This document shows, piece after piece, positions 1 through 64,000 of a stretch of DNA of 64,000 nucleotides (within the stretch, counting starts at the first letter, position 1; each line of letters begins with the position of its first letter). The DNA is from Utricularia gibba (Eukaryota; Streptophyta; Magnoliopsida; Lamiales; Lentibulariaceae). The notes below the pieces were generated by a model that was given only the letters and a program-made list of their open reading frames with translations, was not told where the DNA came from and searched no databases. The stretch spans positions 3,534,001 to 3,598,000 of the forward strand of contig CM007990.1 of assembly GCA_002189035.1 (NCBI GenBank), written 5' to 3'. The position numbers and the translations under genes were made by a program.

Positions 1-656
1 AATAGGAAACTGAAGCAGAACCATGGAGAACGAAGAAGATGAACCAGAAACCAAATCTCAAAATAGTTTTAGCTTTTTCGCATAACTGTTTACTATTCCA
101 GTTATTACTTATTTTATTGTTTTTTTCTTGTTGTTAGGTTGTGGAATAAAGATGATTTTCCTATTATGCCATGAAAGTATTTTCTTTTTTCTTAGTATGA
201 GTAGTTAGTCACTTAGAGGTGTCTTAAGACAAAGAGGGATGAGCATGCTTATTGTTTACTAAATCACACTACTACTTAATTACTCTACTTCTTTAACATA
301 TCAGGATAGATATAGAAGGGGAAAGTAATGGTTTTCATCATAAATAGTCCTAATTAAAAGTAAACAAAAAATTAGGAAAAAAAAAGGATTTAGGTATACT
401 TAAGTCTTTGTTTGTTTGGTGAATGATTTTAGGTTTGGATGAGATAGTTGTAGTGACTAGCATGTTACCCTTGAATGTCCCAAGTTATGATATTATTGTA
501 GAACTCCTATTCCTAACTTATACTAAATTTCCAACAATGATAAAAACAACATGTACCAACATTCACACAACAAGTACATAGCTCTTTGTATTTGACCCTG
601 ATAAATGAAAAATTTGTGCAAGTCGTTAATTTGCAAATTTCTCCTATTAAATAAAT
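1..656. other. AT-rich spacer without recognisable gene
   Basis: I see no open frame of useful length, no transposon domain and no RNA gene here. Short poly-A and poly-T tracts and many stops in all frames are typical of decayed plant intergenic DNA. Confidence 0.5.
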
Positions 657-1770
657 TTATAAACCTAATTCACATCAAGTCATACGAAAAATATGAGCAT
701 AGTAGACTAGGGTCGAACACAAGGAGCTTGGTTCTTGCTATGTGAAGGTCAATGCAAAGAGTCAGTGTCACGTTGGTAAATTTGGTCTTAACTAGGACTA
801 AGGCAGAACTACGACGGAATACAGTAAAGAAAAGTAATAAGTTTTGGAGCTCGGTTGTTTCTGGAATGAAATGGGTGATGCCTTGGGACTCCTAAGGGAT
901 GTATGCTTATCACTAATCAAGCTCACACAAACCACAAATCATGCAACTAACTCACAAGATCTAGGTCTACCCGGACTCTTGTTTTTTCCCCTAATCTTTG
1001 GTCTACCTCTAATTAGGGTTGTTAAGCTGGGTTTCACTACTTCCCCTCCTGAATCTATCCTGATTTGTTAAGGAAGTGGCGTGATTTATGGTTGATTAGG
1101 TCTAAGGATGGATTAGCATATTTCTTCCCTTTTCACCCCAAGGCACCCCCTAACTGCTTAGCCACTCATGCTTAAGACAAAAGACAATAGAAAAGAAAAC
1201 ATCATCCACAATGTACTCATGTCTCAGTCGACTATCAGGAAATAAACAAGCAAGAAACTTAAAACTTCAACAGAAAGCTGGAAATGTCGCTAGCTAATCC
1301 TAGCTAAGAGTAATAATCTTTCGAAAGCAGAAAATAATCTTCAAGCATCAGCTTAGTTCCTGTTCGTCTTCCTCCTTCTTCCTCCCCCAGAAAATCTTCT
1401 CCAGAAAGTTGTCGTGAGTCTCCAAAGGGGAGATCTGCCTTCTCTCTCCATCTTTTCCACCCTTTTGTCCAAAATCTCCCTTTTTCCTCGGATTTTGTGT
1501 GTACTGCTTTTTAGACTTTTGGACTCATCTTCTGCCACTACACTGTGCATATTCGCTCCTTGAGATTTGTGTTGCGACCTGTATTGTATTGCTCAAAGAA
1601 CACTATTACGGTACTTTGCGCAAAAATATAGAACTTGATAGTAAAATCTGATTTTTGTAGCACAATATGAGTAATTTCCATGTACTCAATCACTCAAAAA
1701 TATGTGTTATCAGACCCTGATCCACTATGCTCATATTTTTTGTATGATTGAATGTGAATTAGGATTATAA
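657..1770. repeat. Segment bounded by 58-bp inverted repeats
   Basis: Positions 657-714 and the reverse complement of 1713-1770 match along about 58 bases with few differences (my estimate is roughly 85% identity). Both arms share the core AAAAATATGAGCATAGT followed by a variant of AGGGTC. The interior carries the phrase GGTCGAACACAAGGAG just inside the left arm. A variant of this phrase recurs near 29896 and, more weakly, near 14314. No coding domain is visible inside; the longest frames (844-1071 plus, 1353-1550 minus) resemble nothing I know. It may be a non-autonomous element, or two opposed ends of one repeat family. No target duplication was found. Confidence 0.5.
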
Positions 1771-3104
1771 ATTTTATTTGATACGTGAATTTTTCAATTT
1801 TAACGACATTACTAAATTTTTCTTTCATCAAAGACGCTTGTGATTCAAATTTTTGGTAGACTCTAGCATGTCTTTAAATTTGAATCATAAATTGGCTAAA
1901 GAATTCATGATATAGGACAAGCTCATATTGATTGCCAAAGCCCAAAAACATATAGTTTTATGATTTGGTAGAGGTACCAAGCTCATATTCCTAAAAGCCC
2001 AAGCCTATATTTATAAGCTCACATTGAAAATCATGCAGCATTAAAAAGCATGCGAATGCTTGATTATAAATATGTGGCATTTGGCAAAAAGGAAAGGAGT
2101 TTTTCTTCTTGATAGAGGTGCTTCATCTTCAAGATGAAAAGCAATTAGGAAGGTTTGGGAAGAAACATGACTTGTGAATAGTGATACGAAGAAGAGAACT
2201 CGACTTTGGTTTCAAGTTTGGCAACATTCTTCATTTATTCTCTATAGTTCTTCAGTTTTCTTAGTGGTCAATGTTAATATGATATATTAGTATTGATAGT
2301 GCTATGTTTTCTTGATGGGTCGATTCAAGACTTGAATCAAGAATTCGTGCTAGTATGAGATATTAACGTTGATGTTATTGTGTTTTTCCCAATACATTTA
2401 TTCAAAAGTTGAATCATGTCATCACACCACTTACTTTTCCTAAACTATCTATCTTTAGCATTGATAGGTGTCATTCTTTCATACTACCGCAAACGAACTC
2501 TTGCATTGAAACCAACTGCATTCCGGTTAGTCCCACCATGGTTGAGATCCAACATACTTGGATAGCATTCTGGCTAGTCCATAGGCCTTCAATTGGTCCA
2601 CCAATCCTTCAAGTGTGTGGATGAAAAAATGTAGTCAATCCAAGGGAAGTTAACTAGGGAGTTCTCTAGTCAAACTAAAAGAATGAAAGGGTTGACGATG
2701 ATCAAGGTTTTCTTGTAAATAAATAGATGAGTTTGATTCAAGCATTTGAACAAGAATGTCAATAGGCGCTAACTCAATTGTCTGAAGCCACAAGAAGCTA
2801 CTTTGGTGGGGTTGACATGTCAACTTGGAAGACGAAACTACCCACTTTAGTAACATCGATTTATCCAAGACTACCCAAAGCGTCCCCTCAACTCTAGAAA
2901 GGATCTAGTCTACTCACATCTTGTGGAATGTGGATGTCATAGTCGTTATTGGGAATTTTCTTTCCAATGTAACAATAATATTAGGTTCTCTCCCATCCTT
3001 TTCTTTTCTTGATTGGACCAAGGCACTATTCAATTTCCCAACCCAAGTCTTTCGTCATTTCTGTTGTGGAGCAAAGCTGTCAAAAAATGAAATGAATCCA
3101 AGAA
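1771..3104. other. Spacer, possibly mitochondrial flank in its right part
   Basis: No gene is recognised. Between about 2270 and 2420 there is a loose ~77-bp duplication, with related phrases ending in TTGAATCA at both ends. The stretch from about 2880 to 3104 is less AT-rich and leads without a break into the cox2-derived sequence. It could therefore be mitochondrial DNA from upstream of cox2, but I cannot confirm this by eye. Confidence 0.35.
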
Positions 3105-3762
3105 AATATTGTTCTCTCAAAACCATCGATCCTCACTACCACTCCTTGTGATGCTACAGAACCATTGCAATTAGGATCTCAAGATGCAGCAACACCTATG
3201 CTACAAGGAATTATAGACTTACATCAGGATATCTTTTTCTTTTTTATTCTGATTTTTGTTTTTGTATCATGGATCTTGGATCACACTATATGACACTTCC
3301 ACTATAAATACTATTGAGATTCCATAGACCATATTTCCTAGCATCATTCTTATGTTTATTGTATCATTTGTTTTATTATATTCAATGGACGAGGTGCTAT
3401 GGAATAATGCTGCCATTACTATCAAAGCTATTGGACATCAATGGTATTGATCTTATGAATATTCGGACTATACCAGTTCCGATGAACAACTTTTGATGGT
3501 TATACGATTTCAGAAGATGATCTAGAATTGGGTCAATCACATTTATTAGAAGTGGATAACAAAGTGGTTGTACCAGAAAAAACTCATTTACGCATTATTG
3601 TAACACTAGCTGATGTACCTCATAATTGAGATGTACCCTCCTTAGGTGTCAAATGTGATGCTATACCTGGTCATTTAAACTAGACCTCTATTTCAGTACA
3701 ACGAGAATGAGTTTACTATGGTCGGTGCAATGAGATTTGTTGAACTAATTATGCCTTTATGC
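3105..3762 (+). pseudogene. cox2: Nuclear copy of mitochondrial cox2, exon 1 (NUMT)
   Basis: Cytochrome c oxidase subunit 2 is normally encoded in the mitochondrion. Translating across frames gives a continuous trail of COX2 landmarks: the N-terminal CDA-EP-QLG-QDAATP segment near 3147-3205, the first membrane helix, SMDE, then [10 protein letters not shown], the SYEYS segment, [32 protein letters not shown] and EIC. Exon 1 ends inside the AFMP codons. Two internal deletions of about 36 and 6 bases and several TGG-to-TGA stops kill the frame. The original start codon is mutated, and there is no presequence that could re-target a product. A codon that I recall as an editing site still reads TCT (unedited serine), which argues for DNA rather than cDNA transfer. 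Confidence 0.88.
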
Positions 3763-4490
3763 ATGTGCCCAGAACCATAGGCTGACTGTTGAGCCCACTT
3801 TGGCTCAACCGCATCACCTAGGGTGCAAGCCATTGGAACATCAAGCTAAACCAGCGAGCGGATGGAGCTTTATGGAGCCAAGGAGCAAGGTAATAGATAA
3901 GATAGAAGAAGGGCCCAAGCTGCCAGTGTAGGAGAGGAGATGGTTAGGATAGTGAATTGAGGAGACGGTTAGGATAACGAACTTGAAACGCGGAGTGAGT
4001 GGTTAGTGGTTAATAACACCCTAGTTGATGGCATTCCTCTCTGCGATGAGCACTCAAGGAACCAAGGGACACCCTCCATACAAATCAAGCAAGTCTTAGG
4101 GATGAGACGCCCATGCAAGGACCTCGATTCTCATTTTGAGGTCGAACCAAGTACCTATGGAAGTTGGGGCAACTCCATCCCCATGTGCAATGCTATTGTG
4201 TCCTTGAGGGAGGAGTTTAGAGGCCAACTAGTAGTGCTGACTTCTTCTTTTTTTTTATTGGTAATGCAAAGAAGGCCAGTCCAAGATCGTACTCTTCCTC
4301 TACAAAGACAGGAGACACTCTCAATTCAATGATTTCGATCCACTCTCCTTTTGAGTTCTTCCAGCTTCTTTATGATTTCATCCCATTGAGCGTAATACTT
4401 GAAGTGAGCAAAAGAGGTGAACAAAGAAAAAAAAAAGAGGGTCATCTTGGCTCTAGGAGAAGGACCTGAAACGACAGTTGAACTTCGTCC
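3763..4490 (+). other. 5' part of cox2 group II intron copy
   Basis: The cox2 reading breaks at ATGC (3762) and resumes as CTATCATTG at 10141, which together restore the AFMPI-IVEA junction. The first bases, ATGTGCCCAGAACC, fit a group II GTGCG-type start altered by two CpG transitions (CG to CA, CG to TG). The open frame at 4006-4332 lies inside this intron copy and has no known domain. The copy is interrupted at 4490 by a copia retrotransposon and continues at 9804. Confidence 0.75.
4486..4490. repeat. Target-site duplication, left copy (CGTCC)
   Basis: CGTCC lies directly outside the left LTR and is repeated directly outside the right LTR at 9799-9803. Five base pairs is the usual duplication made by Ty1/copia integrases. 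Confidence 0.85.
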
Positions 4491-4940
4491 GCTTAGAACA
4501 TGCAAGAGAGTAGGATGTTTGGCTATTTGAGGAAAATGTTGGAAATATTGAAAGTGTTATTGAGAAAAATATTGCTGCGCAGCTTGCAATCTTTGGTTCA
4601 GCCATTGGCATTTATAAGTTCCAAAACTAGCCGTTGTTGTGTCCTGTTGTTGCAGCCTGCACTTCATGTGCGTTGGCTTCTAAAACAGCATTCAATTCAC
4701 GTGGGCTGCTGGGTTGTATAGTGGTGTAGTTGGGCTATTGCTAGATCACCAAGGTACTTGGCGGCCCAGAACTCCTGAGCCCATGACCTTTCATAGTTTC
4801 TAGCCAAGCTCCTTCTCTATACATGTTCTTCACAATCGATTCTCCTCTCTCATATGAAATCTCCGATGCTTCGTGTAAATTTCCGGTTAGACATCCACTA
4901 GCCATTGCCCAGTTCTTCACTTCCTCATCAATTACTGACA
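4491..4940 (-). repeat. 3' LTR of copia element 1
   Basis: About 450 bp, matching 9360-9798 as a direct repeat with scattered substitutions and small indels (roughly 80-85% by eye). Shared blocks include AAGTTCCAAAACTAGCC, ACCAAGGTACTTGGCGGCC and CCAAGCTCCTTCTCT. In plus-strand view the inner end is CTGACA, the expected CA terminus. The outer TG has mutated to GC. On the minus strand a purine stretch ending GGGAGAA abuts the LTR, as expected for a polypurine tract. Confidence 0.88.
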
Positions 4941-4969
4941 TTCTCCCGTATGGAGATCTAATCATTTTG

Positions 4970-6290
4970 CTTGCGGAATTCAATCGAAGCCCTAGAAGTT
5001 GATGTATTCTGTAGAAGGTTTTTAGGAATAGGCATTTGGTGAGAATGTCTGCAGCTTGGTCTTCATATGGTATGTATTCGAGCCATATGGAGCCTTCATA
5101 CATAATTTCTGAGCATATGATACTTGATCATAATATGTTTCATTTTGCCAAATATGATTGATTTTTGAGTGATACTGATTTTTGATTTGTTGTCGATTCA
5201 TAGGATTACAAGACTATTAATTTCTATTTTCAGATCTCCTCAGAGCTTAATTAATCATTGCACGTGGTTTGCGGATTCTAAAGGGACAATGTATTCTGCC
5301 TCTATTGACAACCATGCTATGACATCCTGTCTTATACTATTCCAAGCAAACGCCACAGAGCCTAGGTTGAAATGATATCTAGTTGTTGATTTGCAACCGA
5401 TTTCATCCCAAGCAAAGTATGAGTCGACGCATCCCTACTAAATTGAGTTAGTGTCCTTCTTATAGTATAGTCCTAAATTATTTTACATTTTAGATATCTA
5501 AGTATTTTCCTTGCTATTTTCATGTGCATTGTTTGTGGTTTGTGCTATTTTATGTCTAGTCTAGTAGCACTGAGGTATAATAATAAATCAATAAGTTTCT
5601 GATATTCTTGTGTTTCAATAACCTTTGCATGTAGGCTGTTCATCCTTTATCTATCTTAAGGTGAGAAAGGTACCAAAGCTACTTTAGTTTTCTCCATGTT
5701 CAGCCTTTTCAATAGATCCATCATATACTTCTTTTGATTTATAATTATGAACTCTTTATGCTGCAAAATTTCTATTTTAAGGAAGTATCGAGCGAGGCTT
5801 AGATCTATGAGTTCAAATCGTTGCTGCAACAGGTTCTTTTGTTCTGAAATAAACTCTTCGTTATTTCCGTTGTTTAATATGTCGTTGACATAAAGTGAGA
5901 TAATGATCTTTCCTTTTGAGCTTTCGAGCATGTATAATGTAGTATTATTTTTGCTTCGGTAGTATTCTTGATCTGGGAAAAATTTGTCGAGAGTAGAATA
6001 CCACTCTTTAGGTGCCTGTTTGAATTCATATAGAGTCTTGTTAAATTTAAAGACATGCTTTGGATGATCCTTGATGGCGAAGCCGGGTGGTGCTTTCACA
6101 TATGTATCTTCGTTTAGATCACCTTTCAAAAATGTGCTTTTGATATCTAAGTGATGAAGTTTCCATCGATGCAGGCTGATAGGGCTACTATGAGCTTGAT
6201 GGCATTCAATCTAGCAATGAGCACAAAAGTTTCTAGGTAATCTATTTCTGATTTCTATAGATGACACTTTAATACCAACCTAGCTTTGAG
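4970..6290 (-). pseudogene. Copia reverse transcriptase and RNase H remnant
   Basis: The 5656-6129 minus frame (157 residues) has the copia reverse-transcriptase landmarks YVKAPPGF, LYEFKQAPKEWY and the catalytic box, here SLYVNDILNNG. The usual YVDD aspartate pair is degraded to YVND. Farther on, near 5000-5103, ADILTKCL is the conserved C-terminal RNase H phrase of copia polyproteins. Stops between about 5110 and 5650 break the two parts. Confidence 0.88.
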
Positions 6291-7239
6291 CTTAATGAGC
6301 ATCCTGTTGGGGTTTAGTTTGGCTTTGAATATCCACTTAAATTCTAAAGGTTTTGTGTTCTTCGGTCAAGGAACTGCTTCTCATACATTATGGGTGTGTA
6401 TAGATTCCAACTTAGGATCCATAGAGCTTCTTATACGCTATTGGGTTCATGTACTAACAAGCATTGATCAAGGATGTCTTGGAGCAGTTGATAACCCTTT
6501 CTCATAGGTTCATCTTCACGATCATGGGGATTGGTACAAAGATGATGAGGTAGGTAAGGCAAGACTCCTGACTTATACCATAGTCTTTCAAGTAATTTGT
6601 ATTTTCAGAATCAGAAGTAGTACTAGTCTTTTGATAGCATAGGGTAGACAATCCATTGTAGTTGTATCCTTGTGTGGGTTTTGGGCTTCATCTAAAGTGT
6701 CAATATCTCAATCAACATTATCAATAAATTGTACAAGTATTTGTTCTATATCACCCTCCTCACTATTTAAGGATGTAATTTCTAGTATAAATTCCATGAG
6801 ATTTGAAAGTTGTTGGTATGTTTGTTTCATATCATTAACTTGAGCAATGACTTCTAGACTCTAAAGTAAGGATCTAGGTTCCATGAAAGGCATTGAATCT
6901 AGGTCCTATTAGAATATTCCTCATGAGCCTAATGATGTATGAATTTGTTGTTGATTTAACTCATTTGTTGTGACATTTTCATCCAAGATTTCCATCTACT
7001 TAGCAATGTGTTGTTCTTGACTTGTCTGTTTGAGATTGACGTTTTCAGAATTAGTTGTGAAATCCATTGAGGGAAATAAATGTTGAATGGCACTAGAATA
7101 AGAGGACTGATTCTTTGTTTATAATGAGGTATTTCTTCAGTCATAGACTATGTCCTTATCCACTATCATGTCCCGGCTGATTTTTACTTCATTTGTTTGT
7201 AGCTTCAATACTTGTATCCTTTACTTGTATCAGCATATC

Positions 7240-7900
7240 CTAGAAAAATTTCAGGTTCGCATCTTTTATCCCATTTTGTTCACCTATCCTCGGGAATATA
7301 AATGTAGCAAGGTGAGCCGAAAACTTTCACATGATGTAACACCGGGACCTTGTTGTACCAAAGCTCGTAAGGGCTTTTGCTACCCTCATTACCTTTAGTG
7401 AGCAAGCAATTCAATAGATATATCGCAGTGTTTATGATCTCTCCCCATAATTCCTTAGGTAATCTTTTTGGTACAATAGACATGTGGCCATGTTGACTAT
7501 GGTTTGATTTTTCCTCTCAGGGATCCCATTTTGCTCTAGTGTGTAGGGAGTCGTAAACTAATGAATAATGTCATTACTCTCACATAAGTTTTTCAATTCT
7601 AAAGATTTATATTCACCTCCATTGTCATATCTGAAGGTGAGAATTTTTCAGCTATTTTGGATCTCTGCAAGAGATTTGAAGACGTTGAAGTAGTGCAGTA
7701 CCTTGGCCTTGCACGTAAAAAGATATATCAAAGTGTACTTGAAATATTCATCCATGAATATAACGTAATATCTATTTCCTACCCTAGTAGATGTATTCAT
7801 CGGGCTGCATACATCGCTAGTCACCACCTCTATTTTGCCTTGAGAGTGAGCACTGAGTTGGGGAAAGGATTTCCGGTTCATTTTGCATTCAAGGTAGGTT
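7240..7900 (-). pseudogene. Copia integrase remnant
   Basis: Two minus-strand pieces remain. 7648-7881 has the integrase core phrases VVTSDVCSPM and YYVIFMDEYFKYT (normally DVCGPM and FIDDYSR). 7280-7483 has KELWGEIINTAIYLLN, SPYELWYNKVP and VKVFGSPCY, the C-terminal integrase signature of copia elements. They lie in different frames separated by stops. Confidence 0.88.
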
Positions 7901-7994
7901 TGCCATTTTCTTTTAGACTCAATTCTAGTATGTCTTTTGTGAGGTTATTCCTTTTTAGTGTCATGAGAGAGACATAGTGATGGTGTCCAAGTCT

Positions 7995-9340
7995 CTAATG
8001 CCACAACTTGGATTTTTCTATAACTGCAAGACATACATCCTTGATGAGAGGTGACTTTGAGAGCACTAGAGGGAAGATTCTATTAATCATATTGCACATC
8101 AGTATTACGTTGTTCTTAGCATCTTTTATAATAGATATGTTGTGTTTCAAGTGAACTTTGAATCCCTTTTCCTCCAGCTGCCCTAAACTCAATAAGTTGT
8201 GAGATATGCTCGGAATCAAGTACACATCCGAGATTTTTATCAGTTTTTGAGCAATTTCAATGCACACAGTTCCCACACCCAAAATAGGTATCTACTTCCC
8301 ATTTGCAATCTCGATAAATTTTTCTGAGAGATCTATGATATGCGAGAATATGCTTTTGTCATTTGTTAGGTGGTGATTGCAGCCACTGTCAACTAGCCAG
8401 ACCACTTGTTTTTGAAGATCTAACTAGTTTCTCCGATCAATGATCTTAACCTCTACATTGAAGGATACATCATTTTTAGAGTTAACTAGTTTCTCCACAT
8501 GATTAATAATCTCTTGACCCCCCCCCTCCAACTAATGATATTTCTTCAATGGGTAGACATGGTCAACATGACCTTTGAGCAAGTCATAGGCATAGTTTGC
8601 ACCCGGATTCCAAAAGCATTGCAAGGGTGAGTGACCTTTCCATTTGGAGAGAGTGCATGAACTATTTTTGGTATTTTTCTCATGTTTGGCTTGAATAACT
8701 CCTTCCTGAGGAATCTAGTTTTATGAGCTTAAAAGGGCATTTCTGGGTTGTGCAACTGATCAAGAGTATATAGTTTGACTTCCACTCCTTTTAATCCCTC
8801 GAGAAGCTGTTTGGAGCTCATGGACTGAATGTGCCCATCGAACTTAAATGGAGTGAGTGCATATTCAAATTGATGAGGTACAACACTAATGATTTGTGCA
8901 CATAAGCAACTATCTTCTATTTTTTCACCCAAGCACTCGAGACCTCAAAAAATCTTGGGTAGTTTCTTTGAAAAATTAGCAATTGACTGACCTGGCTGGA
9001 TCTTCAATATCTTGTATTGTTTCCATAGTTTAGATATCTCTATTGGTATTGTTTGCGTATCTTTTCCATATATTGAAGCTAGTATATCTCATGTCTCTTT
9101 TGGAGTACTGCAGTTCATAATGAGGTCGTAAGTGTCGCCGATAATAGCTCCATCGAGGATAACTTGAGCTTGATCAGCGTTCTCATCCCAGGCGACCTTT
9201 TCTTCATCTATTTTCCAGCGTAATTTATTGAGACTAACCTGGCTATTTGTGCACTAATGAGGTAGGAAGCCTTGAAATCATTTAGATTGTGACTGATGGT
9301 TTGAAGTCTATGAATAGAAGGTTTTCTGGAAAGAAAGCAG
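7995..9340 (-). pseudogene. Copia gag, protease and pre-integrase remnant
   Basis: 7995-8282 minus carries the pre-integrase phrase YLIPSISHNLLSLGQLEEKG. Just before it on the minus strand, near 8350-8400, VDSGCNHHLTNDK gives the DSG protease motif. 8729-8932 minus resembles copia gag (LLEGLKGVEVKLYTL). The zinc-knuckle region lies around 8560-8650 but is badly decayed. Confidence 0.78.
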
Positions 9341-9359
9341 ATTCATGTCGGGTTCACCA

Positions 9360-9798
9360 TGTTAGAACATGCAAGGTAGTAAGATGTTTGGTTGTTTGAG
9401 GAAGATGTTGGAAATATTGAAAAAAATATTGCTGCACAGCTTACAATTTTTGGTTACAACCACTGACATTTATAAGTTCCAAAACTAGCCATTGTTGTGT
9501 CCTGTTGTCCCAATTTGTACTTCACATGCATTGGCTTCTAGAACAGCATTCAATCTATGAGAACTACTGGAAGGTATAGAGGTGTAGTTGGGCTGTTGCC
9601 AAACCACCAAGGTACTTGGCGGCCGAATACTCCTAGGCTCATGGTTATTCATAGCTTCTGGCCAAGCTCCTTCTCTGTACATGTTCTTCACAACCGATTC
9701 TCCTCTCTCACATGAAATCTCCAATGCTTCCTATAAATTGTTGGTTAGACATCCATCAGCCGTTGCCCGGTTCTTCACTTCCACATCAATTATTGACA
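9360..9798 (-). repeat. 5' LTR of copia element 1
   Basis: About 439 bp, the direct repeat of 4491-4940. In plus-strand view it starts TGTTAGAACATGC and ends TATTGACA, so both the TG and CA termini are intact. Target duplication CGTCC follows at 9799-9803. Confidence 0.9.
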
Positions 9799-10140
9799 CG
9801 TCCATCCTCAATGCAATTCACATAGTGCCTCATCTCTTCACTACATCCATCCTCCCCTTCATCAATCTCAACTTCATTGCAAATGCATTGCATCCAATGA
9901 GTGGAACAACAGTGAAGCGATTTTAGTTGAATGAGATGAAACATAACTACATGTAGTCGATTAAAAAGAGTAGATAAAAGAAAGTCATTTCATGGACCCT
10001 CGCTTTTCAGTGCACCTCTCAACTTACACTATGGTAGAGGAGGTGTCATGAAGATCTAGGTGTGTGAGCAGTATGAGCTAAAAGGCTCCCATACTATTTG
10101 AAGGGTAGAGGGCATTGATGACAAACAATGTGACCCCTAT
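9799..10140 (+). other. 3' part of cox2 group II intron copy with domain V
   Basis: This continues the intron interrupted at 4490. Positions 10066-10099 form a 34-nt domain V-like hairpin. TATGAGC pairs with GCTC and CATA across a bulge, and the base GAGCAG / CTATTT is the usual GAGCCG / CGGTTC altered at CpG sites. A domain VI-like stretch follows (10100-10140), ending in AT just before exon 2. Removing the copia element and one target copy leaves an intron of about 1.07 kb, plausible for a eudicot cox2 intron. Confidence 0.78.
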
Positions 10141-10235
10141 CTATCATTGTAGAAGCAATTCCTCAAAAAGATTATGGTTCTCGGGTATCTAATCAATTAA
10201 TCCCACAAACCGGTGAGGCTTCTCTGTTTTCATAG
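10141..10235 (+). pseudogene. cox2: Nuclear copy of mitochondrial cox2, exon 2
   Basis: The frame reads [19 protein letters not shown] followed by IPQTGEA, the C-terminus of COX2, then SLFS and a stop at 10233-10235. The sequence is well conserved, in the same orientation as exon 1 (3105-3762), and separated from it by the group II intron copy plus the copia insertion. Confidence 0.9.
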
Positions 10236-10308
10236 CATCACCTTTAGAGTTGTGCATTTTGGATGGACCTATATCGGTTGTAGTCTTCTAAGCCTATTTT
10301 GTCAAGAG

Positions 10309-11180
<872 letters not shown>

Positions 11181-11209
11181 AAATACCTATAATTAAATAA
11201 CTAAGATTT

Positions 11210-14200
11210 TTTTTTATATAAATTATCAAAATTAAATTTCACATCATTATGCAGAAGTTTGTTGAGTGGTTAAGAGATTTTTGAAAAATTCTGAATAAAT
11301 TTCTTATAGAAACCAACATGCTCCAAAAAAGATCTCACACTTTCTACATCAATTGGATAAAACAATATAGTCTTAATCTCAATTTTTACCTTATCAATTT
11401 CAATATCTCTTCTAGAGATAATATGACTAAGAATAATACCATGTTTTACCATAAAATGACACTTTTTAAAATTAAGAATAAGGTTCTTCTCAACACATTT
11501 ATGCAATACTTGGTTCAAATGATCTAACATGACTCATAATCTTACTCATTTATGCAAAATCATCCATAAAAATTTTCATAAAATTCTTATCAAAATTGGA
11601 GAAAATATTGATTATACACATTCGAAAAGTAATAGGTGCGTTGCACAACTCGAAAGGTATCCTTTTGTAGGGTAGGCTCCAAATGAACAAGTGAAAGTAG
11701 TTTTGTATTAATCTTTCCCAGAAATAACAACTTAATTATATCTATCCAAAAAACGATAAAATGACTTGGTTATATATAAACATGTCATCCATTTTGGATC
11801 CTTTGTGATACAAGTTCACTTTTCTCATTTTCAACCACTCTCATTCCATTCTTCTTTGGCAACACATGAATTGGATTGACCCACTCATTATCTTTGATGG
11901 AGAAATAATACCTGCATCATGAAGTTTCACAATTTCTCTTTTACCCATTTTATCATGTTTAGTTTGAGATTGATGAACATGTTTGACTCTATCCTCCAAA
12001 AGAATCCTATGCATATATATCGGATATATTTCTTCAATATCCAAGAGAATGTTATGTACCTCGAGTAGCCATTATTCTTGGTCTAAGCTAAAATTATTAA
12101 AGATCATAACATGATTACTCATTTCCTCATCTAAGAAAGCATACTTCAAGTGCATAGGTAGTGACTTTAGTTCAGTTGTTCTCTTCTAAGATTGTAGTTT
12201 GAACAATATTTAACTACTCGCATCTTGTTTTAGCTTCTATTCTGGCAAGTTATTATTACTCATGTTCTTCTTCCATCTCTTGAATATACTTCTAAAAATG
12301 TTGTTCAACTAACTTATCTACAACATCCATTGAACATACACTCTCAAAGTCACTTGAATAGTTGTTCATATTTTTATCTTTAGTATAATCTTGTCCTCAT
12401 CTAAAGACAACTCATTAGTGCTCATATTTAATTATAGAATTTGAGGTGGTTAAAAATTTTCTAAAAATACCAGCTGTTCAATTTTCACCAAAACATTTTC
12501 AACTAGTCCCTTCGGAAAGATTACTTTTCGATCTAATAGCTCTATTTGCACTCACGAAGTTTGTAGAGGACCTAACTTGATAGTCTCATAAATGAAAAAT
12601 GATATTACATTTATTAAGACTCTAGGTTAGGAATGAAAAAGATTTCTAAATCATTGCATTTCTCCTATAGTTTCTAAGAAGAGTTAAACAACTCTGACTT
12701 AATTTCACATTCCCTTTTCATTCAACTTTGGTTTAGATATACAAAGTTGCTTTAGATATTTTATATTTTTCGGTACCAAGTCAATATACTATAGAAGTAT
12801 TAAGTTTGATTGTATGTTATCTAAAGCTTTAATATTTTATATTTCTTGTGCTATTCCTTTTTTGCTTTTAGTCTTCCAACAAATGGAAGTTGTATTACCT
12901 TCAAATCAATAAATTCCATAGCAATCTTTGCATCATTTCCTTATTTCACTACAAATTCATATTCTTCTTCTGCATCAATTTTATTCTTAGGTTGTATTAA
13001 TTTTCTTCCAAGTTTTTCTTTTCAATTTTTTAGTGTCATCGTGCTAATATTTTGTCATCTCCCAAAGTTATGATTCTGCTTAGTATGTGATGGTAAACTC
13101 CCTTTTTGTTTCAATTACCCAACTATTACCAATTGAGTCATTTGAATTTCCAACTTTTTGATTACTTGTTGGTTCTTGACTTACTTCTTGATGGATTGTG
13201 TAATAAATGTTTTCAAGATTTTTGTACAACGAGTTTCCATATTTCCTTCCAACATGGATTTGGATTGAAGGCGGAATTTATTGTTATTGCTTCTGAAATG
13301 GAGAAGCTTGATAAGAACGTGGTCAACTATTGGAAATTTTGTTTGAATCTTTGTTTTTCCATCTAAAATTAAGTTGATCTCTTTATCTTGGATTATATAT
13401 ATTTGAGTAACGATCATACTTTTTCTATGGTTGAGATTCTAGATATCGCACTATCCTTACATGTTCTTCTTCTAGCAAGTCTAGACACTTATAAATAATA
13501 TGTCTCATTCTATAACAATTGTCATAAAGCGTATTCTTAGCTTGTAATAAAAATTATTTTTTCATCATCTTAGACATCGTAACAATATTCTTTGTTACCT
13601 TGCTTTCTAATGTTTTTGGCTTCCTATTGATGCTCTTGGAGTGTTCAGCCAATTCTTCAAGTAAAACTAGAGCTTTCATAGGTGTTTTCTTTCGCAAGAA
13701 ACATCTAGTAGATGAATTAACCATTGCATAATTAGTACAAAGTAATTCATCATAAAAATACTTTATGAAAGAATTAGTTTGAAATCTATGATGCAGAAAG
13801 GGTATTCATAGATGATTGAAACAGTTTCAATATTCATGAAAGGATTCACATTCAATTGTTCAATGTCACTGATTTCTTTTCTAATTCCCTCTATCTTAGA
13901 AGCTGGAAAATACTTAAAAACTTTCTTAAATCCAAACCAATCAATTATGCATTCCATCTTCAGAGAATTAAATCATATTTTTGCACTCCTTCCTTCTAAC
14001 GTGAATTGAAATGCTCTTGAACAAAGAGCATCCTTTTTCATGCTATCACTTTTGAAGGTACATATTGCCATGGCATTAGCCAAGTGCTCATGTGAATTCT
14101 GTCTAATTTTTCCATAAAATTTTGGTATAAAATTGATCATACCTGATCTTAATTCATTGATTGTCTCATCAGAAAATCTAATGCACATCTAATGCCTGGA

Positions 14201-14480
14201 AAATTCTAAATGTGTCGCATACCTATAAGTTTTCTCCATCAAAAAATATTTATACAATTGAACAAATAATCTACATCATATTCATGGATAAAATAATATA
14301 GTAATAGCAAGTCTAGATCGATCCACAGAAATCAAACAGTTTTCAATTGCAAGTCCTACATATAAGCGAAATTAAACTGAGGGTTTTTGTCGAGAAGTGG
14401 GTTTTTACTTTAAAGAATTAGTAAAATTCTTAAAATAGTTTCTACACTAAAAACAAACAATGAAATGAGTAGATCAACTT
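11210..14480 (-). mobile_element. Decayed Ty3/gypsy retrotransposon
   Basis: Minus strand. 11270-11530 is gypsy reverse transcriptase: HLNQVLHKCVEKNLILNF, then KCHFMVKHGI, and VRSFLEHVGFYKKFIQNFSKIS (normally RSFLGHAGFYRRFIKDFSKI). 11841-12044 holds the upstream part: MHRILLED, VKLHDAGII, and a remnant of the SKWVSPVQ block. 13763-14188 resembles gag (CSRAFQFTLEGRSAKI, cf. LFPFSLEG-A--W). Everything between is stop-ridden. The 14280-14480 stretch would be its 5' leader or LTR; no matching second LTR was found, so the limits are approximate. Confidence 0.82.
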
Positions 14481-14543
14481 TTCTGGAAATTTTTACCAAT
14501 AATCTCTAATGGTGGAGCCTAATAGTTTAGTAGGAATAAAGAT
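14189..14543. other. Spacer, repeat-derived
   Basis: No gene. Near 14314 the phrase GATCGATCCACAGAAAT and near 14457 ACAATGAAATGAGTAGATCAAC resemble phrases at 29896 and 29983, which suggests the leader of the same repeat family. The 3' end of the neighbouring CCCH gene transcript also falls here. Confidence 0.4.
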
Positions 14544-16472
14544 TTACTGGGCCATAGGCTGATCAAGCTGCATCTGCTCAAGCCATGCATCTAAAACAGA
14601 CTGATCATCTTTTTCAATGTAATCTGCACTTCCATCAGAAGCCGTACCAGTACTTGCACTTCTTTCTTGTGAGGATTCTTTGACAAGAGAGTGAACCCAT
14701 GATAAATCAGGCTCATCCCCATTGTCACCAAGTTCAGAAGATGCTGATCTTTTGAGTCCACCTGAATCATCACACGTGGTCCAAACAGGCTGCCGGGTAG
14801 GGGATCCCCATCTCAACCAATCTGTCTCTTCTGAGGAGAAAACCGCAGTGTGAGATCCGACGTCTCTTGAGCTGAGACCATGGACCTGATGATGATTCTT
14901 TTCCTGATGCGCTGGCAATGACAGCCGAGAGATTCTGCCAGATGGTGTCTGAAGTAGAGAGTGCTCCATGTTTATGTTTGTCGGAGAAAACTTTGTTCTA
15001 ATGGGAGATAGCATGCCTTGCTGATGCTGCATGAACTGATTTAGGACTGCAGATTTGTGTGTAGGTGCCGTGGCAGATGAAGGCAAAGCTTGATCAGGAT
15101 ATCTAGGTGACGAACTCTCAGCCGGAAAAACATCATCAAGGTTTGAAGGAGTCATGGAGTGTACTGAAAGGTTTGCTGTTTTCAAACGGGACATCTCACT
15201 CACGAGGTGCTGCAGCTGTACATCAACGTCCCGGGCATTCCGAGATGCGTGCAGCCGGCTCAGCTGAAAATTAACTCCGGACAAACTCAAAGTGGGCAGG
15301 TTTTGTTGTTGTGAAGGCCTACCGGAGTTCGGCATTCCATTGTTTGAAGGTGACATGGGAGGAGTAAATAGAGAAGAAGGCATCATTGCGACCAAAGAAG
15401 GGGAACCAGGTAAAGCCACTGCTGCAAAAAAGTCCACCCCATCCGCAGCAGAGCTTGACCGAGGAGAGTGAACACCAGAACCAGTAGACAAATACAATGG
15501 ACGGAGCTCATCTTGGGTGTGGGCAAAGAAGCAAACTCTTCTACTGCAAGCAGTACCATCTTTGCAGGGGCGGGTCCTATATTGTGCTGGATGAAGCCAA
15601 GACTCGAATACTCCATGTGCATATTCACACATATCACCACGTCTGCACGCCCCTTTACGAAAATCAGAGCAAGGAACACAACGGTAGTGGAACTTTCTGG
15701 GATCCCTTCTTCGAGCATTTTCACCAGGATGCACAAATGGGCACTCAGTCCAATCATGTGAGTAGGCTCGGGAACATGGGCGAACTTTAAAAGAGAACAT
15801 CCTGAATTCATCTGTGGAGTAAATGCTGTGCTTGATATCAGGCAAGAGAGGATCAATGGGGTATTCTTTCTTCTCTCTTGCAAAAGTTACAGAAACATCA
15901 GCAAGTTTCAAGCCCTTAGAAAATGCTGTCGAATCTGGGGATTCAATACCTTGGCATGGTGAAGTGGGTGGAGAATCTGAATTTGAATTCGGTGTATCCA
16001 TCAGAGCCCCCACGTCCGGAACAAGCAGCCTTTGAAGTGAACTCTTCATAGACGGAAACTTTGGCGAGACAACAATAACGTCACAAGGGCAACAGCCATT
16101 AGAATCTGATAGGCTTGGATCTGCACCAGCTTCCATGAGCAGTTTCACGATTTCAACGGCATTCATGGTTCCACTAGATGCAGCATAGTGAAGAGCAGTA
16201 CTTTGATCAACACCACAACTTCGATTCACATCAACCTCGGGGAAAGATAACAAAACTTTCACGACACCAATACTTCCAAAAGTTGCTGCTACCATCAAGG
16301 GAGTCATTTGCTGGAGAACCATTTCACTGGAGCCCTTTTTCCGTCCATACCATAGTTCAGCCTCGTCTACGCTTGAAGGCTCACGCTCAACAAACTTCTT
16401 AAAGCCTTCTATATCATTATCGGCAGCCACCTCAAGCAAGAAACCAAGACCCTCTTTACTCGGAGTACTCAT
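14544..16472 (-). CDS. C3H30: CCCH zinc-finger protein with ankyrin repeats, OXS2/C3H30 type
   Basis: Intronless, 642 residues. Two ankyrin repeats lie at about residues 55-87 ([11 protein letters not shown]) and 90-125 ([11 protein letters not shown]). An arginine-rich block [25 protein letters not shown] (233-259) precedes two zinc fingers. C268-x7-C276-x5-C282-x3-H286 and C303-x5-C309-x4-C314-x3-H318 are separated by 16 residues, the plant RR-TZF arrangement. All zinc ligands are present. The C-terminus ([13 protein letters not shown], then [12 protein letters not shown]) matches Arabidopsis OXS2/C3H30 as I remember it. Family knowledge: these proteins bind nucleic acids and shuttle between cytoplasm and nucleus; OXS2 acts in stress tolerance. 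Relative to OXS2 the N-terminus is shorter by about 25-30 residues. The ATG at 16472 is the first in frame. Confidence 0.93.
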
Positions 16473-16477
16473 AACTT

Positions 16478-16540
16478 TTAAAACCAGACACTGCGTGTAC
16501 TTGCAGCTACTTCGCAGATACCCTTACCATGGAAATACAT
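16478..16540 (-). other. uORF in the 5' leader of the CCCH gene
   Basis: A 20-codon frame starting MYFHGKGIC and stopping at 16478-16480, five bases before the main ATG. It sits directly after a good splice acceptor (TGTTCCAG, ending at 16541 on the minus strand), so the leader probably has an intron whose donor lies farther upstream, between 16.6 and 17.3 kb. Translation of this frame would be expected to lower output of the main ORF. The call rests on reading alone. Confidence 0.45.
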
Positions 16541-19132
16541 CTGGAACATGAGAGCATCAAATCAAAGTCAGAAAACAGTTCCAGTGCTAAAAGAAAACAT
16601 CCATACTAGATCAAAGATTGAGAGTTCATAGCCCATAAATCCCAATCAGGTATGAAACAAAGCCACACGCTTAAAGGAAGATTATTTAATCTCTTCTCAA
16701 ATCGGAGCCCTGACTTCATAAATCAAGGGATTTCAGTCGATGAACTCACTCAAATCCAGAAAAAAACAGAACCCTTCTTCATCCCAAATCCGAATATAGA
16801 CAACAGATAGAAAGAAACAATCAAATCATAAAAATAAAGTAGAAGTAAACGATATCATACAAACCGTATACCCCTGCATGCCCAGGAACTCAAAATGGAA
16901 CTCACTTTGGATCGTACACTTGCATAAAACTTCAACAAAATTAAAAGCCAGAACTCACTTTGACTAAATAAAGTTTCCCGCCTACAGAGCATAACACAAA
17001 GACACGAATAGAAACGTCACCCCCTCACCTTAAAACTGTAACATGAAACAAATATAGCGAACCCATCATGAGCATCGACGAAAAGCTTGGTTCTTTTGTT
17101 AGGATACAAATACACAGTTGGAGTCAGTTTCGTCTGGAGACAAAATGATCTGATTCCATAACCTCATCTTGGATTCAAATCAGGAGTTGGACAAAAGAAG
17201 CCCCCAAAATCATCATCAATTTTCTCCGTTATTCCCTCGCATTTTCCTATGCTAACTGAGCTTTTGGTTTGTCTGTTTACTTCGTTCTTCTTCCCTCTTT
17301 GTTTCTTTCTCTCTGTGCGCCCGTCGCAACGGAAGTCACACGTATTTGTTCTGACATGGAAATAAAATAAAACATTTGGAAAAATCAGATTTTAGTCTCT
17401 GCAGTTCTATTCTGTCGTGCGGTTCCCTTTTTTTGTAATTTTTTTAATAAAACAAAAATAGACGGTTTTAAATTCTTTATAGCTTTTTTAAAGCTGCTTT
17501 ACACTGCATCTGGTGCATGCACAAATTTTCATTAAAATTGACCGGCGTCCACAAAAATTGATTTTCGGAAGTCAAATTTGTTTAATTAAAATATCCACAA
17601 TTGACTGGAATTAATTACTGTGGCAGTAAATGGTAAATAATCGAACGGGTTAGATAAATAAATTTCAAGACCATACTCTTATTATTGTTATGATTATTAT
17701 TTTACTGCGGGCGCTGGGGAGGTGGAGGGCTAGTAACTTTTGGTTAAAAGAATAATAATATAAATGGGGTCTAGGGTCATTTTCAATAATTACCTATTCC
17801 ACCACCACATCCATTTTTCTACCCTCACTCCTGACGGTAAAACCCCTAAAATTAATATCTTAACCGCCGGTCATTTTATTTTGTATTTAATGTGAAGATA
17901 GTACGACCGAGCTACTTGAAAATGGTGAAAAGTATTTTGATGTCTTTCTTTTCCCTTTATTAACGTAGCGGGTTTACGATTGATTTCTACTCCACAAATT
18001 ATTTTAATATAATTAAATTTTCTGATAAAATCAAATATAATAAAAATTATAAAATAATGTTTGGAATTCTTATATAAATTATTCATTTTTTGGAATACAA
18101 AAAATGAGAAATAGCGTTTTATAATTAATACTATGTATATTCATAGTTATTAATAATTATACTACATAAATCATTTAGATTATCAACCCTAATATATAAA
18201 TCTTATATTATATTTTATATTATAATAATATTTTCAATACACTTGTATTTGAATCACAATATAAAAAGTTGAGGTATTTTAATATTATATCATAATTTAT
18301 TCCAAACTATTATAATTGAACAAATATATCATTATTATTTATAAAAAATACAGGCATAATTCTAAATTTTGTCTCATAATTAATTTTAAAAATCAACATT
18401 AACAGAAATTTAGTTGATATTTAAGAGATTTTTTTAAATAAGAATTAATTTTCTTAAAAGATAAGTAATTTTTCAAATACAACCCCAAACATTCATCGGT
18501 TGTAATTTTATTTTTACAAGCTATATGAATCTAAATCGAATAAGCATAGTTGAACATAATTTTCGAAAAATCTTATACATTTTTTATTTTAATAAAAAAT
18601 TGAATTATAATTTGTTACATAATAATCATAACTATCTGGTAAAATACGAATCAAATAGCATATAAGAATAGACATCTAAATAACAACTGAGGAGGACAAA
18701 TGATTCAAATTTTTCGACATATGAAAGGTGAACATGAATAGATAAATCTTCCGTCCATCATGAACATAGAACTTCATACTTAAAAATATAGTACCAAATC
18801 TATTCAACACCATGCATTCATATTGAGTAAGAAAAGTTATTTTATTAGATAAATATAATATTATTTTTTATTCGTTTCTTTCTCTACAAGTAATGTTATT
18901 CAGTAAGAAAAAAAAAAGAAATTAAGCATTCAACAAATATTTTTGTAAATCATGGTATTCTACAAATTAATTTTTTGTAGTGGGCTGTTTTGAAAATTTG
19001 CTAGCCCAACCTCTTGAAGCCCAACTGTGCAGAACTGGGATGTGCCCAGAAACAGCAATACTGATTTTCATTCTTGTAGAAAGTTAAATCCCTCTTCTTT
19101 CTTGTGTCGCCGTCTTGTTTGCCGCCGCTTCG
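16541..19132. other. Promoter/leader of CCCH gene and AT-rich spacer
   Basis: The part up to about 17.35 kb is of mixed composition with pyrimidine-rich stretches near 17270-17330. It probably contains the leader intron and promoter of the minus-strand CCCH gene. From 17.4 to 18.95 kb the DNA is very AT-rich with no domain or convincing frame; 17871-18086 minus is low-complexity. No RNA gene was seen. Confidence 0.45.
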
Positions 19133-19237
19133 ATGAAAACCGATCCGATGGCTGCCGCTTCCATACCCCGAGTCGCCCAAGTGGAAATCGGCGCAGCCAC
19201 CAGTAAGCATTGTGGTTACGAATCTGTAGTAGAATGA
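19133..19237 (+). other. Upstream ORF or leader exon before the MEF1-like gene
   Basis: A 34-codon frame beginning MKTDPMAAASIPRVAQVE in the more GC-rich DNA upstream of the PPR gene. A five-codon frame (19437-19454) ends in TAA directly abutting the PPR start (TAAATG). CACCAGTAAGC at 19198-19208 could be a splice donor of a leader intron. Function unknown; it may simply be 5' untranslated sequence. Confidence 0.35.
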
Positions 19238-19454
19238 ATTTTTCTCTCTCTATAGTTACCATGATTGTCTCGTTCTCTTTGTTTGTCCTTGATAGCTGTT
19301 CGGATTATGTGTAGAGCTCATGTTGATGAACAAGTCACGAGCTTGGCGTCGGTTCACAACTGTTTACTTCGTTGCAGAAGCTTCTGTGAATGTGGACTGC
19401 GCAGGGCACTGGATGGTTATTGAGTTTTTTTGTGCTATGGTGAAATCTATGTAA

Positions 19455-21284
19455 ATGCTTCAACTTTCACTGGAGAAGCCCACCGAGCAGCCGCGTTCAT
19501 CTCCTATCCGTGAAAGAGCACAGAATTTGCTGAACCAGAAGAGCTTTGAGTTGAATTACCGAGTGATATGTGATCACTTGGTGAAGTTCGGTAGCCAAAA
19601 GAATCTTCTCCAAGGCCAATCTTTTCACGCCCACATCATTAAAAATGCGTTTCATGTGATCCCTCTTGTTTGCCACCATTTGATCAATTTCTACTCGAAG
19701 CTGGAGCAACCATATAGATCGGAGCAAGTTTTCATTGAAGCCGGAGTTAAATCTTCACCTACTTGGAGCTCGATCATATCGAATTTCGTAAAGAATGAAC
19801 TTCCTGTTCGTGGGCTTGAGTATTTTAAGTTAATGCTGAAGAATAGTGGGACATTTCCCGATGATCATTCTTTTCCTTGTGCAACCAAAGCCTGTGCTAT
19901 GATTGGTGACACCTTTATGGGGAAATTGGTTCATTGCGTATCGGTTAAAACCGGTTTCGATGTGAATGTTTTTGTGGGAAGCTCAGTAGTGGATATGTAT
20001 GCTAAATGCGGTAAGCTGAGTGAAGCAAGGAGAATGTTCGATGAAATGTCAGAGAGGAATGTTGTTACGTGGACTTCTTTGATTTATGGCTATTCCCAGG
20101 TGGGGCAGGATGAAGAAGCATTAATGCTCTTTAAGGATGCATTCCGTGAAGATATCGATGCCAATGACTTCACTTTCTCAAGCATCATCCGGGTTTGTGG
20201 GAGTTCCACATTGCTCGGTTTAGGGAAGCAAATGCACGGACTATGCTTGAAGTTGGGCTATGATGATACTAGCTTCGTGGGGAGTTCTTTAACCTCTATG
20301 TACTCAAAAAGCGGTATCATCAGTGATGCTTATCAAGTCTTCAATGAAGCTTCTGACAAGAATTTGGGGATGTGGAATTCAATGTTGATTGCTTGTGCTC
20401 AGCATGCACGCACCAAAGATGTATTTGACCTCTTTGGTAGAATGGAAAGCACGGGTGTGAAGGCAAATTTTATCACCTTTCTCTGTATTCTCTATGCTTG
20501 TAGTCACTCTGGTTTAGTGGAGGAAGGTAGATACTATTTCAGTATGATGAATAAGCAGGGTATAGAGCCTGGAAGTGAGCATTATGCGTCGATGGTGGAC
20601 TTGCTCGGACGAGCCGGGAAATTAGATGAAGCCATGAAACTGATTGAAGAAATGCCGATCCCACCTACAGAGTCTGTATGGGGAGCTATGTTGACAGGTT
20701 GTCGAATTCACAGAAATGCAGAGTTGGCCAGCTATGTGGCAGATAAGGTGTTTGCATTAGGAGCTGTTAGCCCCGGCCTCCATGTCATGCTGTCCAACGC
20801 TTACGCAGCTGCAGGGCGATACCAGGAAGCAGCCAATGCGAGAAAGCTGCTAAGGGACCGCGGACAGAGGAAGGAAACTGGTTTGAGTTGGGTTGAGGAC
20901 GGGAACAGAGTTCACAAATTCGCTGCTGGGGACAAGCGGCATGAACTCTCAGTTCAGATATACCAGAAGCTGGATGAATTGCTGGGGGAAATGGAGCGAG
21001 CCGGTTATGTTGCAGACACAACTTACGTCTTGAAAGAAATTGGAAGGGAAGAGAAGAATGAGGCCATCAGGTATCACAGTGAGAGACTCGCCATTGCCTT
21101 TGCGCTCATCAGATTCCCTCCCAAACGGCCCATCGTGGTGATGAAGAACTTGCGCATGTGCGGCGACTGCCATGCGGCCATAAAGTCGATGTCCAAGTGC
21201 ACAGAGAGGGTGATTACTGTAAGAGACAACACTCGGTTTCATAGATTCGAGGATGGCAAGTGTTCCTGTGGTGACTACTGGTGA
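19455..21284 (+). CDS. MEF1: DYW-class PPR protein, mitochondrial RNA-editing factor MEF1
   Basis: Intronless, 609 residues. PLS-type pentatricopeptide repeats run from about residue 30 to 430 (FVGSSVVDMYAKCGKLSEA, NVVTWTSLIYGYSQ, then GLGKQMHGLCLKLG). E and E+ motifs follow (ESVWGAMLTGCRIH, LSNAYAAAGRYQEA, GLSWVEDGN). The C-terminus is a full DYW deaminase domain with H541-S-E543, C569-x2-C572-H573, H596, C603-x-C605 and the terminal D-Y-W. The match to Arabidopsis MEF1 (At5g52630, 588 residues) is close along the whole length. MEF1 directs C-to-U editing at rps4, nad7 and nad2 sites in mitochondria. The start is fixed by an in-frame TAA immediately before the ATG. Confidence 0.94.
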   Translation: MLQLSLEKPTEQPRSSPIRERAQNLLNQKSFELNYRVICDHLVKFGSQKNLLQGQSFHAHIIKNAFHVIPLVCHHLINFYSKLEQPYRSEQVFIEAGVKSSPTWSSIISNFVKNELPVRGLEYFKLMLKNSGTFPDDHSFPCATKACAMIGDTFMGKLVHCVSVKTGFDVNVFVGSSVVDMYAKCGKLSEARRMFDEMSERNVVTWTSLIYGYSQVGQDEEALMLFKDAFREDIDANDFTFSSIIRVCGSSTLLGLGKQMHGLCLKLGYDDTSFVGSSLTSMYSKSGIISDAYQVFNEASDKNLGMWNSMLIACAQHARTKDVFDLFGRMESTGVKANFITFLCILYACSHSGLVEEGRYYFSMMNKQGIEPGSEHYASMVDLLGRAGKLDEAMKLIEEMPIPPTESVWGAMLTGCRIHRNAELASYVADKVFALGAVSPGLHVMLSNAYAAAGRYQEAANARKLLRDRGQRKETGLSWVEDGNRVHKFAAGDKRHELSVQIYQKLDELLGEMERAGYVADTTYVLKEIGREEKNEAIRYHSERLAIAFALIRFPPKRPIVVMKNLRMCGDCHAAIKSMSKCTERVITVRDNTRFHRFEDGKCSCGDYW

Positions 21285-22990
21285 CCTGGGTTTACTTTAT
21301 ATACCCCCCGCCCACATCATCGTGTAAGGCCCAGAAGTTATTTTACATAAACAAGAAACATTCTCATTTTCAAAACTAATATATGAATCTGAAATGACTT
21401 ATTTTGTTCATTATGATTTTCATTCTCACTTTGTTTTCTCTATTTCAATTTATTTCTTTGAAGTTACTCTCCAATTTTTCATTTAGATTTCAAAGAATTG
21501 TAGTCAAATGTTTTATATGAAATATATTTATATAAAATAATTTTTCATTTTATAATCTATTATTAAACTTATAAAACATCAATTTATTTTATTTCTCAAT
21601 TTTATTCTATAATGATATTTGGAACTATGGTGTGAGTTTTATTGTATGCAGCCCACGATTTTTTTCCCTTGTAATCAAACATATTGTAAAATTATGTTCT
21701 ATTTAGTTTTACTTATCGTGATGATATCATCATCAAAACAATTAGCATTCAATCCACAATGTTCTATAAATGACCTCCATTACCCTTAAACTATAAAAGT
21801 CTTGAAAAAAACATATTTTTTCAAAAAATCACATAAAAACCTACTAATTCTATCCCCTTTGAAAAAAAGTTGAGAGTAAGTCATTCATATCAATATTTTA
21901 TTTGTGGTTAATCTTATGTCTTTGACTCATCTTTTATTTTGTTGTTTATATATATATCATAATTTTATTTGTTATCGTTTTTTGTGGAGTTTTAATCTTA
22001 TGTTTTCTTTTGATTTTCTTGTAAGATGCTATTTTTCTCTTCAATTTTTATGTAATTATTGTGATATGTGAAATTTTAGTCATGGTTGACATCACAAATA
22101 AGAATGATAGTTCTAAAATATGATAAGATAAATAATTGATGGAACATTCATAAGGGTTTGTATTGCAGAAATTAAGAAATGAAATAGACCATGAATTCAA
22201 TTGAATAAAATTGTATAAAAGAATGTAGTTACAAAATTTACTACATTATCTGATATAGCATAAACAAAATATCAATTAAAAAGTCATTGAGATACATTGA
22301 AAAAAATATTGGTTAATTTAGATAAAACTAAAAAATAAAGCATGAGGATGATTGATGCTAGAAATACAATTATTACAAATTGCAATTCATGAAAACAATA
22401 TATAATGCTAATGACCTTTTCCTTCATATTTTTATAAATATTCATATTAATTGTTACAATTGATTTATTATTTTAACTCCATTTTTAGAAATGCAAAATA
22501 TTAATTTGTTTTAAGGATTTGGAGCATGTTATTGAAGAACAATAATGAGTGATGGTTGAAAATATTATAATTATTAGAGAGTATACTGAAAATTTGGATG
22601 AATTTGGAACTTGTGACCAACAAGATCATGGGCAAACAACCTCTACTGGAATGAGTTCTAGTGAAATAAACATAGAGACATAACAAAGAATAAGGCAAAA
22701 GAGAAAAAGAAATTTGGATTCAGGGGACTTGATACTATTGACACTGAGATAAAATGACTAGATTATATGTAAGAAAAAATTTCTTATTTCACCAATAGTT
22801 GGTAAGATAATTACATTCTATAATCAATGTCATCCATTAGTGGTAAATATAATTTTCACATCATCATTTTACATTTATTTTTTTATGTATACTCATTGAA
22901 ATACAATAGTGTATTTTGAGAGTTCAAGCTTTAAGGATTTTGCTTTTTGGTTTTTTATATAGCTTAGCCAATAAAATATATCCAAGTGAC
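21285..22990. other. AT-rich spacer
   Basis: The first ~100 bases are the 3' flank of the MEF1-like gene. Beyond that, stops occur in all frames, with poly-A/T runs. 22500-22760 is less AT-rich but gives no recognised protein. No RNA gene or transposon end was identified. Confidence 0.45.
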
Positions 22991-22994
22991 CACC

Positions 22995-23097
22995 ATTACA
23001 TGCATGCCACATGTTATCTTGCATATGTGCCATGTGTCTTCTTGAATGTACACCACATGTATGCCTTGCATGTGTGTCATATGTCGCATGCAAAATA
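22995..23097. repeat. Degenerate CATG-rich minisatellite
   Basis: Irregular units built on CCACATG, CATATGTG, CATGTGT and TGCATG over about 100 bp. The units are too diverged for a clean period. It produces histidine/methionine/cysteine-rich frames on both strands that should not be taken for genes. Confidence 0.45.
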
Positions 23098-23577
23098 AGT
23101 ATGAGGTGTAGAAAGAAATTTATATATGATGGAATTTAAGGTTATTTCACTCAGTTTCGGGGCAAGGAGTAGATGTTGAAATGAAAGGTTATAGTATTTA
23201 AGGTGAACATAATAGATTCAAAACATAATATTTATTATATCATACTCATACAATCCTATTAAACAAGCTACACTATTTGTACACATATCCATAACACTCT
23301 GGAAAGCATGGTTAATCATTGTACCTCTACTGACTCTCTTTATCCCCTAAAATAAATAAAAAAGTGGTCATGTTTTGAGTTTTAAAACAAGTCAAATCAA
23401 TAAAGAATATAAAGAGTTTATAAAAGAAATTTGAAGCACATTATGAGTTCTCATAACTATTTTTTCTTATTTTTCATGGTCATCTAACCTTGGACTTGCT
23501 ATCAGACTATGATAGATGAGACTTATGATGCCCTTGCCCATGATTCCACAGTCAGGAGAGCAGCCTCCTACCACAGA

Positions 23578-23647
23578 ACCACAAACTCAAACCATACATA
23601 ACATATCATATCACCACAAACTCAAACCATACATAACATATCATATC
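23578..23647. repeat. Perfect 35-bp tandem duplication
   Basis: ACCACAAACTCAAACCATAC followed by ATAACATATCATATC occurs twice head to tail, at 23578-23612 and 23613-23647, with no differences. The identity implies a recent duplication. Confidence 0.9.
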
Positions 23648-23739
23648 TTTTTTACATAAATTTCATACTTTTTGGCCTTCTACTTATACATGATGCCTCA
23701 AACATGCTTAATATATTAGTCATAGTGCCCGTGGTACAA

Positions 23740-26700
23740 CACGTTGTTGAACATATGCAAGTTGATAGAGTTATTATTAGTTTTATGATGTCCAATCTGG
23801 CAATGGGTGCAAAGGTCTCGAGATAATCTACTCCCGCTATCTGTAGATAGCCTTACACTACTGATTAGGCTTTAAGTTTGTTCAAAGTCCAATATGGATT
23901 ATATTTAACCTTGAATATCCATTTCAGTTCTGAGGGTCTTGTGTTTGGTGATTTAGGAATTGCCACCCATACATCATGCTTTTATACAGATTCGTGTTCA
24001 ATGTCCATAGAGTTCCTTCATTCTGGGAATTTCAAGGTTTCATAGACACAATTAGGTTCATGAAATAGGAGGCATCGATCAAGGACATCTTGGAGTGATC
24101 AATACCCCATTTTCAACATTTCATCTTCATGGTCACTGAGGTTGGTGCTGAGGTGATGTGGAAAGTAAACTACGTCATCCCGACATAGTTCATAATCTTC
24201 CAAATAGTTTGTACTTTTGTATGCAAAAATAAGTATAGGTCTTATGATGATATAGGGAGTATGTTGCACTAGAAGTGTATCTTCAAGATGCTAATTTAAG
24301 GCTTCATCTGAGACATCTAAATCTAGATCAGTACCTTTAGTTGTTCATACAGGTAATTGCTTAGTTTTGTCTTCTTCATTATTTGATGATATAGATACTA
24401 GTGCAAATTCCATAAGATTTTCAAATTGTTGGTAAACATCTTTCAAGTTGATTTCTTGAGTAGTGTCTTGTAAAAGCAGTGTACTTTGGAGGTGTGAAAT
24501 ATCATTTTCTTTGTTGAATGTTCCTCCTGAATCTTTTACTGCATGTGTTTGCACTTGACTTGACTCAACCATTGAGATATTTACTTCTGAGAACTCCATT
24601 TAAAAATTTTGTTGGATTGTTTAGCTGGATTGAGGTATTTGCATGGAAATAGTGATATTATTGTCTTCAAGGTTGTTTTCGAGATCAATTGAGGGGAATA
24701 GATGCAAGATTATGCTAGAGTAAATAGATTGATTTTATGTTTCCAATAGAGTATTCCTCTAATCATACACTTTGTCCTCATTCACTATCACATCACAGCT
24801 AATTTTGACTTCATTTGTATAGAGGTTTATACTTAATATGCTTTACTCGCATCAGCATATCCCAAGAATATCCTAGGTTTGGACATTTTATATCACTTGG
24901 TTCGCTTTTCTTTAGAAATATAGATATAGGATGATGAGCCAAAGATTTTTACATGATCCAAGGTAGGGACTTTATTGTACAAGAGCTAGTAGAGAGTTTT
25001 GTTGTCTTTGTGGGTAGAGGATTTAACAAATATACGGTAGTGTTCATTGCTTCTCCCCAGAATTCTCTAGGTATCCCTTTTTTATACTAGAGACACCTAA
25101 CCATATTAACTAACTTTAATTTTTCCACTCACAAATCTTATTCTATTTTGAAGTGTACGAGTTAGTAAACTGATGGATAATGCCATTACTCTCACATACA
25201 CTCTTTAGTTTTATCGACTTGTACTCACTGCTATTATCAGATTCGAGGGTGAGGATTTTGTTGCTGCCTTTGGTAAGAGATTTAATGATATTGAAGTAAT
25301 GTATCACCTCGTCTTTATGCTACAGAAGGTTTATTCATGTATACTTAGAATATTCATCTATGAATATCATATAGTATTTGTTCCTTGCCCTGATGAGTGT
25401 AGCCATAGGATCGCATACATCATTAGTGACTACCTCCAATTTGCGTTTAGAGAGGGATCTTCGATTCATTTTACATTCAAAGCAGGTCTGACATTTCCTT
25501 CTTCATCACTTAATTTGGGAATTCTTTCTGTGTGTTGTTTCTTTTTCAAGGTCAATAGAGAGGCGTAGTGATGATGACCACGTCTCTGATGCGATAGTTT
25601 GGAATTTTCAGTCACCATAAGACATACATCCTTATAGAGAGATGGCTATGAAAGTATAAGAGGGAAGATTCGATTGATCATGTCAACAATGAGTATTACA
25701 TTATTGTCAGCATCTCGTATAGTGCATTTGTTGTTTTCCAAGTGAACTTTGAGTCCCTTCTCAATCATTTGACCCGAACTCAATAGGTTGTGAGATATGC
25801 TCGAAACCAAGTAAGCATCATAGATTTTCACCAATTTGTGCTCAATTTCAATGCAAATGGTTCCTATGCCCAGACAAGTATAAGCTTCCCACCTTCAATC
25901 TCAATAAATTTATCAAAAAGATCTGAAATATATGAGAATATGCTTTCATCATTTGTTAGGTGATGGTTGCAGCCACTTTCGATTAGCCATATTGCTTGTT
26001 TTCGAAGATATGTGAATGAGGTAATTAGAGTGTTTTGGCACAATGGGTAAAGATCAATTTTTTTCTTATTAACCTCTTAAGCAATAGATACATTATAAAT
26101 AGAGCTAACTAATTTGTCCATATGATCAATAGCCTTTCCTCCCGATTGATGATATTTCTTCAGAGGACATAACTCGATCAACATAACCTTAAGCAAGCAG
26201 TAGGTGCAACTTGTGTCTAAATTATAGAAGCATTGTGATGGTAGGTGACCTTTCTGTTTGCAAAAAGTGTAGGGAGCACCATCAATATTTTTTTTCATAT
26301 TTAATAGAAACAAATATTGGAGGTTGAGAGGTTTCATCAAAATACTTCTTCGTGGGAAATCTGGTCTCTTGCACTTTGAAGACCATTTCCAAAACATCTG
26401 GAGAATCTTGAGTTAAGGTTTCACTTCCATTCCTTTCAATCCTTGTAGAAGTTATTTGAAGCTCATAGAGTGAATACGTCTATTGAACTTGAAAGGAGCA
26501 AGAGCATGTTCATATTGAGGAGGTACTACACTGATATGTTTTGTGCATAATTGGACGTCTTCAATATTTTTATCTAAATGTGTAAATCCAGAAAAAACAT
26601 TTATAGTTTGTTAGAAAAACTAGAAATTGACTAACTTAGAAGAATTTTCAACGTCTCATATTGCTTCCACAATGAAGATTTTCTATTAGTGCGGTTTGAG

Positions 26701-27519
26701 TGTCTCTCTCATATATTGATGCTCGAGTATCTCACGTCTTTTTTGGGGTGATGCAGTTTATAATAAGGTCATATGTGTCGTCGGTTACAACTCTACCAAG
26801 TATAGCTTGGGCTTGATTAGCTTTTTCATCCCAAGTAGCCTTTTCTTCATCTATTTTTCATGCATAGTTTGCTGAAACAACATTTCACAATTTGCAAGCA
26901 CATAAGTAGTAAGTCATTTTTTCACCCAATGTTCATACTCATTGCCTGTGAAGATTGTAGCATGTTGGTTAAAATTTGAAGCCATCAGATCATTCATAGA
27001 TGGTGAATGCTTTGAAGTTTATGAGTAGAAGGTTTTGTAGGAAAAACGAATTCACATCGGGTTCAATATGTAGGAGTTTCAAAGGAAGCAAAATAACTTA
27101 TAGGATGTTAGAGAATTTTGAGGATATTGAAACATTGTAGAACTCTTTGATTTATAATAGCTAAAGAGCCAATTTTACTAATTACAAGATGTAAAACTAG
27201 TTGTTACAACGTCTTCTTGTTTACCGTTAATTCTCCACATGTATTTGCAACTTTGCATCTAGAACTTGGGTTTGTCTGAGTGAGCTGCATAATTGGTTGG
27301 ATGACTTGTAGGATTATTGTCCAACCTTCTTGCAACTTACCGTCCCAAGTATAATGAGCCAAAGGCATTTATTATCAGCTGTCCAAATTCCTCCATGCAA
27401 AGAGCTCATTGATACACACTCCCCCTTTTCTTGCATGGTCATTGAATGTATCTGCAAGTTATCAGTTTGATATTCCGTAATCCTTGACTGGTTCTTCACT
27501 CCATTATCACTTGCCAACA
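23740..27519 (-). mobile_element. Copia element 2, 3'-truncated relative of element 1
   Basis: Minus strand. From its 5' end: LTR (27519-27069), gag (about 27040-26050, including CxxC and C-H remnants of the zinc knuckle at 26077-26397), protease, and the pre-integrase frame 25646-25834 (YLVSSISHNLLSSGQMIEKG). That frame is nearly the same as 7995-8282 in element 1. Integrase (25560-24780) follows, then a linker (24345-24599) and the start of reverse transcriptase at 23740-24120. It stops there: no RNase H and no 3' LTR. The protease triad reads ESG where element 1 has DSG, so the catalytic aspartate is lost. Many stops show that it is inactive. Confidence 0.85.
27069..27519 (-). repeat. 5' LTR of copia element 2
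   Basis: About 451 bp, the same length as the LTRs of element 1. In plus view it begins TGTAGGAGTTTCAAAGG and ends CTTGCCAACA, paralleling TGTTAGAACATGCAAGG and ATTATTGACA there. Internal blocks such as GGTTCTTCACT are shared. The internal side carries GGGTTCAATA, matching GGGTTCACCA of element 1. Confidence 0.75.
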
Positions 27520-28079
27520 GAGGCATCGTCCAAGGTTGGCATGATGTTACTTATTGCCGATTGATCTCTGGGTATGTTTCACTAGCCCTAGTTTTGCTCA
27601 AAGCCAATTGGGTAATTCAGATATCTTTTATATTTCTTTGGTTTTAGCCTTAGTGTCTCCGGTGTGTTATGTGGATGCCTCAGGTTGCACATGTGGAGAT
27701 GGTGGGTCTGTGGCTTGCGCAAGTGGAGTCGAAGCTTGCATTTTGTTAAGATATTAGCTTGCATTATTCTTCCATGGACAATTTTTCCATGACCCTTCAT
27801 TGTAATCTCCAATGGTATTAGTAGTGAGGAGAGAAATCTCTTCATTTTTGGATGACAAAAAGCAAACCATAGATTTTTCTTCATCAAGTTTGGGGTTAGT
27901 TGGAAAGATCTATCAGAATGTGCAATGCATCTATATTTGATCTTACCTCTTCATGAAACCTTTTCAAACATTAAATATTTTCTTGAAAACATATGATCCA
28001 TGGTATCTTTATTTGAGTTTTCTTGGAAGCAAACAAAAACAAAAGTTAAATAACAAAACTTCATCACCTTGTGTTAGGT
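27520..28079. other. Unassigned spacer
   Basis: Frames at 27554-27757 plus and 27588-27887 minus overlap each other and match nothing I recognise. The region lies between copia element 2 and gypsy integrase remains and is probably transposon-derived. Confidence 0.35.
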
Positions 28080-28900
28080 CCTTGTACAATTGATTCTCAT
28101 GCCAAGCCTTTGTTTGTTTCTTGTATAACTTGACATTTTGATTCGTGTTCATCCTTAACTCGTTCAGCTTCTGAAGTTACAAGATTCTTTGTTCCTCAAT
28201 TGCCTTGGTGCCCAAATTAATTTCTTGATCATCTAGTAAGCCTTGTGTTCCAATTTTACTAGCAAATGACGGGATTTTCGATAAAGTAAATAATAAGAGG
28301 TGGTTACTAATAATATCCTATATGCAGTGCAATAAGTTCATTAAGAATCTGTTAATTTTATTGCCCAATCCTTGTGGGTTTTGGCCACTGTATGCTCCAA
28401 AATCATCTTTAATTTCCTATGAGTTAACTCCATTTGACCCTAGGTTTGTGAGTGATATGGAATTGATGATATATGTCTACTCCATATTTGTGCAAGAGCT
28501 TTTGGAACTTTCTCTCAATAAAATATTTTCCATCATCATTTATGATGTATTTGGGCACACCAAATCTGAGTAGAATAATCTGTTTAAAAAGCTTAATTAT
28601 AGCTTTTCCATCAGTTATTGGAACTGCAATAGCATCTACCTACTTTCAAACATAATTCATGACCATAAGAATTTAGGTATTGTAATAAGAAGAAGGAAAA
28701 TGTTCCTTAAACTGTAGACTCCAAACATCAAATATTTCCACTTCTAGAATATAGGTCATAGGTGCTTCATCTCTTTTGGAAATAGAACCCGTATAATTGC
28801 ATGGCTTGCATGCTGGAGTGAATGACCTTAATTATCATTCATGGTAGGCCAACAAAATGTAGATTGAAGAATTTTGAACAATGTGTTTGATGGTGTTGCA
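28080..28900 (-). mobile_element. Ty3/gypsy integrase fragment
   Basis: Conceptual translation of the minus strand, across stops, gives the gypsy integrase order. A zinc-binding CxxC remnant (about 28780-28830) comes first, then DAIAVPITDGKAIIKLF (normally EAI--NDA-VV-KFL). RFGVPKYIINDDGKYF follows (normally RFG-PR-IISD-GTHF), and then the HKPRVKW region. No LTRs can be paired with it. Confidence 0.72.
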
Positions 28901-29590
28901 TGTCTTCCATATGGTGACGAATGACAATGCTAAATAACATCTCTTGCCTCCTCTGGGTAGACATCTTTTGATAATTCTAAGCCACCGGAGTAGTGTTTTC
29001 CTCTATGCCCATCATCTGCATGATCGACGGGAACTCTTCAAGAGAAGATATCAGGTGGGTGTGCACATTCCACCGCTTCTAACTCTTTCTCTTCCTCCTC
29101 TCTCCGTCGTGCGGATCATTTTCTTCTCTTTTGGGTGTTATTGTTGGAGCTCTCACCCACCTCCATGTCGGCATTGCACGGCACCGATCCTTCGCTCCGT
29201 CCAATGTCCCTAGGGTTGACTTCTGTCTCCGCTAGCTCAGAAGAAGGAACTATGCGCATTCCGAAGAGCCAAATACCCACCATTGCTTTTCAGGAGTTTG
29301 CAAAGAGAATTTTGATGTGCTGCAAAAGCAATACATTAGGTATTACTCCTTATATAAACAAGGAGAATGCAATCTACACTCCATATCCTGAAAATATACT
29401 ATATTCATATTTACATGTACTCAAGGAAACATTTTGGAAAAATATATGGATTTCGTCATTCTAACAAACTCATGTCATGATTTCTCAAGATTTGGTAAAT
29501 AAATCATTTTTAGAAAAATAAAAACCCCTAATATTAACAAACTTGTATGATGGTTACAAACTGAATAATTTCAAGACGCTTGATTTTAGG
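28901..29590. other. Unassigned region with a GC-richer core
   Basis: 28944-29290 is richer in C and G than its surroundings, with pyrimidine-rich stretches. Overlapping frames at 28944-29213 and 29135-29464 plus have no recognised domain. A captured gene fragment or a transposon leader are both possible. Confidence 0.3.
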
Positions 29591-29600
29591 GGATGCTTCG

Positions 29601-29755
29601 AGGAAGTGCTTTTGCTAGTTTCATATTAAAACATCCGGGTTAGGGTTAGTTTGATAGAATATCAACGAATATTTCATATTAAAACACCATTTAAAAAACA
29701 TAGGTTCCTCTCATAAATAATATTTTGCTTGTGCAAGGAAGTGCTTTTGCTAGTT
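29601..29755. repeat. Short spaced direct repeats
   Basis: AGGAAGTGCTTTTGCTAGTT is present exactly at 29601-29620 and 29736-29755. Within the interval, TTTCATATTAAAACA occurs at 29619-29633 and 29672-29686. The nesting suggests local duplication with partial loss. Confidence 0.75.
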
Positions 29756-29879
29756 GAAGTTTAAATTTTGGTGCATGATATCTTCATAAATGGGAATTCA
29801 CATGTCTTTGCTAAAATGTCATTTTCCATATCAAATATATTTATAAAATCAATTCAAAATCATTTTGAAAATAAAGTGT

Positions 29880-30520
29880 AGAATGGTAGAACCAGGGTCG
29901 ATCACAAGGAGTTCGTAGTTTTAATGTGTTTTTGTAATGCAAAATTTCAGAATAATTCTACTCATAGTTTTAGGTAAAACTAACAATGAAATGTAAGTTC
30001 AACAATTGAAATTAGATCGCAACACAGAAGGTAACAATGTTGTTTTTTTTCACAAAATAACACTAGGATACTTCAAGCTAGATTAGGAGATGTGATACTC
30101 AAATTTTCTAATTTAATTTATGATTTTCTACATGCATAACTTGGAATAATCTAAGTCTACCCATATTATTTTTCATATTTTTGGTTAAGTTAGTCTCTAA
30201 TGTTCTTATCCATTTCATATTTGGATCTACCCACATGAGGAATACGTAAAACTATGTGTATCCGGTTCTACTACATCTATCTAAAACTATCACTTAATAT
30301 ACACATATCAATTCATTGATCCATCTTTGAATCAAGCGTTTGAACCATCAATTAGTACTAGTCTCTCCTCCCCTTAGATCTTCTCGAGAAATGTGAGAAA
30401 TGAACAATCAATGAATCCAATTATTGATTATTTAGTAAATTCTAAACCATATCACATTTACAAACATTAATGCATCTCTAAAAACATGAAATTTGTGTGT
30501 TATCACATCTCCACTGAAAA
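29880..30520. repeat. Repeat related to 700-1000 and 14300-14480
   Basis: The phrase CAGGGTCGATCACAAGGAGTT at 29893-29913, then AACTAACAATGAAATG, and about 30150 TAAGTCTACCCAT, parallel AGGGTCGAACACAAGGAGC and CTAGGTCTACCCG near 709 and 960. The shared leader-like string suggests one dispersed, non-coding repeat family. No domain is visible. Confidence 0.45.
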
Positions 30521-31269
30521 AAATTACAATATCAACATATTAAGGCAAAATTCTCTTAAATAGCAAGAATATATTATGTGGAGAAAGAATCATCAACTGC
30601 TAACTCTCCCATACTCGTTTCAATCTAGAGGCATGACAAATGATCCGCTTCTCGATTCATACTTGTTCGAAAGGTATTTAAAGCTAAATGATTAATGTGA
30701 ACAATTACCTTCTCACCCAATAAGTAAGATTTGAATTTTTCAATGGAAAAAACAATTGCCAACAACTATTTTTATGTTGTTGAATAGTTTCATTAGGTTG
30801 CATTGAAAGTTTTACAAGCATAATAAATTATATGAATTACTTTGTCTTTTTTCTATAAGAACATCACCCATTACACAATCACTAGTATTGTACATTAGGT
30901 CTAATAACAATACTCAATCTGGTGGTTGAAGAATGGATACAATCACAAAAGCCTGCTTTAGTATATTGAAGGCATGCATACATTCTATACTAAAACAGAA
31001 TTCTGTATTTTGTGCGAGTAGCACTCTTTATGGTCTAAAAATAAAAAAAATTAAAATAAATCTCCTATAAAATCTTGCATGATTCAAGAAAATTCTAACC
31101 CATGAAATTGCGAATTTTTAGGAAAAACTTTTGTAAGGAATTTATGCACTTGGAAAACCCATAATTAGGGGAAAAACTCATAATCAGAACCAATAATAGT
31201 TCCAATTTAAAAGAATCAGAACCAACAACTTCGATTTACGAGAATCAAAACCCAAAATCAAAAGCAGTA

Positions 31270-32290
31270 GCAACTCTACTTTACGAGATATGATCAATTA
31301 GTTCATCGAAATACAAGATTGAATCAAAGAGCGATGGAGTAGATCCAACAATTAAATGAGTTAGTGGTTGAACAAATTAAAAATATAAATATCGATTACT
31401 CAAACAAATTAAGCAAGTGAGAAAAAATTTTCAGACCAAATGACAAAGGTGAATGAGCATTTGGAGCAGCCCGATATAACTACTTGCATCTTAGATAGTC
31501 GGATGAATAATATTGCTCAATGTTATCAAATTTCAAGGCTTCCAAGTCAACCCTAGAAAAACTCTACTGAATGCAAAGTTGTGGCAATCAGAAGTAGATT
31601 AGGGATGATAACTACAACAATAGTGGTACTAGTGTGATAAGATGAGTTGTTGGATGTTCTAGTATATATATTTACTTACTACTTATAATCCTTCAATACC
31701 TTATTCCCAAAGATAGATAAAATCATCAGTAGATCAACAATATTTTATGTTTTAAAAGATACTGAAAATCCTTCATGTTAATATCTCATTTACAAATGTG
31801 ATGCTCTAAATGCCACTTTTGCAAGATATTTTCAATCTATTGAAGGAAGATTGAAAATGATGCTCCAATACAACATGGTTCTAAAACATGTGTTGATTCA
31901 AAAACATATAGGTCCTAGAATTTTACAATCCCTTGAGTAATTGGAAGGAACAATTTTGAGAAGCACTAAATCTTGAGGAGCTTCAAGTCATGAAAACTTA
32001 ATTGGTTTTTATTGATAAATCCATGAAGAATCCTCAAAGAGTGGTAGAAAATATACTCGTAAGAATTAGCACATATTATATGCCTTATGATTTTGTTGTT
32101 TATGATATGACGATTGATGTGAATGTGTCAGTCATCTTTGGAAGATCTTTTATGACAACCACAAGAGCAATAATCAATGTAATAGCAAGAAAATAAACAT
32201 TTAGATTCAAAGAGTAAGAATTAGAGTTTAATGTTAATCCAACTTTATTGACTGTGACTAGCTTATACTAGGGCAAACAAAAAATGTGGT
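31270..32290 (+). mobile_element. Ty3/gypsy gag-protease fragment
   Basis: Plus strand. 32002-32196 reads DKSMKNPQRVVENILVRI, then PYDFVVYDM, then VSVIFGRSFMTTTRAIINV. This is the retropepsin domain of plant gypsy elements (cf. RS-K-P-GV-EDVLVKV, P-DFVVLDM, PIILGRPFLAT-RA-IDV). The upstream 31430-31600 part shows the end of gag (RLPSQ, then NPRK). It is opposite in orientation to the integrase piece at 28.1-28.9 kb, so the two come from different insertions. Confidence 0.82.
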
Positions 32291-32665
32291 TACATAGGAG
32301 TATTCACAATTAGTTTTCCCACTTGAGATTCAGAAGATAAATTACATGAAAGAAGAAAAATAGACATTCCAAATGACACACCGATAATGGCCCAATTAAG
32401 GAGTTCGATGTTGCAAGAAAAATTAAATTGAAGAAGTTACCATCATCATTAAGGAATTTCTTAATGATGATCACACTTATCCCATTATTGTCAATATAAG
32501 ATTGAACAAAAAATGCACTCACAAGTTGTTGCACATCTTGTGCAAGCATCGACATACCATGTGGTATCATTGTTATTACATGAAAGGATTGGGCCCTCAA
32601 TTCTAAACTCATCAGGTTCACTTGAAAATAGAGGAGAATGCTTCTACTTTCAGTGTATCTGATTC

Positions 32666-32797
32666 TTATTCGACCCAGGTACGAATATGTTTGACATTGC
32701 GGCGAAATATGGCAGCCGATTGTTTCATGTCACTCCTCAACAATAGCACATAAGCAGTCACCCCAGCAACAGTCAGTATTAAATTGGCCAATGCCAT
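32666..32797 (-). CDS. Short membrane-anchored protein, probably truncated gene
   Basis: A 43-residue frame beginning MALANLILTVAGVTAYVLLL: one N-terminal hydrophobic helix, followed by RSDMKQSAAIFRRN and a basic tail ending WVE. I recall small plant membrane proteins of about 75 residues with this N-terminus, continuing E-E-S-A-A-A-S-K after W-[LV]-E. Here the codon after WVE is TAA and the next two are GAA TCA. This looks like a nonsense change in an otherwise conserved gene. The family assignment is from memory and uncertain. It lies downstream of the PPR gene on the same strand. Confidence 0.45.
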   Translation of the reverse strand: MALANLILTVAGVTAYVLLLRSDMKQSAAIFRRNVKHIRTWVE

Positions 32798-33490
32798 TTC
32801 TCTGCACATCAAGCGAATTAACAGTCACTATAAAGTATAAACCCATAGCAACCGAATCATCCAGTAAGAACAAGCGAAAGCATTACGACCTGCAATTCAT
32901 AAATAACGCAACTTATCACCTTGAAAAAATATATACTGATGAGCATCCTCACTTTCAATCCCCATGGCGTACTCTTGCGGATATACATAATACAACAAAA
33001 AATTTGAAAGAAAGGTTTAATCCCACATAGACATTGATAGAAACAAAACTTTACGCTGAACAAAAGACATCTTTCGACAGTATCAACCATCTCCAAATTC
33101 ATTCCAAGGAGAAGGGCAACCGGGGATAGTGATATGGCAGCATATTTATCCGCAGCTCCATGCACGCCCACACACCATTGGATCCAACATAGTGAATAAC
33201 GGGCGATCGAGCCATAGGAAATGAGCAACCCAGCCCAAAGAGCAGATAAATTACCTTGTATATGACACAGAGAACAACTGATCAGGAAATCCGTAGCTGA
33301 AGTGGAGTTGAGGATGGCGACACTTTTGGGCAGTCTAAATGGGTAGTATTCCACTGATCATACTAAAAAAAGAAGAGGCTTGCTTGCTGTCTGGCATTTA
33401 CACAGTTGCAGTGTACGTAGGTTACAGTTTTACAAGAAATCTCTGATGGAGAAACCAAGCAAGCACACATGTTACAGCATATGACATTCA
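32798..33490. other. Spacer, possible leader of the small membrane-protein gene
   Basis: The minus strand contains a 165-codon frame (32857-33354) that resembles nothing known and overlaps a plus frame. The interval would hold the 5' leader of 32666-32797 and the 3' end of the PPR transcript. Confidence 0.3.
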
Positions 33491-35877
33491 TCACTGCAGG
33501 GGCAGGGACAATCCACCATCTTTAAGCATACGTGCAGGCACACCATCATCATTCAAAAGTCTTCTTGTTTCCTTACCAAGAAAGGACTCAATGTCATACC
33601 CGGCGGATCTCATTCTGTTGACAAGCTCAAGAGCCTTAGTCGCTTCGCCTCTCAAATAAAGAAGCTTGAGTAAGAAATCACACTCGTCACCCAGAGCGTA
33701 GCCTTCCCGCATCATGTAGACAGCAACATCAATAGCATCCTCAGTTTTTTCTCTATAGCCAAGACAATAAATCAATTTCACACATCCCGCAGGAGAAACA
33801 GGAATCTTGAACTCTTCAAAAGTGGAAAATACCTTAATGGCCCCCTCTACCATGTATGTATCGCATAAGCAAGCTAAGAAAATGTTACAAGGGGCTGGAT
33901 GGAAATCCGAAGAACCCATGCTAATTTCAAGCAAGCTTCGAAAAGCCTTCTCCATATCACCTTTCCTGAAACATTCCTCTATCAATCCTAGGGACTCATT
34001 CTCATAGCGAGGTAGAGTTATTACATACCTTAACCAATAATCAAAAACAGCAGACAAATTCTTCCTTTTGGATGCCCATGTCATAAATGTCACATACACA
34101 TCTAACTTAGGTTTGTATCCACCTTCTAACATCTGCTCAAGGAGTTTATGAGCATCACGTTCTCTATTCATCATTAGAAGACCATTAATGAGGGTCGCAT
34201 ATGTCACCGAGTCTGGTACAAAACTCTTGTGCTGGAGAAAATTCAAGAACTTAAGGGAACGGTTAACCATACCAGCCTTGCACATACCATGTAGCAAAAT
34301 GTTGTATGTTCTAGTGTCTGGGGCAACCCAGCTCGAAAGCTTCATGATTTCCTTGTAAGCCTTCATAATTCTCCAGAAAAGACCATTTCCTCTATCTTAT
34401 TTTGTAGACTAGAAGCATCAAGCACTGGTTCAGAGCCTTGAGATAGCCGGAGATAAACTGATGGGGCAATCTCCATCTTGAGCAAAGTTTTGTGAGCTTT
34501 TTCCAGCTTACCAGCCTTGCAAAACCCATCTATCAGGGCATTAAACGTCACAACGGATGGTGGACACCCAAGCTTTTCCATGTCATTGAAAATCTGCAGA
34601 GCCTCGTCCAATAGGCCATTCCTGCATAAACCACACATAAGAATAGTGTAGGTGAATGTGTTGGGGAACTCATTATGCCGTGAAATCTCAAGTTTAAGAG
34701 ATTTAGCTGCATCCAAATGCCCACTATCACATAAACCCTTGATTATAGTGTTGTAGCAGTGTGTATCAGGTGTAACACCTTTTGCATTCATATCATTGAA
34801 CATCTTCATTGCATCTTTTATCCTCCCTGCATTACATAATCCGCGCATCATAATTGTGTACAATATGAGATCAGGTTGAAAGCCCAAATCAATAACCCTC
34901 GCGAAGTATTCTTCTGCCTCATTAATTCTCTTTACTCTAATTAAGCCATCGATCAAGGAGCTAAAACTACGTAGGCTCACATAATGAAAATGTGTCTTCA
35001 TAATCTTCATGAGAAAAATTGCCCTATCAATCTTACCACACTTACAGAACCCATCAAGCAAAGCATTGAATGCAGCCAAATCAGGTGTACAACCGTCAAG
35101 ATGCATCGTCTTAAACATCCTATATGCTGCGAGTGGCTTATTTCCCTTGCACAAGCCTGAAATAATCACTGTATACGTCACAACATCTGGAGATATTCCT
35201 TTCACTGTCATTTCACTGAACAGAGTGAAAGCATCCTCAATCCTTTCACACTGCAACAAAGCATCAAGTAAAACATCATACGTTCTACGGTTCAGGTTAG
35301 TACTTGACTTAAGCATTAAATTGTACACCGCCAATGCCAGTGTAGGTAAGTGATTCCTAACCAAAACAGTCAACAACACATTGTAAGCTTCTACATTAGG
35401 TTTACAATCGTAATCCTTCATCCTACCGAAGGTCTCAACCACCTTTTCTACTTTCTCCAACCTCCGATAGCCTAACATCAACACCAAAAATGCATCCACA
35501 GGAACTGGCAACTTCTTATCTTTGAACTCATCAAGAACATTCCAATACAAATCAAAAGGATTCGAATTCCCATCTTCCAATAGCATGTCAACTGTCATAC
35601 CACATGAAAACCTACTTTGAAACTGAGCATTACCAGAAGTCCAAATGAAAAATCTAAAGAAAACTCTTCGATCAGTAGTGAATTGAGACAAGGACCGAAG
35701 AACTGAAAATACGATTTTACGATTAAGAAATGGTGTGACCTTAATAAGTCTAGGCCCAACTATACGCTCATCTCTTAGCATGGATAGAACCAAATTCGTC
35801 GACTTCAGTGTGGCGACTGTTACATCAGAGATGCTTTGAGGCTTGATGCAACGAAGTTTCTCCATCATGTTGCACAT
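33491..35877 (-). CDS. P-class PPR protein (At1g79540 type), interrupted by a frameshift
   Basis: Two minus-strand frames together cover one P-class PPR protein of about 795 residues. 35877-34363 (504 residues from the first ATG) is followed by 34366-33491 (291 residues) in another frame. Repeats are regular 35-mers (SPDVVTYTVIISGLCKG, TPDTHCYNTIIKGLCDSG, PPSVVTFNALIDGFCKAG, APDTRTYNILLHGMCKAG), about 17 in all. Order and sequence follow Arabidopsis At1g79540 across the break: SGEL / MKAYKEI corresponds to its SGSI-LKAYRDL. One missing base in the ten bases before 34366 explains the shift. The family is organelle-targeted and RNA-binding; the exact target is unknown. It is either a recent pseudogene or an assembly error. 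The 35904 upstream limit of the open frame has no ATG, so 35877 is taken as the start. Confidence 0.85.
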
Positions 35878-37409
35878 CAATTTGTGTGCATAACCGGTTG
35901 TCAAAACGCCAAAGCATTAATCCACCGGGGAGAGCCTGGCCCTGCAAAATCAGATGATGATGAACAAGCAACTTTTTGAGAATGAAGCATCATCCCGTAA
36001 AAAAAACCATGATTAGCTGCAAAACCCACTATCAGCTGACCCCCAATCTCATCCCAAGGAGACGTGCAACCCTCATTGTTGAATGTTGCAACAAATTTAT
36101 CCCATTTCCAACACAGACACACCAGTGCAAATGCAATCAAGGCTTAAAGAAACTAAGATAGAAATATGCACATCGCAAACCACTGCAATGAAGACACATA
36201 TAAGTGAAATCCAGAAAAATTGCAGCAAAGAACGACACAAAACATTACCCGACCGGCAGAAAATTGCGATTGTGTTTTGTCTCTTCACTCTCCACATCGA
36301 CGCGGAAAAATACGACCCCAGCGTTGAGGACCTGGCGTTGGCCAGCGGCATCCGGCGACCGCACTCCGAATCCGATCAGCCGAGAAGAACTTGGGAAGGA
36401 TAAAGTTAAAAATTATAGTGTGTGTTTAATTGGTAAAAGTGTACTTAAAACACCCCCAAATCATGGTTTCTTTTTTAAATGGTCACACTTCATAAGCATC
36501 TTAAACATTATTGAAACAGGTATAAGGATATTTCAAAAGCAATTGGAGCGCTTCAAAATTTTTGTTTTTTTTTTCAATCATTTTTTTAAAAATAAAGTAT
36601 TTTTTAGCCTATAGTAAGAGTTGTGAGGGCAAATTGAAATTATAATAAAAGAGAAATTATTCAATTAAATCATTTTTACTAAACATAATTTAATTAAAAA
36701 ATTTATAATTTTTCAAATAATTTGTTCCAAAAAAAGCATTTTTTTGAAACAATTTTAATGAATTGATGTTTTGTTCTATTTCTGAAGATTCATTTTTTGA
36801 GAAATATTTCTAAAAAAAAGTTTTAAGATTTTTGTTATTCTTTTGGAAGAGAAATAAATAATATTTAATCACAAAGTTGATTGTAATCTTTTTCTAACAA
36901 TTCGTAGTAAAGAATAAATCGAATCTATTTAAGGTTTGTTTCATAATTTTGAATATATTCTTCAAATTATATAAAATAGAATCAATTTTAAAATTATGTA
37001 ATTAAAATTAATTTGAAATTATAAAACGATTTTATAGAATTTAATAAAATAAAAAATATTTGAAAAATGTTTTATATGAATATTTTTTAGAATAAATAAA
37101 AATTAAATATTATAATTTTTGTAAATTTTTTATTTATTTTCTGAAAAAAATTAAGAAATTTATTAATTTATAAAGTAAATTACAAAATATGATTTTACTA
37201 TAAAATAATTAAAGACTATAGCCGAAAATTAAAAAGAATTCCCTCAAATAATTAATAAAATAGAACAAGTCATTAATGAATAGTCCACGCCATTGCCGTG
37301 AACAATTCGGAAAATGGGAACGATGCAGCATGAAAAGTATCACCTTTCTATTGTTGCAATATAATAATAACCATTAACCAATGAGGTCTTCCAGTTCCAT
37401 TTAAAGCAC
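35878..37409. promoter_or_regulatory. Divergent intergenic region between PPR and M16 peptidase genes
   Basis: About 1.5 kb separates the two start codons, which face away from each other. 35880-36400 is of mixed composition and probably the PPR leader and promoter. 36420-37300 is extremely AT-rich. CCAAT occurs at 37378-37382. Overlapping frames at 36083-36614 have no homology that I recognise. Confidence 0.45.
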
Positions 37410-37417
37410 CTATATAG
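37410..37417 (+). promoter_or_regulatory. TATA box of the M16 peptidase gene
   Basis: CTATATAG lies about 50 bases before the ATG at 37466, with CCAAT some 30 bases further upstream. The spacing predicts transcription start near 37440 and a very short leader. Confidence 0.5.
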
Positions 37418-37465
37418 AATCGAAGTCGAGAAACCTGCGTCATCTCCCTGGCCTCCAGAAACAAT

Positions 37466-40400
37466 ATGCGCCAGTTCTTGGCAGAAGCAATGACGCCGTC
37501 GGAGGTGGAGAGTGAGATAATTAAGCCACGGAATGATCAGAGAAGCTATCGGAGAATTATTTTGCCGAATAAACTCGAAGCCCTTCTCATCAGTGATCCG
37601 GAAACTGACAAGGTTTGAAAGTCAAAAACGGTTTTTTTTTTTGTCTTCTTTAACTGCTTTTGGTTAATTAGAGGTGTTTCTGTTGCAGTGCGCTGCTTCG
37701 ATGGATGTTCGTGTTGGGTCTTTTAGTGACCCGGAAGGACTTGAGGGACTGGCGCACTTTCTTGGTGAGAGTTTCATTTATTGGTTTTTTTTTTTTTTCA
37801 TTTCAGCTTAATGGGTAATCAGTGATTGGGTTCCGTATCCGGTGTTAACATTGCGAAGTATTTGGTGATAAAAGTGCGGCTAGTGAGTGTGCTGTTATGT
37901 TTGAGGCGTTTTGAAGTTCCATAGAATCTTGCCATATACGATAAATGAAATTCCGTGTTTCGGTTAAAAAAGATCGTTGAAAAAGATTGTTCTCTTAACG
38001 TCATTAAGTTAAATGTGTGATTGGATTTCAGAGCATATGCTTTTCTATGCAAGTGAAAAATACCCATTGGAGGACAGTTACTCAAAGTACATCACTGAGG
38101 TACTTTGACTGAGTGGTACCTTACTCTTCGTCTTTCTGCTCCTCCTTTTTAACCTACATTATCTATATTTTTACTACGGCTGACGGAGCCAAGGTCTTCT
38201 AATTTGGATGAACGGTTAATGATCTCTCCTCATGTAAATCATATATTTTGTTTAGCATGGAGGCGCTACTAATGCCTTTACAGCTTCTGAGCACACCAAC
38301 TACCACTTTGATATCAACCCAGATTGTTTTGAAGAAGCTTTGGACAGGTGTGGCTTATATTTACTATTTTTGAACAATATTGTAAGAGATTTGCCATGTA
38401 TGGAATTCTTAATGCTGCATGATGTTCAGATTTTCTCAGTTTTTCATAAAGCCCTTGATGTCAGCTGATGCTACGATGAGGGAAATAAAGGCAGTAGATT
38501 CCGGTTGGTAACTGATGTATCATATTGTCTGTCCACTTCATTTCTTCTTGATCTAATTTTAATTATCCCTTTTGCTTCGGTTTCTTGTTTACAGAAAATC
38601 AAAAGAATTTACTTTCAGATAGTTGGAGAATGCATCAGGTCTATTCTTCATTGCACTAGTGTTATAGACCCTCGAAGCCATTTAGTACTTCTTGGAGTTC
38701 ATGATACAACATAAATTTGATTTATAGCTTTTGTAAAACATTACTCATTGTAGTCAAAAAATGAAGCCTCATAACATTTTATGTGTCTCTGCTATTTTCT
38801 TGATTCTTGCCTGGAAACCTTAATCTGGTTTCATAGCATTTAGTAAATATTAACATGATAAAGGAGATTAATTCAAGCTGTTGTGTTTATTCATGCAGCT
38901 GGAGAAACATTTCAGTGATAAAAATCATCCATACCACAAGTTTGGCACAGGTTCACTGCACCACATATAGCCTGAGAGCTATGGCTGTTGCATATATATA
39001 TAACCTTTCAATTTCATTTTATATAAATCAATCCAGCTTTCTTTTTCATATCCAGAATATGTGTCTTTCAGTTTCATTCTGTGCCTTATTTTTATTCATT
39101 CATTACAAATATTGTACAAGCAATGTGACTTCGGCTTTTTTCCCTGTAATGTTAACCGTATTTCAACTAGGGAATTCAAACACTTTGGATGTCATTCCAA
39201 AAGAAAAAGGTCTTGATACAAGACACGAGCTTCTACAGTTCTACAGCAAGAACTATTCGGCCAATCTCATGCATCTTGTGGTGTACGGTAAAGGTAATAT
39301 GTGTGACTGTTTCAACTCGTTTTAATTTTTATAAACATCTCAAGTTGGATTTCTCTTCAGGAAATCTTGATGAGATTGAAAACCTGGTGAACCGTACGTT
39401 CCAAGATATTCAAAATAAAGACAGAACTTGCATGCAGTTCTTGGGTCAACCTTGTGACTTAAGTAGCCTTCAGGTATGAACCTAGAATTTATTTGCTTTT
39501 TCATCTTGATGCAGACTACATATGCTCATCTAAACGGATGACATTGGGGTGGAACTTTGAATTTCTACTCGCTTCATTCTAATGTATTTGAATCTGAAAT
39601 TTTTAATGGTTTTATCTTTTTTTTTAATCGCATCTTGAGGGACCTCAAATACCTTCCAAATTTTGTTTTTTTTTTTTAAATTTTTCATTTGTTGAATCAG
39701 ATTCTTGTAAAAGCTGTTCCAATTAAACAAGGCCACAAGTTGCGATTTGCATGGCCTGTAACACCTGAAATTCGCCACTACAAGGAAGGCAATTATAGAT
39801 ACATCGGTCATTTAATTGGCCATGAAGGAAAAGGATCGTTGTTCTATGTACTGAAAAAGTTAGGTGGGTGAACAATTTTTCGTTTTGTAATCTGTTTTCA
39901 GTGCCCTGTGATGTTTTCCTATTTTTTTTTTCGTTTGGATACGCTTTATTATAAATGAAGGTTTGATTAGGTATAATTTGTGTTATTAATCAAAGTACCA
40001 TTATTTGTTGTTAGTGTGTTGCCAGTTAAGTTTCTGGAATCATCGTTCTGCAATATTGCTGTTGTTTACTTTCTTTTTGGTTTCACCTCAAGCACGTGGA
40101 AGAACCTCCTAACACATCATTGTACTTGGTTTCTATGCTGAAATGTAGTTTTAGGAGAATGTTGCGTGTGCAGGTTGGGCAACTGGTTTATCAGCTGGTG
40201 AATCAGAATGGAGTTATGAGTTCTCCTTTTTCAAAGTTGTAATTGACCTTACAGATTCTGGCAATGGTAAGTGGAGAATGACGGTTGAAGACCTTTTTGG
40301 AATCTCCTTTGCTTCATGTATGGATTTACTCGCATTCACTATTGATTTTGTTTCCGTGATCATTCCAGATCACTTCCATGAAATCGTGGCATTGCTATTC

Positions 40401-43400
40401 AAATATATCCGCCTTCTTCAGCAGTCAGGTGCCTGTCAATGGATATTTGATGAGGTGAAACTCCAACATAGAATGGATGGGCATATGATATTTTCTTAGA
40501 GAATGCATTGAAGTGTACTTTTTTTTTCTTGGTCCATAAAACATGTTTTTTTAAAATTTTTCATGTGCTTTTCTTGATCCTCGGTAAAATGAGAATACTA
40601 TTAATTTACCATTTTTTGGTGCATAGACTACATTTGAACCAATCATCACCAACGTCACATTTTTTGATGTATCCAAGTCATTGTGGCAGAAGCTTATGTT
40701 CAATCCTGATTTTCTTAGAAAAAAATATGATAATTTGTTTAACCTTTTATATCACTTATTGAAACTTTTCATTTCATTCGTGAAGCTTTCAGCAATTTGC
40801 CAGACATCATTCCATTATCAAGACAAAATACGTCCTATTGACTATGTAACCTATCTTGCACTTAATATGCAGGTATAAGTTCTCTCCACCTATAGCTACA
40901 ATTAGGCAATTAATTTGATGAATTTGTTTAATTAGTGCCGCTGATCACTTGAGAATTTTTTTATTAGAATGATGAAGTGTAGATAATTAATATAGTTGTA
41001 TGTTGCCTTTTTTGTCCTATTTACTATTCTAGTTTTATCCTCCAAAAGATTGGCTTGTTGGGTCGTCACTGCCTTCGGAGTTCAATTCTGGAAATATAGA
41101 ATCTGCAATGAAAGAACTCAGCCTGGAAAATCTCAGGTGAATTGCATTGATTCATGGTTATTCTTTTTTTCCTTTATTGTGTGGGTGGGTGGGGGTGGAA
41201 GACCTCACTTCTGCTGTTTGGTCTACGATAGGCAATCTCCACAGCAGTTGAACCATGGAAAATGATTTTGATCATGTGGCAATTACGTGAGATCATTGCA
41301 TAAAACTTATCGAAGAATTTTCCTTATAAAAGTAGTTTAGATTATAGAAGAACACCAGCATTAAGCATGCTCAAGTTGGAGTAATTTTGGATAGGTGATC
41401 TCCCAGGGAAGTTTGCAAGTGTAAGTAAAATCATGAGGACAGAACTAAAGTTTATGAGATAACTAGTAGTGTTATCCTCCTTTTTTGTTTATGTTCAGGT
41501 ATGCTGCTAGGTACATAGCAGTAGTACTTGATCTCTGGCAAAGGTTTATAAAGTTCACAAAAACAGAGATAGGTTTACCCTATTTCTTTTGAAAATGCTC
41601 AGCTTCATATTTTTCTCATATTCATATGGCAGAATATTTTGGGAGTCGACAAAATTTGAAGGTCTAACAAATTTGACAGAACCTTGGTATGGAACAGAAT
41701 TCTGTGTTGAGAGACTAGATGCATCCGAAATTGAGGTAGGTCTCTTGATTTGTTTGTCTTCCAGATTTCAACTCTCCTTTCAAAAATTTTGTACTGTTGT
41801 GATTGAGATGTTCGGATTTTCTTTTTTTTTCTTCTTTTCTAGGAATGGATAAAGAACGCTCCTAATGAAGTCATGCATCTTCCAATCCCTAATGTGTTCA
41901 TCCCAACTGACCTTGCACTCAAGTCTGGTCCTCAGCAAGTAATCTCAACATTACTACATGACTATTACGTCCTCTTTTGTTGATTCTGTACATGAATCCT
42001 TGATTTATGTCCTTCTCAACAGATGAATTTGCCGTTTTTATTGCTGAAATCACAATATTCAAGATTGTGGTACAAACCGGATACAGCATTCTCCACCCCC
42101 AAGGCATATGTTAAGATAGATTTCAACTGTCCACATTCAGGAACCTCTCCAGAGTCAGAAATCCTAACTGAAATCTTTACTCGATTGTTGATGGATTACT
42201 TAAACGAGCATGGTAAGTTTTTTTTATGTTGGGATATTTTCATTTTATGCGTATGTTTTCCTTTGTTTTTTTTTTGGAACTGAATGTAAGGTGATTTTAT
42301 GCTGGCATAATCCAGCATATTATGCACAGGTTGCTGGTCTTCATTATGCAGTTAGAAATACTGACTTTGGTTTTCAGGTACTTTCTGCTAATATGTTTTG
42401 AATCTCACTTCTGGGAACCTTCATTTTCATGTAATTCTAATACTGAAGGTAGCCATTGCCTCAGTAGTTAGTTTAACTCGTTAAATATTTTGGCCTGTAT
42501 CTCACTATATACTTTTGGTTGACCAAATAAGTTAATGATACAAAATTCATTTCCACCTCACTCCAAGTGTTCTATGTGGCTCGTCTACTGTTTCCTTCGG
42601 CAATATGCACTTCAGATGCTTTCATGTTATTATGATATTTTCTTAAATTTGTGGTTTTTATGGCTTTTTCTTATAAGATTACTGTCGTGGGATATAGCCA
42701 CAAGCTGAAGACCTTATTGGATACTGTCATTAAATCTATTGCGGATTTTGAAGTCAAACCTGAAAGATTTTCTGTCATTAAGGTAAAAATTAATGCTTTT
42801 CAAGTCATTGCATCCTGTGGGGATAAGCTCACAAGAGTAGTTTGCCTCCACAGGAACAAGTTATGAAAGAATTGCAGAATTTTAAGGTCCAGCAGCCTTA
42901 TCAACAAGCAATGTATTACTGTTCATTGATACTGCACGACCTTGTATGGCCATGGAGTGATGAACTTGATGTTCTTCCGAGTCTTGAACCAGAAAACTTG
43001 AGTAGATTTTATCCTTTGATGTTATCAAGGATCTTCCTAGAGTGCTACATAGCAGGTTTTATTATCAACCAAGCATTGCTTTTTTTTAATTTATTGTGCA
43101 TTCATTCATCTGTTTGCTGCATCAAGATCAATTTACATGTTTTGAGTTGCTAATTTGTAGGGAATCTGAACACAAGTGAAGCGGAGTCTATCATCGTAAA
43201 CCTGGAAGGCATCTTCTTCAAGGGTTCAAAGCATATGTCTAAGGCTCTGTTTGCGTCGCAGTATATAACTAATAGAATCATCAAACTCGAGAGGGGAACG
43301 ACTTACATCTACAATGCTGAAGGGTTGAATCCAAGTGATGAAAACTCTGCCCTTGTTCGTTACCTTCAGGTAATGGCGCCTGCAAAAATATATCGGGATA

Positions 43401-44964
43401 TGTGCCATTTAAAACCCCACGCTTTATAACTATAGAGTTCCTTGAAATATCAGAAAAACAGGCAAAAAACGAGTTGCACAAACACTCATGATTTGTGCAG
43501 TAAGATTGCATGTGCCTCGATAAGAACATGTTGGGCTTTATGAATAGGCTCTATTCTATGCTGTTACTCTGTTTAATATTTATTGTGTGTGATTCTCCAT
43601 CTGTTACCTTCTGAAAACTTTTTATGTAATAACCCAAATAGTCTGCTTTTTTCTGGCCTCATAAGTGTTCCGTCGATATTCCTTGCAGTTTGGTTTAAGG
43701 AGAAATGACTTTGTTTTTTTGTTATCCAGTCAGCATTCTTTGAAATATATTAGCTTTTGTACCATATAAAGTGATACCTCATGGAACGTTCTCGCAAACG
43801 AATATATTTGAAGAGACTCTTTCCATGGATGGATTTGTTTGTGAAAACCTGTGTCAGAATATATTCCTGGTATGTTGTACATGACTTTCTGCCCTCCTTT
43901 GAGCGGTCTATGTTTGTGCAGGTACATGAAGACGATTTCAACTTTAACGTCAAACTTCAACTCTTCGCTCTCATAGCAAAGCAACCAGCTTTTCATCAGC
44001 TTAGATCCGTTGAGCAACTTGGTTACATTGCTGTACTTATGCAAAGGTATCATGATTTCATTTGGACTTTTTCAGCTCCTTGTTCGATATGTGTCCTCTT
44101 CTTCTTCTTCTCCTTTTTTTTTTTGGTCTGAGAAATGATACACTGTAGGAGTGATTCTGGTGTTCATGGTGTACAATTCATTGTTCAGTCAAGCGTCAAG
44201 GTACAAAGTCCATCATTGTTCAAAGTTGTTGAGTTTTGTGATTATGCATTTCAGTGACAGAGATCAACGATCTCTGTGCTACTTATTCATCAGGGTCCAG
44301 GGCATATCGATCAAAGAGTGGAATCATTTCTCAAGATGTTTGAGACTAAGCTCTATGAAATGTCTAGTCATGAATTCGAGGCAAGATAAGCATATGCATA
44401 CCTCTCAGTCTTCCATAGACCCCGACCCTATTAAGACCAATGTCTTGTGGCAATGGCTCTATGCTGACCTTCACCTGTGCATGAACAGAGCAATGTCAAT
44501 GCACTCATCAAAATGAAGCTTGAAAAGCACAAAAACTTACGAGAGGAGTCAGGTTTCTACTGGAGAGAGATCGACGATGGCACCTATAAATTCGACCGAA
44601 GAGAACGTGAGGTATGGATGTATGATGTGTGAGTTAGACATATGTTATGGAAAGCTTTTTGGGTATAGTTTTTCCAGGATTGATCAGAGTGTTGGGCACT
44701 GTTAACTTGCAGGTTGAAGTGCTGAAGCAGGTATCCCAAAAGGAATTGATAGATTTCTTTGAGGAGTACATAAAAGTTGGTTCACCCGGTAGGAAGGCAC
44801 TCAGTATTCGTGTCTACGCGAAGAACCATTCTTCGGATATGGCACAGCCGAGTGAAGGGAACAAGGAGAGCAATGTGGTGCAGATTGAAGATATCTTTAG
44901 TTTCAGAAAATCTATGCCTCTTTATGGCTCGTTCAAAGGCACCTTCGGGCTCCTGAAGCTGTGA
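37466..44964 (+). CDS. PXM16: Insulin-degrading-enzyme-like peptidase, peroxisomal (M16A)
   Basis: Exons: 37466-37612, 37689-37764, 38032-38099, 38256-38347, 38430-38503, 38595-38638, 38899-38950, 39171-39293, 39361-39473, 39701-39863, 40174-40266, 40369-40454, 40786-40872, 41033-41136, 41633-41735, 41843-41938, 42023-42212, 42316-42377, 42678-42782, 42854-43055, 43161-43369, 43922-44046, 44149-44200, 44294-44380, 44489-44611, 44713-44964. All phases join, giving 975 residues (Arabidopsis At2g41790: 970). The inverted zinc motif H72-F-L-E75-H76 spans the exon 2/3 junction; E153 in AVDSEN is the third ligand. LLMDYLNE, QAMYYCSLIL and FHQLR-VEQLGY mark the later M16 domains. Role from the family: zinc endopeptidase degrading peptides in peroxisomes. 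The C-terminus is LKL, where Arabidopsis has PKL. The intron after exon 24 is GC-AG. Confidence 0.95.
44381..44488 (+). other. GC-AG intron in the M16 peptidase gene
   Basis: Exon 24 ends at GAATTCGAG and the intron begins GCAAGATAAG; it ends ATGAACAG before AGCAATGTC. No usable GT lies nearby, the frame is kept exactly, and AG|GCAAG is the strong consensus for GC donors. Confidence 0.85.
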
Positions 44965-45829
44965 AACTAAAAGGAGACCAGGAACTCCATCAATTGTCTC
45001 TCTCTCGTCATTCGTTACTGGCATCTCACTGATGGGCTTCCAAGGAAAGATGATATCCTCCTAGACAGAGACAGACAGCAGGGAGAAGGAGGAGAAAAAT
45101 CCAGTAGCTTCAATGGCATTGTATTTGTTGTTTCTGCATAAACAAGAAATAAGAAGCGCAAACAGAATGTGTATTCTATTCAGTAGATTAATCTTATTTA
45201 AGGTAACCACTGCCTCCCATTTCTTGTCCATTTATTCATTTTCATCGCATTACTCTCATTTTATCAAATTTTCACTCATGATATCTTTTTGGATAGTGTT
45301 ATTTAATATGGAAACTATGCCTATTAATTGTAGTGTCCCAATATAACCGTCACGGCATATTCTTTGTCATTTTTTATTATATTAATCATTATGTTAACAT
45401 AATTGGTGAAAAATTAAAGAAAGTATATAAAAATGAAACAAATAGGATAAACCCACTATAAAAAAGCAGGATAATAAATTCTAATAGTCTTTAGGCATTT
45501 CAGCATTTGCCACATTGGATCTTGTGTTCAACCCAATCATAGTCAAGAATTAATGTTCTTTTTATGGAAGTGGCGAAAAATAAGGTATCGGCAACAATAA
45601 CTTGCATTTGGTGCTATTGTCAGCAAAAAGTACCCGGTATAGACATGAGATATTTATAGAGTGTGAGGGAAGAAGGGATGAGAAAAATTGCAATCCCTCA
45701 GTAGAAAATACCGGAGGATGATAAAAACACACAAACACATGGAGTGGGTCCAACGTACTTCCACCACTTCATGATGTCTATACTATTTTCCTTCAATTGA
45801 TTCAAAACAAAATTGCTTGATTGTGGCAA
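44965..45829. other. 3' flank of M16 gene and spacer
   Basis: The first ~200 bases are the likely 3' untranslated region. No frame of interest follows; 45113-45346 plus and 45562-45753 minus are low-complexity. No RNA gene was seen. Confidence 0.45.
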
Positions 45830-46500
45830 TGATTAGGTTACTATAATTGATGGTATGAGTGAATCCAATTCCTTAAAACTAAACTCTACTGATATTTATT
45901 GCAAAGGAATCAATATACTTTGGAAAAGCTAAGTACATCCAAGTCAAATACCATGCCATCAAAGATTATGTCAAGCACAAGATCATCAAACTAAAATACA
46001 TTGAAAGTGAAAATTATCATGTGACTTCCTGAACAAATCTCTTGGAAGACAAACATTTGAAAATTTTAGGATACATTTAGGATTGATTAAGGAAGATAAA
46101 TATAAGAGTCTTATTAAGCTAGTCAATCGGGGAGTATTGGGAAGAATCGTCGGGATGGATATTCAAAGCTGCGAGGAAGAAGATGAATTGAAAGAAGTAC
46201 AGTTGTAAACGAAGATTGTACAAGAATGAAGATTGTGCCTTCATTTGATAGCAAATTAGACTGGTTAATTTATCCATATAGGCTATTATTTTTTGGTTGT
46301 ATTTTTGGCTTGTTTTTTGGTTCATGTAAAAGACCAATTATTAGGTATTTAAATATGGATGTTGTAGAGCTATAACTCATCATGTTTGATTCTTCAATTT
46401 GTAATGAAAGAAGTTTATTCTAAAGAGAAAATCTTCTTAAATTCCTCCTATTTTTTATATAAGTGTGTGTTAGTGTTAGATTCATATCTTGCATAATATT
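45830..46500 (+). mobile_element. Copia 3' end fragment with LTR remnant
   Basis: Plus-strand translation across stops shows the copia RNase H tail. KYIQVKYHAIKDYV (normally KHI-I-YHF-R--V) is followed by IKLKYIESE, then a VTDFLTKSL-like piece and LGLIKED. From about 46130 the sequence changes to LTR-like DNA with TATTTAAATATGG (46346-46358) and the CATCATGTTTGATTC region. No second LTR or gag was found, so only the end of an element is left between the M16 and villin genes. It is a different subfamily from elements 1 and 2. Confidence 0.65.
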
Positions 46501-46639
46501 TTTAGAAGAGCTTCAGTCTTGAAATTGCGGTGGCTTTAGCACCCACAAATCACAATTTCACATAAACAAATAAATAAGAAAATCTCTCCTCAATTTAAAT
46601 CCACACGCTTTTAGCCTTTTCTTTTAATAAAGAAATAAC

Positions 46640-46764
46640 TCAATACTCGTTTGATTTGTTTTCCTTTGGCGGACGTGCATGCTCTCATTCCCGGCCCCTC
46701 GTGAATCCTCTTTCCTATTTTTGCCTTTCGTTGATTTCTTCTTTTCTGAAGAATATGGAGCGCC
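46640..46764 (+). other. Probable 5' untranslated exon of the villin gene
   Basis: A less AT-rich, pyrimidine-rich stretch (CCCGGCCCCTCGTGAATCC) ends at GAGCGCCAG|GTTTG, a good donor. The coding exon at 47545 is preceded by a TAG acceptor (about 47480). A leader intron is usual in plant villin genes. Confidence 0.45.
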
Positions 46765-47544
46765 AGGTTTGTTTCATCTGTAGATTGGTTCAGCTATGAT
46801 GTCTCATTGTCAATCCATTTACTCGTTTTCCATTCTGGTTTCATGTTTATACGTGATATGATAATGCTTCCCTGATCTGGGGACTTTCCATCTTAGGTCA
46901 GGTTTGTTTGATTTATGATAATTTTGAGTGTTTGGTTTGCAACACGGGATGCCACCTTTTTCATGATCCCATAAACAATCAGGCTTTTTCATGCGTCATC
47001 TGTAGTCATTTCAGTTTTGGTCGGTAAAGGATTTGAGTAACTTGAACTCCTATCGCATTTAATCGCATAATGACCATGTCATTGGTGTCTCCCACGTTTG
47101 TATATTCTTTATGGGTTTGTACATTCTTGTGAAATAATGTGTATGTGGAGCTTTAACTTCGATGGTGGAAATGGAGACCTTCTTAGGTGGAATTGTTCGT
47201 TCTTTTACAGCTTTGTTGTTCTTAGATTTTTCGCCTCGATTTAAAGATTCTTAGGAAATCGTCTGATGCATATATCTTTCTTTCGTCAGTACTTTGCGAG
47301 TTAGATACTCTACCATGCAGATATCTTAGTTTTTCTGCCTCCTTTTTGTTATGGCTGAAACTAACGTTAAAGTTGTTTCACCAGCCATCACTTTGAAATG
47401 TTAGAACATTTTTTTCCTTTTATTGTTTTGATGATTTTCTAACTCTAGGTTGCCTCCTTTTCCAGTAGTTGTCTGTAGCTAGTTTGCTTTGGTTAGCACA
47501 ATTGTTGAGCTCTGTGACTTCTTGTGAGTGAGAAGCCTCCCGCT

Positions 47545-50500
47545 ATGTCTAGCTCCACAAAATCTCTGGAGCCTGCTTTTCACGGAGTAGGCCAGAAGGT
47601 GTATCCTTTCATGAAAGTCAATCATGGTTTGCCGTGCGTTTTCGAAATCAAAGTAGTTGTATTTCAAGTCTTTTTTTTTTCTGTGACTTCCGTCATTTGA
47701 ATCCACTTTCCCTGTTGCACTTAACGAAAAGCAAGAGGTACTGAAATCTGGAGGATTGAGAACTTCCAACCAGTGCCTTTACCAGTTTCCTGCTATGGTA
47801 AATTCTATTCCGGAGATTCATATATTATTCTTCAGGTGAACTACTTTATCTTTCCTGGTATAAGATCTTTCACTCATTTTTAATGTGAAGGATAAGTTTT
47901 GGGTTGTTATGTAACTAAATCCAATTGATTTTCGTTAATGCAGACAAGTCAAGGTAAGGGCGGTGCATATCTCTATGACATATACTTCTGGCTCGGTAAG
48001 GACACAAGCCAGGTGATGATCTTGTTCTGTTCCTTTACAATGTATTGCATTATCTGTCTTTTAGTATCATGGAAGCCGGGTTTAAAATCTTCCAGGATGA
48101 AGCTGGGACTGCAGCTATAAAATCTATTGAACTTGATGCAATTCTTGGTGGCCGTGCGGTACAACATCGAGAACTTCAAGGCCATGAATCTGAAAAGTTT
48201 TTATCGTATTTTAAACCATGCATCATACCTCTGGAAGGCGGTATTGCATCTGCATTTAAGAAACCTGAGGAAGAAGAGTTTGAAACACGGCTGTATATTT
48301 GTCGAGGAAAACGGGCTGCAAGGTTGAAGCAGGTTTGATAAAACATTTTAAATATTCCAGTATTATGAGTGTAATTGATTGGAAATAACTATATGTATCT
48401 GCACTCTCTTTCCTGCAGGTCCTATTTTCTCGTTCATCACTAAATCATGATGATGTTTTTATCCTTGATACCAAGGAGAAGATATATCAATTCAATGGCG
48501 AAAACTCCAATATCCAGGAAAGAGCCAAGGCATTAGAAGTAATTCAGTTCTTGAAGGATCAGTTTCATGGGGCACGTGTGATGTTGCCATAGTTGGTGAG
48601 TATCTGCATTGTTTAGGGTAGTGTTCGTTCACCTTCCCTTGATGTTTGTCATTCATTTCAACTGGATTCTGATGGTTTTCAATCGCTTATAAATGGCGTT
48701 GAAACTTCAGATGATGGAAAATTACAAGCTGAGACAGCTGGTGAATTCTGGGTCCTCTTTGGTGGGTTTGCTCCAATTGCAAGGAAGGTTGCTACCGATG
48801 AAGATATTATTCTCGAGAAGACCCATGCTCAACTCTATAGGTAGTATATAGAAAAAAAACACTTCTCTCAGCGTGTCATCATTTTCAGCGTTTTAGCCTA
48901 ATCACGCTTACCTTCTTTTAGAATTGTAGATGGTCTACTTGAGAGTGTAGATGGGGAGCTTTCTAAGTCGGTTCTGGAGAACAACAAGTGCTATTTGTTG
49001 GATTGTGGAATTGAGTTATTTGTTTGGATTGGCCGTGTAACTCAGGTTGATGAGAGAAAAGCAGCATCTAAAGCTGCAGAGGTGAGATGTCATTCCCGCA
49101 AGCGTAATTGAAAAATATATGAGAAATTAAATAATGATGTTTCAGGACTTCATAGCCAGCCAAAAGAAACCAAAGTCAACTCTCATAACTCGGCTTATTC
49201 AAGGATATGAGACTCATTCTTTCAAATTAAATTTTAGCTCATGGCCATCATCATCTACTCCTTCTGGTGCTGAGGAAGGAAGGGGAAAGGTGGCAGGTAG
49301 AGCGACCATCTATATTATTTTCATTCATATTTTGTTGAATCTTATATCAAATGATGCGATATTTTGTCTGGGAAAATGGTCAGCATTGCTAAAGCAGCAA
49401 GGCGGCAGTGCGAAGAGTAATAGTAAAAGTGCTCCTGTGAACGAAGAAATCCCTCCACTCCTTCAATGTGGCGGAAAAACAGAGGTATGATGTCATCCAT
49501 TTACCTTCCTATGCCTAACACAATGTCTAACTTGTTTTGATGCGTGGTCCTAGGTTTGGCGGATTGACTGTAGTTCGAAAATTCCAGTGCCTAATGAGGA
49601 CGTAGGCAAATTTTATTGTGGGGACTGCTATATTTTGCTATACACATACCATTCTCACGAAAGAAAAGAAGAGTACTTCTTGTGTTATTGGATTGGAAAG
49701 GACAGCACCAAGGTACAGTACTGTCACATCTTGCCACTTCGTGCATCATTTGGAAATGTTTAAGGCGCATATGCACAGAAGAGGATCACTGAACTCTTAC
49801 GATGTTCATCTAAAAAACATACATATCAATTTCAGGAGGATCAGCATGATGTTGTTCATTTGGCAACCAATATGCATAACTCACTTAAGGGAAGGCCAGT
49901 TCTGGTATGATAGGGACTTCGTGATTCATATTAGACAACAAACTATTTTAGAGGTGATGTAAAATATGCACCTTCCAGGGTAGGATATATGAAGGGAAAG
50001 AGCCCCCACAGTTTATTTCAATATTTGATCCTATGGTGGTTCTTAAGGTATCTTATAACTGCTCAAATTACTGAAAGAAAATTATATTGTCATTCACATC
50101 ACTGTATAAAATTTTATATACTAGAAACATTCATTATTTGAGATCTTTTTTCTTTTCTTACACTTAAAGGGTGGAATGAGCTCTGGGTACAAAAAGTATA
50201 TCGAAGAACAAGGTTTAAAGGATGAAACTTATGCTACTGATGGTGTGGCACTCATCCGTGTATCTGGAACTTCTGCATATAGCAAGAGAGCTGTTCAAGT
50301 TGAACCAGTGAGTCTTCTCTGTAGCTTGTACTTCTGAATAAATGTTCTAAGCTATATATCCCTTAGCGTAGAGCGTTCAAAACATTCCACAACTATTTTT
50401 TTAGCTCTAAGCTTCAGTGCAGCTGAAGGTACAGGATTCTTCGAGGGCAACTTGGAGACTTCAGTTTAACTTATTTTATTCTTATCGAGAGCTAATATTT

Positions 50501-53025
50501 GTCATCAGCTTTGGCTCAACTAGTGAAGACACTTATCATTGAATTAAAAAATGGATCATGTTGTCGTCTTAGGTGGCAACTACTTTGAATTCAAATGAAT
50601 GCTTTTTGCTGCAAACTGCAAATTCCATTTTCATTTGGCATGGTAACAAAGGCACAGCTGAGCAACAGTGGCTAGCAGCCAGGGTAGCCGAATTTCTTAA
50701 GGTAATATTTGATTGAGGTTACAGGCACAGTGGTGATTTTCCTTCATGGTTTTTACCTAAATGTATGTTATCTCATTTTTCACTATATGTTCGATGTGAA
50801 AAAATCAGCCAGGATCTCATGTCAAGAACAATAAAGAAGGAACTGAAAGCTCATCCTTTTGGTTTGCTCTTGGTGGAAGGCAAAGCTACACCAGTAAGAA
50901 GGTTTCTCATGATGTTGTTAGAGAACCTCACTTGTTCTCGTTCTCATTTACCAGAGGTAAAAATTTTACATTTTGTAATTATTTAGAGGTCTCCTTTTGG
51001 GCTACTTAATTTTCTCCACTGTAATGCTGCAAACTCGAACTTTTCTTCACCATTGCTCGTGATTCCTCATTTGGCTCCAGGAAAATTTGAGGTACGTATG
51101 AACGAAAAGGTGTGGATGTTTTTTTTTTATTTTTTTATTTTTGTAGCCAGCGTAAGTCCTGAACTCTTACAATTCCATTGTCTAGGTTGAAGAAATATAC
51201 AATTTCTGTCAAGATGATCTTTTAACTGAGGATATTCTTATACTTGATACACATGCTGAAGTGTTTGTTTGGGTTGGGCAATCAGTTGACTCCAAAGAGA
51301 AGCAGAATGCTTCTGGGATAGGAGAGGTGCTGGCTATTGAAATTTTCATCTTTAATGCTTTTAACCCAATTTTTAGGGTCACTAACCAGCTAAAGCTGAT
51401 TACAGAAGTATGTTGAGATGAGTGCTTCTTTGGAGGGTTTGCCAATGAACGTTCCACTGTATAAGGTCACGGAAGGAAATGAACCTTGCTTCTTCACAAC
51501 ATACTTTTCGTGGGATCCTGCTAAAGCTAGTGTAAGTCAGAATTACTTTTCTGCTTTTAGGTAATGAAGCTCACCAAAAAAATTTACGATGGCTTGTTCA
51601 CATTGACGTTGATCCTGTTGAGTTGGATACTCAAATTGTAATGTCTGGTTTCTTTTACTTTGATGGCCTTTTACATGCTCTTTGTCATCTATTTTATTTC
51701 TCAAACAGGCCCATGGAAACTCATTCCAAAAGAAGCTTATGCTACTCTTTGGTGCTAGTCATGCAGCTGAGGTAAAATTTCTGTAGATGTTATTTTCAAT
51801 GTATACTGTTAATGAGCATATCATACTGTACTCAAATCCTAAATCACATTTGAGCATATTTTCTGTGGTTATTTATGTCATAATACCCATCATATCCATA
51901 AATGATCTGAGATGGAATTATGCAGTTCAGCTGCAGCCATAAAATGTATCTTAGGGTTACTTTATCAACTGTCCTTGGTTGATAGTATCTACTGAGAAAC
52001 ACTTGTGGCAGATTTCCCTTAGGTTACATTTTTTTTCCTTATGAAAGGATGTTTTCTTGAGCATTGTTAAACTATGTTCATGCATGAACACCATTAGAAA
52101 TGAATTGAAACTAATGTGTCTCACTTAATCAGGAAAACTCAAGTTGCTTAAGTAACAGTGGCCCTACACAAAGAGCTTCAGCTTTGGCTGCTTTGAATTC
52201 TGCATTCAGTTCATCCTCCGCCCCTAAAAGTGTTTCTTCCCCTAGGTCAGGAGGTAAGAGTCAAGGATCACAGAGGGCAGCTGCAGTGGCTGCTTTGTCA
52301 TCTGTTTTAATTGCTGAAAAGAAGCAATCACGGGACACATCTCCTGGTGGATCAATCCATAGCCCACATTCGGAGACAAGCACACTAGGTTAGCTAAAGT
52401 TGGATATGTATTAGTTTGAGTCACAATTCTATGTTTGCTTATCAAATATCGTAGTGGCTTTTTCCTGATACATCCCATCTTCTTCTTATACTGATTGTTT
52501 GTCTCTATTTAGAGTAATGTGTGTTTCCTGGTGATCTGCGTCTAAGTATCCTAAAATATTTTTGTGGTTTTTCAGTCGCAAGGTGTTCTAAAAGTGATCT
52601 GTGCATTCTAATGAAAATACTTCATTCAATGCTTCTTTCTTTCTCTTCTAGTTTCCATGAGAAGCCTGGATTCCGTCGACAGTGAAACCACTGACCCAGC
52701 CTTAGAAAGTAATGGGGATGGTGATACAAAACCAGACTTTGAGCATGATGAAGATGGATCTGGCATTACAACTATATTTTGTTACGAGCAGTTGAAGACT
52801 AAATCTGAAAATCCTGTAGAAGGGATTAACTACAAGCGCAGGGAGGTAGCAACTTGCTGTATGTTCCACGCTTTTAAAACCCTGATCAAGTATCACAATT
52901 TCCTTTCTCAGGCCTACCTCTCAGATGAAGAATTTGAGAGGGTCCTTGGAATGACAAAGGAAGCATTCTACAAGTTGCCCAAATGGAAGCAGGACATGAA
53001 CAAAAAGAAAGCTGATCTCTTCTAG
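47545..53025 (+). CDS. VLN2: Villin (actin-bundling protein), VLN2/VLN3 type, frameshift in exon 5
   Basis: Exons: 47545-47600, 47736-47835, 47944-48012, 48096-48332, 48419-48595, 48711-48840, 48922-49081, 49146-49296, 49384-49484, 49554-49712, 49836-49904, 49979-50047, 50170-50307, 50573-50701, 50809-50956, 51081-51091, 51186-51326, 51406-51531, 51709-51771, 52133-52388, 52652-52845, 52912-53025. About 932 residues if exon 5 were in frame (Arabidopsis VLN2/3: 965-976). Six gelsolin repeats (G1 from [11 protein letters not shown]4 from VWRIDC), a low-complexity linker with repeated Q-R-A-A-x-A-A-L motifs, and a headpiece ending KKKADLF. In the family, it binds, bundles and severs F-actin with calcium. 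In exon 5, after CAT (residue 204), one base is missing (CATGGGGCACG); the unaltered frame stops at 48590-48592. Every other junction keeps phase. Confidence 0.93.
51081..51091 (+). other. 11-bp micro-exon of the villin gene
   Basis: GAAAATTTGAG sits between TGGCTCCAG and GTACGTATG. With the G carried over from exon 15 it encodes G-K-F-E, the conserved joint before VEEIYNF in villin. Automatic annotation often misses exons this short. Confidence 0.85.
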
Positions 53026-54495
53026 ATACAGAAACGTGAGCCCTTCATTTTCTTTTCTCTCGTTGATGCTGTCCATGAGTTCAGGACTCGAAAAAACTTT
53101 CTACACCTACTTTGTTGCCACTTATCCTTAGTTATGCATAAGGTTGAAACATCATTTTCTATATCTTCCTACAAGCATGTACATATTATATGAATGTGGA
53201 TCTTGAGAGCAAGGTTACCACAGAAAATTGTATGTATGAATATGCTTCCAATGCAGTATTTGTTTACATCAAGGTGAACAGATAGTTGCAAAGAATTGTT
53301 GAATGTGGCTGGTCCATTCTCTGATTTTGTGTATTGTAAATGGTAGGATTGTGACTGAAGCTCATGCTATGTCAGTAGAAGATACACGTCATTGATTTTG
53401 CCAGGAGGAGATCTTGATCTTTACAGTTAACTGCTGAAATGGTCCCCCAACTCCCAAATCAATCTAACATCACTTTATAGCTGCTTGCTGTCTAGCTATC
53501 CGTCACATTCTTCTTAGTTAATTCTGCTGTGAAATCTGTGTTTAGGGACACCTCCACAGCCCATTTTCTAACATGTGAGTTTGTTCGTGAGAGTCTGAGT
53601 TTTAACTGTGCTTGTCAAGCTCGAATATGCTACGACTGTCTTAAAATGGGAAATAATGTATTCTAGCTATTGAGAAATGATTCTGTATTTTGAGTAAACT
53701 TGAAACGGATTTACTGGAGAAGACGACACCCCCACAACAAGCACCCTCTTCCTTTTTGTTCTGGGGGTCGTTTTCTGGATTTATGTTAAAGAATGCGAGT
53801 AATGGGATGGCTTCCACCGGAGCTTCCAAGTGACACCAAGTGGCATTCACGACCCCATGTGTCTTTTTTTTACTCCCGGCGGCCGATTCATTTGGGACAC
53901 CACACCCACACACAGCACAAAGTTGATGACCAAGTAGTCCAATGGATCGATGACCTGTCCACACACAATTATTTGGCAATCGATTTTTGCAACCGGAGGA
54001 GGATTCGATTCGAGGACTGGGGAGGGCGTGGGATGTGGGCGAGTCTGAATGATGAAAAGTCCCAGCGCCAAGGGGCCACCGTAATCGTAACACCCCATGC
54101 ATGATTGCTGCTCGCTCCGCCTTGGCTTCCTTGGACACACGAAGACAAAGGGGGCACCGCACCCTAAATTTGAAGAAAAAATACACGACTAGTTCTCATT
54201 ATTTAGTCTTTCGAATACGTTTAATCTTAATATTTCACATATTGAATATTTTTTTTATCAAACTATATATATAATCTACAGTATTCACTCTCTCGATATA
54301 TTTGATAAAATGGGGAATAGCACAACACACCCGCCTTGTTTAGTTGATTGGCGTTCCACTAGTTGAATGGATGGCGCGGCGCATTCAGTCCCTATTATTT
54401 TAAATATATGCTACATTTTCCCATCATGTTTCTTTTTTTATTTATAATTTGCAGAAGACTTTTTTATACCCACAAATAATATAATTATACATGTT
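53026..54495. other. 3' flank of villin gene and unassigned DNA
   Basis: 53026-53400 is the likely 3' untranslated region. 53640-54190 is GC-richer than its surroundings with long overlapping frames on both strands (181 codons minus, 103 codons plus). None resembles a known protein, and the overlap in several frames suggests base composition rather than coding. From 54200 the DNA is AT-rich. Confidence 0.4.
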
Positions 54496-54512
54496 GCTCT
54501 CTCTCTCTCTCT
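54496..54512. repeat. (CT)n microsatellite
   Basis: GCTCTCTCTCTCTCTCTG, about eight dinucleotide units. Confidence 0.9.
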
Positions 54513-55273
54513 GTCTGCTTAAGTCTTACGGATTATGCATTTCAAATAAATGTATGTACACTTGCGAAATTCTTATGATACCAGTGTTTTCTTTTTCTTT
54601 TTTTAAAGAAAGCTAACAACTAAAAGCACCAGAATCGCATGTTTAAAACCGCCAACACTGCCCTTCAATTACGCCGTGCCGACACCTTTTATAAGCACAG
54701 AAGCATATGGCCCAGTGAAAATTCATTTTTTTAAAAGACCAGACCATCGGATCGGGTGGGTGACTGAGGATGATGCTTGCGGCAGCGGCAGGCAGATTCA
54801 TAAGAATATTGTACTAATAAAAAACCCACCATCTTTGTGCTGATTTGCCAAAAAAAAAAAAAAAAGATAACAAAGGCGCGTGGGAGCAGAGTGCAGTGCA
54901 CGATGATCCACGCTCAACATTTTTTGATGCATTTTTTTTATCTACATTATACAATTTAAATAGCCAAATTAATGGATCTTTCATATTAAATTTGTCAATT
55001 ACAACTCATAATCTATTCCCGGAAGAATCAGCGTCCCCAATCGATGATCGATGGCGAGTAGCTGCATTTTACTGCGATGATGAATCAGTGAGCGAAGCAC
55101 CGTGGCGGCGGGTGGGCACTGCGCAGTAGGATGCGGTGGCACCGCAAGAGAGATACGCAGCGACGTGCGGCACAGAAGACAGTAGCAACACGGGTGGGTA
55201 ACAGTGCGAGTACGGTGGCGGCCGGTCGGGCGCCGACAAAGCGCCGGGAGAGGTTGTGAGCACGGCCGCGTTG
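54513..55273. other. Spacer with poly-A run and an abrupt GC-rich patch
   Basis: A run of at least 15 A lies near 54849. From about 55030 to 55273 the composition jumps to GC-rich with many CpG, sharply unlike both sides, and then stops at the fold-back element. The short frames across it have no homology that I recognise. Some phrases just beyond the element's right end (55625-55665, CCACGACCGGCG) weakly mirror this patch, so it may belong to a larger element. Confidence 0.4.
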
Positions 55274-55614
55274 GTGAAATAGCACTACTGTAAAAAGCAA
55301 TTAGTTAAATAGCATGCTTTCGGAAATCATTTGTGAAATAGCACTTTTATACATTATTTCAAATCAAAAGATATATAATGGACTAATTAAAACATATATA
55401 TTAATTTCGTTTTATTAATCACAAAAATGTATAGAAATATAAAAACATCAACATAATATATATTGAATCGTAAAAATATATATTTGATTAATACATGTAT
55501 TTTAATCAGATCAATATATATTTTTAATCTAAAAAACTCATAAAAATGCTATTTGACAAATAATTTTTAAACATGTACTATTCAACAAATTACTTTATGT
55601 CAGTGTTATTTCAC
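55274..55614. mobile_element. Fold-back MITE with internally repeated arms
   Basis: The left arm begins GTGAAATAGCAC (55274) and the right arm ends GTGTTATTTCAC (55614). Reverse-complementing the right arm gives a match to the left over roughly 110 bases. Each arm has three related units about 30 bp apart: GTGAAATAGCAC at 55274, GTTAAATAGCATG at 55304, GTGAAATAGCACTT at 55333, and their counterparts on the right. The middle is AT-rich and non-coding. No clear target duplication was seen. Confidence 0.78.
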
Positions 55615-56760
55615 TAATTTACTCTTACGAGCACTGCCACGACCGGCGATTACGGATGCGAGTTACTGTTGAAATTTAACTTAAAGTCATGTTAAATTTT
55701 ATGCTTTATTTACTTGGATAATGTTGTAAAATTTATTTATGATGCTAGTTCTGCAATTACATAAAAAACAAAAAATATATTTTTCTCTCCAAATGATATA
55801 AAATACTGAAATGCAAGGTCGGTAAAAACAATCTACAAGATTGATAAAAAAAAATATGTGTTTTATAAGGTTGACATTATAAATAAATTTACTCTCTGCA
55901 GCATTGTATGAATAAGTGTTGTTTATTCATGCTACCCTTCGGATTAGCACACAAACCCACGGTACCAATGCACTCACCCAGGGCTGGGTCTGCCTGCCTG
56001 CCTGCTTGGGTAGACGACGATCAGGGATTGAGCAGGGCCGCAGTAAGCAAGATTATGAGGGTTTCATAAGCTGAGAATTATTAGGTCCAAAGTAAATGAT
56101 CATACTCAATACTCCTTATTGGTGCCGTGCCTGGCAAATTTGGAATAGCTGCCTGGCCTGTATTCTTATAAATATATTTTAAGTCATGATATTATTAAAC
56201 AAAAATATTCATATTTACACATAGTTAATAATAAAGGATAAAATAGTTTTTAACAAAAGAATAAGTTAAGATATTCAAATTCTAACAAATTAATTTTTTA
56301 ATTTTTAATACATATATCAAATCAATCACTACATACTTACAAATGACTATTAAGTTCATTAACTTATAAATCAATAATAATAAAAATAATGCAAAACACC
56401 CTCATTGCCTTCTAATTCCTTTCCATTCAACATGTGTTCACACATACACTGCCAAACCAATTAGGAGAGCCCCGGCCCAGCATACACTATGATATTATAC
56501 TATATTATATTGATACTGACGGGTGTTGTAACACATATATACCACATACGCACACACCCGTTGCTCTCGAGGGTGTTTTCTATTAAGCCAACCAAATTCA
56601 AAGGAAAAAAATGTCAAGTAACATTAGTTAATGCATGTGGAAAATGTGATTGAAATTTCATAGGGTTACTGCTCGGCCGACGCGGAGGAGAACGTGAGGG
56701 GAGGAAATAGGAATGGACCTGACCTGACTTGAAGGGTGCAGAGTGCCAATCAGTCCGCAC
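55615..56760. other. Spacer
   Basis: No gene. A short (TGCC)n-like run is at about 55990-56006. The rest is AT-rich, with a mixed-composition stretch at 56640-56760 directly outside the Mutator-like element. Confidence 0.4.
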
Positions 56761-57175
56761 TTGAAAACTAACCACTACAAAAAATTCTTTTCAGAAAACT
56801 ATTCATTATGTGAATTGTGTGTATTTGAATTTATAAAATTTTACATTTTATTATTTGCATGTATATATGTATTATAAATATTATGATTTCTATTTCGTTA
56901 ATTGCAACAATGATTTTCAGAAAAATAGATTCTACATAATTTTTATTATAATATTTATAGAAAATATTTTGTTATGTGAAACTTGTATTCGTAATATCAA
57001 AATTATTAACTCAAGATTATTTATTATAAAAAACTTATTGGTTATTATTATTGAAAAATGATAATATATTAGTTATTTAAAATAATTATTTCCAAAGCTT
57101 TTTATTAAATTTTTGGGACAATTTAAATTTTCTTTTAAAATAAGGATTTCGAAAATTTTGAAAAATAATCATTCA
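56761..57175 (+). repeat. Left terminal inverted repeat of the MULE
   Basis: Pairs with 61268-61690. It is AT-rich and contains a low-complexity open frame (56855-57061) that is not a gene. Confidence 0.8.
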
Positions 57176-59559
57176 ATTTATATTATATATTATTCGATTA
57201 TCATGTCTTATTTCAATCGAATGTATTTTTATTTTATTTTAAATTTATATTATTTAAATCTAAATTATTATTTGGGTCGACTTTTTATTTTCTTATGTTA
57301 AATTTGTTATGCATCATCTACTAAAGTATTATTTAGATTAAATGTCTATTTTTATTTTAAATTTACATTATGTATCATCTGATACTAAAGTATTATTTCA
57401 ATTACGGAGAGTCTTGTTGTATGAATTAAATTTAAATGTGTGAAAAATTATTTACGAGGTGTAAAAATTAAATTCAAAACATGGTCAATTATATTTAGGT
57501 GGTATTTATTAAGAAAAATTTTCAAAAAATTAGATTTTTTTGGTTATTTTTTACATTTCAAAATACATATTACAGCATTTCCTTTAGAAATTAATAATTC
57601 ATTATGTTAGATTTGATTTGTAATGATATATACAAATTTGAAAACTTGTTTTTCGATGTTTTTAGATAGATTCTGAATAATACTTATTATCTATATTTTT
57701 TTTACATTCAAAATATCATAATGATCCAATTAATTATGATATTTTTAAATATAAAATATACTTATTCGATATTTTTAGGGGTTGTAGATCATTGCAATTA
57801 AACAATCACAATGATTAAAAATTTATAGAATTTTTTCTACCTCATGCCCACAGAATTCCCATGTAGGTAATTTTCTTTATTAATTTTTAAATTCTTTTTT
57901 TGGAGTTAGCATTTCAAGGTTCATTGAGAATCTAAATTTGCAGATTTGACTGACAGTTGCAATGTGTCAAAATTGAAGTCATGGAATCAAACAAAATAAT
58001 ATATTTTCAAAACTATTTTTCAAAATATTGTTTAACTATATATATCAAGACATTATGTTGATCTATACAATTTAATTTTAGCATTGCTTTCTTTCCTTAT
58101 GATCTCTAGAGTAAATAGGTTAATAAATATTTTCCTCAATCTCAAGTTATGCTTTGGTGTTTCGAATAAATACAAAATATTCGATAAAATGGGCGATGAG
58201 AAGATTAATGATTCATCACCGGAATAGGTCAATGCTAATGATATAGATATTTATATCATACATTTTCGTTGCGAATTATGTTTATCAATCTTGTCATTTA
58301 TTTTGTCAATCCTTCATTGTATTGATATTCCACTAGCTCAATTGATTCCAAAAACAATAGTATATGTTCTACCCTTCATTGACATTTATAATGAGCAAAA
58401 CATACTCTTTGATCTTAGTATTTTTTTTGTAATTACTATGTGTACTTATACAAAAAAAACTAATGGTTATACAATTCAAGTAAGGTATGATATTAAATTG
58501 ATTAGGAGTTTACGGAGTGGGTATGATGATTGTAGAATAGCTTTAATATGAGTTACACTACTATATAATCATCAAATAAATTTTCAATTAACGATAGTTA
58601 AAGTAGATAGTGTAGGAGAGACAAAAGTTAAAACTTTTCTACCAAATTTTTTTAATTTTACAATAAATGATTTTAGAATTGAAATTTAGTTTGATTTTTT
58701 TTTATGAGCAACATGTTAATTCATAAATAATGTTGTTTTTTATACATTTTTTATTTTTTTATGTATATATATACATATATTTTTTAATTAATTTATATTT
58801 TATTAAATGTATTTTATTTATTATTTGTATTCATATTTCATTCATTCAATATGATTATTTCTCTTTTAAATGTAAAAACAAAAAATCACTATTTGAATTT
58901 GTTTAATAATAAGACAATTTCATTCTGAAACATCTAGTCTCAATTTTTATCAGTTCCTAGAACAAAGAAATTTTGATGTGGTACGATGAGACGTAATATA
59001 CCAAGGGATGATGATAAGATTACATAAAATGAAGAACAAGAGTTAGAAATTATCAACATACGACATGGAGAGATATCTTCATTTCATGAATAAGTGATAT
59101 TAATTGAATTAATCCACAATAATCCTCCAATTGGAAGGAAATTGATTAACTTTGATAAAAATGAGATCTTTTGTGACCTACCATTATATAGAACAATTTC
59201 GAAAGATAGTCATGTTCGCTACTTGAAAATGAAAATATATTATCAAAAAGGTAAAATAAATTATTTTTTGATTTCATGACTGTTCGATTATTTTTTTATT
59301 GCATTAGTGAACTTTAAATTGTTATTTTAAATTATAGTTCAAAATTATCTATTTATATATTTTTTATAATTTGGTCATCATATGATGGGTATTATATAAT
59401 ATGCAGATTATCAATATTTTTAAAAACTAACATTATTTCTATTAATTATTTTTTCAGGAATCAAGTGACAATAATATTTCAATAGATGTTTGGATATAGT
59501 AGACGAAGCCAGTGAATATTTCAGTAGTATGCGTATTATGTAACTCCAACCCACGTACA
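57176..59559. other. Left interior of the MULE, no recognised gene
   Basis: Very AT-rich. Frames 58291-58551 and 59094-59279 plus may be broken pieces of the transposase N-terminus or an accessory gene, but I recognise no domain in them. Confidence 0.4.
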
Positions 59560-60720
59560 AGTTATTGACAAGATATTCAAGAAAGTTGTCCTAAAAAAGC
59601 TATTCAAAATTTTGGAACAATGATTGATTGGAAACACAAAAGTGATGGTGTTATTATGCACTATGTGTTTTGATGATTTGGTCTATGTATCTGTACATAT
59701 CAACATTCAATATTGGTTACATCAATTGATACAATCCATTTATATAATACTTATAGAAATAAGCTACTAATCGTAGTAACTCTATCAACTAATGGCAAGC
59801 TTCTTCCATTAGTTTTTGCAATTGTTGATGAAGAAACCAATAAGTCTTGGTTATGATTTTTGGATAAAATAAAAACTTATATCGCCCTTGATAAACCCAT
59901 ATGCCTTACTTCAATAGGTATGAGTCTATAAAAAACACAATGAAATAGGTGTTTGCTTTCATGGAGGAATATGGTGGATCCCACCATTACTGCTTCTGCC
60001 ACCTTCGCTCTAATTTTTTTGATCATATAAGTCAAAGGATTTGACTCGTCTATTCATTAAAGATGTGTTGATAGATATAAAGAGAAATTCAATTCTTATA
60101 TGAAGAGAACTAAAGAGAAGAACAAGACTGCGATTGCATATTTGTCCAAGATGAAATCCAAAATATGGACAATATCGTACAATGGATGTCGAAGGTTTGG
60201 CACTATGAAAACCTATTTAGTTGAGGGGATGAATGCAATACTTCGTGGATGTGGACATCTTTCTATTATTGCACTTATATAGATATGTTTATCTCAATCG
60301 TTTATATTTATATTTTTTTATATGTATCAATTTAATATTATTATAAATTTACAAACGACTTTTACAAGATGTAAGAAATACATTTGTGAATGACTGGAAG
60401 AAGTAATGAAAGTTCAATCAAACAATGAAACATTGGTCAAATAAACACGTAGGCTATTTGATGTAATGAAATACATTTGATCATTGAGATAAGCCTATCC
60501 CACATGCACGATTAGAGGTTGATGATCACATAGAAATGATTTTCCATGTACAAATCGTAGGTATAAAAGTAAACCAATGGACGATAACATGTGTGTCGTA
60601 CAATTGAAAAACGTCACTTGTAATTGTGGGAATGGCAAACTACGATGTACCATTTTCACATGTTCAACAGGTACTCATCGAAGAAAATATCTTTCTTTAT
60701 TGATATTATAGGTAACATTT
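59560..60720 (+). pseudogene. MULE transposase remnant
   Basis: 59700-59880 reads SIDTIHLYNTYRNKLLIVV, then STNGKLLPLVFAIVDEETNKSWL. This corresponds to the MULE core (D-TH--G-YKG-LL-A---D-N---P-A-A-V--E---SW-WFL) with the first catalytic aspartate kept. 60100-60282 resembles the following region (ISYNGCRRFGTMKT, then VEGMNAILRG, cf. the SE--N--LR block). Near 60600-60670, CNCGNGKLRCTIFTC resembles a SWIM-type zinc finger. Several stops and frameshifts show that it is inactive. Confidence 0.75.
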
Positions 60721-61267
60721 ATGAATATATTTTCATGATAACATGTGTTAATTTGTCACTTTTGGTTCAACAAGTCATCACTAAATTGCGCTTACAATTT
60801 TAGTCACTTTGAGCTGAGATTCATAGGGCATTAGAGTCATTTACTCGGAACCATGATTCGACATGTAGGAGAGCTGTTAGCATAGGCCGTACTATAGTAA
60901 ACGATTTCAAATATCAATGAATAGTGGACAAAACACTCAAGACTAATCAACGAGGCATACTGATCAAACTTTATATAAATGTCATGAATATATTACATTA
61001 AATCAAAATCATAATATTTTATAAATAAAACTTTATAGTATAGTATGACTATACTATAATTTTAATAATAAAACTTTGTCCATATGTTTACACGTATGAT
61101 ATTTTCATTTTATTGGACATTTTTTTTAATCAAACAATAATGGAAATATAAATTTTTAAAACTTTAATAAATAAAATGTTTAATAATAAAATTTTTGAAA
61201 AATGAATAAATACTTTCAAATTAATAGAATTGTTTTTAAGGTATAAAGATTTATAATTCTAAAAAAC

Positions 61268-61568
61268 CAGAACGATTATGTTTCAAAAATTTTGAAATAC
61301 TTATTTCAAAAGAAAATTTAAATTTTTCTAACAATTTAATAAAATGTTTTCTAAATACTTATTTTAAATAAATAATATATTATAATTTTTCATTAATAAT
61401 AACTAATTCTTTTTCTATAATGAATAATACTTAGTTAATAATTTTGATATTATGAATACATGTTTCACAAAACAAAGATATGTTATGTAAATATTATAAT
61501 AAAACTTATGCATAATCTATTTTTATGAAAATAGTTACTGAATATTAACAAAATACAAGTTATAATAT

Positions 61569-61609
<41 letters not shown>

Positions 61610-61690
61610 AGTTTTCTATATTCAGTTATATACAATTCACATGATGAATATTTTTCTAAAAAAAGGTTTTTAATATTGGATAGTTTTCAA
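61268..61690 (-). repeat. Right terminal inverted repeat of the MULE
   Basis: Reverse complement of 56761-57175, interrupted at 61574-61605 by an (AT)n run absent from the left copy. Confidence 0.8.
61574..61605. repeat. (AT)n microsatellite
   Basis: An uninterrupted AT dinucleotide run of about 32 bases inside the right terminal repeat of the MULE, ending in ATGTATAG. The left repeat has only a short ATGTATATATGTAT at the matching place. Confidence 0.9.
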
Positions 61691-62760
61691 AATAACTATT
61701 CCGTGTTCACGATTGTAGGAGAGTCTAGAGTGATGGTGATACAATTCCAAATAAAAAACATATCGCCTTTGTGCAACGATACAAAATATTCGATTCTTGA
61801 TTGATTTTAAACTTCAAATATTAAAAAAGAATATTGATTTAATTTACATCTCGTTTTAATATATACCAAACAAGCTCTTGAATTTTATCTTTTACATCAT
61901 CAAAACTCTCAAGAGTCAACTAAATCTACATTTGGAAAACCTATGAATCACTTTTATTCATAATGATCTTGGATAGAATTGATTTTATATATAAACATAT
62001 GTCAAATTATCTTCTAAGAGAATTAATTTTTAAGAATCACTTCACAATTGTAATTGAAATTATAATTATACCATAACTAATTTTTAAATTATAATTTTAA
62101 TATAAATATTGTTAAGTTAAAATCATAACATAAATTATAATTTAAAAATCATATAATATTTCTATAATAGAAATAGTATATAAAAATATTTTTTAATTAT
62201 AAAGTTATAAAATATAATTAATAATATATATGAATAAATATGTTATTTAATTATCAAAATCAATTCTGATTTTTTATATTCCAAATATGAATTATTTTAT
62301 AGTAATAATTATAAAAAATACTTTCAAATATATATCGATTCTAATTCTATTAAAATTTTCAATTATATTGAAATCAATTTTAGAATGATTTTTCCCAACA
62401 TGGCCTAAACGTTTCATGTTAGTGTGCCGAAAAAGAAGTAAGGATGAATACTTCTTGAGCTTCAAAACTTAGAAAGACGTCACATAATTACAATTTTAAT
62501 TTAAATGAAAATATAGAGATTTATTGTGTATGCACACCCACCCCCATAGGGTATATTATTAATTGTGTGTATGCGTGTATTTGCATTAAAATAAATAAAT
62601 AAAATAAACAATGCAGTGCGCTACGCCATCGACTGATTGGGGGTAATTGCGCTGACGGCCGATAATATTGTTCTGACCATCACCTACCCCAACCCAACTC
62701 AACCCAGAAAAAGCAATATAAATAATATTGTTCATTAAAATCATTATATTAATAATGTTA
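61691..62760. other. AT-rich spacer
   Basis: No coding signal. 62600-62700 is less AT-rich but carries only a short low-quality minus frame (62586-62810). Confidence 0.4.
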
Positions 62761-62761
62761 T

Positions 62762-62780
62762 GCGCCACTAGCAGTGGCGC
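62762..62780. repeat. Perfect hairpin GCGCCACT-AGC-AGTGGCGC
   Basis: An eight-base perfect inverted repeat with a three-base loop. The arm sequence recurs in variant form in the tandem units at 62841-62898. Confidence 0.75.
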
Positions 62781-62840
62781 TTTTATATGCACAATGAGTG
62801 GTGCCATCAATGATGGAGTCTTCTCTAAGGCACCTTAGGT

Positions 62841-62898
62841 AAGGCACCGTCCGTGATGGCGCATTAGATAAGCCACCATACGTGATGGTGCTATAGAT
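62841..62898. repeat. 29-bp tandem duplication
   Basis: Unit 1 (62841-62869) begins AAGGCACCGTCCGTGATGG. Unit 2 (62870-62898) begins AAGCCACCATACGTGATGG. Both end in TAGAT, with about six differences. A further partial copy (GTGCCATCAATGATGG) lies at 62801-62816. Confidence 0.75.
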
Positions 62899-63099
62899 CT
62901 GCTAAGCCCATACTTCTTCTTCTATATATATCTCACATATTAACAATTTTTTTCATTCATCTTCAAAGTTGAATAGAATCGGAGTTGAAGAAAATTTTGG
63001 TAATATCGTTTTTTCATTTTATAGTATTATTTATTTAAATTTTTATATTTCATAATAATTATACAATAATTGATTACATATATTTGTTTTACCATTTCA

Positions 63100-64000
63100 A
63101 AATGGATAAATACACTAGCGATTTTTTTTCATTTTTTTGGAATGCCATGTGATTTGCCCTACAATGAGGGTGAAAGTTCGCATACTCCTTCATGGCCTTG
63201 CACCAATATACCAAATGTCAATTATGGAGGTACTTATTTAATTACATATGTTAAGACATCCATTTTTTTATACTTATAATAATTAATTGTATTGTAGGTG
63301 TATCTTCAAGTCTTCAATTATCATTATCTTTAAATCATGATAACAATCCAAGTGTAAACATGGCTGAAGGATTCCCCATAGAAGGTAATTTTAGTGAGAT
63401 TAAGTCTTAATATATAAAATTATTATCATTAATTTTTTTTAAGATATAGTCGACCTTGATGATGACGGTGGAGACACCGACTCGATTGAGGATTTTGAAG
63501 CCCTACCAACAAATGTTTGTGAGGACGAAGCACTAGAGACTGGAATTGAGGCACCTCGTGCAGTACAATTGCCCGGATCTCACTCTCGACAATTCTCTGG
63601 GGTGTTTCGTGAGGGAGGAATACTCTCTATCCAAAACAATTTGGTAAACACTTTCGTATCCGAAGAATTTAAATATGGTGGCAAATATAAGCGATACGAT
63701 GAGAAGGTACATGTGCTGAATAAGGAAATTGCATTTGCTAGTAAAGTTCATTCCCAATATTGTGTTGCCCACTATCATATAAAACGAGGATATGAATTCA
63801 TTGTTCATGTTAGTCAGCCCACATTCTGGGAGGGCAAATGTGCTCGTGCTAACATGGATCCTAAGTGTTAATGGCGCACAAAGATTATGCGATCTGCACG
63901 TGATGGAGTTTGGCAAGTATCAGTTTGTGACTTTCCACATACTTACATGGCATATATGGATGGAGCGCAACATCGCAACCTTTCTGGTTTATTCATTGGA
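63100..64000 (+). pseudogene. Second MULE-type transposase, N-terminal part, cut by the window edge
   Basis: Exon-like pieces at about 63140-63230 (MPCDLPYNEGESS), 63298-63384 and 63446-63960 join into a protein. It has an acidic stretch (DLDDDGGDTDSIEDFEALP), then FVSEEFKYGG, the HIKRGYEFIVH region, and WRTKIMRSARDGVWQVSV followed by PHTYMAYMDG. This order fits the Mutator DNA-binding domain (PF03108-like) that precedes the transposase core. A TAA at 63869-63871 separates MDPKC from WRTKI, where the family reads straight through. The rest lies beyond 64000. Confidence 0.6.

Follow-up and report, generated by a model that had tools for sequence, protein, structure and literature searches.

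Plant NUMTs and NUPTs are colinear stretches of organelle DNA in nuclear chromosomes that decay by C>T and G>A change, are fragmented and occur in association with transposable elements (review PMC7037861). MTPTs are plastid fragments resident in the mitochondrial genome. The functional nuclear cox2 transfers of legumes lack introns at the organelle sites and are edited as well as expressed. The group II intron cox2i691 occupies a late position in cox2, after the codons HAFM plus one base (PMC10012718, PMC4045975).

The locus described here lies in a window of 64,000 nucleotides of Utricularia gibba (C2:3534001-3598000), part of the 6.19-Mb contig C2. It was compared with two contigs of the same assembly, one taken to be mitochondrial and the other to be plastid DNA of this plant. 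The mitochondrial contig C515 (267.5 kb) carries an uninterrupted cox2 exon 1 (open frame of 284 aa; PF00116, E 3.3e-54) and also cox1; the plastid contig C516 (172.5 kb) holds the rbcL region. The locus is almost certainly a NUMT that was transferred as DNA from the mitochondrion, decayed in the nucleus and was then split by a Ty1/copia element. It belongs to a known class, NUMTs that contain an MTPT and are interrupted by an LTR retrotransposon, and is of low novelty, with no new mechanism. From plant NUMTs and NUPTs it shows no difference in kind, sharing all the features named above, and its layers of events are readable against the plant's own organelle contigs. In common with MTPTs, C515 features an rbcL-atpB region about 96% identical to the plastid contig over 2.5 kb, but part of this stretch has here gone further and entered the nucleus together with mitochondrial DNA. 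The cox2 intron sits at the cox2i691 position, and the mitochondrial copy has the GTGCG start and an RF00029 domain V, whereas the intron in the window is decayed, split and nuclear. With the legume transfers (Vigna COX2, 7jro_b) the locus shares a cox2 sequence in the nucleus; unlike them, it is a DNA-level pseudogene.

Extent and nuclear setting of the mitochondrial DNA

The two parts of the NUMT, 2416-4490 and 9804-11188, are end to end colinear with C515:55590-59247, as judged by local searches and a global alignment. Identity is about 90% in the cleanly aligned parts, and the three pieces match C515 in blastn with E values of 0, 0 and 4e-167. The sequence-only reading had placed a mitochondrial cox2 with its intron, split by a copia insertion, at 3105-10235. 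Comparison with the organelle contigs of the plant itself agrees with this identification, and similarity to C515 was found throughout, both parts of the intron included. The extent was too short: mitochondrial homology runs from 2416 to 11188 and takes in a plastid-derived rbcL fragment at the right end, which had been overlooked. The mitochondrial comparison partner is the plant's own C515, hence a single species, and an origin of the NUMT in a close relative is formally conceivable. In the assembly searched, the only cox2 matches besides C515 are the two pieces inside the window. No further organelle homology was found at 11500-19500 among the best 40 of 279 candidates scored, and none beyond the NUMT was reported at 19500-64000 against 10-kb and 3.5-kb mitochondrial and 4.5-kb plastid stretches, the sole comparison partners there.

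The nuclear location is apparent from the 6.19-Mb contig, from dispersed nuclear repeats on the flanks and from decay biased to CG and CHG contexts. A short way to the left of the NUMT lies a high-copy dispersed repeat with inverted terminal repeats (window 599-1830), of which dozens of copies occur at 80-87% identity.

Table 1. Features of the locus (window positions) and of the Mutator-like element found elsewhere in the assembly
Feature	Position	Strand	Basis or remark
NUMT left end, mitochondrial DNA upstream of cox2	2416-3105	+	C515 about 55590-56360; blastn of 2416-4490 vs L026:3590-5780 (C515), E = 0; alignment
cox2 exon 1, pseudo-exon	3106-3762	+	PF00116, 4.3e-31 and 5.1e-4
cox2 group II intron, 5' part (cox2i691 position)	3763-4490	+	Alignment to C515
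Target-site duplication CGTCC, left copy	4486-4490	+	Single in mitochondrial DNA
LTR (3' LTR in element orientation)	4491-4940	-	82.6% identical to 9362-9798 over 449 columns
Ty1/copia internal part, decayed; reverse transcriptase fragment at 5656-6210	4941-9359	-	PF07727 RVT_2, 6.1e-42; PF22936 Pol_BBD, 5.2e-9 at 7995-8291
LTR (5' LTR in element orientation)	9360-9798	-	LTR alignment
Target-site duplication CGTCC, right copy	9799-9803	+	Alignment to C515
cox2 group II intron, 3' part	9804-10140	+	Alignment to C515
Group II intron, domain V-VI	10064-10140	+	RF00029, 31.0 bits, E 0.004
cox2 exon 2, aligned part	10141-10222	+	Alignment to C515
Mitochondrial DNA between cox2 and plastid-derived piece	10226-10311	+	59 bp shorter than C515 across direct repeat
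rbcL fragment of plastid origin, resident in mitochondrial DNA (MTPT) and carried along in the NUMT	10312-11188	-	90.4% to C515 (piece from 10226), 89.8% to C516
Mutator-like element copies	L058:1255-6506 (C213); L059 and L060; also C409, C321, C1	minus for L059 and L060	Mitochondrial piece at L058:5117-5441

Decayed cox2 gene and its group II intron

In C515, exon 1 of cox2 measures 706 nt and ends ...TTTATGC; the intron is 1072 nt long, with the ends GTGCG...AT, and exon 2 begins CTATCGTCG. In the window, a 1-nt deletion breaks the start ATG of exon 1, which in addition carries deletions of 35, 6 and 7 nt and seven in-frame stops. Because of these stops, the lost start codon and the frame-breaking deletions, the nuclear copy is a pseudogene, and the NUMT is very likely functionless today. 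At L026:4690-4710, the mitochondrial cox2 reads MDEALWNSPAI compared with MDDVVVDPAI in the Vigna COX2 chain (7jro_b), and the nuclear copy has most of the unusual bases too.

The intron ends in C515 fit the 5' GUGYG and 3' AY motifs of this intron type. The window reads ATGTG at 3763 and AT at 10140—the 5' motif being lost in keeping with the mutated start that the sequence-only reading had proposed. The putative domain V it had recognized aligns with that of the mitochondrial copy and differs from it by three transitions. At the gathering threshold, Rfam gave no match anywhere in the window; RF00029 was seen only in a permissive search, its 31.0 bits lying under the gathering score of 40, as expected of a decayed copy, and the C515 homologue scoring above it with 47.2 bits. 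A second intron near codon 125 (cox2i373) is found neither in the window copy nor in the intact gene of C515, which bears out the proposal that the source cox2 lacked the other angiosperm intron. Since it is missing from both copies, its loss would most simply predate the nuclear transfer. In the nuclear intron, some 30 bp (GGAGACGGTTAGGATA...) appear to be locally duplicated at about 3945-3990 of the window, which is not the case in C515.

Past exon 2, C515 holds two nearly identical stretches of about 38 bp (L026:6183-6330), and the window, 59 bp shorter there, holds one; the mitochondrial cox2 frame continues beyond its usual GEA end. The shorter form was rejected as an ancestral repeat-less state: with the mitochondrial order X-Y-X-Z and the order X-Z in the window, deletion between the repeats in the nuclear copy is simpler.

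Route of transfer, copia insertion and order of events

The transfer took place at the DNA level, since the intron and flanks are present and most cytosines predicted to be edited are still C. With the COX2 protein chain of another plant species (7jro_b) as the edited reference, nine C-to-U sites are predicted in mitochondrial cox2, and the window retains C at seven of them. This is stronger than the single apparently unedited codon from which DNA-level transfer had first been proposed. The two sites that read T, in CG and CHG contexts, are what could be expected if a cox2 transcript had been reverse-transcribed into the nucleus, but the intron, the upstream noncoding DNA and the opposite-strand rbcL piece were all transferred as well, and together with the unedited sites they leave such an RNA route a vanishing probability, unless one transcript, neither spliced nor edited, covered the entire piece. 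Just as little room is left for an assembly artefact, in which mitochondrial reads were merged into a nuclear contig. Over 3288 aligned sites, NUMT and C515 differ by 242 transitions and 76 transversions (C>T 105, G>A 100), and the transition share falls from 31.8% in CG and 24.8% in CHG to 6.4% in CHH contexts and 2.1% at A/T. A misjoined mitochondrial read would not have this bias, which therefore argues against misassembly, as do the divergence of about 10%, the seven stops, the many indels and the copia element with its target duplication, all inside a 6.19-Mb contig. The pattern is that expected from cytosine methylation in plant nuclei, which would be its cause; a C/G to T/A bias is described for the NUPTs of 17 species (PMC6376042).

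The junction of cox2 with rbcL is present in C515, where the plastid-derived stretch is at least 2.5 kb long (L026:6369-8874) and 96.0% identical to the plastid contig; a 7-bp deletion and site differences tell the copies apart. The deletion, relative to plastid rbcL, is common to window and C515, and the two agree against the plastid at eight sites. At two of the eight, a further nuclear copy of the plastid rbcL region agrees with them, and these two are probably changes in the plastid. At six sites, four of them transversions, C515 has changed and the window retains the plastid base. This further copy (L028:1829-4148, that is C2:3011829-3014148) lies about 520 kb from the window and agrees with the plastid, not with the mitochondrial copy, at the 7-bp difference. 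Organelle insertions often lie side by side in plants, and this other insertion, nearer to the plastid form and on the same contig, could be taken to suggest that the rbcL piece is a NUPT that came straight from the plastid to lie beside a cox2 NUMT. The shared junction and deletion refute such a separate origin unless C515 is chimeric, and two insertions are accordingly very improbable. The same 7 bp missing from the mitochondrial and the nuclear rbcL point instead to a route from plastid to mitochondrion, with some divergence there, and as part of a mitochondrial segment to the nucleus, which would be the simplest history. A relay through three compartments in one locus—plastid rbcL joining mitochondrial cox2, diverging there, and both moving to the nucleus after the loss of cox2i373—is very probable.

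The insert in the cox2 intron is 5.3 kb long and was recognized in the sequence-only reading as a copia element. It features paired LTRs of 450 and 439 bp and, on the minus strand, a fragment of a copia-type reverse transcriptase (PF07727); GC stands at the outer end of the left LTR and TG at that of the right one. CGTCC occurs once at the empty site of C515 and twice in the window, around the LTRs. With the element and one CGTCC removed, the junction reads through as mitochondrial DNA, so that exon 1, intron and exon 2 are colinear as had been claimed. No further copies of this LTR were found in the 100 Mb of assembly searched. A full element with a target duplication implies integration in nuclear chromatin. 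Together with the empty site, this makes it most unlikely that the mitochondrial copy had carried the element before it was transferred, a history for which nuclear retrotransposon fragments in plant mitochondrial genomes provide a precedent (PMC5855769).

The NUMT came first and the copia element later, as follows from their nesting. The earlier claim that the locus dates this order holds for the order itself but gives no interval between the events. The K2P distance is 0.100 between NUMT and mitochondrial DNA and 0.177 between the LTRs—0.088 per branch, with a poorly aligned patch removed. The ratio of LTR to NUMT divergence is 0.89 (bootstrap 95% 0.66-1.18), or 0.74 for transversions only (0.38-1.27). 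The clocks are compatible with the nested order, but the divergences overlap and a separation of the two ages is not significant. If rates of 1.3e-8 to 2.5e-9 per site and year are assumed, 7 to 40 million years result, values that follow from these rates and are not claimed as ages.

In the preferred reading, one piece of mitochondrial DNA of about 3.5-3.7 kb, comprising the upstream DNA, cox2 including its one group II intron, and the earlier-acquired rbcL fragment, was joined as DNA into a nuclear chromosome, presumably by end repair. There it would have been methylated, it was eroded by C>T change, and a Ty1/copia element later entered the intron, producing the 5-bp target duplication. If the relay is true, the locus places the capture of plastid DNA, the loss of the intron, the move to the nucleus and the copia insertion in relative order. 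It also sets a lower time bound for the loss of cox2i373 and the capture of rbcL in this lineage, and is a well-documented case of stepwise DNA flow among three plant genomes and of nuclear methylation eroding organelle DNA.

Mitochondrial fragments in a Mutator-like element

The search with cox1 led outside the window to an element of about 5.25 kb that is dispersed in the nuclear genome. It has a MuDR-type transposase domain (PF03108, 5e-6) and, as judged by eye in three of its copies, is flanked by duplications of 8-9 bp. In six or more copies, which are 92-97% identical, three mitochondrial fragments that come from separate parts of C515 are joined together: 166 bp of a cox1 exon, a 123-bp stretch located about 3 kb off on the other strand, and 39 bp of a different region. 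A relative at L061 (C304) lacks the mitochondrial piece. Judging from these copies, the element reads as one that acquired mitochondrial DNA and was then amplified. A literature search for a transposon with captured, amplified mitochondrial DNA returned nothing specific, which is weak evidence of novelty. In C515 itself (183401-186200; L052:853-2541, minus strand), a probable group I intron (RF00028, 30 bits, under the gathering score) interrupts cox1. The intron frame runs on from exon 1 into a LAGLIDADG-like endonuclease, as judged by eye, and we take the intron to resemble the mobile cox1i729 intron.
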